A stretch of 64,000 nt of DNA from Cupriavidus agavae (GTDB lineage: Bacteria > Pseudomonadota > Gammaproteobacteria > Burkholderiales > Burkholderiaceae): positions 310,001 through 374,000 of the forward strand of contig NZ_SGXM01000001.1 in the NCBI RefSeq assembly GCF_004217045.1, in the 5' to 3' direction. Numbering within the stretch: the stretch's first letter is position 1; each line of letters opens with the position of its first letter. Below are positions 1 to 64,000 of this stretch, in pieces. Below the pieces are notes generated by a model. That model saw only the letters and a program-made list of their open reading frames with translations. It had not been told where the DNA came from and did not search any database. The position numbers were made by a program, and so were the translations under genes.

Positions 1-1009
<1,009 letters not shown>

Positions 1010-1906
1010 TCAGGCCGGCGTGTACGCCAATCGCACATAAACGGGTGCGAATGGCTCGGCCTGGGTGATCTCCACGAGCGCCTCGCGCGACAGTTCGAGC
1101 ATGGCGATGAAGTTCACCACCACCACCGGTACGCCCTTGCCGGAGCGGATGGCGTCCTCGAACAACTCGCTGAACTCCATGAAGCGGGCGTGCTGCAGCC
1201 GCCGCAGGATCTGGCTCATGTGCTCGCGCACGGACAGTTCCTCGCGCGAAATCTTGTGATGCTGGTTCAGCTTGGCGCGCTTGAGCACGTCGGCCCAGGC
1301 GGATTGCAGGTCCACCGTCTCCACGTCCGGGAAGCGCGGCGCCAGGCTCTGCTCGATATAGACCTGCGAGCGCAGGAAATCGCGGCCCAGTTGGGGAACC
1401 GTGTCCAGCCGCTGCGCGGCCAGCTTCATCTGCTCGTATTCCAGCAGGCGGCGTACCAGTTCGGCGCGCGGATCCTCGGCTTCCTCGTCGCTGTCGGCCT
1501 TCTTGACCGGCAGCAGCATGCGCGACTTGATCTCGATCAGCATCGCGGCCATCAGCAGGTATTCGGCCGCCAGTTCCAGATTGGTGCGGCGGATCTGGTC
1601 TACGTACGAAAGGTACTGGCGCGTCACCTGGGCCATCGGAATGTCCAGGACGTTGAAGTTCTGCTTGCGGATCAGGTACAGCAGCAGGTCCAGCGGCCCT
1701 TCGAATGCTTCCAGGAAGACTTCGAGCGCGTCCGGCGGGATGTAGAGGTCCTGCGGCAGCTTGAACAGCGGCTCGCCGTACAGGCGCGCGAACGCCATGC
1801 CGTCGACCATGTCGGCGGGATTGGCGGCGCCGGCCACGCTGGGCAGCTCCACGGGCAGGCTCAGTTTGTCCTGCGGATTGGGTGCCAGCGGGTCGCCAGG
1901 TTGCAT
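1010..1906 (-). CDS. scpA: Segregation and condensation protein A (kleisin)
   Basis: Kleisin subunit that bridges SMC heads and ScpB in the chromosome condensation complex. The 298-residue product has the ScpA core beginning FEGPLDLLLYLIRKQ near residue 68, followed by the helical segment with ELAAEYLLMAAMLIEIKSRMLL, and a C-terminal winged-helix region. About 60 residues precede the core, more than in Bacillus ScpA; an internal Met near residue 33 could be an alternative start because no clear ribosome site precedes 1906. It lies between a DUF3460 gene and panC, all on the minus strand, an order I associate with Burkholderiales. Confidence 0.95.
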   Translation of the reverse strand: MQPGDPLAPNPQDKLSLPVELPSVAGAANPADMVDGMAFARLYGEPLFKLPQDLYIPPDALEVFLEAFEGPLDLLLYLIRKQNFNVLDIPMAQVTRQYLSYVDQIRRTNLELAAEYLLMAAMLIEIKSRMLLPVKKADSDEEAEDPRAELVRRLLEYEQMKLAAQRLDTVPQLGRDFLRSQVYIEQSLAPRFPDVETVDLQSAWADVLKRAKLNQHHKISREELSVREHMSQILRRLQHARFMEFSELFEDAIRSGKGVPVVVVNFIAMLELSREALVEITQAEPFAPVYVRLAYTPA

Positions 1907-1951
1907 CGGGGAATCTGAACGGTCAGACAGTGCTGAGCGGCGCGCGGCCGA

Positions 1952-2143
1952 TCAGTTGTCCGACGAGTAGACGTACGGGCGCTGGGCCACGCGCGATTCG
2001 TTGGCGCGGGCGCGTTCTTCCAGGTCGATCGGCGCCTTGTCCCACAGCAGGTTGCGGCCTTCGCGCTGCTCGGCTTCGAGCGCGGGGCGCTCCTGCTTGA
2101 GCGTCTTCAGGAACTGGGTGATATCCGATTCGTACATGGCCAT
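1952..2143 (-). CDS. DUF3460 family small protein
   Basis: A 63-residue protein beginning MAMYESDITQFLKTLKQERP, with central NLLWDKAPIDLEERARANES, matching the betaproteobacterial DUF3460 family as I remember it. The function is unknown. It is charged, soluble and probably helical, with no signal peptide or membrane segment. The start at 2143 was chosen over an upstream in-frame start because family members begin at or next to MYESDI; an equally good ATG lies two codons later at 2137. It sits 45 nt upstream of scpA, probably in one transcript, and is divergent from tamA. A minus-strand TAAAAT at 2197-2192 could be its -10 box. Confidence 0.8.
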   Translation of the reverse strand: MAMYESDITQFLKTLKQERPALEAEQREGRNLLWDKAPIDLEERARANESRVAQRPYVYSSDN

Positions 2144-2318
2144 GGCGAAACCTGAGCCCTTCAGGGGCAGCATTGGGGGTGACGGGGCGAGATTTTACCG
2201 TATCGGCACGGGCCGCTGCCGGCGCGGGCCCGGATTCTTTATCTTTGGCTCGGGGAAATGCCATGAACCCGCCGGCGGTGTGGTCAAATAGCGACTTGTT
2301 TCTGGACCCCATGGACGG

Positions 2319-4181
2319 ATGAGCCTGGTTTTTGGCCGGATGGCCGGACTGATCGCCGCACGCAGGACGCGACACCCGGTCACAGGTGGCGGTGCCATCA
2401 CGCGCGTGGCCTGCCGGCTGGCGGCCACCGTGGCGCTGCTGGGCGCCGCCTGGCTGCCCGATGCCGTGGCGGCCAAGGACGTCTACAAGGTCGAGATCGA
2501 CGCTCCCGGTCCGCTCGAGGACATCCTCAAGGAACACCTCGACCTCTCGCGCTACCGCACCCGCACCGATATTTCCGACGACCAGTTCCGCTACATGGTG
2601 GAGACCGTGGGCGACCAGGTGCGCCAGTTTGCCTCGACCGAGGGCTGGTTCGACCCCGAGACCACGGCCACCGTGGAGGGCGAGGGCGACCACCGCGTGG
2701 TGAAGATCAAGGTCGACCCGGGCGCCCGCACCGAGATCCGCCGCGTGGACCTTGATGTGACCGGCCCGGCCGCCACGCGCTCTCCGGTGCAGGTGGCCGA
2801 GATGCGCCGCAAGTGGGGCCTGCCCGTGGGCGATCCGTTCCGCCAGGCAGACTGGGACAAGGCCAAGGAGGACGCGCTGGTCCAGTTGCAGAGCCACACG
2901 TACTACGGCGCGAAGATGACGGCATCCGAGGCGCGCGTGGAGCCCGAGGAGCATGCCGCCGACCTGTCGGCCAGGTTCGAGAGCGGCCCCGAATACCTGC
3001 TCGGCCCGCTTGAGATCGAAGGCACGCGCCGCTACCCGGCCCAGATCATCCGCAACGTCAATCCGCTGGTCGAGGGCGAGCCGTATCGCGTGGAGCGCCT
3101 GCTCGAATTCCAGCGCGCCGTGCAGAACCAGCCGTATTTCTCGAACGTGCAGGTCGACCTGGAGGAACCGCCGGCCGTGACCTCGGCCGAGGCCGCCGCG
3201 CAGCAGGCCACCGTGACGGCGCCGGTGCGCGTGCGGGTGCGCGAGTATCCGACCCACCGGCTCAGCTCCGGCGTGGGCTACACCACCGATACCGGCGCCC
3301 AGGTGGAAGGCCGCTACTCGTACTACAACCTGTTCAATCGCGCGTGGGTGTTCGATTCGCAGGCGCGCATCGAGCAGAAGCGCCAGTACGCGTTCCTGGA
3401 AACGGCCATGCCGCCGGATTCGCGCACCTACCGCAACAGCATCTATGGCAGCTACGAGCGCACCATCGACATCGAGAGCACCGACCTGACCAGCTGGCGC
3501 GGCGGCCTGAAGCGGTCCCGCTCGCGCGAGAAGTACGACACCACGGTGTCGCTCGATTTCTACTACGACAACCTGACCCCGTACGGTCAGCCGTCGCAGA
3601 TCTCCAAGGCGCTGGTGCCGGCCTTCGCCTGGACCCGCCGCGACGTGGACAACCCCGTCTTCCCGCGCCGGGGCAACGTGATCAACACCCAGATTGGCGT
3701 GGCGGCCAAGGGCGTGCTCAGCGATGCCACGTTCCTGCGCATGTACGGCCGCATCCGGCAATACGTGCCGGTGGGCAACCGTGACCTGTTCATCGCGCGG
3801 CTGGAACTGGGCGCCAACCTGACCTCGAACGATCCGGCCCTGATCCCGGCCTCGCTGCGCTTCCGCGCGGGCGGCACCGACTCGATCCGCGGCTATACGT
3901 ACCAGTCGATCGGCACGCCCAACGGCGCCAGCGTGCTGCCGGCGCGCTACCTGGGCACGGGCAGCCTCGAATACCAGTACTGGTTCAAGCCCGACTGGGG
4001 CGCGGCGGTGTTCTGGGACATGGGCACGGCCACCAACAACCTGTCCGGCGTGAAGATCTATCACGGCGTGGGCGTGGGCGCGCGCTGGCGCAGCCCGGTG
4101 GGACCGGTGCAGCTCGATATCGGCTACGGCATCCAGGAAAAGCAGTTCCGGCCGCATATCTCGCTCGGGGTGGCGTTCTGA
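2319..4181 (+). CDS. tamA: Translocation and assembly module outer-membrane protein TamA (Omp85 family)
   Basis: Outer-membrane half of the TAM complex, which with TamB moves lipids and/or inserts some beta-barrel proteins. The 620-residue product has a signal peptide with its hydrophobic core near residues 32-50 and likely cleavage at AVAA-KD. Three POTRA-like domains follow (roughly 55-310), then a C-terminal 16-strand Omp85 barrel. The barrel carries FRAGGTDSIRGY (the lid-loop RGY motif) and ends in the aromatic residue of HISLGVAF. An internal ATG at codon 8 is an alternative start. Its stop overlaps the tamB start by 1 nt (TGATG), so the two genes are very likely translationally coupled. 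Confidence 0.95.
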   Translation: MSLVFGRMAGLIAARRTRHPVTGGGAITRVACRLAATVALLGAAWLPDAVAAKDVYKVEIDAPGPLEDILKEHLDLSRYRTRTDISDDQFRYMVETVGDQVRQFASTEGWFDPETTATVEGEGDHRVVKIKVDPGARTEIRRVDLDVTGPAATRSPVQVAEMRRKWGLPVGDPFRQADWDKAKEDALVQLQSHTYYGAKMTASEARVEPEEHAADLSARFESGPEYLLGPLEIEGTRRYPAQIIRNVNPLVEGEPYRVERLLEFQRAVQNQPYFSNVQVDLEEPPAVTSAEAAAQQATVTAPVRVRVREYPTHRLSSGVGYTTDTGAQVEGRYSYYNLFNRAWVFDSQARIEQKRQYAFLETAMPPDSRTYRNSIYGSYERTIDIESTDLTSWRGGLKRSRSREKYDTTVSLDFYYDNLTPYGQPSQISKALVPAFAWTRRDVDNPVFPRRGNVINTQIGVAAKGVLSDATFLRMYGRIRQYVPVGNRDLFIARLELGANLTSNDPALIPASLRFRAGGTDSIRGYTYQSIGTPNGASVLPARYLGTGSLEYQYWFKPDWGAAVFWDMGTATNNLSGVKIYHGVGVGARWRSPVGPVQLDIGYGIQEKQFRPHISLGVAF

Positions 4182-7100
4182 TGAACATGCCGGACATGCC
4201 CTCGGTGCCGCACGACGACGGCAACACCCCGCGCCCGCCCCGGCCGCGCCGGCGCCGCGTCTGGCGCGTGCTGGCGTGGCTGGCGGGCCTGCTGGTGCTG
4301 CTGCTGGTGGCGCTGGGGGTGACGGTGGTGGCCGCGCTGCGCACCGAGGCCGGCACGCGCCATGTGTGGAACCTTGCCACGCGGCTGTCGGCGGGCATGC
4401 TGGCGGGCCAGTTCGATGGCGGCACCGTGGCCAGCGGCCTGCGGCTGCACGACGTGGTGTTCGCCAGCGGCGGCACGCGCGTGGCCATCGACCGCATCGA
4501 CGGCAAGTGGCAGACGTCGTGGTCGCCCCGGCGCCTGCATGTGGCATGGCTCAAGCTCGGCAAGATCGACGCCCGGCTGGAGCCGTCGCCGCCGAGTACC
4601 GAGCCGGCCAGGATGCCGGAATCGCTGGAACTGCCGCTGGCCGTGGACATCGACACGCTGACGGTGGACGAATTGTCGCTGCTGCAGGGGCCGCCGGCCA
4701 CGTCAAGCCCGCTCGTGCTGTCGGATCTCTCCGGCGCGGTACACAGCGACGGCCAGCGGCACCGCGTGACCATCGACCGGCTGGGCACGCCGTACGGCAA
4801 GCTGCAGGCCAACGCCCAGATCGCCGGCCAGAAGCCGTTCGCGCTGTCGGCCGAGGCGCTGCTCGAAGGCAAGTGGAAGGAAGAAGCCTACGCGGTGTCC
4901 GCCACGGCCAATGGTTCGCTCGACCAACTGCGCGCGGATCTCGACGCCACCGGCGACCGTATCCGTGCGCGGGCCAATGCCGACCTGACACCGTTCGGCC
5001 GCGTGCCGTTCACGCACCTGCTGATCGATGGCGAGCGGATCAACCCGCGCCTGTTCAGCCCCACGGCACCGCAGGCCAACCTGACCGTCCACGCCGAACT
5101 GCGTCCGGTGGAGTCCGTGGCGCCGCCGCCACGCGTGGCCGCGCGGAAGCCCGGCGAATCGACGGCGAGCGCGGTGGAAGCGGCGTCGGCCGCGTCGGCC
5201 TCGGCGCCGGTGCCGGTGCCGGTGCCGGTGCCCGCCGCGCCCACCGCCAACCCGCTGGCCGTGGCTGGCGAAATCACCATCCGCAACCTCGACCCGGGAC
5301 CGCTCGACCGCGAGCGGCTGCCGGTCCACGGCGTGCAGGCGCGCGTGGAGCTGAGCGAGAAGACCCAGACGCTGCGCGACCTGCGCATTGCGCTGCCGGG
5401 GCGGGCCGAGATCGTCGGGCAGGGCGCGCTGCAGGAGGGCCGGGGCGGTTTCGATCTGGACGTGCGGCGGCTCGACGTGGCCGCGCTGCACACCTCGCTG
5501 GTGCGGACCAACCTGTCAGGGCCGGTGATCCTGCGGCTCGAACCGGGGCGCCAGAGCGTGGCGCTCGATGTGGCCGGGGGCGAGATCAAGCTGTTCGCCG
5601 ATGCGAAGATCGACGAGGACGCCGTGACGGTATCGGCGCTGCGCGCCGGACTGGGCAGCGGCACGCTGACCGCCGACGGCAAGCTGGGCCTCAAGGACGA
5701 GCAGGCGTTCGAGTTCAAGGGCAAGCTGGCCAACTTCGACCCGTCGCGGCTGGCCAAGGTGGCGCCGGGCCGCATCAACGCCGATTTCTCCACGCGGGGC
5801 TCGCTGGCCAACGTGCTGCGCGTGGCGCTCGACTTCGCGCTGGGCGAGAGCGAGTACGCCGGGCTGCCGATGACCGGCAAGGGCCGCGTGCGGCTGGAAG
5901 GCGAGCGGCTGCTGCCGAGCGAGGCGTCGCTGCTGATGGCCGGCAACCAGGTGAACCTGAGCGGCAGCTTCGGCGCGCGGGGCGACCGGCTCAAGGTCAA
6001 CGTCGATGCGCCGCAGCTCGACCGCCTCAAGTTCGGCGTGGCCGGCAAGGCGAAGCTCGACGCCGAGATCACCGGCACGCTGAAAAAGCCCGAGATCGTC
6101 GGCGACTACAGCGCGCAGTCGCTCGTGGTTGGTCCGCACAAGGTGGCAACCGCCAGCGGCCACGCCGAGCTGCGCGGCGGGCTCGACGGCACCGTGAACG
6201 TGCAGCTGGCCGTGCGCGACTACCAGGGCCCGCAGGCCACGGTCCGTACGCTCGACGCCAGCCTCAGGGGCACGCAGGCCAGCCACGGCTTCGATGCGAA
6301 GGCCGCTGGGTCGATGAACGGCCGGCCGCTGCAGGTGACGCTGGCCGGGCAGGGCGCGTGGCAGGGCGACAAGGGCTGGAACGGCACGATCCAGACACTC
6401 GACGAGCGCGGCACGGTCAATGTCCGGCTGGCCGCCCCGGCGCAACTGCTGGTGGCAGACCAGCGTATCCGGCTCGGCCAGACCCGCCTGTTGTTGGACC
6501 GCGCGACGATGAATATCGAGGGGTTCGAGTTCGACCATGGCCGCATTCGCACGCAGGGGCGCTTCGACGGCGTGGAAGTGGCCAATGTGCTCAAGCTGCT
6601 GGAAGCGGCCACGGGCGAGGCACCGCCGCTGCGCTCGGACCTCGTGCTCGATGCCAACTGGAACCTGAATCTGGCGGAGGCCGCCACCGGGTTTGCCGAA
6701 ATCCGGCGCCGCAGCGGCGACGCGTCGATCAACGCGGGCCGGGGCTGGACGTCGCTGGGACTCGGCGAAACCGCGCTGCGCGCCGATTTCTCGGGCAACC
6801 GCGTGACGCTGCGCGGCGGCACCACGGCCGAGCGGCTTGGCAAGCTCGTGGTCGATGCCTCGGCGGGGCTCGTCAGCCAGGCCGGCCTGCTGACCGTGGG
6901 CCCGGCCTCGACGCTCGGCGGGACGGTCACGGCCGACATGCCGCGCCTGAAATCGCTCGAAGCACTGGCCGGGCCGCAGTACGCGCTCGACGGGCGCCTG
7001 GCGGCGGCGCTGCAACTGGCCGGCACCGTGGGCAGCCCGCTGCTGACCGGCTCGGTCGATGGCAGCGGCATCGGCATCACGCTCTATGACCTGGGTATCC

Positions 7101-8329
7101 GGCTGACCGACGGCGTGGTGCAGGTGGTGCTGGACCAGAACACGGTGGAACTGAAGCGGGTGCACTTCCGCGGCGGCGACGGCACGCTGACGGCCACCGG
7201 CGCGGTCAAGCTCGGCGAGACCGATCCCAACCTGACCGGCAAGATCATCGCGGACAAGCTGCAGTTGTTCGCCAGCCCCGAGCGCACGCTGATCGTGTCG
7301 GGCGAGGCCGGCATTGCCAACGAGAACCGCCAGATTGCGATCCGGGGCAAGTTCCGCGTGGACCGGGGGCTGTTCGACCTGCCCAAGGCCGGCGCGCCGG
7401 TGCTCGGCGACGACGTGGTGGTGGTGCGCCGGAAAGACCAGCGCGAGGTCAAGACCGCCGCCACGCCGGTGGTGCCCGAGTCGAAGCCGGCCAGCCGCTT
7501 CAGCCCGGTGATCGACGTGGCCATCGACCTCGGCAACAACTTCCGCTTCCGGGGCGCGGGCGCCGACATCCTGCTGGCCGGCACGCTGGGCATCAAGAGC
7601 GAGCCGCTGTCGCCGATGCGCGCCACGGGCACGGTGCGCGTGGTGGATGGCACGTACGAGGCGTTCGGGCGCAAGCTCGACATCGAACGCGGCATCATCA
7701 ATTTCAACGGTCCGGTGGACAACCCGAACCTGAACATCCGCGCGCTGCGCCGCAACCAGGAGGTGGAGGCCGGCGTGGAAGTGACCGGCACGGTGCGGAT
7801 TCCGCGCGTGCGGCTGGTGTCCGAGCCCAACGTGCCCGACGAGGACAAGCTGTCATGGCTGATGTTCGGCTACGGCGCCGAAAGCGCGGGGTCGAGCCAG
7901 CAGCGGCAGTTGAGCGGCGGCGCGCTGGGCGGCGCGGCGCTGGGCATGATCGGCGGCAAGGCGGGCAAGAGCGTGGTGTCGCACTTCGGCATCGATGAAT
8001 TCTCGATCGGGCCCAGCACGGCGGGCCTGAACGACCAGCAGGTGGTCAGCATCGGCAAGGCGGTCTCCGAGCAGATCTCGGTGGGCTATGAACAGAGTCT
8101 GACTTCGGCGTCGAACGTGGTGAAACTGACCTGGGCGTTCTCGCGGCGCTGGTCATTGATCGCCAAGGGGGGTTCGATCAATGGCCTGTCGGTTTTGTTC
8201 AACCGCCGGTTCAACAACTGGAGTACGCTGTTCGCGGGCGGCTCGGGCCGGCGCGCCGCCGACACCGATCCGGCCGCGCAGGGCGCCAGCGCCCCGGCCG
8301 GCGATCCGGTCGAAGCGATCAAACGGTAG
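4181..8329 (+). CDS. tamB: Translocation and assembly module inner-membrane protein TamB
   Basis: Very large (1382 residues) AsmA-like periplasm-spanning protein that partners TamA. A single N-terminal membrane anchor (about residues 27-50, rich in Leu, Val and Ala) follows an Arg/Pro-rich cytosolic stretch. A long beta-taco region comes next, with repeated short strands of the form ITVSALRAGLGSGTLTADGK. The C-terminal DUF490/TamB domain includes NPNLNIRALRRNQEVEAGVEV and VPDEDKLSWLMFG. Between about residues 340 and 355 is a Pro-Val linker encoded by a hexanucleotide repeat. Coupled to tamA and followed after 11 nt by a lipoprotein gene. Confidence 0.95.
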   Translation: MNMPDMPSVPHDDGNTPRPPRPRRRRVWRVLAWLAGLLVLLLVALGVTVVAALRTEAGTRHVWNLATRLSAGMLAGQFDGGTVASGLRLHDVVFASGGTRVAIDRIDGKWQTSWSPRRLHVAWLKLGKIDARLEPSPPSTEPARMPESLELPLAVDIDTLTVDELSLLQGPPATSSPLVLSDLSGAVHSDGQRHRVTIDRLGTPYGKLQANAQIAGQKPFALSAEALLEGKWKEEAYAVSATANGSLDQLRADLDATGDRIRARANADLTPFGRVPFTHLLIDGERINPRLFSPTAPQANLTVHAELRPVESVAPPPRVAARKPGESTASAVEAASAASASAPVPVPVPVPAAPTANPLAVAGEITIRNLDPGPLDRERLPVHGVQARVELSEKTQTLRDLRIALPGRAEIVGQGALQEGRGGFDLDVRRLDVAALHTSLVRTNLSGPVILRLEPGRQSVALDVAGGEIKLFADAKIDEDAVTVSALRAGLGSGTLTADGKLGLKDEQAFEFKGKLANFDPSRLAKVAPGRINADFSTRGSLANVLRVALDFALGESEYAGLPMTGKGRVRLEGERLLPSEASLLMAGNQVNLSGSFGARGDRLKVNVDAPQLDRLKFGVAGKAKLDAEITGTLKKPEIVGDYSAQSLVVGPHKVATASGHAELRGGLDGTVNVQLAVRDYQGPQATVRTLDASLRGTQASHGFDAKAAGSMNGRPLQVTLAGQGAWQGDKGWNGTIQTLDERGTVNVRLAAPAQLLVADQRIRLGQTRLLLDRATMNIEGFEFDHGRIRTQGRFDGVEVANVLKLLEAATGEAPPLRSDLVLDANWNLNLAEAATGFAEIRRRSGDASINAGRGWTSLGLGETALRADFSGNRVTLRGGTTAERLGKLVVDASAGLVSQAGLLTVGPASTLGGTVTADMPRLKSLEALAGPQYALDGRLAAALQLAGTVGSPLLTGSVDGSGIGITLYDLGIRLTDGVVQVVLDQNTVELKRVHFRGGDGTLTATGAVKLGETDPNLTGKIIADKLQLFASPERTLIVSGEAGIANENRQIAIRGKFRVDRGLFDLPKAGAPVLGDDVVVVRRKDQREVKTAATPVVPESKPASRFSPVIDVAIDLGNNFRFRGAGADILLAGTLGIKSEPLSPMRATGTVRVVDGTYEAFGRKLDIERGIINFNGPVDNPNLNIRALRRNQEVEAGVEVTGTVRIPRVRLVSEPNVPDEDKLSWLMFGYGAESAGSSQQRQLSGGALGGAALGMIGGKAGKSVVSHFGIDEFSIGPSTAGLNDQQVVSIGKAVSEQISVGYEQSLTSASNVVKLTWAFSRRWSLIAKGGSINGLSVLFNRRFNNWSTLFAGGSGRRAADTDPAAQGASAPAGDPVEAIKR
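5207..5232 (+). repeat. In-frame hexanucleotide repeat inside tamB
   Basis: Four tandem copies of CCGGTG followed by CC encode a Pro-Val run in the TamB linker region. The unit is a multiple of three, so slippage would change linker length without shifting the frame. Confidence 0.8.
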
Positions 8330-8340
8330 AGGCAGGACCG

Positions 8341-8934
8341 ATGACAAACCGATTCACTGATGCGTCCGCGCGACGCCTGGCCGCCATGGGACTGATTGCC
8401 AGTGTTCTCGCCCTGTTCGGCTGCGACCAGCAGAAGGTCGACGAAGCGATGAAGAAGGCCGGCGACGTGGCCCGCAACACCTGGGACAGCGTCAAGCCGG
8501 ACAGCCAGCTGTTCAAAGGCATCGAGATCGGCAAATCCACCGAGGACGACGTACGGCGCCAGGCCGGCAAGCCGGAAATCGTCTGGGAGGAGCCGGACGG
8601 CGGGCGCCGCCTGGAATACCCGCGCGGGCCGGAAGGCACCACGACGTGGATGGTGACGACCAACGCCGACGGCACCGTGCGTTCGATCGAACAGGCGCTG
8701 ACGGCCGAGAATTTCGCCAGGGTGCGGCCCGGCATGACCAAGGACGAAATCCGCCGCATGCTCGGCAAGCCGACCAAGGTGGAGGCGTTCCGGCTGAAAC
8801 AGGAAGAGGTCTGGGGCTATCGCTGGATGGAAACGAGCATCGACCGGGCGTTTTTCAACGTGCACTTCCACCCCGATGGCACGGTGAGCACGACATCGAG
8901 GAGCGATGATCCGTCGAGGCGGCAGGGGGGGTAA
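8341..8934 (+). CDS. Putative BamE/SmpA-like outer-membrane lipoprotein
   Basis: A 197-residue precursor with an N-terminal signal sequence and lipobox ASVLALFGC, giving a lipidated Cys near residue 28. The mature part carries two copies of a SmpA/BamE-like motif: one around IGKSTEDDVRRQAGKPE (about 62-78) and one around VRPGMTKDEIRRMLGKP (about 128-144). This internal duplication and the placement 11 nt after tamB suggest a role in outer-membrane biogenesis with TamAB; that role is inferred. The ribosome site AGAGGCAGGA precedes the ATG. It is not the classical BamE, which is about 110-120 residues with one such fold. Confidence 0.8.
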   Translation: MTNRFTDASARRLAAMGLIASVLALFGCDQQKVDEAMKKAGDVARNTWDSVKPDSQLFKGIEIGKSTEDDVRRQAGKPEIVWEEPDGGRRLEYPRGPEGTTTWMVTTNADGTVRSIEQALTAENFARVRPGMTKDEIRRMLGKPTKVEAFRLKQEEVWGYRWMETSIDRAFFNVHFHPDGTVSTTSRSDDPSRRQGG

Positions 8935-8961
8935 GCGTCAGATGATTTGCTGAGGGTTTTC

Positions 8962-8989
8962 TCCCCTCTCCCGCACGCGGGAGAGGGGA
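8962..8989. repeat. Palindromic intergenic repeat, copy 1
   Basis: Perfect 13-bp inverted repeat with arms TCCCCTCTCCCGC and GCGGGAGAGGGGA, separated by 2 nt, between the convergent lipoprotein gene and metG. There is no T-tract after either arm, so it is not a standard intrinsic terminator. It shares its core with copies at 19743 and 21351. Confidence 0.85.
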
Positions 8990-9013
8990 ACAAGACAGTG
9001 AGGGGAAAGCAAA

Positions 9014-11083
9014 TCAACGAATCCGCATCCCCGGCACGGCGCCGCTGTGCGGTTCCAGAATCCACAGTCCCGGATTGGCCTTCTCGTCGGCAGCCGAGGC
9101 CGCCAGCACCATCCCCTCCGACATCCCGAACTTCATCTTGCGCGGGGCCAGGTTGGCCACCACGACCGTGAGCTTGCCCTTGAGCTGCTCCGGCGTGTAG
9201 GCCGACTGGATGCCCGAGAACACGTTGCGGGTCTGGGCTTCGCCGACGTCCAGCGTCAGTTGCAGCAGCTTGTTCGAACCTTCCACCTTCACGCAATCGA
9301 CGATCTTCGCCACGCGCAGGTCGATCCGGGCGAAATCGTCGATCGTGATCGTGTCCGCGACCGGCTCGATCGCGGCGGGGCCAGCCGGGGCGGCCACGGC
9401 CGGCGCGGCGGCCTGCAGCGAATCGCGGTTGGCGGCCAGCAGCGCGTCGATCTGCTTGGCGTCCACGCGGGTCATCAGGTGCTGGTAGGGCTGGATCGGG
9501 CGGTCGGCCGACAACTGGGTGTCGATCGCGCGCCAGTCCATCGGCTCGACGTTCAGGAAGCGCTCCACGCCGGCGGCCATGGTCGGCACGACCGGCTTCA
9601 GGTAGACCGTCAGCAGGCGGAACGCTTCGAGCGACACCGAGCAGGCGGCGTGCAGCGCCTCGCGCTTGCTCTCGTCCTTGGCCAGTTCCCACGGCTTGTT
9701 GGTATCGACGAACGCGTTGACGGCGTCGGTCAGTTCCATCACCAGGCGCAGCGCCTTGCTGTACTCGCGGCCCTCGTAGTAGGCGGCGACCTGCGGCGCG
9801 GCCTGGCGCAGCTGTTCCAGCAGCGGGTTGGCCAGCGCGGCCTCGCTGACCTTGCCGTCGAAGCGCTTGACCAGGAAACCGGCCGCGCGGCTGGCAATGT
9901 TGACGTACTTGCCCACCAGGTCGCTGTTCACCCGGGCGATGAAGTCGTCCAGGTTCAGGTCCAGGTCTTCCATGCTGGCATTGAGCTTGGCGGCGAAGTA
10001 GTAACGCAGCCACTCCGGGTTCATGCCGGTGTCGATATAGCTCTGCGCGGTGATGAACGTGCCGCGCGACTTGCTCATCTTGGCACCATCGACGGTCAGG
10101 AAGCCGTGCGCGAACACGTTGGTCGGCGTGCGGTGCCCCGAGAACCTGAGCATCGCCGGCCAGAACAGCGTGTGGAAGTACAGGATGTCCTTGCCGATGA
10201 AATGGTACTGCTCGGCGGTCGAATGCGGGCCGACCCAGGCGTCGAAATCGATGCCCCGCCTGGCGGCCAGGTTCTTGAAGCTGGCGTAGTAGCCGATCGG
10301 GGCGTCCAGCCAGACGTAGAAATACTTGCCCGGCGCGCCGGGGATTTCGAAGCCGAAGTAGGGCGCGTCGCGCGAAATGTCCCAATCGGACAGCGTCGAG
10401 GCCTCGCCTTCGGCGCCGAGCCATTCCTGCATCTTGTTGGTGGCTTCGGGCTGGGCCAGGTCGCCGACCCACTCGCGCAGGAAGGTCTCGCAGCGCGGAT
10501 CGGACAGGCGGAAGAAGAAGTGCGTCGACGATTTGCGCACCGGCGTGGCGCCGGACACCACCGAATACGGGTTCTTCAGGTCGGTCGGCACGTAAGTTGT
10601 GCCGCATACTTCACATGAGTCGCCGTACTGGTCCTTGGCGTGGCACTTCGGGCACTCGCCCTTGATGAAGCGGTCCGGCAGGAACATTTCCTTGACCGGG
10701 TCATAGAACTGCTCGACATCGCGCTCGGCGATCAGGTCCTGGTCCTTCAGCGACAGGTAGATCTTCTCGCACAGCTCGCGGTTTTCGTCGGCGTCGGTGC
10801 TGTAATAGTTGTCGAACGACACCAGGAAGCTGTCGAAATCGCGCTTGTGCTCGGTCCAGACGCGGTCGATCAGCTGCTTGGGCGTGATGCCTTCCTTCTC
10901 GGCCCGCAGCATGACCGGCGTGCCGTGGGTATCGTCAGCGCCGACGTAGTAGACCTCGTTGCCCATCATTCGCTGGAAGCGCACCCAGATGTCGGTCTGG
11001 ATGTACTCCACCAGGTGGCCGATATGGATCTGGCCGTTGGCGTAAGGCAGGGCAGAAGTAACGAGGATGCGGCGTGCGGTCAT
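9014..11083 (-). CDS. metG: Methionyl-tRNA synthetase
   Basis: Charges tRNA-Met with methionine in the cytosol. The 689-residue product starts [17 protein letters not shown], includes the class I HIGH motif ([11 protein letters not shown], about 17-27), a zinc knuckle with CPKC and CEVC (about 145-160) and the KMSKS loop in [11 protein letters not shown] (about 333-343). The appended tRNA-binding (Arc1p/Trbp111-like) domain covers about residues 585-689 and contains [20 protein letters not shown]. This is the long, dimer-forming MetG type. It is transcribed alone on the minus strand, and an extended -10 promoter precedes it. Confidence 0.98.
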
Positions 11084-11123
11084 GAAAAGGCCGTTGGAGT
11101 GGGGTGGGAATGCAGGACCGGCT

Positions 11124-11132
11124 ATTTTAGCA
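11124..11132 (-). promoter_or_regulatory. Probable extended -10 promoter of metG
   Basis: Minus-strand TGCTAAAAT is an extended -10 (TGn plus TAAAAT) about 41 nt upstream of the metG ATG. No convincing -35 box is seen, which is acceptable for extended -10 promoters. Confidence 0.5.
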
Positions 11133-11256
11133 ACTGCGCGGGGGGCGTGCGCCGGTTGTGGGCCAGTTGTGGGCCGGAAGGGGACGGATCTGGCCGGAAT
11201 TCCGTCCAGAAGCGGCAGGAAGGCCCCGTAAACGGGGGATCGCGCGGCGCTCGGCC

Positions 11257-11285
11257 AAAAAAAAGCGCCGGTTAGTCACCGGCGC
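11257..11285 (-). terminator. Rho-independent terminator of the OmpA-type lipoprotein gene
   Basis: On the minus strand a perfect 8-bp stem (GCGCCGGT with ACCGGCGC, 5-nt loop) is followed by eight T residues, a textbook intrinsic terminator about 106 nt past the stop codon. Confidence 0.9.
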
Positions 11286-11391
11286 AGCTTTCCACAACGG
11301 AAAAGGAGGAGAAATCAGGTACCGCCCGGGAGGTCAGCCACCCATCGCGAGCCAGCAACGGTGGCAAGCGGTACCTGAACTCTATGACTGC

Positions 11392-12027
11392 TTACCCCGA
11401 AATTGGTTTCAAGAAAATTTCGACTCGACGATTTTGTGCACGTCCCTGCTCGGTGGCGTTGTCCGCCACGGGCTGGCTCTGGCCCCGGCCTTCGGCCGTC
11501 AGGCGGTTGCGCGCCACGCCGCGGTCGCCCAGATAGGCGGCCACGCTCTGGGCGCGGCGCTGCGACAGCTGCATGTTGTAGCTCGGGTTGCCGGTGCTGT
11601 CGGTGTGGCCCACGACATTGGCCACCACGTCCTGGTGCTGGCCCAGCGTCTGGGAGACCTGGTCGAGCACGCTGCGGAACGACGGCTTGATGGTCGAGCT
11701 GTCGGTATCGAACGTCACCTGGCTCGGGATATTGACCTTGAGCGAGCCGTCCGGCTGCTCGGTGATCGTCGTGCCCGTGCCGGCCGTGTCCTTGTTCAGC
11801 TTGCCGCGGATGGCATTCCAGTTGTAGCCGGTGGCGCCCCCGACGGTGCCGCCCACGGCCGCGCCGATCAGCGTGCCGGTGGTGTTGCCGCCGATCAGGT
11901 TGCCGAGCCCGGCGCCCACGGCCGCGCCCACGCCGGTGCCGACAGCGGTGTTGGTGCCCTGTTCGGTGGCGCAGCCGGCCAGTGCCGCGGCGGCGATGAT
12001 CGAGACGGTGACGAGCTTGAAGTTCAT
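11392..12027 (-). CDS. OmpA-family lipoprotein with glycine zipper
   Basis: Outer-membrane lipoprotein that probably tethers the envelope to peptidoglycan. The 211-residue precursor has a lipid-attachment signal (IIAAAALAGC, Cys about residue 19). A glycine-zipper hydrophobic region follows (about 25-70, repeated GxxxG as in GVGAAVGAGLGNLIGG), then a C-terminal OmpA domain with the peptidoglycan-binding signature YNMQLSQRRAQSVAAYL and GHTDSTG. The ATG at 12027 is preceded by AGAAGGAG. The frame is open further upstream but without signal or ribosome site, so I reject the longer form. Similar to the YiaD/Pal-like group. Confidence 0.92.
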   Translation of the reverse strand: MNFKLVTVSIIAAAALAGCATEQGTNTAVGTGVGAAVGAGLGNLIGGNTTGTLIGAAVGGTVGGATGYNWNAIRGKLNKDTAGTGTTITEQPDGSLKVNIPSQVTFDTDSSTIKPSFRSVLDQVSQTLGQHQDVVANVVGHTDSTGNPSYNMQLSQRRAQSVAAYLGDRGVARNRLTAEGRGQSQPVADNATEQGRAQNRRVEIFLKPISG

Positions 12028-12400
12028 GCGTTCTCCTTCTGGAAATTCCCGTAAAAGTTCTGCCAACGGCATCTCGCATGGTACCGCCTGGTGCCATGCG
12101 GAGGGCGAGCCGCAACAAGTTTCAACATTGTGTTTGAAAACCCGCATGTCGCGGTATCGGAGGGCGTCCGATAGCGTCGGCGTCCGTGCGGTGCTACGCG
12201 CGGCAGGCCCCGGTTGGCGCCCTACAATAGGGACATGGCGGCAGGCGCACAAGCGCGAGAGTGTGAGAGATGTAAATGTCTGTAATCCCCCACATGCCGC
12301 AGGGGTGGCGCCGCCCTGCTACATTACCCCCACATTCCGAAATCCCACGTTTTCCACGTTTCCCACAATTTCCACAATCCCCACCAGAGCGGAGCCCGAA
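12028..12400. other. 373-nt divergent intergenic region between the OmpA-type lipoprotein gene and mrp
   Basis: Three things are visible: a hairpin at 12075-12100 in the lipoprotein 5' region; a TACAAT -10-like box near 12224; and a low-complexity pyrimidine-rich stretch (about 12325-12390) with repeated TTTCCAC/TTCCCAC units just before the mrp start. Open frames through this region are GC-driven, and I do not consider them genes. Confidence 0.5.
12075..12100 (-). promoter_or_regulatory. Hairpin upstream of the OmpA-type lipoprotein start
   Basis: Inverted repeat CGCATGGTACC / GGTGCCATGCG with a 4-nt loop and one mismatch, 48 nt upstream of the ATG at 12027. It could be a 5'-UTR stem-loop or a protein-binding site; nothing in the sequence decides between them. 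Confidence 0.35.
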
Positions 12401-13489
12401 TTGAGCCTCACCACTGAACAGGTAACCGAAACCCTGCGTACCGTGATCGATCCCAACACGGGCAAGGACCTCGTCTCCACGCGCTCGGCGCGCAACGTGC
12501 GCGTGGACGGCGGCAATGTCTCCGTGGAAGTCGAGCTTGGCTATCCGGGGCGCAGCCAGTTCGACCTGATCCGCCAGAAGGTCGTCGACGCCGTGCGCGC
12601 CTTGCCCGGCGTGACCCATGTCAGCGTGGCGGTCTCGATGAAGATCGTCGCCCACGCGGTGCAGCGCGGCGTAAAGCTGCTGCCCGGCGTGCGCAACGTG
12701 ATCGCCGTGGCGTCGGGCAAGGGCGGGGTGGGCAAGTCCACCACGGCCGTGAACCTGGCGCTGGCGCTGGCCTCCGAGGGCGCGCGCGTGGGCATGCTCG
12801 ACGCCGATATCTACGGGCCGAGCCTGCCGATGATGCTGGGCATCAGCGGCCGCCCGGAGTCGTCGGACGGCCAGACCATGGAGCCGCTGCAGGGCCATGG
12901 CCTGCAGGCCAACTCGATCGGTTTCCTGATCGACCAGGACAACCCGATGGTCTGGCGCGGGCCGATGGTGACCTCGGCGCTGGAACAACTGCTGCGGCAG
13001 ACCAACTGGAACGACCTCGACTACCTGATCGTCGACATGCCGCCGGGCACCGGCGATATCCAGCTGACGCTGTCGCAGAAGGTGCCGGTCACCGGCGCCG
13101 TGATCGTGACCACGCCGCAGGACATCGCGCTGCTGGACGCCCGCAAGGGCCTGAAAATGTTCGAGAAAGTGGGCATCCCGATCCTCGGCATCGTCGAGAA
13201 CATGGCGGTCTACTGCTGCCCGAACTGCGGCCATGCCGAGCATATCTTCGGCGCCGGCGGCGCCGCGAAGATGAGCGCCGACTATGGCGTGGACGTGCTG
13301 GGCAGCCTGCCGCTGAACCTGTCGATCCGCGAGCAGGCCGACGCGGGCCGCCCGACCGTGGTGGCCGAGCCTGACGGCCAGATCGCCGGGATCTACCGCG
13401 AGATGGCCCGCAAGGTGGCGATCAAGGTCGCCGACAAGGCGCGCGACATGACCAACAAGTTTCCGAGCATCGTGGTCCAGAACACCTGA
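12401..13489 (+). CDS. apbC: Iron-sulfur cluster carrier protein, Mrp/ApbC family P-loop ATPase
   Basis: Carries Fe-S clusters to target apoproteins in the cytosol. The 362-residue product begins at a TTG codon (LSLTTEQVTETLRTVIDPN). It has an N-terminal MIP18/DUF59 domain (about 1-85), then the deviant Walker A GKGGVGKSTTAVNLA (about 107-121), DADIYGPS, and the cluster-binding CxxC in YCCPNCGH near residue 270. The TTG start was chosen because homologues begin with this SLTTEQV segment; the frame is open for hundreds of bases upstream but that part is low-complexity. The ribosome site is weak (GCGGAG). It stands alone between a divergent lipoprotein gene and sodC. Confidence 0.93.
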   Translation: MSLTTEQVTETLRTVIDPNTGKDLVSTRSARNVRVDGGNVSVEVELGYPGRSQFDLIRQKVVDAVRALPGVTHVSVAVSMKIVAHAVQRGVKLLPGVRNVIAVASGKGGVGKSTTAVNLALALASEGARVGMLDADIYGPSLPMMLGISGRPESSDGQTMEPLQGHGLQANSIGFLIDQDNPMVWRGPMVTSALEQLLRQTNWNDLDYLIVDMPPGTGDIQLTLSQKVPVTGAVIVTTPQDIALLDARKGLKMFEKVGIPILGIVENMAVYCCPNCGHAEHIFGAGGAAKMSADYGVDVLGSLPLNLSIREQADAGRPTVVAEPDGQIAGIYREMARKVAIKVADKARDMTNKFPSIVVQNT

Positions 13490-13515
13490 ACCCGAGAATT
13501 GGACTTTGTCCGACA

Positions 13516-13543
13516 TTGCCGTGGCGATCACCTGACCTACAAT
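13516..13543 (+). promoter_or_regulatory. Probable sigma-70 promoter of sodC
   Basis: TTGCCG and TACAAT separated by 16 nt, ending 41 nt upstream of the sodC ATG. Confidence 0.55.
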
Positions 13544-13584
13544 CCACACGGCACACCACCAAATACACCAAGGGAGGAAGCGGC

Positions 13585-14160
13585 ATGAAACGGGCACTGT
13601 TTGGACTGGCAATTGGCGCATCGGCCATCGCACTGGCGGGTTGCGCGGGTTCGGACCGCGGCGCGACGGCGGCCATGGCCGCCCCGGCCTCGGCTTCGGC
13701 GGGCGGCGCCACCAAGGCGGCGGCCACGCTGGCGCCCAAGAGCGGCACCAATACCGCCGGGCGCGTCACGTTCGACCAGCAGTCGGGCGGCGTGCTGGTG
13801 GGGGTGCTCGTGACCGGCCTGGCGCCGGGCAGCGTGCACGGCTTCCACGTCCACGAGAAGGGTGACTGCTCGGCGCCGGACGCCATGAGCGCGGGCGGCC
13901 ACTTCAACCCGAACAGCAAGCCCCACGGCCAGATGACCGGCGGCGGGGACCACCATGCCGGCGACATGAACAACCTGACGGCCGATTCCAGCGGCAACGC
14001 CCGCGTGCAGTTCCTGATGCCGGCGGTGACGGTGGCGGCGGGCCCGAACAGCGTGGTGGGCAAGGCGGTGATCGTCCACAAGGACCCGGACGATTACCGC
14101 ACGCAGCCCACCGGCAACGCCGGCGGGCGGATCGCCTGCGGCGTGATCGCGGCAAGCTGA
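13585..14160 (+). CDS. sodC: Copper/zinc superoxide dismutase, lipoprotein form
   Basis: Removes superoxide in the periplasm. The 191-residue precursor starts at an ATG with ribosome site AGGGAGGAAG and has a lipobox ending ALAGC (Cys near 21), so the enzyme is probably membrane-anchored. An Ala/Gly/Ser linker (about 25-50) leads to the catalytic domain. Metal-site motifs are GFHVHEKGDCS (copper His and the disulfide Cys), GGHFNP, HHAGDMNNL (zinc ligands) and GGRIACGVI (second disulfide Cys). Bacterial SodC motifs appear complete, so activity is expected. Confidence 0.95.
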   Translation: MKRALFGLAIGASAIALAGCAGSDRGATAAMAAPASASAGGATKAAATLAPKSGTNTAGRVTFDQQSGGVLVGVLVTGLAPGSVHGFHVHEKGDCSAPDAMSAGGHFNPNSKPHGQMTGGGDHHAGDMNNLTADSSGNARVQFLMPAVTVAAGPNSVVGKAVIVHKDPDDYRTQPTGNAGGRIACGVIAAS

Positions 14161-14289
14161 TGGCCATGCCCCTTTGCCGCAGTGCGGCAGAGGGGCAGCC
14201 CGCGCCGGGATTGGTTGTACAATGCGCCCCAATTCGCATGCGGCGCCCGGTTTGGCCGGCCAGCCGTCCGTCCATCCTGCCACTTCCTT

Positions 14290-14856
14290 ATGAGCATCAA
14301 ATCCGACAAGTGGATCCGCCGCATGGCGGAGCAGCAAGGCATGATCGAACCGTTCGAGCCCGGCCAGGTACGGGAATCGGAGGGTCGCAAGATCGTGTCG
14401 TACGGCACTTCGAGCTACGGCTACGACATCCGCTGCGCCAACGAATTCAAGATCTTCACCAATATCAACAGCACGATCGTCGATCCGAAGAACTTCGACG
14501 AGAAGTCGTTCGTCGATTTCAAGGGCGATGTCTGCATCATCCCGCCGAACTCGTTCGCGCTGGCCCGGACCATGGAATATTTCCGGATTCCGCGCAGCGT
14601 GCTGACGATCTGCCTGGGCAAGAGCACCTACGCGCGCTGCGGCATCATCGTCAACGTGACGCCGTTCGAGCCCGAGTGGGAAGGCTATGTGACGCTGGAG
14701 TTCTCGAACACCACGCCGCTGCCGGCCAAGATCTACGCCGGCGAGGGCTGCGCGCAGGTGCTGTTCTTCGAGTCCGACGAGGTCTGCGAGACGTCGTACA
14801 AGGACCGGGGCGGCAAGTACCAGGGCCAGCACGGCGTCACGCTGCCGAAGACCTGA
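14290..14856 (+). CDS. dcd: dCTP deaminase
   Basis: Deaminates dCTP to dUTP for dTMP synthesis. The 188-residue product starts [19 protein letters not shown] and contains the dUTPase-fold signature [21 protein letters not shown], with the catalytic Glu in VTLEFSNT and the C-terminal lid [15 protein letters not shown]. Length and motifs match the monofunctional Escherichia-type enzyme. The start was chosen by homology; the frame is open upstream. A TACAAT box at 14218-14223 may belong to its promoter, without a clear -35. Confidence 0.97.
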
Positions 14857-14877
14857 CGGCCTGTCATCTTCCCGAAC

Positions 14878-14883
14878 TAGAAT
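14878..14883 (+). promoter_or_regulatory. Possible -10 box of the decarboxylase gene
   Basis: TAGAAT lies 153 nt upstream of the decarboxylase ATG. A weak -35 (CTGACG at 14853-14858) is 19 nt away. If used, the leader RNA would be about 145 nt and include the hairpin at 14951-14998. Confidence 0.35.
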
Positions 14884-14950
14884 GCCGGCGTCTCATCCGC
14901 GCCGGCGGCGTCTCCGGCCATGAACCGGCAGGACGCCAGACCTGACGAAC

Positions 14951-14998
14951 GAGCCACATGCCGCCGCCGCGGGGAACCTTCCGGCGGCCATGTGGCTC
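14951..14998 (+). promoter_or_regulatory. Strong stem-loop between dcd and the decarboxylase gene
   Basis: GAGCCACATG plus CCGCCG pair with CGGCGG plus CATGTGGCTC (16 bp, one bulged C at 14988, 15-nt loop). It ends 38 nt before the decarboxylase start. It may be a dcd terminator with a weak T-tract or a 5'-UTR control element. Confidence 0.5.
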
Positions 14999-15036
14999 AA
15001 GTCTTTCCAAGCACGCTCATCACCCAAGGATTTCCG

Positions 15037-17301
15037 ATGAAATTCCGCTTCCCCGTCATCATCATCGATGAAGACTTCCGTTCCGAGAACATTTCGGGCT
15101 CGGGCATTCGCGCACTGGCTGAAGCCATCGAGCGCGAAGGCATGGAGGTGATGGGCCTGACCAGTTATGGCGACCTGACGTCGTTCGCCCAGCAGGCCAG
15201 CCGCGCCTCCACGTTCATCGTGTCGATCGACGACGACGAGTTCGTGCGCGCCGATGACCAGCCCGAAGCCGCCGCCATCGAGAAGCTGCGCGCGTTCGTG
15301 AGCGAGGTGCGCCGCCGCAATACCGACCTGCCGATCTTCCTGTATGGCGAAACGCGCACTTCTCGTCACATTCCGAACGATATCCTGCGCGAGCTGCACG
15401 GCTTCATCCACATGTTCGAGGACACCCCCGAATTCGTGGCGCGCCATATCATCCGCGAAGCCAAGGTCTATCTGGACACGCTGGCGCCGCCGTTCTTCAA
15501 GGCGCTGATCGACTACGCGCAGGACAGCTCCTACTCGTGGCACTGCCCGGGGCACTCGGGCGGCGTGGCGTTCCTGAAGAGCCCGGTGGGGCAGGTGTTC
15601 CACCAGTTCTTCGGCGAGAACATGCTGCGCGCCGACGTCTGCAACGCCGTGGAGGAACTGGGCCAGCTGCTGGACCATACCGGTCCGGTGGCGGCATCCG
15701 AGCGCAACGCGGCACGGATCTTCAATTCGGACCATATGTTCTTCGTGACCAACGGCACGTCGACGTCGAACAAGATGGTCTGGCACGCCAACGTGGCGCC
15801 GGGCGATATCGTGGTGGTGGACCGCAACTGCCACAAGTCGATCCTGCACGCGATCATGATGACCGGCGCGATCCCGGTGTTCCTGATGCCGACGCGCAAC
15901 CACTACGGCATCATCGGCCCGATCCCGAAGAGCGAGTTCGACCCCGAGACGATCCGCCGCAAGATCGACGCCCACCCGTTCGCCAGCAAGGCCAGGAACC
16001 AGAAGCCGCGCATCCTGACGATCACGCAGGGTACGTACGACGGCGTGCTGTACAACGCCGAGCAGATCAAGGAAATGCTGGCCTCCGAGATCGACACGCT
16101 GCACTTTGACGAGGCGTGGCTGCCGCACGCCGCGTTCCACGAGTTCTACCGCGAGATGCACGCGATCGGCCGCGACCGCCCGCGCAGCAAGGACGCGCTG
16201 GTGTTTGCCACCCAATCCACGCACAAGCTGCTGGCCGGCCTGTCGCAGGCGTCGCAGATCCTCGTGCAGGATTCGGAAACGCGCAAGCTGGACCGCTACC
16301 GGTTCAACGAGGCGTACCTGATGCACACCTCGACCAGCCCGCAATACTCGATCATCGCTTCGTGCGACGTGGCGGCGGCCATGATGGAAGCCCCCGGCGG
16401 CACCGCGCTGGTGGAGGAGAGCATCCAGGAAGCGCTGGACTTCCGCCGCGCCGTGCGCAAGGTGGAAGCCGACTACGACGTGGCCAACAACGGCGACTGG
16501 TGGTTCAAGGTCTGGGGCCCGGACACGCTCAACGAGGACGGCATGCCCGACCGCGAAGAGTGGATGCTCAAGGCCAACGAGCGCTGGCACGGCTTCGGCG
16601 ACCTGGCCGACGGCTTCAACCTGCTGGACCCGATCAAGGCCACGATCATCACCCCGGGCCTGGACGTGGACGGTGAATTCAGCGAGCGCGGCATTCCGGC
16701 CGCCATCGTCACCAAGTACCTGGCCGAGCACGGCATCATCATCGAGAAGACGGGCCTGTACTCGTTCTTCATCATGTTCACGATCGGCATCACCAAGGGC
16801 CGCTGGAACTCGCTGGTAACCGAGCTGCAGCAGTTCAAGGACGACTACGACCAGAACCAGCCGCTGTGGCGCGTACTGCCCGAGTTCGTCGGCAAGTACC
16901 CGCAGTACGAGCGGATGGGCCTGCGTGACCTGTGCGACGCGATCCACAGCGTCTACAAGGCCAACGACGTGGCCCGCGTGACCACCGAGATGTACCTGTC
17001 GGACATGGAACCGGCAATGAAGCCGTCTGACGCCTGGGCGATGATGGCCCACCGCGAGATCGAGCGCGTGCCCGTGGACGAACTGGAAGGCCGCGTGACG
17101 GCCATCCTGCTGACGCCGTACCCGCCGGGCATCCCGCTGCTGATTCCGGGCGAGCGTTTCAACCGGATCATCGTCCAGTACCTGCGCTTCGCCCGCGAGT
17201 TCAACAAGCTGTTCCCGGGGTTCGAAACCGACATCCACGGGCTGGTGGAGGACGAGGTGGACGGCCAGAAGGCGTACTTCGTGGACTGCGTGAAGCAGTA
17301 A
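15037..17301 (+). CDS. Acid-inducible-type arginine/lysine/ornithine decarboxylase (AdiA-like)
   Basis: PLP-dependent fold-type I decarboxylase, 754 residues, collinear with Escherichia AdiA. It has an N-terminal wing domain (about 1-130, receiver-like), a large PLP domain with SWHCPGHSGG (about 168), DRNCHKSILH (about 265) and LHFDEAW (about 357), and the Schiff-base lysine in STHKLLAGLSQASQI near 396. The C-terminal domain contains PYPPGIPLLIPGE. Overall it resembles AdiA most, but arginine versus lysine specificity cannot be fixed by eye, so no symbol is given. No amino-acid/polyamine antiporter lies beside it, unlike adiA-adiC or cadBA. The start has AAGGA upstream. Confidence 0.9.
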   Translation: MKFRFPVIIIDEDFRSENISGSGIRALAEAIEREGMEVMGLTSYGDLTSFAQQASRASTFIVSIDDDEFVRADDQPEAAAIEKLRAFVSEVRRRNTDLPIFLYGETRTSRHIPNDILRELHGFIHMFEDTPEFVARHIIREAKVYLDTLAPPFFKALIDYAQDSSYSWHCPGHSGGVAFLKSPVGQVFHQFFGENMLRADVCNAVEELGQLLDHTGPVAASERNAARIFNSDHMFFVTNGTSTSNKMVWHANVAPGDIVVVDRNCHKSILHAIMMTGAIPVFLMPTRNHYGIIGPIPKSEFDPETIRRKIDAHPFASKARNQKPRILTITQGTYDGVLYNAEQIKEMLASEIDTLHFDEAWLPHAAFHEFYREMHAIGRDRPRSKDALVFATQSTHKLLAGLSQASQILVQDSETRKLDRYRFNEAYLMHTSTSPQYSIIASCDVAAAMMEAPGGTALVEESIQEALDFRRAVRKVEADYDVANNGDWWFKVWGPDTLNEDGMPDREEWMLKANERWHGFGDLADGFNLLDPIKATIITPGLDVDGEFSERGIPAAIVTKYLAEHGIIIEKTGLYSFFIMFTIGITKGRWNSLVTELQQFKDDYDQNQPLWRVLPEFVGKYPQYERMGLRDLCDAIHSVYKANDVARVTTEMYLSDMEPAMKPSDAWAMMAHREIERVPVDELEGRVTAILLTPYPPGIPLLIPGERFNRIIVQYLRFAREFNKLFPGFETDIHGLVEDEVDGQKAYFVDCVKQ

Positions 17302-17323
17302 CGACGTAGTAGTTTCGCCAAAG

Positions 17324-17359
17324 AAAAACCCCCGCGACCGAAAGGCGCGGGGGTTTTTT
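17324..17359. terminator. Bidirectional Rho-independent terminator
   Basis: Stem CCCCCGCG / CGCGGGGG with a 9-nt loop, preceded by five A and followed by six T residues. It serves the decarboxylase gene on the plus strand and probably the dctM gene converging from the right. Confidence 0.9.
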
Positions 17360-17375
17360 CATTCCAATTCCACCA

Positions 17376-19106
17376 CTACTTGCTCTTCTCGAACTGGAAC
17401 TGCGGCGCCGCCGGCTCGCTGGATTCGCTGCCGCTGCCCGGCAACTCCAGCGTGCCCGGCGAGGATGCTGGCCCCCCGGGCTTGCTATCGGTATCCCCGC
17501 CCAGCGGGATACTGATTTCGGCGGAATTACTATGTTTCAGCGATCCCTTGTCGAGCAGCCCGGTGACCATGCCCGGCCAGAACATCACCAGCAGCACCAT
17601 GACCATCTGCAGGCCCACCCAGGGCAGGGCGCCCCAGTAGATGTCCGAGCTTTTCACTTCCTTCGGGGCGATGCCGCGCAGGTAGAACAGCGCAAAGCCG
17701 AATGGCGGGTGCATGAACGAGGTCTGCATGTTCACGCACAGCATGACGCCAAACCAGACCAGCGCGGCCGTGGCCGCCGCCTCGGGGTTGCCGCCCATCG
17801 AATCGAGCACGACCGGCGTCAGCACCTTGACCGCCACCGGGGCCAGCATCGGCACCACGATGAATGCGATCTCGAAGAAGTCGAGGAAGAACGCCAGGAA
17901 GAAGATGAACAGGTTGACCACGATCAGGAAACCGATCCAGCCGCCCGGCAGCGAGGTGAACAGGTGCTCCACCCATGCCCCGCCGTCCACGCCCTGGAAC
18001 ACCACCGAGAAGCAGGTGGAGCCGATCAGGATGAACACCACCATGGCGGTGATGCGCGCCGTGGACTGGTAGGCGTCGACGATCAGCAGCCGCAGGTCGG
18101 TCAGCTGGCCGGCGCGGATCAGCAGCCACAGCACCACGAGGTAGGCCACGGCCAGCGGAATCCGGAACGCGTGCGAGCCGAACGCGAACACGCCCACCGC
18201 CGCCGCCACCGCCGTGGCGGCGATGCCCACGCGGTAGATGTTGCGGTCGATCGTGTTGAAGCCCTTGTCGCGGATCACGGCCAGCACCAGCGCGCCAACG
18301 GCGCCCATCGCGCCCGATTCGGTCGGGGTGGCGATGCCCAGCATGATCGTGCCCAGCACCAGGAAGATCAGCACCGCGCACGGAATGATGCCGCGCAGGC
18401 ACTTGGCCCACAGCGCCCAGCCGCGCAACGTGCGCGCCTCGGGGGGCACCGGCGGCAGCCAGTCCGGTTTGATGCGGGTCAAGACGAAGGTGTAGAGCGC
18501 AAACAGGGCGATCTGGACGATCGACGGGCCCCAGGCGCCCAGGTACATGCTGCCCACGTCGGCGCTGCCCATCGGCGTCTTGAGCTGGTCGGCCAGCACC
18601 ACGAGCACCAGTGACGGCGGCACCAGCTGCGTGATCGTGCCCGACGCCGCCAGCACGCCAGTGGCGTACTTCATGTTGTAGCGGTAGCGCATCATCACGG
18701 GCAGCGAGATCATTGCCATGGCAATCACCTGCGCGGCCACCGTGCCGGTGATCGCGCCCAGGATGAAGCCGACGATGATCACCGAATAGCCAAGCCCGCC
18801 GCGCACCGGGCCGAACAGCTGGCCCATGGAGTCGAGCATGTCCTCGGCCAGCCCGCATTTCTCCAGGATGGCGCCCATGAAGGTGAAGAACGGGATCGCC
18901 AGCAGCAGCTCGTTGCCCAGCACGCTGCCAAACACGCGGCTCGGCACGGCCTGCAGGAACTGCATCGGGAAATAGCCCCATTCGATGGCCAGGAAGCCGA
19001 AGGCCAGGCCCACCGCGGAGAGCGAGAATGCGACCGGGAACCCGATCAGCATGAATACCACCAGGCCGCCGAACATCAGCGGCGGCATATATTCCAACGG
19101 AATCAT
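17376..19106 (-). CDS. TRAP transporter large permease (DctM-like)
   Basis: Membrane-embedded transport subunit of a tripartite ATP-independent periplasmic transporter, using an ion gradient to import an organic acid or similar solute. The 576-residue product starts MIPLEYMPPLMFGGLVVFML and has about 14 hydrophobic segments, with DctM hallmarks ELLLAIPFFTFMGAILE and GIATPTESGAMGAVGA. It is longer than the usual 430 residues for two reasons: an extra pair of membrane segments near residues 285-340, and a hydrophilic Ser/Gly/Pro-rich tail of about 55 residues. Its ATG overlaps the dctQ stop by 1 nt. No substrate-binding protein gene is adjacent, so the substrate is unknown. Confidence 0.9.
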   Translation of the reverse strand: MIPLEYMPPLMFGGLVVFMLIGFPVAFSLSAVGLAFGFLAIEWGYFPMQFLQAVPSRVFGSVLGNELLLAIPFFTFMGAILEKCGLAEDMLDSMGQLFGPVRGGLGYSVIIVGFILGAITGTVAAQVIAMAMISLPVMMRYRYNMKYATGVLAASGTITQLVPPSLVLVVLADQLKTPMGSADVGSMYLGAWGPSIVQIALFALYTFVLTRIKPDWLPPVPPEARTLRGWALWAKCLRGIIPCAVLIFLVLGTIMLGIATPTESGAMGAVGALVLAVIRDKGFNTIDRNIYRVGIAATAVAAAVGVFAFGSHAFRIPLAVAYLVVLWLLIRAGQLTDLRLLIVDAYQSTARITAMVVFILIGSTCFSVVFQGVDGGAWVEHLFTSLPGGWIGFLIVVNLFIFFLAFFLDFFEIAFIVVPMLAPVAVKVLTPVVLDSMGGNPEAAATAALVWFGVMLCVNMQTSFMHPPFGFALFYLRGIAPKEVKSSDIYWGALPWVGLQMVMVLLVMFWPGMVTGLLDKGSLKHSNSAEISIPLGGDTDSKPGGPASSPGTLELPGSGSESSEPAAPQFQFEKSK

Positions 19107-19648
19107 TATTGCACCGGCCTTTCGTATTTCGATTCGATGCGCACCAGGCCCTGCAGGGCGGCGAAGCGCTTGATCAGTTCGGAAATCCCCTGCAGCGTCA
19201 GCAGGGCAAAGCCGAGCGGCACCACGAGCTTGATCGGATACCGGGGCAGGCCGCCCGAGTTGCCCGACTGTTCGAGAATGCGCCACGAAGGCAGGAACAG
19301 CGATTCCCACGACAGCCACGTGAACAGGATCGTGGACGGCAGCAGGAATACGAGGATGCCGAAGATGTCGATCCAGTGCTGGGCGCGCTCGGACACGTTG
19401 CCGTAGATCAGGTCCACGCGCACGTGTTCGTTGCGCTGGAACGTGTACGACGCGCCAAACATCACGGCCACGGCGAACATGTACCACTGGAGTTCGAGCG
19501 GCCAGTTGTCGCTCAGGTTGAAGCCGTACCGCAGCAGGGCGTTACCTGCACTGACCAGGCACGACAGCAGGATCATGATGTTTGCAAGCCTGCCCGTGTG
19601 CTGGTTCAACCTGTCGATCTGTCGTGACAGACCAAGCAAGTAATTCAT
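19106..19648 (-). CDS. TRAP transporter small permease (DctQ-like)
   Basis: Small membrane subunit partnering the downstream DctM-like protein. The 180-residue product has four predicted membrane helices, with the DctQ-type segment NWPLELQWYMFAVAVMFGAS and HVRVDLIY in the middle. GGGGGAG precedes the ATG at a suitable distance. It is longer at the N terminus than short DctQs and belongs with the large-permease subtype. The stop TAA shares a base with the dctM start, indicating coupled translation. Confidence 0.88.
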   Translation of the reverse strand: MNYLLGLSRQIDRLNQHTGRLANIMILLSCLVSAGNALLRYGFNLSDNWPLELQWYMFAVAVMFGASYTFQRNEHVRVDLIYGNVSERAQHWIDIFGILVFLLPSTILFTWLSWESLFLPSWRILEQSGNSGGLPRYPIKLVVPLGFALLTLQGISELIKRFAALQGLVRIESKYERPVQ

Positions 19649-19742
19649 GGGTGTCTCCCCCTTTTCTAATGCGCCGGCTAGTTTATCTGTAACAAATTCC
19701 CGGGGGGCTAGGGGATTGTCCTAGAAGGCTTGGTGGTTTGTT

Positions 19743-19768
19743 CCCCTCTGCCGCGTGCGGGAGAGGGG
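19743..19768. repeat. Palindromic intergenic repeat, copy 2
   Basis: Arms CCCCTCTGCCGC and GCGGGAGAGGGG (one mismatch, 2-nt spacer) between dctQ and the argH terminator. Related to the copies at 8962 and 21351. Confidence 0.8.
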
Positions 19769-19800
19769 CCAGGGGAGAAAGCCGGGGATGCCCCAGATAC

Positions 19801-19837
19801 AAAAAAGCCGCTGGCCTGTCGGCGCAGCGGCTTTTTT
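19801..19837. terminator. Rho-independent terminator after argH (works in both directions by sequence)
   Basis: Stem GCCGCTG / CAGCGGC with an 11-nt loop, flanked by six A on the left and six T on the right. On the minus strand it lies about 34 nt after the argH stop. Confidence 0.88.
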
Positions 19838-19870
19838 ACGACGCAGTCTTACGGAAAACTTACAGTTCGG

Positions 19871-21280
19871 TCACAGCGTCTTGCGGGCGGCGGCGATGGC
19901 GGCGCGGACCTGGTCCGGCGCGGTGCCGCCGATGTGGTTGCGCGAGGCCACGGAGCCTTCGAGCGTCAGCACCGTGTGCACGTCGTCGCCGATCAGCGCG
20001 GCCTTGTCGCCCAGCCCCGACACCTCACGCAGCTCGGCCACGGTCAGGTCGGCCAGGTCGCAGCGGCGGTCGTCGCAGGCGCGCACGGCGTGGGCCACGG
20101 CTTCGTGGGCGTCACGGAACGGCAGGCCGCGCTTGACCAGGTAGTCGGCCAGGTCAGTCGCGGTGGCGTAGCCCTGCAGCGCGGCGGCGCGCATGGCGTC
20201 CGGCTTGACGCTGATGCCCGGCACCATGTCGGCAAAGATCCGCAGCGTGTCGACGATGGTGTCCACGGTGTCGAACAGCGGTTCCTTGTCTTCCTGGTTG
20301 TCCTTGTTGTAGGCCAGCGGCTGGCCCTTCATCAGCACCAGCAGGCCGCTCAGGTGGCCGAACACCCGGCCGGTCTTGCCGCGTGCCAGTTCGGGCACGT
20401 CAGGGTTCTTCTTCTGCGGCATGATCGAGCTGCCCGTGCAGAAGCGGTCGGCGATGTCGATGAAGCCGACGCGCGGGCTCATCCAGATCACCAGTTCCTC
20501 GGAGAAGCGCGAGACGTGCGTCATCACCAGCGACGCGGCGGCCACGAATTCGATGGCGAAGTCGCGGTCGGACACGGCGTCGAGCGAGTTGCGGCACACG
20601 CCGTCGAAGCCCAGCTGCGCGGCCACGAACTCGCGGTCGATCGGGTAGCTCGTGCCGGCCAGCGCGGCGGCGCCCAGCGGCAGGCGGTTCACGCGGCGGC
20701 GGCAGTCGGCCATGCGCTCGGCGTCGCGCGTGAACATTTCCACGTAGGCCATCAGGTGGTGGCCGAACGTCACCGGCTGGGCCACCTGCAGGTGGGTGAA
20801 GCCGGGCAGGATCGTGTCGGCGTTCTTGTCCGCCAGATCCATCAGCGCGCCACGCAGGTCGCCCAGCAGGCCGATGATGTTGTCGATTTCGCTGCGCAGC
20901 CAGAGCCGGATGTCCGTGGCCACCTGGTCGTTACGCGAACGGCCGGTATGCAGGCGCTTGCCGGCGTCGCCGACCAGCGCGGTCAGGCGGGCTTCGATGT
21001 TCAGGTGGACGTCTTCGAGATCCAGCTTCCATTCGAACTGGCCAGCCTCGATCTCGCCACGGATCTGCGTCATGCCGCGCTCGATCTCGGCGCGGTCGGC
21101 CTCGGCGATGATGCCCTGCTTCGCCAGCATGGCCGCGTGGGCCAGCGAGCCCTGGATGTCGAACAGCGCCAGACGCTTGTCGAAGAACACCGACGCGGTG
21201 TAGCGCTTCACCAGATCGGACATCGGTTCGGAGAAGCGGGCGGACCAGGCTTCGCCTTTCTTGGCAAGTTGGGAGGTCAT
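19871..21280 (-). CDS. argH: Argininosuccinate lyase
   Basis: Splits argininosuccinate into arginine and fumarate, the last step of arginine synthesis. The 469-residue product carries the fumarase/aspartase superfamily signature [12 protein letters not shown] (about 290-301), with the catalytic Ser in the mobile loop. It also has [14 protein letters not shown] (about 112-125) and TSYPIDREF. Length is normal for the family. No strong ribosome site is seen before the ATG at 21280. It is transcribed alone on the minus strand, with palindromic repeats on both sides and a terminator downstream. Confidence 0.97.
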
Positions 21281-21350
21281 GACTGAGGCAGGGCGGAAAA
21301 TCGGAAACGGCGATTATATCGCTTGGCGGACATATCAAATGCCGCAAGAT

Positions 21351-21385
21351 GGTTCCCCTCTCCCGCAAGGCGGGAGAGGGGAACC
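21351..21385. repeat. Palindromic intergenic repeat, copy 3
   Basis: Perfect 16-bp inverted repeat (GGTTCCCCTCTCCCGC / GCGGGAGAGGGGAACC, 3-nt loop) between argH and ppc. It is the longest of the three related copies in this window. Confidence 0.85.
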
Positions 21386-21410
21386 AAATCAGGGGAAAGA
21401 GCACACGGCG

Positions 21411-24400
21411 TCACCCGCTGTTCCGCAACCCCGCCGCCACCCCGTTGATCGTCAAGTGAATCCCACGCCGCACGCGTACGTCGTCGGCGTCCTTGCCGGC
21501 CCGGTAGCGCTTGAGCAGTTCCACCTGCAGGTGGTTCAGCGGATCGAGGTACGCGAAGCGGTTCTTGATCGACCGCGCCAGCAGCGGATTCTCTGCCAGG
21601 CGCTCGGTACGGCCGGTGATCAGGCCGAGCATGTCGCAGGTCAGGTGCCATTCGGCGCTGATGCGCGAGAAGACCGTCTTGCGCAGCGCGGCGTCCTCGC
21701 ACAGGCCGGCGTAGCGCGACGCCACGGCCAGGTCGGTCTTGGCCAGCACCATGTCCATGTTCGACAGCAGCGTGCGGAAGAACGGCCACGTCTTGACCAT
21801 GCGCTTGAGCGTGGCGATTGCCGCCTTGCGCGCCTTGTCGTCGGGCGTGTCGTCGAGCATGGCCTGCACGGCGCTGCCGAAGCCGTACCAGCCCGGCAGC
21901 AGCAGGCGGCACTGGCCCCACGAGAAGCCCCACGGAATGGCGCGCAGATCCTCGATCTTGCGGTTCTTCTTGTCCATCAGCTTGCGCGAAGCGGGCCGCG
22001 ATCCCAGGTTCAGGTCGGCAATTTCCGTGATCGGCGTGGTGGCGAAGAAGTAGTCCTTGAAGCCCGGCGTGTCGTAGACCAGGTGGCGGTAGCTCGTGAA
22101 AGCGCGGTCCGAGAGCTGCTGCATGATGGCCTCGAAGCCCTCCAGCCCGGCTGGCGCGTTCTGCGTGGGCAGCAGCGACGCCTCCAGCGTGGCCGCGATC
22201 ACGGTCTCCAGGTTGCGGCGCCCGATCTCGGCATTGGCGAATTTACTATTGATGATCTCGCCCTGCTCGGTCAGCCGGATCTGGCCGTTCACGGTGCCCG
22301 GCGGCTGCGACAGGATGGCCTCGTAGGTGGGGCCACCGCCCCGGCCCACGGTGCCGCCGCGGCCATGGAACAGGCGCAGCTTGACGCGGCGGGCATCGAA
22401 CAGCTTCACCAGCGCCAGTTCGGCCTTGTACAGCTCCCAGTTCGACGTCAGGAAGCCGCCGTCCTTGTTCGAATCCGAGTAGCCGAGCATCACTTCCTGC
22501 TCGACGCCATGGTGTCTGATCACCGAATCGAAGCCCGGCAGGTCCAGCAGCGATTCCATGATGCCGGCGGCGTTGCGCAGATCCTCGATGGTTTCGAACA
22601 GCGGAATGACCATCAGCTCCATGCGCGCCGGGTCGGTCTTGCTGCCCAGCGTGCCGCGCAGCATGCCGGCCTCCTTCTGCAGCAGCATGACTTCTACCAG
22701 ATCCGACAGCGTCTCGGTGTGCGAGATGATGTAGTTGCGCGCCACGCGGTTGCCGTAGCGGGCGCGCAGGTCGCGCGCCATGCGGAAAATGGCCAGTTCG
22801 TTGCGCGTCTGCTCCGAATAGTCGTGCCACGGCAGCGTCAGCAGGCGCGGCTGGCGCAGCTCGGCCAGCAGCAGTTCCAGCTTCTTCGCCTCGGGCAGCG
22901 CCGCGTAGTCGCGTGCGATGCCGGCGGCCTGGAACAGCTCGGCAATCACGGCCTCGTGGACGTCCGACACCTGGCGCATGTCCACCGAGGCCAGATGGAA
23001 GCCGAAGATGGCGATGGCGCGGATCAGCGCGTCGATCCGGCCGCGCGCCAGCGATTCGCCGTGGTGCGAGCGCAGCGAATCGACCACGATCTGCACGTCG
23101 GCGGCAAATGCCTCGGCATTGTCATAGGCCGCCACGTCGGCTACCGGGTGGCGCTGGGCCACGTGGCCAGTCAGGTTCGCGGTGGTCGCGGCCAGCCGCG
23201 CGTAGATGCCGATCAGCGCGCGCCGGTAGGGCTCGTCGGCGCGATGCTCGGAATGGTCGGGCGAGGCCTCGGCCAGCGCCAGCAGTTCGGGGCTGGCATC
23301 GACCATCAGCGACGACAACGGCAATTCGGCGCCCAGCGCGTGCACCTCGTCCAGATACCACTGCATGATCAGCGTCGACTGGTGCCGCGCGGCATACTCC
23401 AGTGTCTCAGCCGTCACATTGGGATTGCCGTCGCGGTCGCCGCCGATCCAGGAGCCCATCTGCAGGAACGGCGCCAGCGGGGCGGGCGTGCTACCGGCCT
23501 TGCTCTTGCGCGGAAATACCGCGGCAATGTCTTCCTCCAGGTCGGCCATCAGGCGCGGAATGCCATGCAGGAAGGTGGTGCGGTAATAGGAAAGCGCGTT
23601 CTCGATCTCATCGACCACCATCAGGCGCGTATTGCGCAGCATCCGGGTCTGCCAGAGCGTGGTCACGCGGGCGCGCAACTGGGCCGTGTTGTGGTCGCGT
23701 TCGCGGGCAGTCATCGGCAGGTCGCGCTCGGCCAGCAGGCGCGCGATCTCGCGTTCGGCGTCGAGAATCGACTTGCGCTGGACTTCGGTCGGGTGCGCGG
23801 TGAGTACCGGCATGATCAGCGAGTTGTCGAGGAAGTCGCGCAACTGCTTGCCGGTCACGCCGGCCGCATCGATAGCTTCCAGCGCACGGGCCAGGCTGCC
23901 CGGCTGGGGCGGCGAGCCGGCCAGCGCGTGGACGCGGCGGCGGCGGTTGTGGTGCTGATCCTCGGCGATGTTCGCCAGATGCGAGAAGTAGCTGAAGGCG
24001 CGCACGACCGAGTTGGTCTGGTCGCGCGACAGGCGCTTGAGCAGGCGGTCCAGTTCGGCGCCGGCGGCTCGGTCGTTCTCGCGGCGGAAGCGCACGGCGG
24101 TCTGGCGGATCGTTTCCACCAGTTCGAAAGCGGCCTCGCCCTCCTGCTCGCGCACCGCGTCGCCGAGCAGGCGGCCCAGGAAGCGGATGTCGTCACGCAG
24201 CGGCAGGTCCTTGTCGGCGGCGCGGCGGGCGGGGGCGGCAGGCGTGACGGTGTTGCCGTCGGGCGTCACCACGGCCAGCGCAGGCCGGGCAGGCGCCTTG
24301 CGGGCGGGGGATTTCGGGGTCCGGGGCGCGGTGGCCGGGTTGACTGCGGGGGTGTCATGCGCGTCATGCTGGCCTGAGGCTGGCGTAACTGACTTGCGGC

Positions 24401-24446
24401 CGGTGGAACGGGATCGGCCGGTGGGGCGCGCAGCAGGCTGCGTCAT
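21411..24446 (-). CDS. ppc: Phosphoenolpyruvate carboxylase
   Basis: Adds bicarbonate to phosphoenolpyruvate to make oxaloacetate, refilling the TCA cycle. The 1011-residue product contains the catalytic-His signature [13 protein letters not shown] (about 228), [16 protein letters not shown] (about 651) and the mobile-loop [14 protein letters not shown] (about 680), and ends in LRNSG. About 80 residues rich in Ala, Pro, Arg and Lys precede the conserved domain, an extension absent from the Escherichia enzyme (883 residues). ATG at 24446 with GAGGAG upstream is preferred over the adjacent in-frame TTG. A minus-strand TATATA just upstream may be part of its promoter. Confidence 0.97.
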
Positions 24447-24595
24447 CAACTATCTCCTCGTGTCACTACGTTATATAGACGGTATCGAACGCCGGGCTGG
24501 AATTCCCGGTTTCGACCGGCGTCAACTCCCGGCCGGAAACGTCACTTCGGGACGCTCCATCCGGCCAGTCGGGCGCCGGTCCGGCAGGGGGTGCG

Positions 24596-24604
24596 TGCTA
24601 ACAT
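24596..24604 (+). promoter_or_regulatory. Extended -10 element immediately before hemC
   Basis: TGCTAACAT is an extended -10 whose expected start of transcription, 6-7 nt downstream, falls at the hemC ATG (24611). There is no Shine-Dalgarno sequence between them, which points to a leaderless or very short-leader transcript. Confidence 0.45.
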
Positions 24605-24610
24605 GCGCGC

Positions 24611-25624
24611 ATGCAAGCACCCGCCAATTCACCCTTGACCTCTGCGTCTTCTTCGTCCGCTGCAGCCGTGGCGCGCAGCACACCGTCCAGACTCGTCATC
24701 GCGTCGCGCGAAAGCCGGCTAGCGATGTGGCAGGCTGAACATGTGCGTGCTGCGTTGCAACAATACTATCCCGCGTGCGATGTGTCCATTATGGGAATGA
24801 CGACAAGGGGTGATCAGATTCTCGACAGGACCTTGTCGAAAGTCGGCGGCAAGGGCCTGTTTGTCAAGGAACTCGAGGTGGCGATGGCCGAGGGCCGCGC
24901 CGATCTGGCCGTCCACTCGCTCAAGGACGTGCCGATGGAACTGCCCGAAGGCTTCGCGCTCGCGGCGGTGATGGAGCGGGAAGACCCGCGCGACGCGCTG
25001 GTCTCGGCGCAGTTCGGCTCGCTGGAGGAGATGCCTGCGGGCACCGTGGTCGGCACGTCGAGCCTGCGCCGCGAGGCCGCGCTGCGCTGCCGGTTCCCCC
25101 ATCTGGTGATCAAGCCGCTGCGGGGCAACCTCGACACCCGGCTCGGCAAGCTCGACCGCGGCGAGTACGGCGCCATCATCCTGGCCGCCGCCGGCCTGAA
25201 GCGCCTGGGCCTGGGCGACCGTATCCGCGCGCTGATCGGCGCCGAGACCTCGCTCCCGGCCGCAGGGCAGGGCGCGCTTGGTATCGAAATTCCCGCCAAC
25301 CGTCCCGAACTGGCCGAATGGCTGGCCCCGTTGAACCACCTTCCCACGTTGCTGGCCGTGTCCGCCGAGCGCATGGTGTCGCGCCGCCTCGGCGGCTCGT
25401 GCCAGGTGCCGCTGGCCGCCCACGCGCGCTGGCAGGATGCCACGCTGCGCCTCGACGCCTTCGTGGCGCTGCCCGATGGCACGCGCCAGGTGCACGCGGA
25501 ATCCGCCGGGTCGGTGGACTCGCTGGCCGGTGCCGAGGCACTTGGCTCGGCCGTGGCCGACGACCTGCTCGCCCAGGGTGCCGACGCCGTGCTGGCCGCG
25601 CTGGCCACGGCCGGGCCTGCCTGA
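24611..25624 (+). CDS. hemC: Porphobilinogen deaminase (hydroxymethylbilane synthase)
   Basis: Polymerises four porphobilinogens into hydroxymethylbilane. The 337-residue product has the family core from [20 protein letters not shown] (about 27-46), the substrate-site segments KGLFVKELE and [11 protein letters not shown], and the dipyrromethane-cofactor cysteine in [14 protein letters not shown] near residue 262. The first 26 residues are Ser/Ala-rich and not conserved; a GTG at 24668 would start just before the core and is an alternative. First gene of hemC-hemDX-hemY, with 10 nt to the next gene. Confidence 0.96.
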
Positions 25625-25634
25625 GGACGCCCCG

Positions 25635-27743
25635 ATGCCTCGCCCGACCGTCGTCGTGACGCGACCCGCCGGGCAGTCCCGGCAACTGACCGAGGCGTTG
25701 CAGGCCGCCGGGCTGGACGTGCTCGGCTTTCCGTTGCTCGCCATCGGCCCCACGGCCGACGACACCGCGCTGCGCGACGCGCTGGCCCGGCTGGCCGACT
25801 ATGCGCTGGTGGTCTTCGTCAGCCCCAACGCGGTTTCGTTCGCTTTCGACGCGCTGGCGCAGGTCCAGCAGACCGCCGGCGCGGCCCAGTGGCCAGCCGG
25901 CGTGCCGGTGGCCGTGGTGGGGCCGTCGAGCGTGACGGCACTGGCCGAGCGCGGGGTGGCGCCGCCCACCCATCGCGTGATCGCCCCGGCCGGCGCGCAG
26001 CCTGACGCAGCGTCCGCCGACGAGGCCCCGCGTTTCGACTCCGAGGCGCTCTGGTCTGAACTGGACACCTCGCCCGGCGCCTTCGCCGGCCAGCGTGTGC
26101 TGATCATCCGTGGCAACGGCGGCCGGGACTGGCTCGGCGAGCGCCTGCGCGAAGCCGGCGCCACCGTGGAGGCCGTGGAGGCCTATAGCCGCACGCTGCC
26201 CGAGCCCAGCGCGATGCAGTGGCAGGCCGTGCGCGACAGCCTCCGGCCCGACGCGCCGCCGTATGGCTGGCTGCTGACCAGTTCCGAAGCGGTGCGCAAC
26301 CTCGACGCGCTGGCGCGCCTGCATCTGTCGCCCCAGGAACACGAACGCCTGAAGCAGGTGCAGTGCATTGCGCCCCATGCGAGAATTGCCGCGCAGGCCC
26401 AGGCGCTCGGTTTTGCACACGTGCTGCCTGCCGCGCCCGGCGATGCCGGGTTGCTGGCCGCGTGCACGCAGTGGGGCAATGCCCACGCCGGACCGGCCGC
26501 GCCGGCGCCCACGCTGGTGGCGCCCGCCGCGACGGTGCCGGATGCGCTGCCCCCCGTGCCCGTGCCGGCGCCTGCTGCCCCCGAACCAACCGGATCGCCA
26601 CGATCCACCACAACCAAGGCCGAACGCGTGACGCCAGACTCTACGTCCACCTCGTCCAGCAATGCCGCCTCGTCCGCCTCCGCGCAATCGGCGGGGATGC
26701 CGGGCGCCGCTGCCCATCCGATCCAGCCTCCGTCCCGCCGGATGTCGCCCTGGTGGCCGGTTGCCGTGCTGCTGGTGCTGGCCATTGCCGGCGGTTTCTG
26801 GTGGCTCCAGATGCGGGTCGAGCACCTGACCGAGGAGCTGGCGCGCCGCCAGCAGAGCAACGACGTGCTGGTGCAGGAGACGCGCGTGTTGTCGAAGAAC
26901 GCGCAGGACATCGTCAAGGAGCTGCAGGCCAAGGTGGGCGCGCTCGACGGCCAGGTGGTGGAGGCCCGCGACAAGCAGGCCGCGCTCGAACAGGTGTACC
27001 AGGACCTGATGCGCAACCGCGACGACTGGGAAATCGCCGAGATCCAGCAACTGCTGACCAACGCCGGCCAGCAACTGCAGCTCACCGGCAACATCCAGGT
27101 GGCGCTGGCCGCGCTGCAGAGCGCCGACGCGCGCCTGGCACGCGCCGACAAGCCCCAGTACAACCAGCTGCGCCGGGCACTGGCCCGCGACATCGCGCGC
27201 ATGAAAGCCGTGCCCGATACCGACCTGACCGGCGCCGCGATCAAGCTCGACGAGTCGATCAACCAGATCGACGCGCTGCCGCTGCTGTCCGGCGAGCACA
27301 TGCTCGACCGCACGCCGGGCGAGCGCCGCAACCCGGCGAAGGGCGCCTCGGCACCGGCTGCCGCGTCCGCGCCGGCCGGCGGCAACGTGCTGACGCGCAC
27401 CTGGGACTACGTCGTGGCGGAACTGGGCCACGTGATCCGCGTGCGCAAGGTGGACGACACCAATGCGCTGCTGTTGTCGGGCGACCAGGGCTGGTTCCTG
27501 CGCGAGAACGTCAAGCTGCGGCTGCTCAACGCGCGGCTGGCGCTGCTGTCGCGCAACGAGCCCGTCTTCCGCAACGACCTGGCCGCCGCGCAGGCGATGA
27601 TCGGGCGTTACTTCGATACGCGCTCGCGCCGTGTGCAGGGCGTGCTGACGCTGCTCAAGCAGTCGCAGGCCAGCGCGGTCACGGTCTCGCTGCCGACGAT
27701 GGCCGAAAGCCTTGGCGCGCTGCGGGCGCTGAAGAAGGAGTAA
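25635..27743 (+). CDS. hemDX: Fused uroporphyrinogen-III synthase HemD / membrane protein HemX
   Basis: Bifunctional-looking 702-residue protein. Residues 1 to about 265 are HemD (MPRPTVVVTRPAGQSRQL, VFVSPNAVSFAF, GNGGRDWL, LLTSSEAVRNL), which closes and rearranges hydroxymethylbilane to uroporphyrinogen III. A Pro/Ala/Ser/Thr linker (about 266-370) joins it to HemX: one membrane helix at about 372-392 (WWPVAVLLVLAIAGGFWWL), a coiled-coil stretch (about 395-460) and a HemX domain exposed to the periplasm. The start lies 10 nt after hemC. In enterobacteria these are separate genes; this fusion is known from Cupriavidus/Ralstonia annotation. HemX's exact role is unclear. Confidence 0.92.
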   Translation: MPRPTVVVTRPAGQSRQLTEALQAAGLDVLGFPLLAIGPTADDTALRDALARLADYALVVFVSPNAVSFAFDALAQVQQTAGAAQWPAGVPVAVVGPSSVTALAERGVAPPTHRVIAPAGAQPDAASADEAPRFDSEALWSELDTSPGAFAGQRVLIIRGNGGRDWLGERLREAGATVEAVEAYSRTLPEPSAMQWQAVRDSLRPDAPPYGWLLTSSEAVRNLDALARLHLSPQEHERLKQVQCIAPHARIAAQAQALGFAHVLPAAPGDAGLLAACTQWGNAHAGPAAPAPTLVAPAATVPDALPPVPVPAPAAPEPTGSPRSTTTKAERVTPDSTSTSSSNAASSASAQSAGMPGAAAHPIQPPSRRMSPWWPVAVLLVLAIAGGFWWLQMRVEHLTEELARRQQSNDVLVQETRVLSKNAQDIVKELQAKVGALDGQVVEARDKQAALEQVYQDLMRNRDDWEIAEIQQLLTNAGQQLQLTGNIQVALAALQSADARLARADKPQYNQLRRALARDIARMKAVPDTDLTGAAIKLDESINQIDALPLLSGEHMLDRTPGERRNPAKGASAPAAASAPAGGNVLTRTWDYVVAELGHVIRVRKVDDTNALLLSGDQGWFLRENVKLRLLNARLALLSRNEPVFRNDLAAAQAMIGRYFDTRSRRVQGVLTLLKQSQASAVTVSLPTMAESLGALRALKKE

Positions 27744-27747
27744 GCGC

Positions 27748-28938
27748 ATGCGACTCCTGTTCTGGGTGGCCGTACTTTTCGGCGGCGCGGTTGGGCTGGC
27801 ACTGTTCACGCAGTTCAACCAGAGCAACGTGGTGCTGTTCTACCCGCCGTACCGGGTGGAAATGTCGCTGAACCTGACGGTGGCGCTGCTGCTGCTGGTC
27901 TTCTTCGTGATCTGGACCATCATGTCGGCGTTCCGCCATCTGGCGGAAATGCCACGCCGCGCTGCCGCCTACCGCGAGCGCAGCCGCATGGGCAAGGCCC
28001 AGGCCGCGCTGCGCGAATCGATCGAGAACCTGTTCGCGGGCCGTTTCGCACGGGCCGAACGGGCCGCCAAGGAGGCCCAGGTCTGGCCCGAGCAGGCCCA
28101 GACCGCCGCGCTGGTGGGCGCCCGGGCCGCGCACCGGATGCAGGAATCGGGACGCCGCGACGCCTGGATGGCGCAGGTGACGGACCCCGAGCGCGAGCAG
28201 GCCCGGCTGGTCTCGATGGCCGAATTGCTGGTGGACGCCCGCGACGCCGAGGGCGCGCTGGAAACCATCGCCCAGTTGCAGGAGAAGGGCGGCCGGCAGA
28301 TCCACGTACAGCGCATCGCGCTGCGCGCGCACCAGCATCTGAAGAACTGGACCGAAGTGCTGCGGCTGGCGCGCTCGCTCGAAAAGCGCAACGCGCTGCA
28401 TCCGGTGCTGGCGCTGCGGCTCAAGCAGATGGCCGTGGAGGCAATGCTGGAGGAGCGCCGCCACGACGCCGAATCGCTCTACCACTTCTGGCGTTCGCTG
28501 TCGGCCGATGAGCGCCATGCGGTGCGCATCGCCGAGCAGGCCGCCCGCTACTTCTCGGCGCTGAACCGCCAGACCGAGGCGCGCCGCATCATCGAGGAAG
28601 CGCTCAAGGTCAATTGGGACAGCCGCCTGGTGCAGCGTTACGCCGACTGTGCCGAGCCCGGCCGCGCGCTGCCGCAGATCCAGCAGGCCGAGCGCTGGCT
28701 CGCCGATCATCCGAACGACGCGGACCTGTTCTACACGCTCGGGGTGCTGTGCCTCGGCGAGCAGCTATGGGGCAAGGCGCAGTCGAACTTCGAACGCTGC
28801 CTGAAGTACGCCGACCGCGACGCGCAGCGCCGCATTTGCGTGCGCGCGCATCTGGCGCTGGCGCGGCTGTTCGAGGAAACGGAGCGGCCGGAAGAGGCGC
28901 AGAAGCATTATCGGGAAAGTGCGATGCTGGCGGCTTGA
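27748..28938 (+). CDS. hemY: HemY-type TPR membrane protein
   Basis: Inner-membrane protein encoded with haem genes in many proteobacteria; proposed to organise late protohaem synthesis, but not an enzyme by sequence. The 396-residue product has two N-terminal membrane helices (about 3-22 and 42-62) and then a TPR-like helical domain, with repeats such as AERAAKEAQVWPEQAQTAAL and a C-terminal ALARLFEETERPEEAQKHY. AAGGAG just before the ATG overlaps the end of hemDX. This is unrelated to the protoporphyrinogen oxidase also called HemY in Bacillus. Converges with the photolyase gene, 7 nt apart. Confidence 0.93.
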   Translation: MRLLFWVAVLFGGAVGLALFTQFNQSNVVLFYPPYRVEMSLNLTVALLLLVFFVIWTIMSAFRHLAEMPRRAAAYRERSRMGKAQAALRESIENLFAGRFARAERAAKEAQVWPEQAQTAALVGARAAHRMQESGRRDAWMAQVTDPEREQARLVSMAELLVDARDAEGALETIAQLQEKGGRQIHVQRIALRAHQHLKNWTEVLRLARSLEKRNALHPVLALRLKQMAVEAMLEERRHDAESLYHFWRSLSADERHAVRIAEQAARYFSALNRQTEARRIIEEALKVNWDSRLVQRYADCAEPGRALPQIQQAERWLADHPNDADLFYTLGVLCLGEQLWGKAQSNFERCLKYADRDAQRRICVRAHLALARLFEETERPEEAQKHYRESAMLAA

Positions 28939-28945
28939 GCCAGCG

Positions 28946-30502
28946 TCAGGTGTCCTTGACCTTCGACCCCTTCACCGCCCCATACCTTTCCAGCGCCTCC
29001 ATCCGCGCCACGCTGTGCTGTACGACAGGGCGCGGATAGTTCTCGCCAAGCCTGACTCCCGCCGCCTCCAGCACCTTCTCCGGCGCCAGCCACGGCGCAT
29101 GGATATACCGATCTGGCAGATTCTCCAGAACCGGCAGGTATTTGCGGATGAATGCCCCTTTCGGATCGAATCTTTCCGATTGCGTGACCGGGTTGAAGAT
29201 CCGGAAATACGGCTGGGCGTCGCAGCCGGTGGACGCCGCCCATTGCCAGCCACCGTTGTTTGACGAAAACTCGAAGTCGTTGAGCTGGTCGGCGAAGTAC
29301 TGCTCGCCCAGACGCCAGTCCACGCCCAGGTCCTTGACCAGAAAACTCGCGGTCACCATGCGCAGCCGGTTGTGCATGTAGCCGCTCTGGTTGATCTGCA
29401 GCATGGCCGCGTCCACGAGGGGGTAGCCGGTCTGGCCTCGGCACCAGGCGTCGAAATACTCGCCCGAGGTGTCGGCATCGACCCAGCGCAGCGCATCGTA
29501 TTCGGGGTGGTAGCACTTGCCCTCGGCCACGCGCGGGTGATGGTGCAGGATCATGAAATAGAAATCGCGCCAGATCAGTTCCGAAAGCCAGATGGCCGCG
29601 CCACCACTGCGCGGGCCGCCATCCTGCACGATCCGGTGCGCGGCGCCGGCGAGGGCACGGATCGAGATCGTGCCGAAACGCAGATGGACCGAGAGATAGC
29701 TCGGACCGCGCTGCGCCGGAAAATCGCGGCGGTCGCCGTAGTCGCCAATCCGTTTCAGGAAGTCATCGAGCAGCGAGCGGGCGCCCTCGCTGCCGGTCGG
29801 CATCGCAATTTCGCCAAGATTGGTCGGCGCGAAGCCGAGTGATGCCAGGGTGGGCAGGGCGTGGCGATGGGCGGCAGGCACGGGTGCCAGCGATTTCAGA
29901 TATTTCTCAACCGGATAGGGGCGCAGGTCGAACGGCTGGACCGTCTTCAGCCAGGCATTCTTGTAGGGCGTGAACACGCTGAAGGGCTTGCCCTGGCCGG
30001 TCAGGACCTCGCCGGCCTCGAAGATCGCCTGGTCCTTGAAGGTCAGGAAGGCGCGGGAATCGGGTGCAAGCGCCTCGCGCACCGCCGCGTCGCGGTCGTT
30101 GGCGGACGGCTCGTAGTCGTGGTTGGCAAAGACCGCCTGCACGTCGAGTTCGGCGGCCAGCTTCGGGATGGCCTGGCGGGCGACGCCGTCGAGCACGATC
30201 AGGCCGCCGCCGGCCTCGGCCAGCGTCTTGCGCAGCGATTCGAGCGACGCCAGGATGAATTCGACGCGGCGGTCATGCTTCAGGCCGCGTTCGCGCAGCG
30301 GATCGAGGATCTCGCGGTCGAGCACGAACACGCACCATACCTGCCGGCAATGCTTGAGGGCATAATGCAGCCCCGCGTGGTCGTCGGCGCGCAGGTCGCG
30401 CCGGAACCAGACCAGTCCGCGGTCGAACTCCCGGTCGATCCGGTACGGCAGGCGCCCCGTGGCTGCGCCCGCATCCTGCTTGGAAAGAGGTGTTTTCGGC
30501 AT
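28946..30502 (-). CDS. phrB: Deoxyribodipyrimidine photolyase (CPD photolyase, class I)
   Basis: Light-driven repair of cyclobutane pyrimidine dimers, using FAD and an antenna cofactor. The 518-residue product has the N-terminal alpha/beta antenna domain beginning GLVWFRRDLRADDHAGLHYA (about 29-48). The C-terminal helical FAD domain contains ELIWRDFYFMI, YMHNRLRMVTASFLVKDL and NDFEFSSNNGGWQWAASTG. The conserved Trp and Asn residues of the FAD pocket and electron-transfer chain appear present. The first 25 residues are a non-conserved extension. Divergent from rsuA with a 58-nt gap. Confidence 0.94.
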   Translation of the reverse strand: MPKTPLSKQDAGAATGRLPYRIDREFDRGLVWFRRDLRADDHAGLHYALKHCRQVWCVFVLDREILDPLRERGLKHDRRVEFILASLESLRKTLAEAGGGLIVLDGVARQAIPKLAAELDVQAVFANHDYEPSANDRDAAVREALAPDSRAFLTFKDQAIFEAGEVLTGQGKPFSVFTPYKNAWLKTVQPFDLRPYPVEKYLKSLAPVPAAHRHALPTLASLGFAPTNLGEIAMPTGSEGARSLLDDFLKRIGDYGDRRDFPAQRGPSYLSVHLRFGTISIRALAGAAHRIVQDGGPRSGGAAIWLSELIWRDFYFMILHHHPRVAEGKCYHPEYDALRWVDADTSGEYFDAWCRGQTGYPLVDAAMLQINQSGYMHNRLRMVTASFLVKDLGVDWRLGEQYFADQLNDFEFSSNNGGWQWAASTGCDAQPYFRIFNPVTQSERFDPKGAFIRKYLPVLENLPDRYIHAPWLAPEKVLEAAGVRLGENYPRPVVQHSVARMEALERYGAVKGSKVKDT

Positions 30503-30560
30503 CGCCGTAACCTAACATAGCCACACGTTTCCCCGTCATCCCGCTTTTCAGAAGATTCCC

Positions 30561-31277
30561 ATGGCTACGACTCTCGACCGCATCCTCCAATCCCAGGGCT
30601 TCGGCACGCGCCGGTACTGCGGCGATCTTGTCGCCGCCGGGCTGGTCGAGGTCAACGGCGAGCTTTGCGAGGACCCGGGTGCACGCTTCGAGGTTGACGG
30701 CCTGCGGCTGAGCGTGGATGGCGAGGAATGGCTGGCGTGCACCAAGGCCTACCTGATGCTGCACAAGCCCACCGGCTACGAGTGCTCGCAGAAGCCGCGC
30801 CACCACCCGAGCGTCTACAACCTGCTGCCGGTGCCGCTGCGCCAGCGCGAGGTGCAGGCCGTGGGCCGGCTCGACCACGACACCACCGGCCTGCTGCTGC
30901 TGACCGACGATGGCCAGTTCATCCACGCCCAGACCTCGCCCAAGAAGCAGGTGCCCAAGGTCTACGAGGTGACGACCTTCGATCCGGTCACGCCGGAGCA
31001 GGTCGAGATGCTGCGTACCGGGGTCAAGCTCGATGACGAGCCCGCGCCGATTGCGGCGGAGGGCTGCGAGGCCGTGGGCGAGCGCACGCTGCGCCTGACG
31101 CTGATGCAGGGCAAATATCACCAGGTGAAACGCATGGTGGCCGCCGCGGGCAACCATGTGACGGCGCTGCACCGGAGCGCCATCGGCAAGCTGGTGCTCG
31201 ATCCGGCGCTGAAGCCCGGCGACTGGCGCTGGCTGACCGCCGAGGATCTGGCCGCGCTGAAGCCGTCGGCCGGCTGA
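30561..31277 (+). CDS. rsuA: 16S rRNA pseudouridine synthase, RsuA family
   Basis: Isomerises a uridine in 16S rRNA (position 516 in Escherichia) to pseudouridine. The 238-residue product has an N-terminal S4-like RNA-binding segment (LDRILQSQGFGTRRYCGDLV). The catalytic domain has motif II GRLDHDTTGLLLLTDDG, whose Asp (about residue 103) is the nucleophile, and GKYHQVKRMVAAAGNHV near the C terminus. Length fits RsuA rather than the larger RluB. AGAAGA precedes the ATG. It reads towards yqgE, 98 nt away. Confidence 0.93.
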   Translation: MATTLDRILQSQGFGTRRYCGDLVAAGLVEVNGELCEDPGARFEVDGLRLSVDGEEWLACTKAYLMLHKPTGYECSQKPRHHPSVYNLLPVPLRQREVQAVGRLDHDTTGLLLLTDDGQFIHAQTSPKKQVPKVYEVTTFDPVTPEQVEMLRTGVKLDDEPAPIAAEGCEAVGERTLRLTLMQGKYHQVKRMVAAAGNHVTALHRSAIGKLVLDPALKPGDWRWLTAEDLAALKPSAG

Positions 31278-31362
31278 GACGGGCCGCCGGCCGGCGCGCC
31301 CGGCGTGCCGCCGGAAGCGCCCGGACACAGAAGTTTTACGCAGGACCCCGGCCCTGTTTTGG

Positions 31363-31368
31363 TAGAAT
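31363..31368 (+). promoter_or_regulatory. -10 box directly before yqgE
   Basis: TAGAAT sits 7 nt upstream of the likely yqgE ATG (31376), again with no ribosome site between. A recognisable -35 at the usual distance is lacking. Confidence 0.35.
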
Positions 31369-31375
31369 GCAAGCC

Positions 31376-31948
31376 ATGGCGACGCCCGAAGCTCACATCA
31401 ATCTCACCAATCAGTTCCTGATTGCCATGCCCGGCATGGCCGATCCGACGTTTTCGGGTTCCGTTGTCTACCTTTGCGAGCATAACGCGCGCGGCGCGCT
31501 CGGGCTGGTGATCAACCGGCCGATCGACATCGACATGGCGACGCTGTTCGACAAGATCGATCTCAAGCTCGAAATCCAGCCTGTTGCCCACCAGCCGGTC
31601 TACTTCGGTGGCCCGGTCCAGACCGAGCGCGGCTTTGTGCTGCATGATCCGGTTGGCATCTACGTATCGTCGCTGGCGGTGCCCGGCGGGCTGGAAATGA
31701 CCACCTCCAAGGACGTGCTCGAAGCCGTGGCGGCCGGCAGCGGCCCGCACCGCTTCCTGCTGACGCTCGGCTACGCCGGGTGGGGTGCCGGCCAGCTCGA
31801 GGAAGAACTGAGCCGCAATGGCTGGCTGACCGTCCAGGCCGATCCCGAGATCATCTTCAGCGTGCCGCCCGAGGAGCGTTTCGCGGCGGCCGTGCGCCTG
31901 CTGGGCATCGATGTGGCGATGCTGTCGGGCGAGGCGGGGCATGCCTGA
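31376..31948 (+). CDS. YqgE/AlgH family protein
   Basis: A 190-residue member of the YqgE/AlgH family (UPF0301), of uncertain molecular function; AlgH was first described as an alginate regulator in Pseudomonas. Recognised by [41 protein letters not shown] and [16 protein letters not shown] 31376 is preferred over one at 31367 that lies inside the -10 box. It starts the unit yqgE-ruvX-pyrR-pyrB-pyrC', and ruvX begins 8 nt before its end. This order is shared with pseudomonads. Confidence 0.93.
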
Positions 31949-32378
31949 GTTGCCGGGGCGCGGGACGCCCCATGACGGCACGATCCTCGCGTTCGACTAC
32001 GGCGAGAAAAAAATTGGCGTGGCGCTCGGCAACTTCATCACCCGGCAGGCGCGCGCCCTCACCATCGTTCCCAATCTCTCGGTGGAAGGCCGCTTCGCGG
32101 CGGTTGGCGCGCTGATCGACGAATGGACGCCCGTGCGCCTGGTGGTCGGCATGCCGGTCAACCCGGACGCCGCGCCCGGCGAGCCGGAACAGCCTTCGAT
32201 CAAGCTGGCGCGCCGCTTCGGCAACCAGTTGAACGGCCGCTTCGACCTGCCCGTGGAATGGGTGGACGAGCGCTATTCCTCGCGTGCGGCGTCCATGGCC
32301 GGCGCGAAGCGCGGTGCGCTCGACGCCGAGGCCGCCCGGATCATCCTGCAACAGTATTTCGACGAACTCCCGCTATGA
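31941..32378 (+). CDS. ruvX: Putative pre-16S rRNA nuclease / Holliday-junction resolvase-like YqgF
   Basis: RNase H-fold protein involved in 16S rRNA 5'-end maturation in Escherichia. The 145-residue product has [17 protein letters not shown] (first catalytic Asp), VVGMPVNPD, the Glu-containing [13 protein letters not shown] and the C-terminal Asp in [15 protein letters not shown]. The start ATG overlaps the yqgE stop by 8 nt, with GAGGCGGGG as ribosome site. Its stop overlaps pyrR (ATGA). The catalytic acidic residues appear intact. Confidence 0.94.
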
Positions 32379-32899
32379 ACCAGACCTCCACACCCGACGC
32401 CGAGGCGCTGTACCACGCGCTGCGCGACCAGGCCCAGGCCCTGATGCCGTCCAGCGACCGTGCGCGCTGGTCGGTGGCGGGCATCCATTCGGGCGGAGCC
32501 TGGATCGCTGAACGGCTGGCGGCCGATCTCAAGCTCGGCGGGCATGGCGTGATCAACGTTGCGTTTCACCGCGATGACTATGCAAAGAAGGGTCTTCATA
32601 GTCAGGCGCAATCGACAACGCTGCCGTTCGACGTGCAGGACCGCAACGTGCTGCTGATCGACGACGTGCTGGCCACCGGCCGCACGATCCGCGCCGCGGT
32701 CAACGAACTGTTCGACTACGGCCGTCCGGCGCGCGTGGCGCTGGCCGTGCTGGCGGACCGGGGCGGCCGCGAGTTGCCGTTCGCCGCCGACTATGCCGCC
32801 GCGACTGTCGACCTGCCGCAGGACAAGACCCTGGTGCTGTCGCGCCAGGGCGAGGGTGCCGCCACGCGCTTCGCCTTCGCCACCGAAGCGCGCGCCTGA
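32375..32899 (+). CDS. pyrR: PyrR family bifunctional pyrimidine regulator / uracil phosphoribosyltransferase
   Basis: In Bacillus PyrR binds pyr mRNA for attenuation and also converts uracil plus PRPP to UMP. This 174-residue product has the PRPP-binding motif [20 protein letters not shown] (about 89-108), followed by [27 protein letters not shown], typical of the family. ATGA overlap with ruvX. Being directly upstream of pyrB and pyrC' matches the pseudomonad operon. Whether it regulates here is open; the RNA feature downstream at 33960-34073 is one place to look. Confidence 0.93.
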
Positions 32900-32906
32900 G
32901 CGCCGT

Positions 32907-32922
32907 GCCGGTGTCAACCGGC
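32907..32922 (+). promoter_or_regulatory. Small perfect hairpin between pyrR and pyrB
   Basis: GCCGGT / ACCGGC with a GTCA loop, 8 nt after the pyrR stop, without a T-tract. The remaining 66 nt to pyrB hold no recognisable ribosome site. Confidence 0.35.
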
Positions 32923-32988
32923 AACGCCCGCCGCGCGTGAAGCACCCCAGCCATACCAAGACCGAACCCAGCGCCCGAACCACCTGCC

Positions 32989-33960
32989 ATGACCAAGACG
33001 TTCCGCAACCCGCAGCTCACCAAGAACGGCGAGCTCAAGCATCTGTTGTCGATCGAGGGGTTGTCGCGTGACATGATCACGCACATCCTCGACACCGCCA
33101 GCCAGTTCGTTTCGCTGTCGGATTCCGACCGCGAGGTCAAGAAGGTGCCGCTGCTGCGCGGCAAGAGTGTGTTCAACCTGTTCTTCGAGAACTCGACGCG
33201 CACCCGCACCACGTTCGAGATCGCCGCCAAGCGGCTGTCGGCCGACGTGCTGAACCTGAACATCAACGCGTCGTCCACCAGCAAGGGCGAATCGCTGCTC
33301 GACACGATCAACAACCTGTCGGCCATGTCGGCCGACATGTTCGTGGTGCGCCACGCCAGCTCGGGCGCGCCGTACCTGATCGCCGAACACGTGGCGCCGC
33401 ATGTGCACGTGATCAATGCTGGCGACGGCCGCCACGCGCACCCGACGCAGGGCCTGCTGGATATGTATACGATCCGGCACTTCAAGAAGGATTTCACAAA
33501 CCTGACGGTGGCAATCGTCGGCGACATCCTGCACTCGCGGGTGGCCCGCTCCGATATCCACGCGCTGACCACGCTCGGCGTGCCCGAAGTGCGTGCCATC
33601 GGCCCCCGCACGCTGCTGCCCTCGGGGCTCGAACAGATGGGCGTGCGCGTCTTCCACAACATGGAAGAGGGCCTCCGGGGCGTGGACGTGGTGATCATGC
33701 TGCGCCTGCAGAACGAGCGGATGAGCGGTGCGCTGCTGCCGTCGGCGCAGGAATACTTCAAGGCATACGGCCTGACGCCCGAGCGCATGGCGCTGGCCAG
33801 GCCCGACGCCATCGTGATGCACCCGGGCCCGATGAACCGCGGCGTCGAGATCGATTCGGCGGTGGCTGATGGCCCGCAATCGGTGATCCTGAACCAGGTG
33901 ACGTTCGGCATCGCGGTACGCATGGCCGTCATGGGCATCGTGGCCGGCAACAACGACTAG
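32989..33960 (+). CDS. pyrB: Aspartate carbamoyltransferase catalytic subunit
   Basis: Makes carbamoyl-aspartate, the committed step of pyrimidine synthesis. The 323-residue product starts [20 protein letters not shown] and has the carbamoyl-phosphate site [19 protein letters not shown] (about 61-79). It also has [12 protein letters not shown] (about 151) and the aspartate-binding MLRLQNERM. No pyrI regulatory gene is near, consistent with class A ATCases that pair with PyrC-type subunits. The usual ribosome site is absent before the ATG. The stop TAG is the first part of AGGAGG, which begins the palindrome downstream. Confidence 0.97.
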
Positions 33961-34073
33961 GAGGCACTATCAAAATGATTCTGGCGTCGTTGCGCGACCT
34001 TGCCGTACCACTTGTACTGTCTGCGGTCGCGCGCCTAGCCAGAACCGCTTCGCTTCCTTTTGATAGCGCCTCC
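33960..34073 (+). repeat. Large imperfect palindrome between pyrB and pyrC'
   Basis: Outer arms at 33960-33975 and 34058-34073 pair over 16 positions with one mismatch (GGAGGC, then A or G opposite, then CTATCAAAA). A middle stem pairs TTCTGGC (33979-33985) with GCCAGAA (34038-34044), an inner stem pairs GCGCGACC (33992-33999) with GGTCGCGC (34025-34032), and GTAC palindromes sit in the loop. Together they fold most of the intergenic region into one long hairpin. The size and shape resemble ERIC-like or MITE-like dispersed repeats, but no second copy occurs in this window. Confidence 0.85.
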
Positions 34074-34106
34074 CAAGGCGGGCAACGAAAAAAGAACCAG
34101 ACATGA
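33975..34106 (+). CDS. Possible 43-codon reading frame between pyrB and pyrC'
   Basis: ATG at 33975, preceded by a strong AGGAGG at 33959-33964 (10-nt spacing), opens a 43-residue frame (MILASLRDLAVPLVLSAVAR... ending KKNQT). Its TGA overlaps the pyrC' ATG (ATGA). For: ribosome site, overlap, and the lack of a good site for pyrC' itself. Against: it uses codons rare in this genome (GTA, CTA, AGA, CGA) and lies inside a palindrome that may be a mobile repeat. No family is recognised. If translated, it would couple pyrC' to pyrB. Confidence 0.35.
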   Translation: MILASLRDLAVPLVLSAVARLARTASLPFDSASQGGQRKKNQT

Positions 34107-35377
34107 AGATTCACATCCAGGGTGGCCGCCTGATCGATCCGGCCGCGAACCTCGACGCCGAACAAGATCTGTTCATCGCCGCCGGCAAGGTGGTGGGCGT
34201 GGGCCGCGCGCCCGCAGATTTCAACGCGAACAAGACCATCGACGCACGCGGCATGATCGTGTGCCCGGGGCTGGTGGACCTCTCGGCGCGGCTGCGCGAG
34301 CCGGGCTTCGAACACAAGGCGACGCTGGAATCGGAAGTGGCCGCGGCCTCGGCGGGTGGTGTCACGAGCCTGATCTGCCCGCCCGACACCGACCCCGTGC
34401 TCGACGAGCCGGGCCTGGTCGAGATGCTCAAGTACCGCGCCCGCAAGCTGAACCAGACGCACGTGCACCCGCTGGGCGCGCTGACCGTGGGCCTGAAGGG
34501 CACCACGCTGACCGAGATGGGTCAGTTGACCGAGGCTGGCTGCGTTGGCTTCAGCCAGGCCGAGGAGCCGATCAAGGACACCAAGGTGCTGCAGCGGGCC
34601 ATGCAGTACGCGCAGACCTTCGGCTTCACGCTCTGGCTGCGCCCGGAAGATCCGTTCCTGGGCGGCGGCGTGGCGGCCAGCGGCGCGGTGGCGTCGCGGC
34701 TTGGGCTGTCGGGCGTGTCGGTGATTTCCGAGACGGTGCGCCTGCATACGATCTTCGAACTGATGCGCAGCACCGGCGCGCGCGTGCACCTGTGCCGCCT
34801 GTCGTCGGCCGCCGGCCTCGAACTGGTGCGCCAGGCGCGCAAGGAAGGGCTGCCGGTGACGTGCGACGTGAACATCCACCACGTGTCGCTGACCGACATG
34901 GACATCGGCTTCTTCAACAGCCAGATGCGCTTCACGCCGCCGCTGCGCAGCGGCCGCGACCGCGACGCCATCGTGGCCGCGCTGGCGGACGGAACCATTG
35001 ACGCGTTGTGTTCGGACCACACTCCGGTGGACGACGACGAGAAGCTGCTGCCGTTCGCCGAGGCCACGCCCGGCGCCACCGGCCTGGAGCTGCTGCTGCC
35101 GCTGACGCTGCGCTGGGCCGCCGAGCACAACGTGCCGCTGGTCAAGGCGCTGGCCCGCATCACCAGCGAGCCGGCCCGCGTGGCCAGCCTGCAGGCCGGC
35201 TCGCTGGCCGCCGGCAGTGCCGCCGATATCTGCGTGTTCGACCCGAAACACGTCTGGAAGGTGGAACGCAACGTGCTGAAGAGCCAGGGCAAGAACTCGC
35301 CGTGGCTCGGCTACGAGATGCAAGGCCGCGTGCGCGCGACGCTGGTGGGCGGCCAGGTCGTGTACGAGCAGCGCTGA
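34103..35377 (+). CDS. pyrX: Dihydroorotase-like protein lacking metal ligands (PyrC'/PyrX, ATCase partner)
   Basis: A 424-residue amidohydrolase-fold protein related to dihydroorotase. In active enzymes the first strand ends DxHxH; here the segment is GLVDLSARLREPG (residues 57-69), with Ser61 and Arg63 in place of both His. The later VHAED-type motif reads LWLRPED, and DHAPH reads DHTPV, while Asp305 is kept. Zinc binding and catalysis are therefore unlikely. This fits PyrC' of Pseudomonas, also 424 residues, which stabilises dodecameric ATCase with PyrB. An active dihydroorotase should exist elsewhere. No good ribosome site is seen; the start overlaps the small frame upstream. Confidence 0.92.
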   Translation: MKIHIQGGRLIDPAANLDAEQDLFIAAGKVVGVGRAPADFNANKTIDARGMIVCPGLVDLSARLREPGFEHKATLESEVAAASAGGVTSLICPPDTDPVLDEPGLVEMLKYRARKLNQTHVHPLGALTVGLKGTTLTEMGQLTEAGCVGFSQAEEPIKDTKVLQRAMQYAQTFGFTLWLRPEDPFLGGGVAASGAVASRLGLSGVSVISETVRLHTIFELMRSTGARVHLCRLSSAAGLELVRQARKEGLPVTCDVNIHHVSLTDMDIGFFNSQMRFTPPLRSGRDRDAIVAALADGTIDALCSDHTPVDDDEKLLPFAEATPGATGLELLLPLTLRWAAEHNVPLVKALARITSEPARVASLQAGSLAAGSAADICVFDPKHVWKVERNVLKSQGKNSPWLGYEMQGRVRATLVGGQVVYEQR

Positions 35378-35403
35378 GCGCCGCAACGGCTAGCGGGGTG
35401 ACG

Positions 35404-36219
35404 ATGATCTGGTTACGCAAGCTGCGGCTCGGTTTCCACCTGTTGCGCGGGATGTTGGTCTGCGCCACGGTCTTCCCGTGGGCGAGCGCTCACCTCCGCG
35501 AGCGGCTGATCCGCGCCTGGTCGCGCAGGCTGCTGGCGATCTGCGGCATTACCGTGGACGTGCAAGGGCTGCCGCCGGGCGGAGCCGCGCCGCGCGGCGC
35601 CATGCTGGTGTCGAACCATATCTCGTGGCTCGACATCTACGTGATCCACAGCTGGCAACCGGTGCGCTTCGTCGCCAAATCGGAAATCCGTAGCTGGCCC
35701 GTGGTGGGCTGGCTGTGCGACAAGACTGGCACGATCTTCATCGAGCGGGGCCGCAAGCGCGATGCCCACCGCGTGCTCCACCACATTACCGAGGTGATGC
35801 AGCAGGGCGACCTGGTCTGCGTGTTCCCCGAGGGCACGACCACCGACGGCAGCCAGGTGTTGCCGTTCCATGCCAACCTGATGCAGGCACCGGTCTCGGG
35901 CGGCCTGCCGGTGCAGCCGGTGGGCCTGAGCTATGTGGACGCGGCAACGGGCAAGCCAACGCTGGCGCCAGCCTATATCGGCGATATCTCGCTGGTGGAA
36001 TGCCTCGACGCCATCCTGAAATCCCCGCCGATCAGGGTCCGGCTGACGTTGGGCCCCCAACTGATGCCGCAGTCGGCCAGCCGGCGGGAACTGGCGGAGG
36101 CGGCGCGCGAAGTGGTGGTTCACCTCTCTGCCGGCGCGCCGGAGGCGGCCCGCGAGGCTGCCGCGACGTTCGCCCGGTCGCCCCTCGACGACGGGCTGCC
36201 CACGGCGGCCATGTCCTGA
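35404..36219 (+). CDS. plsC: 1-acyl-sn-glycerol-3-phosphate acyltransferase (PlsC-like)
   Basis: Acylates lysophosphatidate to phosphatidate at the inner membrane, or a related lysophospholipid or ornithine-lipid step. The 271-residue product has an N-terminal hydrophobic helix and motif I (NHISWLDIYVI, the catalytic HX4D, about residue 72). Motif III is VFPEGTTTDGSQVLPFH, and GLPVQPVGLSY follows. ATG 35404 is used; a GTG two codons upstream is also possible. It follows pyrC' after 26 nt on the same strand and converges with apaH. Substrate within the acyltransferase family cannot be fixed from sequence alone. Confidence 0.9.
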   Translation: MIWLRKLRLGFHLLRGMLVCATVFPWASAHLRERLIRAWSRRLLAICGITVDVQGLPPGGAAPRGAMLVSNHISWLDIYVIHSWQPVRFVAKSEIRSWPVVGWLCDKTGTIFIERGRKRDAHRVLHHITEVMQQGDLVCVFPEGTTTDGSQVLPFHANLMQAPVSGGLPVQPVGLSYVDAATGKPTLAPAYIGDISLVECLDAILKSPPIRVRLTLGPQLMPQSASRRELAEAAREVVVHLSAGAPEAAREAAATFARSPLDDGLPTAAMS

Positions 36220-36256
36220 CATTTCCGCAATCCCGCTCGCGCGGGGGTGCGCCGGG

Positions 36257-37105
36257 TCAGGCTAGTGGATCACAATACTGCGGGCAATCGACCTGGATCA
36301 CCGTGCGCGCGGCCGGTTCGCGGGCCAGGCGGGCAGCGGTGAGCTGGCCGCCCCAGACACAGCCGGTATCGAGCGCCATCAGGTCCGGCCGCATGACGAG
36401 GCCGAGCGTCGACCAGTGGCCGCAAACCATGGTGACACCGGCAGTGCGTCGACCCGGAACGTCGAACCAGGGCATGACCCCGGCCGGCGCATCGCCGAGA
36501 CCTTCCTTGGTTTTCAGGTCCATCTCGCCATCCGCAGAGCAGTAGCGCAAGCGGGTGAGTGCGTTGACGATCACACGATGCCGTTCGATGCCGCGCAGAT
36601 CGTCACGCCAGCGGGTGGCCTTGTTGCCAAAGACATCGGCCAGGAACCCCTGCCAGTTCGAACCCTGCAGTTCGGCCTCGACCTCCTGCGCCAGATCGAC
36701 CACCTGTTCCGGCGACCATTGCGGCAGCACCCCGGCATGGACGATCAGGAAGTCATCTTCCCGAATCGCCAGTGGCTGATGGCGTAGCCATGTGAGTAAG
36801 TCTTCACAATCCGAGGCGGCGAGGATGTCGTCGAGCGTGTCCGACTTGCCCTTCTTCCGCACGCCAGCGGCGACGGCCAGCAGGTGGATGTCGTGGTTGC
36901 CAAGGACGGTGCGGGCGCCTTCGCCCAGGTTCCTGACGGTGCGCAGCGTCTCCAGCGAGGCCGGGCCGCGGTTGACCAGATCGCCGACGAAGCGGAGGGC
37001 GGCATCAGAGGGAAGTCGAGCCTGAAGATCGATGAGCGAGGGTGCGCAACCCTGAAGATCACCGATGGCAAAGAGGTTCGTGGAGTGGGACGGATTACCA
37101 GCCAT
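36257..37105 (-). CDS. apaH: Symmetrical bis(5'-nucleosyl)-tetraphosphatase
   Basis: Hydrolyses Ap4A to two ADP and can remove Np4 caps from RNA. The 282-residue product has the calcineurin-like phosphoesterase motifs FAIGDLQGC (about 10-18), [19 protein letters not shown] and HAGVLPQWS, and the ApaH-typical CGHWSTLG and DTGCVWGG near the C terminus. ATG 37105 gives the expected family length; an in-frame ATG 16 codons upstream is possible, and neither has a clear ribosome site. Divergent from the polysaccharide locus across a 256-nt AT-richer spacer. Confidence 0.95.
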
Positions 37106-37178
37106 TGATAAGTTGCCGAAAATAGTGCCGCAGAGCGGAAATGTGCCACCCATGCATTCTCATGCGCACATAATTGAT

Positions 37179-37206
37179 TTGGCAATCCGTTACAAGGCGC
37201 TACAAA
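37179..37206 (+). promoter_or_regulatory. Probable sigma-70 promoter of the rfb/polysaccharide operon
   Basis: TTGGCA and TACAAA separated by 16 nt, in AT-richer DNA 156 nt upstream of rfbB. The leader would be about 148 nt. I see no JUMPstart/ops element in it. Confidence 0.5.
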
Positions 37207-37361
37207 AAGTTAGGTTTTACACCAAGGATGGGGTGCGGCGTCAGATAGAATAGCGCCACTTCCAAGAGGACTGAAAAAGGGCCGCTATTCCCCACTGGAA
37301 CAGGCGGACACCCGACTATTGTCGGGAAGTCGAAACATATCGATAAGCAGGGAGCAAAGAT

Positions 37362-38426
37362 TTGTCGCACATTCTTGTCACAGGCGGGGCTGGGTTCATC
37401 GGGGCGAATTTCGTCCTCGACTGGCTGTCCCAGCCGGGCGCAGACAGCGTTGTCAACGTAGACAAGCTGACTTATGCCGGCAATCTGAAGACGCTCGCCT
37501 CGCTCGACGGCGATAGCCGGCACCTGTTTTCCCAGACCGACATCTGCGACCGCGCCGCCCTGGACCGTCTGCTGGCCGAACACACGCCGCGCGCCGTGGT
37601 GCATTTTGCCGCCGAGAGCCACGTAGACCGCTCCATCCATGGACCGGGCGACTTCATCCAGACCAATATCGTCGGCACTTTCACGCTGCTCGAGGCCGTG
37701 CGCGCCTACTGGAACGGCCTGGACGCCGAAGCGAAGGCCAACTTCCGGTTCCTGCACGTCTCCACGGACGAGGTCTTCGGCTCGCTCGGACCGTCGGACC
37801 CGCAGTTTTCGGAAACCACCGCCTACGCGCCCAACAGCCCGTATTCGGCCTCGAAGGCCGCGTCCGACCACCTGGTGCGCGCCTACCACCACACGTACGG
37901 GCTGCCCGTCGTCACGACGAACTGCTCGAACAACTACGGCCCGTATCACTTCCCCGAGAAGCTGATCCCGCTGATGATCACCAATGCCCTAGCCGGCAAG
38001 CCGCTGCCGGTGTACGGCGACGGCCAGAATGTCCGCGACTGGCTCTACGTGCGCGATCACTGCAGCGCGATCCGCGAGGTGCTGGCAAAGGGCCGGCTCG
38101 GCGAGACGTACAACGTGGGCGGCTGGAACGAGAAGTCGAATCTCGACGTCGTGCACACGCTTTGCGACCTGCTCGACGAACTGAGCCCGAAGACAGCCGG
38201 TTCCTACCGTGACCAGATCACGTTCGTGAAGGACCGCCCGGGCCATGATCGGCGGTACGCCATCGACGCCCGCAAGCTCGAGCGCGAACTTGGCTGGAAG
38301 CCGGCGGAAACCTTCGAGACCGGCCTGCGCAAGACCGTGCAGTGGTACCTCGACAACCAGGCGTGGGTGCAGGACGTGATCTCGGGGGATTATCGGAACT
38401 GGGTGGCGAAGCAATATGCAGCCTAA
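37362..38426 (+). CDS. rfbB: dTDP-glucose 4,6-dehydratase
   Basis: Second step of dTDP-L-rhamnose synthesis, turning dTDP-glucose into the 4-keto-6-deoxy sugar with NAD. The 354-residue product starts at TTG ([20 protein letters not shown]) with GGGAG upstream. It has the Rossmann motif [19 protein letters not shown], the catalytic HVSTDEVFG (Asp-Glu pair) and [10 protein letters not shown] (YxxxK), then [17 protein letters not shown]. First gene of the rfbBDAC set; its end overlaps rfbD by 11 nt. Confidence 0.98.
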
Positions 38427-39333
38427 GGCGTCGACCCTCCCCACAATCCTTGTAACAGGAAGCAACGGCCAGGTTGGTTTCGAATTGCGCCGCAGCCTGG
38501 CGCCACTCGGACGCGTGGTGGCGCTGGATCGGACGCAATGTGATCTGTCGAATCCGGACGCGGTACGCGAAGTGCTTCGCAGCGTGCGTCCGGCGGTAAT
38601 CGTCAACGCCGGCGCCTACACGGCCGTCGACAAGGCGGAAACCGAGCGGGACCTGGCGTTCGCCATCAATGGTACGGCGCCGGGCGTCATGGCCGAAGTG
38701 GCGCGAGAAACGGAAAGCCTGCTCGTCCATTATTCGACGGATTACGTTTTCGCCGGCGAAGGGAGCGCGCCTTACACGGAAGCCGATGCGGTGGGCCCGC
38801 TCTCGGTCTACGGCCAGAGCAAGCTGGCGGGCGAGGAGGCAATTGCTGCTGCCGGCGCCCAGGCCATCGTGCTCCGTACCTGCTGGGTAGCGGGCGCGCA
38901 TGGCGGCAATTTCGCCAAGACCATGCTCAAACTCGGTCGCGAGCGCGATAGCCTGCGAGTCATCGCAGACCAGTTTGGCGCGCCGACGACGGCGGCATTG
39001 ATCGCGGATGTGACCGCGCAGATCGTGAGCCGCGCCTGGCTGCATGGCAACCGTGCGGCGTTTCCCGTCGGGGTCTATCACCTTGCGGCTTCCGGCGAGA
39101 CCTCGTGGCATGGCTATGCAACGGAAGTCCTGCGCTACGCCGCCAGCAAGGGCGTCAACCTGAAGGTCGACCCGGCTGCCATCGAGGCCATTCCTGCCAC
39201 GGCCTATCCGCTGCCGGCGCCCCGGCCTTCCAATTCGCGGTTGGACACGCGCAAGCTGCGCGAAACGTTCGACATCCATCTTCCGGACTGGCGAGAGGGG
39301 GTTCACCACCTGCTCGACCAGATCATTTCCTGA
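38416..39333 (+). CDS. rfbD: dTDP-4-dehydrorhamnose reductase
   Basis: Last step of dTDP-L-rhamnose synthesis, NAD(P)H-dependent. The 305-residue SDR protein has [16 protein letters not shown] (about 12-27), [21 protein letters not shown], the YxxxK motif in [13 protein letters not shown] and VLRTCWVAG. The ATG lies within rfbB's last codons. The extra residues [10 protein letters not shown] before the Rossmann strand are normal. Order B-D-A-C is common in proteobacterial rhamnose clusters. Confidence 0.97.
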
Positions 39334-39341
39334 CATCGCCC

Positions 39342-40220
39342 ATGCGTAAAGGCATTATCCTGGCCGGGGGCTCCGGGACGCGGCTGTATCCGATTACCCG
39401 ATCGGTATCGAAACAGCTGCTTCCGGTGTACGACAAGCCAATGATCTACTATCCCTTGTCCACGCTCATGCTGGCAGGGATTCGTGACATCCTTATTATT
39501 TCCACTCCGGAAGATACACCGCGCTTCGCCGAGATGCTCGGCGACGGCAGCAACTGGGGTGTGAATCTGCAGTATGCCGTGCAGCCGTCGCCGGACGGCC
39601 TGGCGCAGGCATTCGTCATTGGCCGCGATTTCGTGGGCAACGACCCCTCCACGCTGATCCTGGGCGACAACATCTTCCACGGGCACGACCTCGTGGCCCA
39701 GCTGCACCGGGCGTCTGACAAGGACGAGGGCGCAACGGTATTCGCCTACCATGTGCACGATCCCGAGCGCTATGGCGTCGTGGAATTCGATGCCGATTTT
39801 CGTGCGCTGTCGCTCGAGGAAAAGCCTGCGCAACCGCGCTCGAATTATGCGGTTACCGGCCTGTATTTCTACGACAACCAGGTATGCGACATTGCAGCTG
39901 AGATAAAGCCCTCCGCGCGCGGCGAGCTGGAAATCACCGATGTCAACAAGCATTATCTGGAGCAGGCGCAGCTCGAGGTGGAAATCATGGGGCGCGGTTA
40001 TGCGTGGCTCGACACGGGCACGCATGATTCACTGCTGGAAGCGGCAACGTTCATTGCTACCCTGCAGAACCGGCAGGGCCTGATGGTCGCGTGTCCGGAA
40101 GAAATTGCCTACCGCAGCAAGTGGATCAGCGCCGAACAGGTTGAAGCGCTGGCCCAGCCCTTGTTGAAAAACGGCTACGGCAAATACTTGCAGCAGATTA
40201 TCTCGGGAGCAATCAAGTGA
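39342..40220 (+). CDS. rfbA: Glucose-1-phosphate thymidylyltransferase
   Basis: First step of the rhamnose pathway: dTTP plus glucose-1-phosphate to dTDP-glucose. The 292-residue product begins [20 protein letters not shown] (nucleotide-binding loop GGSGTRL), followed by [19 protein letters not shown] and [12 protein letters not shown] with the catalytic Asp. Later come [20 protein letters not shown] and [13 protein letters not shown]. Starts 9 nt after rfbD. Its last bases overlap the rfbC start (GTGA). Length and motifs are standard. Confidence 0.98.
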
Positions 40221-40762
40221 AGGCAATTCCAACCGCGCTGCCCGAGGTGATGATTCTCGAACCCAAGGTGTTCGGGGACGATCGCGGATTCTTCTTCGAG
40301 AGTTTCCAGGCCAAGGGTTTTCAGGAGGCCACCGGCGTGGATGGCCACTTCGTCCAGGATAATCATTCGCGTTCGGTGGGTAATGTCCTGCGCGGCCTGC
40401 ATTTCCAGGTCGAGCATCCGCAGGGCAAGCTGGTGCGCGTGGTGGCCGGCGAGATTTTTGACGTCGCCGTCGATATCCGCAAGGGCTCGCCGAATTTCGG
40501 CAAATGGGTGGGCGTGGCGCTTTCCGCGGAGAACAAGCGCCAGTTGTGGGTGCCAGCAGGCTTCGCGCACGGCTTTGTCGTGACGTCGGCGCACGCGGAG
40601 GTTCTCTACAAGACCACCGACTACTGGTATCCGGAACACGAGCGCAGCCTGGCCTGGAACGATCCGGAAATCGCCATCGAATGGCCCATCAGCGGTGAGC
40701 CGGTTCTTTCTGCCAAGGACCAGGTGGGGATGTCGCTCGCCCAGTGGCGGGACCAGCTGTGA
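40217..40762 (+). CDS. rfbC: dTDP-4-dehydrorhamnose 3,5-epimerase
   Basis: Third step of dTDP-L-rhamnose synthesis. The 181-residue cupin-fold protein uses a GTG start overlapping rfbA. Active-site elements include [37 protein letters not shown] (His of the catalytic dyad), [18 protein letters not shown] and [13 protein letters not shown]. Its stop overlaps the wzm GTG by 3 nt, linking sugar supply to the export genes. Confidence 0.97.
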
Positions 40763-41589
40763 GCAGAACGGGGATGGCGGTACTGTCGGATTTCGGAGGG
40801 CCCTTCGGCGCCCTGCTTCGCCATCGCGGGCTGGTCTACCAGCTCACGCGGCGCGAAGTGGTGGGCCGGTACCGGGGATCGGTCATGGGACTGCTCTGGT
40901 CCCTGTTCCACCCGGTGCTGATGCTGTCGGTGTACACCTTTGTCTTCGGACACGTATTCAAGTCCCGCTGGGGCAGCGGTTTCGGTTCCACGACGAGCTT
41001 CGCGCTGATGGCGTTTGCCGGCATGATCGTCTACGGCCTTTTTTCGGAATGCGTGACGCGTGCGCCCGGCCTGATCGTGGGCAATGCCAATTTTGTCAAA
41101 CGCGTGGTGTTTCCGTTGGAACTGCTGCCCTGGGTAACGCTGTTCGCGGCCATGTTCCACGCACTGATCGGGCTGGCCGTGCTGATCCTGTTCAGCATTT
41201 TCCTGGGCAATATGCCCACCCTGACCATGCTGTTCTTTCCGCTGGTGCTGCTTCCCTTCGCATGCTTCGTGGTAGGCGCGACGTGGGCATTGGCGGCGCT
41301 GGGCGTGTATCTGCGGGATCTGGCGCAAGTCACCGGCGTTGCGGTGACGGTGGCCATGTTCCTGTCCCCGATGTTTTATCCGGTATCGGCGTTGCCGGCT
41401 GCGCTGCAGAGCGTGATGCAGTTCAATCCACTCACTTTTCCGATGGAACAGTTGCGGGCCGTCATGATCATGGGACAGTTCCCCGATTGGCGCGGCCTGG
41501 CTGTCTACACCTGCTGCGCGGTGGTGGCGGCCTGGGTGGGCTTTACCATGTTCCAGCGCTTGCGACGAGGCTTTGCCGATGTGCTCTGA
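40759..41589 (+). CDS. wzm: Polysaccharide ABC exporter, membrane subunit (Wzm-like)
   Basis: ABC-2 type permease exporting a lipid-linked O-polysaccharide across the inner membrane. The 276-residue product has an N-terminal amphipathic region with LVYQLTRREVVGRYRGSVMG, typical of the family. Six membrane segments follow, including LLWSLFHPVLMLSVYTFVFG and FLSPMFYPVSALP. GTG 40759 is chosen because it overlaps the rfbC stop; an in-frame ATG lies five codons on. It overlaps wzt by 11 nt. Confidence 0.93.
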   Translation: MSRTGMAVLSDFGGPFGALLRHRGLVYQLTRREVVGRYRGSVMGLLWSLFHPVLMLSVYTFVFGHVFKSRWGSGFGSTTSFALMAFAGMIVYGLFSECVTRAPGLIVGNANFVKRVVFPLELLPWVTLFAAMFHALIGLAVLILFSIFLGNMPTLTMLFFPLVLLPFACFVVGATWALAALGVYLRDLAQVTGVAVTVAMFLSPMFYPVSALPAALQSVMQFNPLTFPMEQLRAVMIMGQFPDWRGLAVYTCCAVVAAWVGFTMFQRLRRGFADVL

Positions 41590-42871
41590 CGTTGTGATCC
41601 GCGCGGAGGGCCTGGGGAAATGCTTCCGCATCTATGACAAGCCGCGCGATCGTCTGATGCAGGCCGTGCGGGGCCGGCTGGCCCGTCTGGGCGGCGGCCC
41701 GGCGCCCCGGCTCTACCGCGAGCATTGGGCCCTGCGGGATATTTCCTTCGAGATTCGCAAGGGCGAGTGCATCGGGTTTCTCGGGCGCAACGGCTCCGGC
41801 AAGTCGACACTGCTGCAGATCATCTGCGGAACGCTGGCCGAGACGAACGGCGCTGTCAACGTGGAAGGGCGCATTGCCGCGTTGCTCGAACTGGGGGCGG
41901 GGTTCAATGTGGAGTTCAGCGGACGGGAGAACGTCTACCTGAATGCGGCGATCCTGGGCCTGTCACGGGCCGAGATCGACGCCGTGTTTCCCCAGATCGA
42001 GGCGTTCGCGGAGATCGGCGATTTCATCGACCAGCCCGTCAAGACCTATTCCAGCGGGATGTTCGTGCGCCTGGCGTTTTCTGTGGCCGTCCATGTGCAT
42101 CCGCAACTGCTCGTCGTCGATGAGGCGCTGGCCGTGGGCGACGCGCGGTTCCAGTCGAAATGCCTGGATCGCATCAAGGCGCTGAAGGCCGACGGCGCGA
42201 CGATTCTGTTCGTCAGCCATGACGTCGGGGCGGTTCGCACGCTATGCGACCGTGCGATCTGGCTGGACAAGGGCGAGAAGCGCCTGGAGGGCGACGTACT
42301 GAGCGTCACCGCGGCCTACATGAAGTTCCTGTTCGATGACGAGGAACCCGAGGCCGGGCCGGCGGGCGGGAACAAGGCTGCGCCGCCGCGTCACAAGCAG
42401 GCCATCGCACATTGGGGCGAAGCCCAGGGAAGTATCCTGGAAACCACTCTTGTCGATGGAGCGGGCGAGGCGATGTCCGTGGTCCAGGGCGGCGAGGATT
42501 TCACGGTCCGCATCCGCTGCAGCCTGCCATCCGATGTCGACGTGACCTCCGTCAGCATCGCGTGGTCCATCAAGAACCTCGCTGGCTCGGATCTGATCGT
42601 CGCCACCACGTGGGACAACGGATTCCGTTTCGAACCTGGCATGGACGGTGAAGTTCTGGCGGAATTCCGGCTGAACAACCACCTTGCCCCAGGTAGCTAC
42701 ATGCTCGCGGTTGCACTGGAAGACAAAGCCAGTGCGACGGTCCGGTATCTGGAATATATCGAAGGCAGCTTGTATTTTTCGTCGATCTGGCCTGGAACCG
42801 TGCATGGCATGTTCGTACCGCACGTGAAGCAGGCCATATCCATCAATTCGCAAATAGTTGCCACCCTGTGA
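41579..42871 (+). CDS. wzt: Polysaccharide ABC exporter, ATPase with C-terminal substrate-binding domain (Wzt-like)
   Basis: ATPase partner of Wzm. Of 430 residues, the first 245 or so are the nucleotide-binding domain: Walker A GFLGRNGSGKST (about 66-77), a signature replaced by the polysaccharide-exporter form TYSSGMFVRLAFSVA (about 156), and Walker B LLVVDEALAVGD. Residues of about 270-430 form a beta-sandwich like the Wzt carbohydrate-binding domain, which in Escherichia O8/O9a reads the modified non-reducing end of the chain. That suggests chain length is set by terminal modification, and the methyltransferase domain encoded next door is a candidate modifier (inferred). A TTG two codons upstream is an alternative start. 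Confidence 0.93.
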   Translation: MCSDVVIRAEGLGKCFRIYDKPRDRLMQAVRGRLARLGGGPAPRLYREHWALRDISFEIRKGECIGFLGRNGSGKSTLLQIICGTLAETNGAVNVEGRIAALLELGAGFNVEFSGRENVYLNAAILGLSRAEIDAVFPQIEAFAEIGDFIDQPVKTYSSGMFVRLAFSVAVHVHPQLLVVDEALAVGDARFQSKCLDRIKALKADGATILFVSHDVGAVRTLCDRAIWLDKGEKRLEGDVLSVTAAYMKFLFDDEEPEAGPAGGNKAAPPRHKQAIAHWGEAQGSILETTLVDGAGEAMSVVQGGEDFTVRIRCSLPSDVDVTSVSIAWSIKNLAGSDLIVATTWDNGFRFEPGMDGEVLAEFRLNNHLAPGSYMLAVALEDKASATVRYLEYIEGSLYFSSIWPGTVHGMFVPHVKQAISINSQIVATL

Positions 42872-45800
42872 TGGACTCTGAAATCAACAGCAAGAGTTAT
42901 TGGGACAATCGCTTCGAGAGCGATTGGGCCGAAGCGTCTGGACGCGAGCAAACGACTTTCTTCTGCGAGCTTGCTGTCAGGCATATGCCCGTGTGGCTCA
43001 AGCGCGCGATCCGCGAGGAAAACCTGACGGTCTGCGATTGGGGCTGCGCCGAAGGCGACGGCACGCGGGTCCTGGCCGAGGCACTGACGCCAGCGAAAGT
43101 GGTGGGGGTCGATTTCTCCGATGCGGCCATCCGCAAGGCCGCCGCGCACTATCCGGGCGTGGAGTTCCGCACGGCCGATTACCTGGCCGATCACGCGGCG
43201 TCCGACGACAAGTTCGACGTCGTGTTCACGTCCAACACGCTGGAGCACTTCGACAATCCGTTCGGGGTGCTGCAGAAGCTGACGCCGCGCATCGGCCAGT
43301 GGCTGGTCATGCTCGTACCTTACCGCGAGTACGAGCGGATTTCGGAGCACGAGTTCACGTTCGAGTTTTCCAACACCCCGCTGCAGTTGCCCGACGGCAT
43401 GGTGCTGGCGCACGCCGAACTCATGGACGTGAGCGATCATCAGCCCTGCTACTGGCCCGGCGAGCAGATGCTGCTCGTCTATGGGCGTCCAGAGGCCGTG
43501 GCACGCCACAAGCTTACCCTCGCCGAAAGCGTGCTGACCTGCGCCACGGTGCACCGCCAGCATGACGGCGACGTCGGCCTCCAGCGCGAGCTGCGCTCGG
43601 ATGCCGAGGCGGTCGCCGCCCGGCTGGACGCCGTCACGTCGCGGCTGAAGAATGTCCTGGCCGAGCGCGATGCACTGCGCCAGGCCCGGATCCAGCTGGA
43701 TGCCGAATGGGCCGCGACGCAGCGCGAGCTGTCGAAAACCGACGAGCTGCGCCGCAACGCGGTCACGCTGCTGGAACAGCGCGACAAGGACATTGCGATG
43801 ATCTACGCATCGCTGTCCTGGCGCGTGACCAAGCCGCTCCGTTATTTCTGGAGCCCGATCGTGAAGTCGCGCCGCGCCATGGGCCGGGCCCGGCGATTCG
43901 TCGCACGGCAGGGCGGGGTGGTCAACACGGCGCGCAAGCTGGTCGACATGTACCGCCGGGACGGTGCATCGGGCGTGAAGACGGCACTCCGCCGCAAGAT
44001 CGGCGCGCCGCTCGTGAGCGCCGACCGGCCGTACAACCAGGAAGTCCCCGTGCCGCCGCCCGTGGCGCCCGGCGCGGGCGAGGACGTCATCTTCTGGGGC
44101 GTGATCGACTGGCACTTCCGTTTCCAGCGGCCCCAGCAGCTCGCGTTGGGTTTCGCGGCGCGCGGCCATCGGGTCTTCTACGTCAGTGCGCAACTGGTGG
44201 ATGAGCCCACGCCGGGCTTCACCATCGAGCCGATCGCCGGGCAGTCGCTGGTCTACCAGGTATGTTTCCATGCGCGCGGCGCGCAGCCGATCTACAACCA
44301 GTTGCCGCCGGAAGACATCCGCAAGCAGATCCAGTCGGGCGTCAGCGCGTTCGTGCGCTGGGCCGATGCCGAGCGCTACATCACGCTGGTCCAGCATCCG
44401 TTCTGGCTCGATAGCGCCCGCAGCATCCCGCGCAGCCGGATGGTCTACGACTGCATGGACCATCACGAAGGCTTCGGCAATGTTGCGCCGGACATCCTGG
44501 AAGCCGAGAAAGGGCTGATCAGCCAGAGCGATGTGCTGGTCGTCACGTCGGACTGGCTGCGTGACGCATGCCACGGCAAGAGCCGCAATATCTTCACGAT
44601 CCGCAACGCCTGCGACTTCACGCATTTCAACACGCGGCCGGCGGAGCAATACAAGGACCGGAACGGGCGCCAGATCATCGGCTACTACGGGGCCATTGCG
44701 GAGTGGTTCGATGTGGAACTCGTCCGCAAGGTCGCGCTGGCCTTTCCGGAGGCGCTGGTCCTGCTCATCGGCGCGGATACCTGCGATGCACGGGGCAAGC
44801 TTGCCGATGTCGGCAACGTGGAGTTCCTGGGCGAGGTGCCTTACACGAAGCTGCCGTACTACCTGTACGCCTTCGATGTCTGCCTGCTGCCGTTCCGGGT
44901 CATCGATCTGACGCTGGCGACCAACCCCGTCAAGGTGTACGAGTACCTGTGCTCGGGCAAGCCTGTGGTCTCCGTCGATCTGCCCGAGATGCGGCAGTTC
45001 GGGGAACTGGTGCGTACTGCCACCAACGGCGACGATTTCGTCGAACAGTGCCGTCAGGCACTCACGGCGCCTGATGCCCAGGAACTGGTGGACCGCCGCA
45101 TCGCCTTTGCCTCGGACCAGACGTGGCGGCACCGTGCGCTGGAGCTGGAGGAATCGCTGGCCAAGGTCGAGCAGCCTCTCGTCAGCATCGTGGTGCTCAC
45201 GTACAACAATCTGGAGCTGACCCGCAAGTGCCTGGCCAGTATCGATCGCTGCACGCAGGATGTGCGGTACGAGATTGTCATCGTCGACAATGCATCGACC
45301 GATGGCAGCCCCGAGTACCTGCGCTCGTTCGCCGCCGGCCGTGACGATGTGAAGCTGCTGCTCAACACCGACAACAAGGGCTTTGCCGCTGGCAACAACC
45401 AGGGCCTGGCCATGGCCTCCGGTGAGTACCTGGTCATCCTGAACAACGACACCGTGGTGTCGCCGGGCTGGGCCAGCGGGTTCATCCGGCACCTGCGCGC
45501 GGACCCTTCGATCGGATTGATCGGTCCGGTGACCAACAATATCGGCAACGAAGCGAAGATCCAGATCGACTATCCCTCCACCGACGACATGCCGGCGGTG
45601 GCGCGCAAGTACACGGTGGCGCATCTGGGCATGTCGTTCGACATTCGTACGGCGGCCTTCTTCTGCGTGATGATCCCGCGCCCGGTCTATGAAGCCGTGG
45701 GCGGGCTCGACGAGGCGTTCGGACTGGGCTTCTTCGAGGATGACGACTACTGCCGCAGGGTCGAGCAGAACGGTAACCGCTGCGTATGCGCGGAGGATGT

Positions 45801-45933
45801 CTTTGTCCATCATCACCTTTCGGCATCGTTCAGCAAGCTCGGTACCGAGCGGCGTAACGCGTTGATGGAGAAGAACCGGGCCATCTACGAAGCGAAATGG
45901 GGACCATGGTCGCCGCACCGCTACCGTGACTGA
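42871..45933 (+). CDS. Three-domain methyltransferase / GT-B glycosyltransferase / GT2 glycosyltransferase fusion
   Basis: A 1020-residue cytosolic polysaccharide enzyme. Residues of about 1-220 are a class I SAM methyltransferase (TVCDWGCAEGDGTRVLAEAL, then VVFTSNTLEHFDNP). About 230-310 is a coiled-coil-like charged stretch. About 405-745 is a GT-B-type transferase (FWGVIDWHFRFQRPQQLALG, VYDCMDHHEGFGN, GYYGAIAEWFDVELV, EYLCSGKPVV). About 768-1020 is a GT2 domain (VSIVVLTYNN, VDNASTDGSPEYL, LNNDTVVSPGWA, GFFEDDDYCRRVEQN). It follows wzt with TGATG overlap. It could both extend and methyl-cap the chain; sugars and linkages are not predictable. Confidence 0.88.
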   Translation: MDSEINSKSYWDNRFESDWAEASGREQTTFFCELAVRHMPVWLKRAIREENLTVCDWGCAEGDGTRVLAEALTPAKVVGVDFSDAAIRKAAAHYPGVEFRTADYLADHAASDDKFDVVFTSNTLEHFDNPFGVLQKLTPRIGQWLVMLVPYREYERISEHEFTFEFSNTPLQLPDGMVLAHAELMDVSDHQPCYWPGEQMLLVYGRPEAVARHKLTLAESVLTCATVHRQHDGDVGLQRELRSDAEAVAARLDAVTSRLKNVLAERDALRQARIQLDAEWAATQRELSKTDELRRNAVTLLEQRDKDIAMIYASLSWRVTKPLRYFWSPIVKSRRAMGRARRFVARQGGVVNTARKLVDMYRRDGASGVKTALRRKIGAPLVSADRPYNQEVPVPPPVAPGAGEDVIFWGVIDWHFRFQRPQQLALGFAARGHRVFYVSAQLVDEPTPGFTIEPIAGQSLVYQVCFHARGAQPIYNQLPPEDIRKQIQSGVSAFVRWADAERYITLVQHPFWLDSARSIPRSRMVYDCMDHHEGFGNVAPDILEAEKGLISQSDVLVVTSDWLRDACHGKSRNIFTIRNACDFTHFNTRPAEQYKDRNGRQIIGYYGAIAEWFDVELVRKVALAFPEALVLLIGADTCDARGKLADVGNVEFLGEVPYTKLPYYLYAFDVCLLPFRVIDLTLATNPVKVYEYLCSGKPVVSVDLPEMRQFGELVRTATNGDDFVEQCRQALTAPDAQELVDRRIAFASDQTWRHRALELEESLAKVEQPLVSIVVLTYNNLELTRKCLASIDRCTQDVRYEIVIVDNASTDGSPEYLRSFAAGRDDVKLLLNTDNKGFAAGNNQGLAMASGEYLVILNNDTVVSPGWASGFIRHLRADPSIGLIGPVTNNIGNEAKIQIDYPSTDDMPAVARKYTVAHLGMSFDIRTAAFFCVMIPRPVYEAVGGLDEAFGLGFFEDDDYCRRVEQNGNRCVCAEDVFVHHHLSASFSKLGTERRNALMEKNRAIYEAKWGPWSPHRYRD

Positions 45934-46336
45934 CAGGGCGCAGACACGGCATCGATCCGGGATGGCGACGTTTGCGCGTTTTCTCGTCGTCGGTGCTTCT
46001 GCAACCGGTGCCCAGTATCTGGTGCTCTGGGCCGGGGCCGGTGTCTACGGACTGCGGCCGTCGGTGGCTTCCGGCATGGGCTACGTGGTTGGCGCGCTGA
46101 TCAACTACGTCCTCAACTACTTCTTTACCTTCGGCAGCAACCGGTCGCACGTCTCGGCCTTGCCTCGTTTCTACGCCATGGCGCTGATCGGCTGGTGCCT
46201 CAATACGGGCCTCATGCTGTTGTTGGCGGACTGGCTCGGCCTGAACAAGTGGCTGGCGCAAATGCTGGCTACGGCGGTCTGTCTGGGCTGGAATTTCACG
46301 GCTGCGAAACTTTGGGTGTACGCCCCGGTGCGATGA
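45926..46336 (+). CDS. GtrA-like membrane protein (first copy)
   Basis: Small four-helix membrane protein of the GtrA/DPMS-flippase family, proposed to flip polyprenyl-phosphate-linked monosaccharides. The 136-residue product contains FARFLVVGASATGAQYLVLW, GYVVGALINYVLNYFFTF and a C-terminal GWNFTAAKLWVY. GTG 45926 overlaps the preceding gene by 8 nt; ATG 45962 directly before the first helix is an alternative. A second, distinct GtrA lies at 52875. Confidence 0.85.
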   Translation: MTDRAQTRHRSGMATFARFLVVGASATGAQYLVLWAGAGVYGLRPSVASGMGYVVGALINYVLNYFFTFGSNRSHVSALPRFYAMALIGWCLNTGLMLLLADWLGLNKWLAQMLATAVCLGWNFTAAKLWVYAPVR

Positions 46337-46370
46337 CGGCGGGGCGCGCCCTTTCGACAGAGGGGGAAAA

Positions 46371-48629
46371 ATGCGCGTGCTGGCCAGGTTTGGTCTGACC
46401 ATGCAGTCGGGGGCAGGGTATCGCTCCGATCGGAAACAGTTGGCGGCAGTCCTGGGGGTGGTGGCCATCCTCTGGGCGCTGATCTGCTGGAGGTGGCTCT
46501 CCGGACGCATCGTGATTCCTTTCGATGCCATGGACGAGTTCTATCCGCAGATGCTGTTCAACGTGCGCGCGTATCTTGCCGGCGAACTGCCGCTGTGGAA
46601 TCCGTACCTGTTTGCCGGCTTCGCCAACATCGCCGATCCGCAAGGCATGGCATTTTCGCCATTCATGAATCTCATCATGATGGCGTTGGCGCCCCACTAT
46701 CTGTATGGCTTCACCCTGGCAGTGCTGCTGCACGTGCTGGTGGGCGGCATTGGCGTGATCCTGTGCGGCCGTGACCGGTCTACCCCGGCTGTCATCGCCA
46801 TCATTGCGGCGCTTGTCTACATGTTCGGAGGCGTGGCGATCAGTCGGCTTCAGCATACGCCGATGATCGTCGGCTACGCCTTCCTGCCATATTGCTACCT
46901 CTTCCTCGGGCGCATCCTGAGAAGCGGCTCCGTCGGTGCTGGTGTCGGTGCCGGGGTCGGTGCCGGGATCTTCGGTGGCCTGATGCTGCTGCACGGCACG
47001 CAGGTGACTTATCTTTCCGGACTCTTCCTGGTGGGCTATACCGTGGCGCACCTGCCACGGCTACGTGCTCCTGGCAGGCTGGTCGCGCTGGGCGTGGCAG
47101 CGGTCATCGCTCTCGTCATCGCATTCCCGTTCCTGTATTCGGTGAAGGTGGCGCTGGGTATCTCGAACCGGCCCGAGATTTCCTACGACTACCTGATGGC
47201 CAACCCGGGCGGGGCGGCGGTTCAGACGTTTCTGACCTACCTGATTGCAGGATTCTCGGGCTCGAACAACGGAAATCCGTGGGTTGGCGAGCTGACGTCG
47301 AACTATTTCTATATCGGCCTGCTGCCGCTGGCACTGGTGATCGGCGTACTCTGCGGGCGGCCGGCAAGCCAGGCGCAACGGTACGAGAAGCGCGTACTCG
47401 CCGTCATGCTGGTCTTTTTCGTGCTCTATGCGCTTGGCCCCGAGGCGCGTGTCTACCGGCTGTTCTATGAATTCCTGCCCGGGGTGAAGCTGTTCCGCCG
47501 TCCCAACGACGCGATGTTCCTCGTCAACGCCTTGCTGGCGCTGCTGCTGTTATGCGCCGATGACCGGTGGCTCGATGCCGCGCGGCAGTTTCTGTCGCGG
47601 CATGCCCGGTGGGCCATCGGGGCAGGTTTGGGGGTGGCGGCGCTGGCCGCGGCGGGCGGATGGTTCGTCTATGGCGGGGAGTTCTCGTACGCCAAGCTGA
47701 TGTTGCGGTTCGGCCTTGCCATCGGTGCCTACCTGGTCGCCCTGGCGATATTCCGGCGGACCCGCTTCCTGGCGCTGGCGATGGTCGCTGTCGTGGCATT
47801 GGACCTGGGCTTCTCCGGTGCATCGAAGTCGTTCAATTCGGTCGGGACGGATTTCGTGGCGTCCTTCTTCCCGGCGCCGGGCAAGAATCAGGTGGCCGAA
47901 TGGCTGAGACCGCGGCTGGCCGATGGCGACCGTTTCCCCTACCGCGTGGAACAGATCGAAGCGTTGAAGATGTGGCGGAACGTGCCGAGCGCCGAGCGCC
48001 TGCACGCGTCGCTCGGCTACAACCCCATGGTTCTCGCTTCGTACAAGAATTTCTACGGGGCGCCCGAATCGCTGAGCCAGCCCCGTCTGCCGGGGCAGGC
48101 CGACGCCTATGGTTCGGCTCGGTTCCGCTCGCTTGGGGTGAAATACATCGTGACCAGCGGGGACCTCGCGCCGCAGGATGCCAACTACCGGGCCGCGGTA
48201 TCGGGTCCGGTGGCAACGTTCGAGGAGACCAGAATATGGGAGGTCACGAAGCCGTTGCCGCGGGTCACGAACCCCAGGCGTTCCGAGATCGTGCAGCCTG
48301 ACCGTGCCGCCGAGAACTTCCATCCCGAGAACTTTGTGGAAATTACCGACGACGGGACGCTGACGGCCCAGCGGAGGGCCGAACTACAGGGATGCGTCGG
48401 CAACCTAAGTTACACTCTCGTGGATTATCAAAATAATCGGGTCCAGGTCGATTATGTGGCGGATAGACCGGCTTGGTTTGTCCTGTCGGATGCATACCAC
48501 CCGTGGTGGAAGGCGTCGGTCAACGGCAAAGCCGTGCCGCTTTACCGGGCAAACCAGGCTTTCCGGGCAGTGTGTGTACCTGCCGGCAAGGGACGGCTAT
48601 CCCTGGACTTCAGATTCATGGGCTATTGA
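46371..48629 (+). CDS. YfhO-like large membrane protein (GT-C type)
   Basis: A 752-residue protein with about 12 membrane helices and a C-terminal soluble domain. The first periplasmic loop has FDAMDEFYPQMLFNVRAYLAGE with acidic residues, as in GT-C enzymes. The tail AWFVLSDAYHPWWKASVNGK and LYRANQAFRAVCVPAGKG is typical of YfhO proteins, which act in lipoteichoic or polysaccharide glycosylation in Gram-positives. Likely a periplasmic glycosyltransferase using a GtrA/GtrB-type lipid-linked sugar; this is inference. A strong GAGGGGGAAAA ribosome site precedes the ATG. It has an unusual Val-Gly-Ala-Gly repeat near residues 185-200. Confidence 0.8.
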   Translation: MRVLARFGLTMQSGAGYRSDRKQLAAVLGVVAILWALICWRWLSGRIVIPFDAMDEFYPQMLFNVRAYLAGELPLWNPYLFAGFANIADPQGMAFSPFMNLIMMALAPHYLYGFTLAVLLHVLVGGIGVILCGRDRSTPAVIAIIAALVYMFGGVAISRLQHTPMIVGYAFLPYCYLFLGRILRSGSVGAGVGAGVGAGIFGGLMLLHGTQVTYLSGLFLVGYTVAHLPRLRAPGRLVALGVAAVIALVIAFPFLYSVKVALGISNRPEISYDYLMANPGGAAVQTFLTYLIAGFSGSNNGNPWVGELTSNYFYIGLLPLALVIGVLCGRPASQAQRYEKRVLAVMLVFFVLYALGPEARVYRLFYEFLPGVKLFRRPNDAMFLVNALLALLLLCADDRWLDAARQFLSRHARWAIGAGLGVAALAAAGGWFVYGGEFSYAKLMLRFGLAIGAYLVALAIFRRTRFLALAMVAVVALDLGFSGASKSFNSVGTDFVASFFPAPGKNQVAEWLRPRLADGDRFPYRVEQIEALKMWRNVPSAERLHASLGYNPMVLASYKNFYGAPESLSQPRLPGQADAYGSARFRSLGVKYIVTSGDLAPQDANYRAAVSGPVATFEETRIWEVTKPLPRVTNPRRSEIVQPDRAAENFHPENFVEITDDGTLTAQRRAELQGCVGNLSYTLVDYQNNRVQVDYVADRPAWFVLSDAYHPWWKASVNGKAVPLYRANQAFRAVCVPAGKGRLSLDFRFMGY

Positions 48630-48661
48630 GCAGTAGAAATCAGGCAAAGGCAATTCCATAG

Positions 48662-49762
48662 ATGAGCAAGAAGATTATTTGCGTCGTGGGCACGAGGCCC
48701 GAAGCGATCAAGATGGCCCCGCTGATCAACGCGCTGAAGCGCGAGCCATGGGTCGACTGTCGCGTTCTGGCGACAGCCCAGCACCGCCATATGCTCGACC
48801 AGGTGCTCGGGCTGTTCGGCATCCAGCCGGATATCGACTTGAACATCATGCGTCCGAACCAGTCGCTGGTGGAACTGACGTCCCGCCTGCTGGTGGAAGT
48901 CGACGCCGTGCTGGAGGCGGAGCGCCCGGACGCCGTGATCGCGCAAGGCGACACCACGACCGTCATGACGGTGGCGCTGGCCTGCTTCTACCGCCGCATT
49001 CCGTTCGGCCACGTGGAAGCGGGCCTTCGTACGTGGGACATGCAGAACCCGTTCCCCGAGGAGATGAACCGCGTCATCGCCGGCCGTATCGCGGCGTGGC
49101 ACTTTGCGCCGACCGCGTCGTCGCGGGACAACCTGCTGCGAGAAGGCGTGCGCGACGAGGAAATCGTCCAGACCGGCAATACGGTGATCGACGCGCTGCT
49201 GGATGTGGTGCAGCGTTGTGACCACATGATGCCCGCCGTTGGCGACGGAAAGCGTCTCGTTCTGGTCACTTCGCATCGCCGCGAGAATTTTGGCGCGCCG
49301 TTTGAAGAGGTCTGCCGTGCCATCCGGCATCTGGTCGAGACCAACGAGGACATCGAGGTTCTCTATCCGGTGCATCCGAATCCCAATGTCCGCGATACGG
49401 CCCATCGCATGCTGGGCGGGATGCCGCGCGTGACGCTGACCGAACCGCTGGATTACCTGCCGTTCGTTGCCGCGATGAAGCGTGCCTACCTGATCCTGAG
49501 CGATTCCGGCGGGGTCCAGGAAGAGGCGCCGGCGCTGGGCAAGCCGGTGCTGGTCCTGCGTCGTGAAACCGAGCGTCCAGAGGCCGTGGATGCGGGCGTG
49601 GTGAAGCTGGTGGGTCCGGATTTCGATCGGATCGTCGCCGAGGCGCAGCGCCTGCTCGACGATGAGGCGGCATACCGCGAGATGGCGCGGGGGGTGTCGC
49701 CCTACGGCGACGGCCATGCTTCGGAGCGCATCGTCGACGTGCTGCGCAGGCATTTTGTATGA
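48662..49762 (+). CDS. wecB: UDP-N-acetylglucosamine 2-epimerase (non-hydrolysing)
   Basis: Interconverts UDP-GlcNAc and UDP-ManNAc. The 366-residue GT-B-fold product has VVGTRPEAIKMAPLI (about 7-21), AQHRHMLDQVL, the catalytic region HVEAGLRTWDMQNPFPEEMNR, TSHRRENFG and SDSGGVQEEAPALGKPVLVLR. No wecC (ManNAc dehydrogenase) gene is adjacent, so ManNAc itself may be used, or a dehydrogenase lies elsewhere. ATGA overlap with the next glycosyltransferase gene. Confidence 0.96.
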   Translation: MSKKIICVVGTRPEAIKMAPLINALKREPWVDCRVLATAQHRHMLDQVLGLFGIQPDIDLNIMRPNQSLVELTSRLLVEVDAVLEAERPDAVIAQGDTTTVMTVALACFYRRIPFGHVEAGLRTWDMQNPFPEEMNRVIAGRIAAWHFAPTASSRDNLLREGVRDEEIVQTGNTVIDALLDVVQRCDHMMPAVGDGKRLVLVTSHRRENFGAPFEEVCRAIRHLVETNEDIEVLYPVHPNPNVRDTAHRMLGGMPRVTLTEPLDYLPFVAAMKRAYLILSDSGGVQEEAPALGKPVLVLRRETERPEAVDAGVVKLVGPDFDRIVAEAQRLLDDEAAYREMARGVSPYGDGHASERIVDVLRRHFV

Positions 49763-50895
49763 CCCAGCTGGTTTACCTGTCGCCGGTCCCGTGGTTCTCG
49801 TTTTCCCAGCGGCCCCACAAGTTCGTGGAGTGGTTCCGTGCCATGGGCGGCGACAAGGTTATCTGGGTCGATCCTTATCCCACCCGACTGCCGAAGCTCA
49901 GTGATGTCCGCCGGCTGAAGCAGAAAAATGACCACGGCACGCAGCAGGGCCTCCCGCCGGCATGGATGCAGCTGATCCGCCCGAAGGCGCTTCCGGTCGA
50001 GCCATTGCCGGTGGCAGGATGGGCCAATCGCCTGCTCTGGCAGCAGAACCTGGCGGCCATCGGGTCCTTCGCTGGCAAGGCGCCGACCTTGCTGGTCATC
50101 GGCAAGCCGTCGCTGCTGGCGCTGTCGCTGCTCTCCACGCGCTGGTTCAAGGGATCGGTCTATGACTCCATGGACCATTTCGCCGCGTTCTACAGTGGCA
50201 TCTCGCGGTACGTGATGTCGCAGCGCGAGCGCGCCGTGGGCAGCCGGGTGGAGGCGCTGATGGCTTCCTCCACATGCCTGCAGGAATACTGGAGGTCGAT
50301 CCGGGCGGACGTGGCGCTCGTGCGCAATGCCTGCGATCCCGCGGTGCTGCCTGCGCCCCGCGAGCCCTCGCGCTCGCGCGACCAACGCCCGGTGCTTGGC
50401 TATGTCGGCACCATCGGGGGCTGGTTCGACTGGGACGCGGTCAGGGATCTGGCGCGCGCCCGTCCCGATGCCCTGGTGCGGCTGGTCGGACCGATGGCGG
50501 TTGCGGTGCCGCATGACCTGCCCGCCAACGTGGAGATGCTGCCGCCTTGCGCGCACGATGCCGCCATGCGGGCGGTGGCGGAATTCGATGTCGGGCTGAT
50601 CCCGTTCAAGCGGAACCAGTTGACGGAATCCGTCGATCCCATCAAGTACTACGAGTATCGCGCGATGGGCCTGCCGGTGATTTCGACCCGCTTCGGCGAG
50701 ATGCGATATCGGGCAGGCGAGGCCGGGGTATTCCTGGCCGATACCGCGGACGAACAGCGCGCTGCGGCGCAATTGGCGCTGACGTTCCAGGACGGCGCGC
50801 ATGCGCCGATGCACTTCCGCGAGAACGAGGGCTGGACGCACCGTTTCAGCGATAGTCCGGTGGCCGCCATGATGCGGTCAGGAGGCGGGTCGTGA
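49759..50895 (+). CDS. Glycosyltransferase, GT-B fold, related to the middle domain of the fusion protein
   Basis: A 378-residue cytosolic transferase. N-terminal FSFSQRPHKFVEWFRAMGGD, central VYDSMDHFAAFY, then GYVGTIGGWFDWDAVRDL and C-terminal YYEYRAMGLPVISTRFGEM. These motifs match, in order, those in residues 405-745 of the tri-domain protein, suggesting paralogues by duplication. The nucleotide-sugar site fits a GT4-like clan, but donor and acceptor are unknown. ATGA start overlap with wecB and GTGA overlap with the next gene. Confidence 0.85.
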   Translation: MTQLVYLSPVPWFSFSQRPHKFVEWFRAMGGDKVIWVDPYPTRLPKLSDVRRLKQKNDHGTQQGLPPAWMQLIRPKALPVEPLPVAGWANRLLWQQNLAAIGSFAGKAPTLLVIGKPSLLALSLLSTRWFKGSVYDSMDHFAAFYSGISRYVMSQRERAVGSRVEALMASSTCLQEYWRSIRADVALVRNACDPAVLPAPREPSRSRDQRPVLGYVGTIGGWFDWDAVRDLARARPDALVRLVGPMAVAVPHDLPANVEMLPPCAHDAAMRAVAEFDVGLIPFKRNQLTESVDPIKYYEYRAMGLPVISTRFGEMRYRAGEAGVFLADTADEQRAAAQLALTFQDGAHAPMHFRENEGWTHRFSDSPVAAMMRSGGGS

Positions 50896-51656
50896 CGGAA
50901 ACGCCCCTGCTGTCGATCTCGGTCGTCAGCCACGGACATCGTGCCTTGCTGCCGCCGCTGCTGGAGGACATCGCCCGGCTCGGCCGCGAGATTCCGCTGG
51001 AACTGGTGCTGACCGAAAACATTCCGGAGAACCTCGAAGAGATCGTCCGTGATTCCGGCATTCCTTATCGGCTGATCCGCAATGGCCAGCCGCAGGGGTT
51101 TGGCGCCAATCACAATGCGGCATTCGCGGTCAGCCGGGCGCCGTACTTTGCGGTGCTGAATCCGGATCTTCGTCTTCCCGACAATCGGTCGCTGCTGGCC
51201 CTGGTCGAGCGCGTCAAGGCTGCGCCCGGTGTGGCAGGCCCGTGTGTGCTCGCGCCAGGCGGCACGATCGAGGACAGCGCGCGCCATGTGCCATCCGTGC
51301 CCAGGTTGTTTTCCCGGGCGGTGCTGGGCAGGCGCCACCCCGACTACGATGCTTCTGTTCCCGTACAGACAGTGGCATGGCTGGCCGGCATGTGCCTGGT
51401 GTTCGATCGGGCAACGTTCGAGCGGGTGGGGGGCTTCGACGAGCGTTTCCACCTGTATTGCGAGGACGTCGATATCTGCCTGCGTGTGCATCTGGCCGGG
51501 AAAGCCGTCACCTGGGATCAGGCGGCCAGCGTGATTCACGATGCCCGGCGCCGTACGACGCTGGATGGCCGCCATTTCCGCTGGCACGTCAGCAGCCTGT
51601 TGAAACTGCTGACCTCGTCGGCCTATTGGCGATACAAACTTAACGCTGTCGGATAG
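50892..51656 (+). CDS. Glycosyltransferase family 2, rhamnosyltransferase-like
   Basis: A 254-residue inverting GT-A enzyme, using a GTG start that overlaps the previous stop. Motifs are SISVVSHGHRALLPPLLED (N-terminal strand), GFGANHNAAF (GNxGFG-like), VLNPDLRLPDN (DxD equivalent Asp) and GGFDERFHLYCEDVDICLR. This last pattern is shared with dTDP-rhamnosyl transferases such as WbbL, and rfbBDAC supplies that donor in the same locus. The C-terminal part is short, without membrane helices. Confidence 0.88.
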   Translation: MTETPLLSISVVSHGHRALLPPLLEDIARLGREIPLELVLTENIPENLEEIVRDSGIPYRLIRNGQPQGFGANHNAAFAVSRAPYFAVLNPDLRLPDNRSLLALVERVKAAPGVAGPCVLAPGGTIEDSARHVPSVPRLFSRAVLGRRHPDYDASVPVQTVAWLAGMCLVFDRATFERVGGFDERFHLYCEDVDICLRVHLAGKAVTWDQAASVIHDARRRTTLDGRHFRWHVSSLLKLLTSSAYWRYKLNAVG

Positions 51657-51668
51657 ACAGGCCATTTC

Positions 51669-52742
51669 ATGTTCGATTTCTTCTGGGTCCCGGTGATTGT
51701 GGCCCTGTTCACCGCTGTCGCAGTCCGGATGCTGCGCCCGCTGGCGTTCCGGGGAGAGTTGCTCGATCGGCCTGGTGGCCGCAAGCGGCATAGCGGCGCG
51801 GTGCCGCTGGTTGGCGGCATTGCCATCACGTTCGCGGTCTGGGCCGGTTCGTTCGCGTTCGTGCGGGTGGCCGACTACCACGTGGCGCTGCTGGCGGGGG
51901 TGACGATGCTGGCCGTCGTGGGCGTGGTAGACGACATGCGCGGCATGTCGCCGCTGGCCAAGCTGTGCGCGCAGCTGTTCGCAGCCATCCTGATGACGTC
52001 CTGGGGCGGGGTCTTCCTCAGCTCCCTGGGCGACGTGCTGGGGAAGCGGGAAATCGAGCTGACCAACTGGGGCATTCCGCTGACGCTGTTCGCAGTGGTC
52101 ACGGTGGTCAACGCCACGAACATGATGGACGGGCTCGACGGCCTGGCCGGCGGCCTGGCGTTGACGGTATTCGGCTGGCTGACCTACCTCTCGGGCGATG
52201 TCGGCAATACCACGGCGCAGCGCTATTGCGTCATCTTCGTCGGCGCCCTGGTAGGTTTTCTCGTGTTCAACCTCCCGAATCCGCTGCGGGGCAGGAACCG
52301 GGTGTTCCTGGGGGACGCGGGAAGCCTGATGCTCGGTTTTGCAATCGTCTGGTTCACGGTCGAACTGTCGCAGCCGGCCTACAACTATGGCCGCCATGTG
52401 CCACCGGTGGTGATGCTCTGGCTGCTGGGCGTGCTGCTGATCGACCTGCTGGCCGTGACGGTCCGGCGGGCGATGGCGGGCCGCAACCCGCTCTCGGCGG
52501 ACCGGACGCACCTGCACCATATTCTGGTCCGCCTGGACCTGCCTCCGGCGATCGTCGTCTGGGCCATCCTGCTGATCAATGCGGGATTTGGCGCGATTGG
52601 CGTGATTGCATGGAAAAGCGGCGTGCCTGAGTACCTGATGTTCCTGGGATTCCTCATGGTCGCGGCGGCGCATCTTGCCATCATGCAATCGGCGCCGCGC
52701 TTCGTGCGCCGCGCGCGCCGGATGCTGTCGCGCCGGCGATAG
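51669..52742 (+). CDS. wecA: Undecaprenyl-phosphate sugar-1-phosphate transferase, WecA family
   Basis: Integral membrane enzyme that starts glycan assembly by placing a HexNAc-1-phosphate on undecaprenyl phosphate. The 357-residue product has about 11 membrane segments and the conserved cytosolic motifs VVDDMRGMSP (DDxx), NATNMMDGLDGLAGG, FLGDAGSLMLGF and LSADRTHLHHILVRL (HIHH-like). UDP-GlcNAc is the usual donor. It starts 12 nt after the GT2 gene and is the last gene of the first plus-strand block. Confidence 0.93.
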   Translation: MFDFFWVPVIVALFTAVAVRMLRPLAFRGELLDRPGGRKRHSGAVPLVGGIAITFAVWAGSFAFVRVADYHVALLAGVTMLAVVGVVDDMRGMSPLAKLCAQLFAAILMTSWGGVFLSSLGDVLGKREIELTNWGIPLTLFAVVTVVNATNMMDGLDGLAGGLALTVFGWLTYLSGDVGNTTAQRYCVIFVGALVGFLVFNLPNPLRGRNRVFLGDAGSLMLGFAIVWFTVELSQPAYNYGRHVPPVVMLWLLGVLLIDLLAVTVRRAMAGRNPLSADRTHLHHILVRLDLPPAIVVWAILLINAGFGAIGVIAWKSGVPEYLMFLGFLMVAAAHLAIMQSAPRFVRRARRMLSRRR

Positions 52743-52757
52743 GCAATTGACGCAGCA

Positions 52758-52788
52758 TTGTTTTCCGCCACGTCGGGCCTGATACAAT
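52758..52788 (+). promoter_or_regulatory. Possible promoter of the second plus-strand glycan block
   Basis: A good -10 (TACAAT, 52783-52788) lies 86 nt upstream of the second gtrA, with TTGTTT 19 nt before it; a better -35 (TTGACG, 52747) is too far. A new transcription unit probably starts here. Confidence 0.4.
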
Positions 52789-52874
52789 TCTTGCCCGAGT
52801 TTTTTGGAACATCGAGGCAAGTGGCGGGCCACCGTTACCGCCGGCCGCGCGGTGTGTGATATCTGGAGTAGCGC

Positions 52875-53258
52875 ATGAGTATGCTCAGGCAAGGCGCGTC
52901 CTACGGCATAGTTGGCGCGCTCCAACTGGGCGTGGACTGGGCCTGTTTCGTATTGCTGTCGGCGTTGGGCTTGCCCGCCGTGCCCGCCAATGTGGCAGGC
53001 CGCATTATCGGTGCGATGCTCGGATTCTGGCTCAATGGCAAGGCTACCTTTTCGTCGGCGCTTGCCGACGGCCTGCGCTGGCGCCACCTTGCCCGCTTCC
53101 TGTGTTCCTGGGCGGCGATGACGGTACTGAGTACCATCGCCATAGCATTGGCGGACCACGCCAAAGGCCTGCAGTTTGCCTGGATAATCAAGCCGCTTGC
53201 CGATGCGGTTCTGGCTCTCTGCGGCTTTGTTATCTCGAAATACTGGATTTATCGCTGA
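52875..53258 (+). CDS. GtrA-like membrane protein (second copy)
   Basis: A 127-residue four-helix membrane protein of the GtrA family: GIVGALQLGVDWACFVLLS, a second helix with NVAGRIIGAMLGFWLNGKATF and a C-terminal CGFVISKYWIYR. It resembles the 45926 copy only in family pattern, so the two likely serve different lipid-linked sugars. GGAG precedes the ATG. It opens the block that also encodes a polyprenol-type GT2 immediately after, the usual gtrA-gtrB style pairing. Confidence 0.86.
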   Translation: MSMLRQGASYGIVGALQLGVDWACFVLLSALGLPAVPANVAGRIIGAMLGFWLNGKATFSSALADGLRWRHLARFLCSWAAMTVLSTIAIALADHAKGLQFAWIIKPLADAVLALCGFVISKYWIYR

Positions 53259-53267
53259 GGCCCTGTC

Positions 53268-54332
53268 TTGAATAATCTCGAAAACGATGTCCAGGCCATG
53301 GAGGACGGTTATACCGAAGCGCCGCTGCAAGGGCGCCGGGTAGCGGTTGTCATTCCCAGCTACAAGGTTACCGACCATATCTTGTCCGTTATCGGGAAGA
53401 TGCCTGACTATGTGTGGCGCATCTATGCGGTGGACGATGCCTGTCCGAATGGCAGCGGTGATTTTGTCGAGCAGAACTGCACCGATCCGCGGGTGGTCGT
53501 TCTCCGGCACGCGCAGAACAAGGGCGTGGGCGGTGCCGTAATGACCGGTTATCGCGCCGCCATCGACGATGGCGCGACGGTCATCGTCAAGGTCGATGGC
53601 GATGGACAGATGGACCCCGAGCTTCTGCCCGATTTCATCATGCCCATCCTCGCGGGCGATGCCGACTATACGAAGGGCAATCGCTTCTACGACCTGACCA
53701 AGATCGGCCGCATGCCGCCGGTACGCATTTTTGGCAATGCCGTACTGTCGTTGCTCGCCAAACTGTCGACCGGCTACTGGGATGTCTTCGATCCCACCAA
53801 CGGCTATACCGCCATTCACGCCGATGTGGCGCGCCGCCTGCCCTTTGATCGCATCAGCGAGCGCTATTTCTTCGAAACCGACGTGCTGTTCCGCCTTGGC
53901 ACCTACCGCGCGGTGGTCGTCGACGTGCCAATGGATGCGGTGTACGGCGACGAAGTCAGCAATCTCAAGATTTCCCGGATTCTCGGCGAGTTCTTGCGCA
54001 AGCATGTGCGGAACTTCGGCAAGCGCATTTTCTACAATTACTTCCTTCGCGACGTTTCGCTGGCCAGCATCGAACTGCTGGTGGGCACGACCGTGATGAT
54101 CTTCGGCGTCTTGTTCGGGGGCTACCACTGGTATTTGTCTTCGGTCCACGAAACAGCCACGCCCGTGGGTACGGTGATGGTCGCAGCGCTGTCGTTCCTG
54201 GCGGGTCTGCAACTGCTGCTGGCATTCGTGGGGTATGACATTGCGAGTGTGCCAAGGCGTCCCATTCACCGTTACTTCCCCGCCGGCCTGCGCGCACGGC
54301 GAAAACGCAAGCGGGAGTCTGACGATGTTTGA
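53268..54332 (+). CDS. Glycosyltransferase family 2, dolichol-phosphate-mannose-synthase-like, with two C-terminal membrane helices
   Basis: Probably loads a hexose onto a polyprenyl phosphate at the inner membrane. The 354-residue product has VAVVIPSYKVTDHILSVI, the nucleotide site AVDDACPNGSGDFV, the metal motif KVDGDGQMDPELLP (DxD) and DPTNGYTAIH. Two hydrophobic helices follow (about 268-290 and 302-325). Start: TTG 53268 has no good ribosome site; ATG 53298 before DGYTEAP is an alternative. Its end overlaps the GNAT gene by 8 nt. Confidence 0.88.
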   Translation: MNNLENDVQAMEDGYTEAPLQGRRVAVVIPSYKVTDHILSVIGKMPDYVWRIYAVDDACPNGSGDFVEQNCTDPRVVVLRHAQNKGVGGAVMTGYRAAIDDGATVIVKVDGDGQMDPELLPDFIMPILAGDADYTKGNRFYDLTKIGRMPPVRIFGNAVLSLLAKLSTGYWDVFDPTNGYTAIHADVARRLPFDRISERYFFETDVLFRLGTYRAVVVDVPMDAVYGDEVSNLKISRILGEFLRKHVRNFGKRIFYNYFLRDVSLASIELLVGTTVMIFGVLFGGYHWYLSSVHETATPVGTVMVAALSFLAGLQLLLAFVGYDIASVPRRPIHRYFPAGLRARRKRKRESDDV

Positions 54333-55185
54333 CTTTGTTCCAACGCGTTCGGATGGTGATGCTTTGCGGGAGTACGCGGAGCTCTTTCGTGCGAGCTTTC
54401 CCGATGCCGGCCATCTGAATGAGACGTATCTGAAGTGGCTTTATAGTGAGAATCCGTCCGGAAAGGTAGTTGGCTTCGATGCCTACGCTGAGGGCCGGCT
54501 CGCGGCGCACTACGTGACCGTTCCGGCAGACGTCTTTATCCAGGGAGTCAGGCAGCGGGGCCTTTTGTCGCTGAATACGGCGACGCATCCGGATTTCCAG
54601 GGCAAGGGGCTGTTCACCGAACTGGCGCGCCGGACTTACGAGCGGGGCGCCGAACTCGGGTTCAATTTCGTGTATGGCGTGGCCAACGCCAACAGCACCC
54701 CGGGGTTCATCCGGAAGCTCGGATTCCAACTGGTGCGCCCGCTGGACGCAAAGATATCGCTCGGACACGTGGCGAAGGTCGACTGGCCCGCCGTCTGCCG
54801 CACGGCGGCTTTTCGGAGGCAGTGGACCGAGGCACATCTGGCCTGGCGAGCCCGGAATCCGCAGAATGCCATTCGTTTCGCCAGCAACCGGGATGGAGTG
54901 TTGACCGCTTTTGCCAGCACCGACAAGCCGGGTGTCGTCGTGGCGGGAGAATTCAGCCCTGACGGTCCCGTGACGGCATTGCCCTGCGCATCCGTGCCGA
55001 TTCTCCCCAGGCTGTTCATCGGCCTGCTTCCCGAAGCGAGCCGTCGACGGGGCCTGGCAATCGACGTGCCGAAGGCACTCCGCCCGTCGCCGCTGAACCT
55101 GATCTACCTCTCGCTTGATCAGAAGCAGAAAACCCTGCCGGCGGACCAGATAGCCTTGAGCTTTCTCGATTTCGATGCCTACTAG
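54325..55185 (+). CDS. GNAT family N-acyltransferase
   Basis: A 286-residue protein with an N-terminal GNAT fold. It has an early segment FRASFPDAGHLNETYLKWLY, then SLNTATHPDFQGKGLFTELARR (acetyl-CoA pyrophosphate loop of the QxxGxG/A type), and YGVANANSTPGFIRKLGFQ. About 120 C-terminal residues form an extra domain without a recognised family. In a glycan cluster and directly before a PIG-L deacetylase, it may re-acylate a sugar amine; the substrate is unproven. Local base composition is somewhat less GC-rich than flanking core genes. ATG 54325 overlaps the preceding stop by 8 nt, with GCGGGAG upstream. Confidence 0.82.
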   Translation: MFDFVPTRSDGDALREYAELFRASFPDAGHLNETYLKWLYSENPSGKVVGFDAYAEGRLAAHYVTVPADVFIQGVRQRGLLSLNTATHPDFQGKGLFTELARRTYERGAELGFNFVYGVANANSTPGFIRKLGFQLVRPLDAKISLGHVAKVDWPAVCRTAAFRRQWTEAHLAWRARNPQNAIRFASNRDGVLTAFASTDKPGVVVAGEFSPDGPVTALPCASVPILPRLFIGLLPEASRRRGLAIDVPKALRPSPLNLIYLSLDQKQKTLPADQIALSFLDFDAY

Positions 55186-55957
55186 CCCGCGCAGCGAGCC
55201 GGCAACGTTGTTCCTGCTGGCACATCCCGATGACGAGTTCGGCTGCTTCGAATCGATCCGACGGATCGTTGGAACGGGCCGCCGCGTGGCGATCGTCTAT
55301 CTGACCGATGGCGGCTCGGACCCTGCGATGGTGTCGCGTCGCATGACGGAAAGCCGGCAAGTGCTGGCGCGGCTCGGAGTCTGCGCCGACGATCTCCATT
55401 TCATTGGCGCGCTCGCGCGCTTTCCTGACGGAGGATTGCACAGGCACCTGAAAGCGGCATGGCTGGCATGCCAGTCGTTCTGCGACGCGCACGGCCCCTT
55501 CGATGCCATCTACGTGCCCGCATGGGAGGGTGGTCATCCCGATCACGATGCCACCCACGCCCTGGCGGTGCTGCTGGCGCGCAAGCAGGGTATCCCGGAC
55601 GTATTCCAGTTCTCGCTGTACAACGCGAACGCGGTGCCGAAGCCGTTCTTCCGTGTGCTCAGCCCGCTGGCGGAGAATGGCGAGCGGATCAGACTCCCGA
55701 TTCCGTGGCGGGCAAGATTTCACTACCTGCGGTTATGTCTGTCGTATCCGTCGCAATGGAAAACCTGGGTCGGCCTGCTTCCTTTCGTTGCTCCCAAGCT
55801 GCTCATCGGCGGTAACTATTGCCTCCAGCGCACGAACATGGCGCGGCTGGAACAGCGACCGCACGGCGGCGCCCTTCTCTACGAGAGCAGGGGATGGCTC
55901 ACCTGGCCGGCTTTCGAAAGCGAATTGCGACATTTCCTCGATTCCGTATCTGTTTAA
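55175..55957 (+). CDS. PIG-L family deacetylase
   Basis: Zinc-dependent de-N-acetylase of the LmbE/PIG-L fold, 260 residues. Metal and catalytic motifs are present: FLLAHPDDEFGCFES (AHPDDE, about 17-22) and the downstream WEGGHPDHDATHALAV (HPDH). Family members remove acetyl from GlcNAc-type sugars or related amides. It overlaps the GNAT gene by 11 nt, so the two are likely co-translated; a deacetylate-then-acylate sequence on one sugar is a reasonable reading. The C-terminal part (RFHYLRLCLSYPSQWKTW) is not typical of simple LmbE proteins. Confidence 0.87.
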   Translation: MPTSPRSEPATLFLLAHPDDEFGCFESIRRIVGTGRRVAIVYLTDGGSDPAMVSRRMTESRQVLARLGVCADDLHFIGALARFPDGGLHRHLKAAWLACQSFCDAHGPFDAIYVPAWEGGHPDHDATHALAVLLARKQGIPDVFQFSLYNANAVPKPFFRVLSPLAENGERIRLPIPWRARFHYLRLCLSYPSQWKTWVGLLPFVAPKLLIGGNYCLQRTNMARLEQRPHGGALLYESRGWLTWPAFESELRHFLDSVSV

Positions 55958-56015
55958 CGGGGCCCGGGCGGGCGGCATTCTCCGCCTTGGCCGCCCTTAC
56001 TGAACTGTCTGTTCC

Positions 56016-58118
56016 ATGGTATTTCTCAAATCGAACTGGTGGCTTGCGGGGCTGCTGATGCTCGCGGGTTGTCTCCTGGTTGGCCTGGGCTTCTTCCAGA
56101 CATCCATCTGGGATTCCGTGCCCGACGCGCGGATGCAGGAACTCGCCTGGCTGGCAGTCATGGCCATCGGCGTCACCGTGCCGCTGGCCTGGATCTTCCG
56201 CATCCGCGCCAGCTCCATCGTGCTGGCCATCGGTGCCATATTGCTGTGGCGGCATGCCGGGACGGCGCCGGTCATTGCCACGATCTTCTTTGCCGGGGCA
56301 GCACTCGGGGTTGGCACCCTCTACGTGCCGGAAGCCGGCAACCGCCGCTGGGCGCTGGCGTTGCTGATCGGCATGCTGATCCTGGCCGGGTTCTTCGGAT
56401 GGCTGCTGCCCTACCCGATTCACGATCGCCTGGTCTACGCCTTGGTCATGGGCGCCATCTGGATCATCCGTTTCCCGGTGATCCGGCAGGCTGTCACACG
56501 GTCTGTGACGGCATGGCGCGGGGCAACGCGGCGCTCGCCGCTCTGGTCGCTGTTTTTCGCCGTCGTCTTCCTGCTGGGGTCGATGGCCCTGTGGCTGCCG
56601 ACCGTCCAGTTCGACGATCTCGCCGGCCATCTGGCCATCACGTACCAACTGCTCGAACTCAGGTATTACCGGCTCGACGCGGCATCGCAGGTCTGGGCCA
56701 TGACGCCCTGGGCCACGGACGTGATGCAGGCCGTCGTCGCCGTCCTGGCCAGGGAAGAAGCGCGAAGCGCGTTCAACGCCCTGTGGTACGGGCTGGCCGC
56801 GTACTTCCTGTGGGACATCGCGCGCAGCCTGGGCCTGCCCGTGGCGCTGCGATGGCTGGTTGCCGCCGCGTTCGCCAGCCAGCCTCTGGTCATGCCATTG
56901 CTGGGCGGCATGCAGGTCGAGGCCGCGCTGACCGCCATTACTGCGGCAGCGATCGCCACGGCCCTGCACGTCAAGGTGAAGGGCAATGTCCGCTCGCTGA
57001 TGCCACTGGTCCTGGTCTGCAGCGGCTTGCTGGCGATCAAGGCGACACAGATCATGATCGTCGCGCCATTGGCAGTCTGGGCCCTTGCCGGCCGCCGCAT
57101 CGGCAGAGAACTCCTCGCCATCGGCAAGTTGCTGCCGCTGATCTTCGTGATCACCGGGTCAAGCTACTTCTACGCCGGGGTGATCACCGGCAATCCGGTA
57201 CTGCCGGTCTTCAACGATATCTTCCGTTCGCCGTACTTCGGCGTGGAGCGATTCAGCGATTCCCATTGGCACGGCGGCATGCAGTGGATGCTGCCCTGGC
57301 ACCTGACGTTCTCGACCGCGCGTTACATGGAAGCGTACGAAGGCGCCGCCGGCTTCCTGATGCTCGCCTTGCTGGGCGGCGTCTTGCTGGCGCTGATCGC
57401 GCCGCGGAGCCGCGCGCCGATGCTGGTGGCGCTGATCGCGTTTCTTGGAACGTTCTACAACATCCAGTATCTCCGCTACATCTTTCCGATGCTGACGGTC
57501 GCCATTCCGCTGACCGTGGCGGGCTTCTACTACGCCATGGGACGGCACCGCATCATTGCGGCCGTGCTGGCCGCGCTGGTGGTCCTGAACCTGTGTTTCT
57601 ATCCAAACTCCTTCTACCGGCTCAGGGGCGATGACCTGATCTGGGATGTCGCCATGCTGCAGCGGACCGGCGCCGAGGTCGATGCCGCATTCGCGCCCGA
57701 AAAAGTGATCGCGAACTACGTGCGTGCCGTGGGCAACGGTGGCGGGGTGCTGCTGGCGGAGAATGGCCGTCCGTATGGCGCGCCGTTCGCCGGTCTCGCG
57801 CTGACACCTATCTGGTATGACCACACCATCATGGCGGCGGCGCACGAGGCGGACGCGGACCCCGAGGGCGAAGTCTGGCAACGCCTGCTGCGCGATCTGG
57901 GTATCGGCTATGTCGTGACCGGAGCGACCGAGCGGCCCTCGTTGGCGGCTGCGCTCGACGCGCTGGACGCCAGGCCGGTGCTGACCCTGAGCGGAATGAC
58001 GGCGTGGCAGCTCAGCCCGGAGGCGGGCTCCAGGGTCCCCCCGACGCTTGCCCAGACGCGCGACTATGCCCGTCAATACCTCTGGCCGGAATGGCTGCGT
58101 GCCTGGATGCAAAAATGA
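56016..58118 (+). CDS. Large GT-C-like multi-spanning membrane protein
   Basis: A 700-residue protein with about 14 membrane helices and a short C-terminal soluble part. A periplasmic loop with WLPTVQFDDLAGHLAITYQ carries acidic residues in the place expected for GT-C/ArnT-like transferases, and SPYFGVERFSDSHWHGG forms another large loop. It fits a glycosyltransferase working on a lipid-linked donor, or possibly a Wzy-like polymerase; the family cannot be fixed from sequence by eye. No ribosome site is obvious before the ATG. ATGA overlap with the following small gene. Confidence 0.75.
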   Translation: MVFLKSNWWLAGLLMLAGCLLVGLGFFQTSIWDSVPDARMQELAWLAVMAIGVTVPLAWIFRIRASSIVLAIGAILLWRHAGTAPVIATIFFAGAALGVGTLYVPEAGNRRWALALLIGMLILAGFFGWLLPYPIHDRLVYALVMGAIWIIRFPVIRQAVTRSVTAWRGATRRSPLWSLFFAVVFLLGSMALWLPTVQFDDLAGHLAITYQLLELRYYRLDAASQVWAMTPWATDVMQAVVAVLAREEARSAFNALWYGLAAYFLWDIARSLGLPVALRWLVAAAFASQPLVMPLLGGMQVEAALTAITAAAIATALHVKVKGNVRSLMPLVLVCSGLLAIKATQIMIVAPLAVWALAGRRIGRELLAIGKLLPLIFVITGSSYFYAGVITGNPVLPVFNDIFRSPYFGVERFSDSHWHGGMQWMLPWHLTFSTARYMEAYEGAAGFLMLALLGGVLLALIAPRSRAPMLVALIAFLGTFYNIQYLRYIFPMLTVAIPLTVAGFYYAMGRHRIIAAVLAALVVLNLCFYPNSFYRLRGDDLIWDVAMLQRTGAEVDAAFAPEKVIANYVRAVGNGGGVLLAENGRPYGAPFAGLALTPIWYDHTIMAAAHEADADPEGEVWQRLLRDLGIGYVVTGATERPSLAAALDALDARPVLTLSGMTAWQLSPEAGSRVPPTLAQTRDYARQYLWPEWLRAWMQK

Positions 58119-58564
58119 CACGACGACGCTCTACAATTACCGCGTTGGCGCTGTGCGGTTTCCTGGCCGTTACGGCCGCATGGGCGCTGAGTTCGCGCCT
58201 GACGCCGCATCTCGGCCGCGTTCCGGGTGACCTGCTCATTGCCGCCTCGCTGGATCGTCCGCAGGCAGATGGGGCGCGTCTGGCGCTGGAAGCTGCGTCG
58301 CCGGCACGCATCTGTGGATCGGCTGCGCCGTTCGCGCTGACGGCGCGCTGGCAGGTGGATCCTGCCGTAGCGCCCTGGACCCAGCTCTGGCTGCTTGGCG
58401 AAGATGGCAACCCGGTGCTGTGGCATGCCGGGGCGACGCCCTCGGGCGAAAAACAGACGGGCCCGTGGGTCGGCCCGCACACGATGTTCCTGTTGGTCGC
58501 CGGAAATACCGGAGAATTGATTGCTGCAGTTCGCGCGGAGGAGTTGCCTTGCGTTAAAGGTTGA
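58115..58564 (+). CDS. Small secreted or membrane-anchored protein of unknown function
   Basis: A 149-residue protein with an N-terminal signal or anchor helix (about 8-26, ALALCGFLAVTAAWALSS). A soluble domain follows with two Cys (ICGSAA and ELPCVKG) that could form a periplasmic disulfide. I do not recognise a family. It starts within the stop codon of the large membrane protein (ATGA), so it is made together with it; a periplasmic partner of that GT-C-like protein is possible but not shown. Confidence 0.7.
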   Translation: MTRRRSTITALALCGFLAVTAAWALSSRLTPHLGRVPGDLLIAASLDRPQADGARLALEAASPARICGSAAPFALTARWQVDPAVAPWTQLWLLGEDGNPVLWHAGATPSGEKQTGPWVGPHTMFLLVAGNTGELIAAVRAEELPCVKG

Positions 58565-58618
58565 AGACCGTATTCGTTGACGTTTTTTCGCCCCCAATCA
58601 CGTTCGACCAAGAATTCC

Positions 58619-59569
58619 ATGACGCCCCCCAACCGCCTGGTTTCGATCGTTGTACCGTTTTATAACGAAGGACAGGGAGCCGACGCGTTCTACGCGGCGA
58701 TTACCCCCGTCTTCGATCGCGTCCCCGATTGCGATTTCGAAGTTGTCTGCGTCGATGACGGCAGCCGGGATGACACGCTGCAGCGTCTGATTGGCCTGGT
58801 AGAACGCGACAAGCGGTTTCGCACCATCGAATTGTCCCGGAACTTCGGCAAGGAAGCGGCGTTGACCGCCGGTATCGACGCCGCGCGCGGGGACGCCGTC
58901 ATTCCCATCGATGCCGATCTGCAGGATCCGCCGATGCTGATTCCCGAACTGATCGCGGAGTGGCAGCGCGGCAGCGAGGTCGTGCTGGCGCGCCGCGCCG
59001 ACCGCACCTCGGATTCGTTCATCAAGCGGAAGTCGGCGGAATTTTTCTACCGCTCGCACAACCACCTTTCGACCATCAAGATCCCCGAGAACGTCGGGGA
59101 TTTCCGCCTGATGGACCGCGTGGCCGTCGATGCGCTGAAAGCCCTTCCCGAACAGCAGCGTTTCATGAAGGGACTTTTCGCCTGGATTGGTTTTCGGACG
59201 TCGGTCGTTGACTACACCCGCCATCAGCGTGCGGTCGGTGACACGAAATTCTCGGGCTGGAAGCTGTGGAACCTGGCGCTGGAAGGCATTACCAGCTTCA
59301 GTACCGCGCCGCTCAAGCTGTGGACCTATGTCGGCCTGGCAGGGGCCATGCTGACCTTGCTGTACGGCGCATACATCGTGTTCCGCACGATCGTGCATGG
59401 CGTCGACGTACCCGGCTACGCGTCACTGCTGGTGGCCGTGCTGTTTCTCGGCAGCGTGCAGCTGATCGGGATCGGCGTGCTCGGCGAGTATGTCGGCCGG
59501 ATCTACATGGAGTCGAAGCGCCGCCCGTCCTATATCGTCCGCAAACGGCACGAGCGCGACGAAAACTGA
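58619..59569 (+). CDS. Polyprenyl-phosphate glycosyltransferase, GtrB/YfdH-like
   Basis: Makes a bactoprenol-phosphate-linked hexose (glucose in phage GtrB systems). The 316-residue product has VSIVVPFYNEGQGADAFYAA, VCVDDGSRDDTL, IDADLQDPPMLIPELI (DxD) and LSRNFGKEAALTAGID, then two C-terminal membrane helices (about 238-260 and 270-295) and a basic end. This is nearly the full GtrB pattern. ATG 58619 is chosen over an upstream in-frame start because homologues begin just before the first beta strand. Last plus-strand gene, converging with a methyltransferase gene 26 nt on. Confidence 0.92.
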   Translation: MTPPNRLVSIVVPFYNEGQGADAFYAAITPVFDRVPDCDFEVVCVDDGSRDDTLQRLIGLVERDKRFRTIELSRNFGKEAALTAGIDAARGDAVIPIDADLQDPPMLIPELIAEWQRGSEVVLARRADRTSDSFIKRKSAEFFYRSHNHLSTIKIPENVGDFRLMDRVAVDALKALPEQQRFMKGLFAWIGFRTSVVDYTRHQRAVGDTKFSGWKLWNLALEGITSFSTAPLKLWTYVGLAGAMLTLLYGAYIVFRTIVHGVDVPGYASLLVAVLFLGSVQLIGIGVLGEYVGRIYMESKRRPSYIVRKRHERDEN

Positions 59570-59595
59570 CTGAGCCGGCGCCTTGTGCCGATGCG

Positions 59596-60420
59596 TCAGC
59601 GATGCCTGATCGTCGCGCCCATTTGCCAGAAGCGCTTGTTCTGCGACACGCGCGCCGCCACGGGCAGCGAGTGTTGCAGAGGCCAGTAGACCCCGTACTT
59701 CCAATCCGGCTGACTATAGATGGTCAGGTCGTCGAAGCCGGCACGGCGCAGTTCCTTGAGCATCGACCACTCCGAGAACACGCGCATTTCGAGTGTCGTG
59801 CCCGGCCCGCCATGGAACACGAGATCGTCGAATAGCTGCACGTCACCGGAGCGCGTGACGTTTTTCATGCGGAAGCGGCTGCCCAGGTTCTGTAGTTCGT
59901 AGTCGTGCAGATCGGGAAAGTGCTCGATCGTCTTCACGCGTTTCTTGCCGGGACTGAAGTACGGTACGGTGAAGACGAAGACACCGTCCGGTTTCAGCAG
60001 GCGACGTGCATTATCGAAAGCAATCGATACCGGGGGCGCAACGTGCTCGTAGACATCGGTGGAAACGATGAAATCGAGCGTCTCTTCCTGCTCCGGCTCG
60101 ATATCCGTAATGTCGAGCCTCGGTTCCTGGTGGTAGTAGGTGTTCTTGAAGGCGATACGATGCGCCAGCGGTATCGCATAGCCGTCCCAGCAGCTCATGC
60201 CGATACCCACGATGTCCGGACGAGGCGGTGCGATATCCGCTATCGCCATGCTTTCGCCAAACAGCTCGGACGTCAGTACCTGAATGATGGAGCGCATTCT
60301 GACCGTGGAACCGCAGCCGCAGCTCGGCTCTTCGCGGCTCAACTGTCCAAGGGGGACGGTGTTGTCCGCGCCACAAATATTGCATTGGAACGCAATCGGC
60401 TTTTCAGCTTCCGCAAGCAC
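59596..60420 (-). CDS. Class I SAM methyltransferase with Cys-rich N terminus
   Basis: A 274-residue protein: an N-terminal CNICGADN and SCGCGS pair (about 12-36) forms a possible zinc ribbon. A methyltransferase-11-type domain follows with IVSTDVYEHVAPPVSIAFDN and ARRLLKPDGVFVFTVPYFSP, while motif I is degenerate (VVGIGMSCWDG-like region). GTG 60420 is chosen because GAGGAG lies just upstream and the promoter at 60485-60514 would give a 5' leader of about 58 nt; a frame extending to 60474 would start nearly at the transcription start. Probably modifies a glycan or its precursor. Confidence 0.8.
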   Translation of the reverse strand: MLAEAEKPIAFQCNICGADNTVPLGQLSREEPSCGCGSTVRMRSIIQVLTSELFGESMAIADIAPPRPDIVGIGMSCWDGYAIPLAHRIAFKNTYYHQEPRLDITDIEPEQEETLDFIVSTDVYEHVAPPVSIAFDNARRLLKPDGVFVFTVPYFSPGKKRVKTIEHFPDLHDYELQNLGSRFRMKNVTRSGDVQLFDDLVFHGGPGTTLEMRVFSEWSMLKELRRAGFDDLTIYSQPDWKYGVYWPLQHSLPVAARVSQNKRFWQMGATIRHR

Positions 60421-60484
60421 TATCTTTCTCCTCGGGGGCAAAGGTCGATAGGAACTTCTGCTGGGGTAAAGCACTGACTGGTGG

Positions 60485-60514
60485 ATTCTAGGGTTTGTTG
60501 TCGATCCGTTGCAA
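60485..60514 (-). promoter_or_regulatory. Sigma-70 promoter of the minus-strand methyltransferase gene
   Basis: On the minus strand TTGCAA (60514-60509) and TAGAAT (60490-60485) are 18 nt apart. The methyltransferase GTG start lies 65 nt downstream of the -10. Confidence 0.6.
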
Positions 60515-60554
60515 GCGCCGCTTCAGCCGTGGAAAACCCTCGGACCGGCCTGGC

Positions 60555-61634
60555 TCAATGCTGACAGAGCAGTTGCTGCCACTGGTCGACGATGCGGCCC
60601 AACTCGAAATCGCGGGCTTTCTGTCGCCCTGCGAGGGCCATGTCGTTGGCGACCGCGGTGTTGTCCATCAGTGCCGTGATGGCACTGGCGAGTGCTTCGG
60701 GATTCTCCGTGGGCACAAGCAGGGCTTCGCGGTCGCTCAACAGCGCGCGCGGTCCGGCTTCGCAGTCGGTCGACACGACAGGTAACCCGTGCGACATGGC
60801 TTCGAGCAACACCAGCCCGAATCCTTCATATCGGGAACTCAGGCAGAAGACCGACGCCCCCTGGTACAGGCTCGACACATCCTCGCGTGCGCCGGGCAGT
60901 TCGACGGATTCTGCAAGCCCAAGCTGGGCCCGCAGGCGCTCCAGTTCAGGACGCGATTCGCCCTCGCCGGCGATGATCAGGCGCCAGTCCGGCGCGCGTT
61001 CGGCGACCATCGCCCAGGCCCGCAGCAGGATGTCGAAACCCTTGGCATGGGTCAGCCGTCCGACGGCCAGCACGACCTTGGCCTTGCGGGTCGCCGCGTC
61101 GGGCGGAAACGCGAAGGGCAGGGGGTTCGGCACAGTGAGCACGTTGGCGCGAGGCTGGAGCGCCTCTTCCCACCGCGCGTGATCGCGGTCTGTCAGTACC
61201 ACGATGTCGTCGTGGAATCGCGCCGCCAGACGGCGTGCCACGCGGCGCATGGGCCTGCCGAGGTCCTGGTCGAAGAAACAGTGCTCCCAGGCAATCTTGC
61301 GGACAGGCAGGCCCACCGATGCCGGCAGCGTGAACAGGGCCAGCATCGTATCGACCTCGACCAGGATGTCGATCCGATGGGCCTTGAGGAACCTGCGGAT
61401 ACCCGCCACGGTGGCCGGGTATGCCCGCTTGAACGAGGGGCGCCGAGCGAACAGTGCATGGTGGCTGACGCCATCCACCAGGGGAAAGCAGCTGTGCCGA
61501 TCCCAGAGGCTGAGCACGAACGTCGGAAAGCCACGCTCCGCCAGTGCGTTCGCCATGACGGCGGTCATGCGCTCGGCGCCGGCATAGGCATTGAGCGTGC
61601 CCGTCAGAAAGCATATCCGGGGCGTGCCGCTCAT
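60555..61634 (-). CDS. Glycosyltransferase family 4
   Basis: A 359-residue GT-B retaining transferase. It begins RICFLTGTLNAYAGAERMTA (the GG/AE donor-loop region), then carries KVVLAVGRLTHAKGFDILLR, IAGEGESRPELERL, the catalytic-Glu motif RYEGFGLVLLEAMSHGLPVV (EX7E) and a C-terminal helical end. It resembles the RfaG/WcaL group. ATG 61634 overlaps the flippase stop (ATGA). Donor and acceptor are not predictable. Confidence 0.92.
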   Translation of the reverse strand: MSGTPRICFLTGTLNAYAGAERMTAVMANALAERGFPTFVLSLWDRHSCFPLVDGVSHHALFARRPSFKRAYPATVAGIRRFLKAHRIDILVEVDTMLALFTLPASVGLPVRKIAWEHCFFDQDLGRPMRRVARRLAARFHDDIVVLTDRDHARWEEALQPRANVLTVPNPLPFAFPPDAATRKAKVVLAVGRLTHAKGFDILLRAWAMVAERAPDWRLIIAGEGESRPELERLRAQLGLAESVELPGAREDVSSLYQGASVFCLSSRYEGFGLVLLEAMSHGLPVVSTDCEAGPRALLSDREALLVPTENPEALASAITALMDNTAVANDMALAGRQKARDFELGRIVDQWQQLLCQH

Positions 61635-62884
61635 GCCGTGGCCATTTGTACCGACCGGCCTGTGCGCCACCACAGCACGAGCCCGAAGCAGACCGCCATC
61701 GCGTTGGATACCGCATAGCCGGCGATGGCGCCCATCGCGCCGTAGCGGGGAACGGCGATCAGGTCGAACACGATGGTGACGGACAGCACCAGGCCCCATT
61801 TCATGGCTATCCACTTCGGGCGGCGCAGATAGACAGCCAGCAGGCTCAGCCCCACATCCGCGAACACGGGGATGGATGCCAGCGCGGCTACCTGCAGCAG
61901 CCTGCTGGCTGATGAGAATTCGCTGCCGTACAGCAGGTGGATGATCCATTCGGCGCTGGAGGCGATCATCACGGCGCCCACCAATCCGATCAGCCCCAGT
62001 CCCAGCGCCGTGTAGGCAACGTTCTGGCGCGCCACGGACAGTGCATTCTTGCTGTAGATGTACATGGGAGCAATGCCCCCGGCCAGGATGGTGGCGACAA
62101 TCGTGAAGTTGTCGAGGATCTGCATGCTGGCCGCGTAGGCACTGAATTCCGTCAGCGGCACCGACGGCTGAAGGATCAGCTGGTCCGCACGGCGCGCGCC
62201 CATCATCAGGATGAAGCCGATCCAGAACAGCGTGCCAGCCGAGACCAACTGGCGGCACAGTGCCGGCTCGAGTTGCACGCGACGGCCGCCGGGGGTGCGC
62301 GACAGATAGTAGATGAACAGCAGGCTGGCCAGCACGATCGGCTCGACGGCGAACGTGGCGGCAAACAGCGGAACATTGTGGGTCCCCGCCAGGAACAGGC
62401 TGGCGACCAGACCTGCCTTCGCGATCAGGGCCACAAGGCTGAAGATCGTGCCCGGCCGGTTGTTGGTATGGGCCTGCATCCACGCCACGACGACGCCTGC
62501 CGGTTCGCGCAGGAGGATCGATATGCCAAGCAACAGCGCGGCAATCCAGGTCTCGGGTGGCGGCCGCGTGACCAGCAGGAACGTGCACATCAGCAGATAG
62601 CCGAGTGCCGCGCCCCCGATGCGCAGCACGAGCGCATGCATCATCAGCCGGTGCTGTCCTGCAGCAGTGGGCGTCACCACGAGCCGGGGCACCACGACTT
62701 CCCCGCCGCAGATCAGCGCCAGCGACGCTGCGATGAGCACGATCGCCTGCGCGTACTGGAAATGGGCGAAACCCTCGGGGCCCAGCGCCCGCGCCAGCAT
62801 CGCCACCACACCGATGCCGGTAGCCACCTGGAGCCCGCGCTCGATCAGCATCCACAACAGGTTTGTGGCAACGCGGCGCCGCAT
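61631..62884 (-). CDS. wzx: Polysaccharide flippase, Wzx/MATE-like (oligosaccharide translocase family)
   Basis: A 417-residue protein with 12 to 14 predicted membrane helices and no large soluble domain. The start MRRRVATNLLWMLIERGLQVA and the pattern LPNL-like GPEGFAHFQYAQ near residue 35 are typical of Wzx/RfbX flippases, which move undecaprenyl-linked repeat units to the periplasm. ATG 62884 shares a base with the stop of the preceding GT4 gene (TGATG). The frame is open further upstream, but that part is only the other strand's GC-rich shadow. A Wzx route next to an ABC exporter is notable. Confidence 0.88.
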   Translation of the reverse strand: MRRRVATNLLWMLIERGLQVATGIGVVAMLARALGPEGFAHFQYAQAIVLIAASLALICGGEVVVPRLVVTPTAAGQHRLMMHALVLRIGGAALGYLLMCTFLLVTRPPPETWIAALLLGISILLREPAGVVVAWMQAHTNNRPGTIFSLVALIAKAGLVASLFLAGTHNVPLFAATFAVEPIVLASLLFIYYLSRTPGGRRVQLEPALCRQLVSAGTLFWIGFILMMGARRADQLILQPSVPLTEFSAYAASMQILDNFTIVATILAGGIAPMYIYSKNALSVARQNVAYTALGLGLIGLVGAVMIASSAEWIIHLLYGSEFSSASRLLQVAALASIPVFADVGLSLLAVYLRRPKWIAMKWGLVLSVTIVFDLIAVPRYGAMGAIAGYAVSNAMAVCFGLVLWWRTGRSVQMATA

Positions 62885-64000
62885 CAGGTGCTCCCCCGGT
62901 GCATCAGACGGGGAGCCTGAATCAGTTGATGGTAAATGTCGATCCAGCGGGCGGCCGTCGCCTGCAAGCCGAATTGGGATACGACGCGCTCCCGGCGCGC
63001 AGCGGCCTGCCCGGCCTCGTGCGGGTCTTCCCGGAGCGCGGCGCAGATTGCCTCGGCCAGTGCCTGCGCGTCGCCGGTCGGCACGATGCGGGCAAGGCTG
63101 CCGCACAGTTCCTTCACACCGGGCGCGTCGGTGGACACCACGCTGGTGCCGCATGCCATGGCCTCGCCCACCACCAGCGGCATCCCCTCGATACGCGACG
63201 ACAGCACAAAGACATCCGCCGCAGTCATCAGTTCTGCAACGTCAGCGCGTCGGCCCAGCAGCCAGGCAGCATCGTCCAGGCCCAGCGAGTGAATTTTCTG
63301 TTCCAGCGACTGGCGACGGGGACCGTCCCCGGCGATTGCCAGCCGGACGTCGAAACCTTGCTGGCGGACACGGGCGAATGCTTCGATCAACGTCGCCTGA
63401 TCCTTCTCTTCGACCAGCCGTCCCACATTCAGCAGCAACCGGGCATCCGGAGAGAGAGGGAGCGCGGCGCGCGTGGCATGGCGCCTTGCGGCGTCGGGAT
63501 GGAACGCCGCCGTATCGATACCGTTGGCGACCACCGCGAGCCGTGATGGCCGCGCCGCGCCGACATCGATCATCTGCTGGCGCCCGGCCGCACTCACATG
63601 CGTGGTCAGGGCGCACCAGCTGTCGGTGATGCGGTAGAGCGCCATGCGCAGCCGGCCACCCTCGCGCATGCTGTGCGCCGTGCAGACCAGCGGGGGCGCG
63701 GCAACGATGCGGGTCAGCATCCGGGCGAACAGGTTTGCATGCACCATGTGCGAATGGATCACATCAGGACGCCACGCCTTCACGAACGTGCGGACCTCAA
63801 GAAGTGACCGCAGCATCGACCAGGGCGTCTTCCGCATGTCGACGGCCCGATACTCGGCAGCCGGCGCCAGCGTCACCTCTCGTCCCGTCGTCAGGCTGAC
63901 CACGGCGACGGCATGCCCCATCGCGCTGAACGCCCGCGACAGCGCGGCAACCTGCTGCTCGGCGCCGCCCAGCCTGAGGCCGGTGACAAGCAGCAGGATT
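62884..64000 (-). CDS. Glycosyltransferase family 4, 5' end cut by window edge
   Basis: The reading frame enters from the right edge: translation from 63999 gives ILLLVTGLRLGGAEQQVAAL, the typical GT4 N-terminal beta strand with GGAE, so the true start lies just beyond 64000. Further motifs are VIHSHMVHANLFARM, VVANGIDTAAFHP, LLNVGRLVEEKDQATLIEAF and SSRIEGMPLVVGEAMACGT (EX7E). About 371 residues are visible. It is followed with a 1-nt overlap by the wzx-like gene, so the minus-strand genes form one operon starting outside the window. Confidence 0.92.
   Translation of the reverse strand, partial: ILLLVTGLRLGGAEQQVAALSRAFSAMGHAVAVVSLTTGREVTLAPAAEYRAVDMRKTPWSMLRSLLEVRTFVKAWRPDVIHSHMVHANLFARMLTRIVAAPPLVCTAHSMREGGRLRMALYRITDSWCALTTHVSAAGRQQMIDVGAARPSRLAVVANGIDTAAFHPDAARRHATRAALPLSPDARLLLNVGRLVEEKDQATLIEAFARVRQQGFDVRLAIAGDGPRRQSLEQKIHSLGLDDAAWLLGRRADVAELMTAADVFVLSSRIEGMPLVVGEAMACGTSVVSTDAPGVKELCGSLARIVPTGDAQALAEAICAALREDPHEAGQAAARRERVVSQFGLQATAARWIDIYHQLIQAPRLMHRGST

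Follow-up and report, generated by a model that had tools for sequence, protein, structure and literature searches.

The closest described systems to the element analysed here are the Correia elements (CREE) of Neisseria, including the NEMIS of N. meningitidis, and, by description, the BRE repeats of Bordetella; the papers on all three are cited for the portions of text available to us. In PMC10969869 Correia elements figure as the earliest MITE to be discovered in a prokaryote, and in PMC5039591 they are stated to be unique to Neisseria. Their mover had not been determined as of 2009, according to the part of PMC2649163 at hand. RNase III is reported to bind Correia RNA and to cut or protect it depending on the symmetry of the ends (PMC2649163, PMC10969869). 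NEMIS have been described with a 46-bp core, and the available text of PMC2267715 contains no link between NEMIS and other genera. BRE resembles the element below in being a dispersed repeat (~90 bp) of Burkholderiales, but has been described as tandem and variable in number (PMC3110155); this comparison is by description only, and Table 2 of that paper, as available, includes neither Cupriavidus nor Neisseria.

We analysed a 64,000-nucleotide stretch of Cupriavidus agavae DNA (the window; all unlabelled coordinates refer to it), in which a palindrome begins at the stop codon of pyrB. This palindrome, present in some Cupriavidus lineages, is a copy of a dispersed element that has moved in the past, has inserted at stop codons, and combines a conserved apical core with surrounding stems whose sequence varies but whose pairing is kept. 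The element is kin to the Correia repeats and to a hairpin between pstB and phoU. In our judgement it is probably a formerly mobile, non-coding hairpin of MITE type from a broad family that includes both, moved by IS5-type transposition and processed as RNA once transcribed.

The palindrome at the pyrB stop codon

The features of the locus are as follows.

32375..32899, + strand: pyrR, 174 aa (NF003545, E 9.8e-72; start computed from the translation length)
32989..33960, + strand: pyrB (NF002032, E 1.4e-124)
33958..33960, + strand: pyrB stop codon TAG, occupying the place of the left target duplication
33961..34072, + strand: whole element, a 112-bp palindrome in three tiers with ends GAGGC...GCCTC (limits from duplication and end analysis)
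33961..33976, + strand: left outer arm (terminal inverted repeat), pairing with 34057-34072 and containing an SD-like GAGG
33975..34106, + strand: accidental 43-codon frame, overlapping the pyrC' start in ATGA; no Pfam match
33979..33985, + strand: middle stem, left half TTCTGGC, partner 34038-34044
33992..33999, + strand: inner stem, left half, partner 34025-34032 (covariation analysis)
34000..34023, + strand: apical core TTGCCGTAC-NNN-TTGTACTGTCTG, common to Correia elements and the pstB-phoU hairpin
34038..34044, + strand: middle stem, right half GCCAGAA (covariation analysis)
34057..34072, + strand: right outer arm (columns 106-121 of alignment A1)
34103..35377, + strand: pyrC', dihydroorotase (NF005791, E 2.9e-242)

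A preliminary description, made from the letters alone, had named the PyrR, PyrB and PyrC' genes, and the family models bear these assignments out. The nested three-stem palindrome that it placed at the pyrB stop is real, with arms at 33960-33978 and 34055-34073 (89% complementary) and two more stems nested within, its limits being 112 bp here as against the 114 nt given earlier. Direct reading likewise finds the AGGAGG of the left arm (33959-33964) and the complementary GCCTCC of the right arm (34068-34073). Folding of the palindrome and its flanks as RNA gave -69.2 kcal/mol with a z-score of -2.67, and 2 of 200 shuffles folded equally well. This z-score is moderate, only moderately exceptional for the composition; the strong evidence against chance comes from the copies elsewhere and from covariation. 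A simple scan of 33800-34250 found no sigma-70-like promoter and no terminator-like site within the element, its sole terminator-like site being at 34097-34120 on the opposite strand.

The first function that had been suggested was a pyr-specific cis switch, in which folding would mask a ribosome site and tie the output of PyrB to that of PyrC' in response to UMP or PyrR. The position between pyrB and pyrC' with pyrR upstream, the AGGAGG and its complement in opposite arms, and the retention of the fold by all five copies found at pyr loci are in keeping with this idea. It is countered by comparison across genomes: of 60 genomes searched, 59 had pyrC', and in the 30 loci at hand the pyrB-pyrC' spacer held the element in 5, apparent end remnants in 2 and no element in 23. 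The same hairpin also adjoins other genes in other loci. The window had no Rfam match at gathering score; its four sub-threshold matches (E 0.12 to 2.7) were far under the gathering scores and none was a pyr element. Nor did any of the other sequences searched reach a gathering score, namely three copies from Cupriavidus, three pst loci and a locus from Neisseria. The earlier remark that pyrC' has no good ribosome site of its own holds in 30 of 30 loci, none of which has an SD-like site before pyrC', and so the hairpin cannot be the cause of its absence. On the empty sites and unrelated neighbours we reject a pyr-specific switch; the comparative data largely refute it, and we regard it as very improbable. 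A PyrR-bound leader or attenuator is likewise unsupported, there being no match at gathering score to a described regulatory RNA family in the window.

The five pyr copies differ at the place of the left duplication, where the stop codon is TAG in the window and TAA or TGA in the other four. In two of them (L009 and L010) a G-C pair of the middle stem has become A-T, with both sides changed. The carriers do not form a single clade on the pyrB tree, which pairs the window genome with G008, its nearest PyrC' relative, and the site in G008 is empty. The elements of the carriers are 93-98% identical to that of the window; fourfold sites of pyrB differ by 21-34% between the window genome and the carriers. 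The pyr copies are thus more conserved than expected of a decaying insertion. Constraint, short exchange between species and repeated insertion can each explain this identity.

Two further observations concern the same spacer. In L084 (G050) and L087 (G035) the non-coding spacer beside the element is identical while the pyrB genes stand apart on the tree, which suggests, from the sequences, a short exchange between species. Separately, L079 (G036) and L090 (G004) have short pyrB-pyrC' spacers that resemble end remnants of the element, TAAG...GCGCCTCCC, and are possibly deletion footprints.

The 43-codon frame ending in an ATGA overlap with pyrC' exists as a string, and the preliminary description had allowed that the masked ribosome site might serve to translate it into a small protein. 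Its ATG is preceded by GAGG, many copies of the element keep the frame open across the core, and open frames have also been recorded in a 107-bp Correia element (available text of PMC2229807). We could score the frame in 65 of 70 copies, the other 5 being dropped because the start of the core was not found. The ATG was present in just 39 of the 65, the remainder having AAG, ACG, AGG or AAT, and several copies had frameshifts. Among distinct variants of the frame, 24 of 68 were synonymous (35%, against 33% expected), and no Pfam match was found. With an unconserved start, no codon-level constraint and no Pfam match, a small protein-coding gene was ruled out; that the frame should nevertheless be translated into a functional product strikes us as extremely improbable.

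Dispersed copies, their ends and a candidate mover

The search of the genome and its relatives that had been proposed as a check returned dispersed copies. A second copy in the window genome (L002, G000:C1:599967-600083) is 92% identical, and a LysE-type exporter gene takes its stop codon from the left arm of this copy. Matches at E <= 0.001 were obtained in 44 of 119 nearby genomes, the window genome included, with at most seven candidates scored per genome (several genomes reached seven) and with a query that carried a few flanking bases, so that the copies may lean towards pyr-like flanks. A covariance model, R1, which contains no Neisseria copy, was derived from 68 of the 70 copies collected. 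It matches 33957-34074 of the window with E 4.8e-48, by construction, and within the order it detected the element in 87 of 399 genomes, the window genome included, and in 48 of 158 genera, with at most nine candidates scored per genome. In G030 we also noted three versions of ~190 bp (L135, L136 and L137), in which one half of the core contains an additional internal palindrome.

The copies end in GAG...CTC. With the ends held fixed and unfitted, 19 of the 70 copies have an exact TAA or TTA duplication, where ~1 would be expected (1 in 64; p 1e-18), split into TAA 10 and TTA 9. The window copy has TAG on the left and CCA on the right, and hence no intact duplication. Next to the right end, CCAA stands on the 3' side in 12 of the 70 copies, the window's included and none of those with an exact duplication.

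By size, by the lack of a transposase and by its terminal inverted repeats, the window element has the form of a MITE. Target-site duplication is seen for the family (the 19 of 70), though not intact in the window copy itself, and empty sites are found in relatives, both in the 23 of 30 pyr spacers and for copy L035, whose flanks are contiguous in the eight relatives listed (70-75% identical). The second reading in the preliminary description, a mobile palindrome with an accidental frame, therefore stands on the copies, duplications and empty sites, whereas the name given to it there was off the mark: the ends are IS5-type and the core is Correia-like.

Candidate movers were found within the genus, among insertion sequences of the IS5-family group NF033580 (IS5_3), which share GA[AG]...CTC-type ends with CAAAA and a TAA duplication in G030 and G055, but which carry a transposase; the one that was fully read (L134) is without the hairpin core. 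In G030 a complete element of 913 bp is bounded by a perfect inverted repeat of 16 bp, GAGGCCAGTTCAAAAA, has a TAA duplication and carries a transposase in two frames, and G055 has 903- and 906-bp relatives with a TAA duplication. The repeats of these elements (GAGGCCAGTTCAAAAA; GA[AG]G[GC]CCTAACAAAAT) belong to the MITE type without being identical to the MITE ends. The closest match, 16 of 17 positions, is between copy L061 of G022 and an end repeat at contig edges of G055; within G055 the best agreement is 13 of 17, and the window end agrees with the contig-edge repeat at 12 of 17. We found no insertion sequence with ends equal to those of the MITEs of the same genome, and ends of this kind were absent from most of the IS5_3 matches examined, some weaker cases (L328) aside. 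At E <= 1e-10 the window genome gives a single IS5_3-type match, a partial one (E 6e-17), and the element is therefore probably immobile there today.

On the reading that we favour, IS5-family transposases using GAG...CTC ends and duplicating TWA would have moved the Cupriavidus copies, with a TAA stop codon presumably both the target and the repaired product. Where a genome is rich in GC, one would expect TAA to occur chiefly as a stop codon. Because a duplicated TAA restores the stop codon, the position at the pyrB stop needs no regulatory reason.

Conserved pairing, the apical core and orientation

To assess pairing, we used alignment A1, in which two of the 70 copies were dropped as duplicates (L004, L065) and two were left out (L066, L073). 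The 66 distinct rows contain 129 pairing cells with double changes, against 26.6 in shuffles, and 22 pairs with double changes, against 9.4; for both measures 0 of 500 shuffles reached the observed value. In the outer helix, 15 of 16 pairs have changes on both sides across copies; one outer pair, formed by columns 10-116, fails to pair in 35 of 65 cells. A1 was not selected by the core pattern, and the core hardly varies in it. Covariation alone is no proof of RNA function, since related sequences and arm-to-arm correction can inflate the counts.

Orientation was scored by open frames rather than annotated genes. A coding-like frame ended at the left end in 37 of the 70 copies, at the right end in 9 and at both in 4, with 3.7% (left) and 3.4% (right) among 350 shifted control tests. 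A second sample of 80 copies, picked by score with a model that contains a few flank columns, gave 43 left, 14 right and 3 both (control 3.75% left and 8.75% right of 400); counting one-sided cases, 40 were left and 11 right (p 6e-5). The ends of the second sample had been refitted with a bonus for matching duplications, and its 31 duplications in 80 copies (TAA 16, TTA 11, TGA 2, TTG 2) are therefore inflated. When both samples were pooled, copies with an exact duplication leaned less to the left (22 to 11) than the remainder (58 to 12; p 0.08). At this p-value between the duplication classes, selection acting after insertion is only suggested.

Once within the pyr transcript, the element would fold into a long hairpin and be processed or bound. 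RNase III probably acts on it, by analogy with Correia and NEMIS RNA, and the hairpin may thereby give the pyrB and pyrC' messages different fates. From the long, nearly symmetrical ends and the location between pyrB and pyrC', cleavage of the window copy is predicted. ProQ was also considered as a reader of the hairpin; the words Correia and CREE are both absent from the main text of PMC7272453. The element encodes no protein and is not a pyrimidine sensor, and a more general role as an intercistronic RNA hairpin is possible.

Relatives between pstB and phoU and in Neisseria

Allowing at most one mismatch, the core pattern was found in 10 of 398 genomes of the phylum, the window genome included, and a reversed-pattern control in the same 398 genomes had zero among the matches listed. 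Four of the ten belong to one family (f55), which from its gene order we take to be Pseudomonadaceae, or Pseudomonas-type. In this family, 36 of 198 genomes have exactly one pattern match each. We read 32 of these loci, with gene names from family models: 30 lie between pstB and phoU, directly 3' of the pstB stop and in sense orientation, and two lie elsewhere and have MITE-like ends. In the 27 distinct pst copies (alignment A3, two identical rows dropped), 97.2% of cells pair, and there are 100 double-change cells against 31.2 in shuffles, with all slides far lower. Two of the five covariation measures are not clearly above shuffles, namely the number of pairs that changed on both sides (13, shuffles 10.8) and the number of pair types (20, shuffles 21.9). 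The apical GTAC pairs are invariant in these 27 copies, which were themselves chosen by the apical pattern; since the core was the search key, its constancy in pattern-found copies proves nothing.

A second model, R2, was built solely from these pstB-phoU copies. It matches 77 of the 198 genomes of the family, 56 of them at E below 1e-18, and 34 of the 56 have the pattern. Of the 22 without it, 20 were read, and in 20 of 20 the match lies between pstB and phoU. The core is largely kept in these pattern-less copies: 18 of the 20 retain TTGCCGTAC, and in one GTGC/GCAC stands in place of GTAC/GTAC, so that the apical hairpin itself shows a paired change. In all, the pstB-phoU position holds in 50 of the 52 genomes of the family that were read (loci L429-L458, L337, L338 and L479-L498). 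R2 also matches the window at 33953-34069 (E 3.7e-15), and R1 matches the pst copies given to it with E 9e-20 to 8e-10. The pst hairpin and the window element thus share reciprocal model matches, the apical hairpin, and a sense position just after a stop codon; they differ in that the pst hairpin has one conserved place and outer arms of other sequence. To judge from its sequences the pst hairpin is apparently vertically inherited, and we found no published name for it. In the same family, two genomes of one genus (g361), G848 and G871, had 13 and 17 matches to R2, with at most 18 scored per genome.

These data bear on the main alternative, that the element is a purely selfish MITE fossil in which recent spread and hairpin-mediated correction between arms keep the arms and core, the message being unaffected. 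The target duplications and the recent-looking copies fit such a fossil, as does the near-even split of TAA 10 and TTA 9, which is that of orientation-blind insertion, and arm-to-arm correction could likewise yield the double changes. The sense bias at gene ends is not what it would lead one to expect, and neither are the single conserved pstB-phoU place, with its covariation, and a core that is nearly invariant in A1 and largely kept in the 20 pattern-less pst copies. A purely selfish origin of all these features is unlikely in our view, if far from negligible.

The preferred reading, of a once-mobile hairpin within a broader family, extends to Neisseria. At least 108 stretches from named genomes contain the apical pattern TTGCCGTACNNNTTGTACTGYCTG, for which ~0.23 occurrences would be expected by chance in 257 Gb. 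Among the matches listed are Cupriavidus, Ralstonia, Acidovorax, Methylobacillus, Vogesella and many Neisseria, as well as the gammaproteobacteria Regiella and Avibacterium. In many of the Neisseria loci (e.g. L203, L206 and L233) the core is surrounded by the published Correia end strings (as given in the available part of PMC5039591), and in L192 and L253 by variant ends. R1 was run on 28 of the 80 pattern loci listed and matched 28 of 28, L221 only at the apex (positions 41-71); selection by the core pattern lends part of the score. All seven Neisseria loci, pre-chosen by the 24-base core, were matched over 118 positions with E 2e-17 to 6e-8: N. dentiae 2e-17, N. bergeri 3e-14, N. sicca 2e-13, N. 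viridiae 4e-13, Neisseria sp. L192 6e-12, N. gonorrhoeae 9e-11 and Neisseria sp. L256 6e-8. Two Regiella loci were matched with 9e-10 and 2.5e-6, and Avibacterium with 2.5e-8.

The window element and CREE/NEMIS are thus alike in a full-length model match and in having the same apical core and inner stem. Both are palindromic and dispersed and belong to a similar size class (112 bp against the 104-108 bp type; PMC2649163), and one variant of the Correia end, TATAGTGGATTAACAAAA, is similar in its inner half to Burkholderiales ends, GAGCCGCTAACAAAA. The outer ends are different, however, reading GAGGCACTATCAAAA in the window element and TATAGTGGATTAA... in the published 26-bp Correia repeat (PMC5039591), and on this account we class the window element as a relative of CREE and not as a CREE. 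The duplication is TWA here, compared with TA at the termini of Correia elements (PMC2229807). Placement differs as well: 76 of 123 copies in gonococcal FA1090 are 5' of a gene (PMC2649163), whereas the copies here often follow a stop codon.

The Correia repeat, described as Neisseria-only, therefore appears to be a single branch of a much broader family. The open-licence literature, as far as its text was available to us, did not yield a paper that treats such repeats in Cupriavidus, Burkholderia or Pseudomonas, or one that describes the pstB-phoU hairpin or a wider family; a prior description elsewhere is possible. A family that spans many Burkholderiales genera and some gammaproteobacteria provides a candidate for the Correia mover, the IS5_3 group with its TWA or TA duplications, and the pstB-phoU hairpin, with one copy per genome by pattern, offers a clean place to probe what the core does.

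We tentatively propose a more specific model, which is possible though on balance we would not yet expect it to hold in full. The conserved unit would be the apical RNA or DNA hairpin, recognised by a factor of beta- and gammaproteobacteria, travelling inside differing transposon ends; on at least one occasion, between pstB and phoU, it would have become fixed as an intercistronic processing element. Correia elements would be its neisserial branch, mobilised by IS5-type transposases, and sense copies after stop codons would be kept and would tune the downstream gene.

The IS5_3 loci of four Neisseria genomes included no insertion sequence in which we saw Correia-like ends. In Candidatus Regiella, three IS5_3-family elements (L299, L311 and L324) have ends TATAG..., resembling those of Correia elements; such a resemblance is suggestive only as a lead to the Correia mover. 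L299 and L311 have a TA duplication, and one end of L324 reads TATAGCACTGTTAACAAAG.
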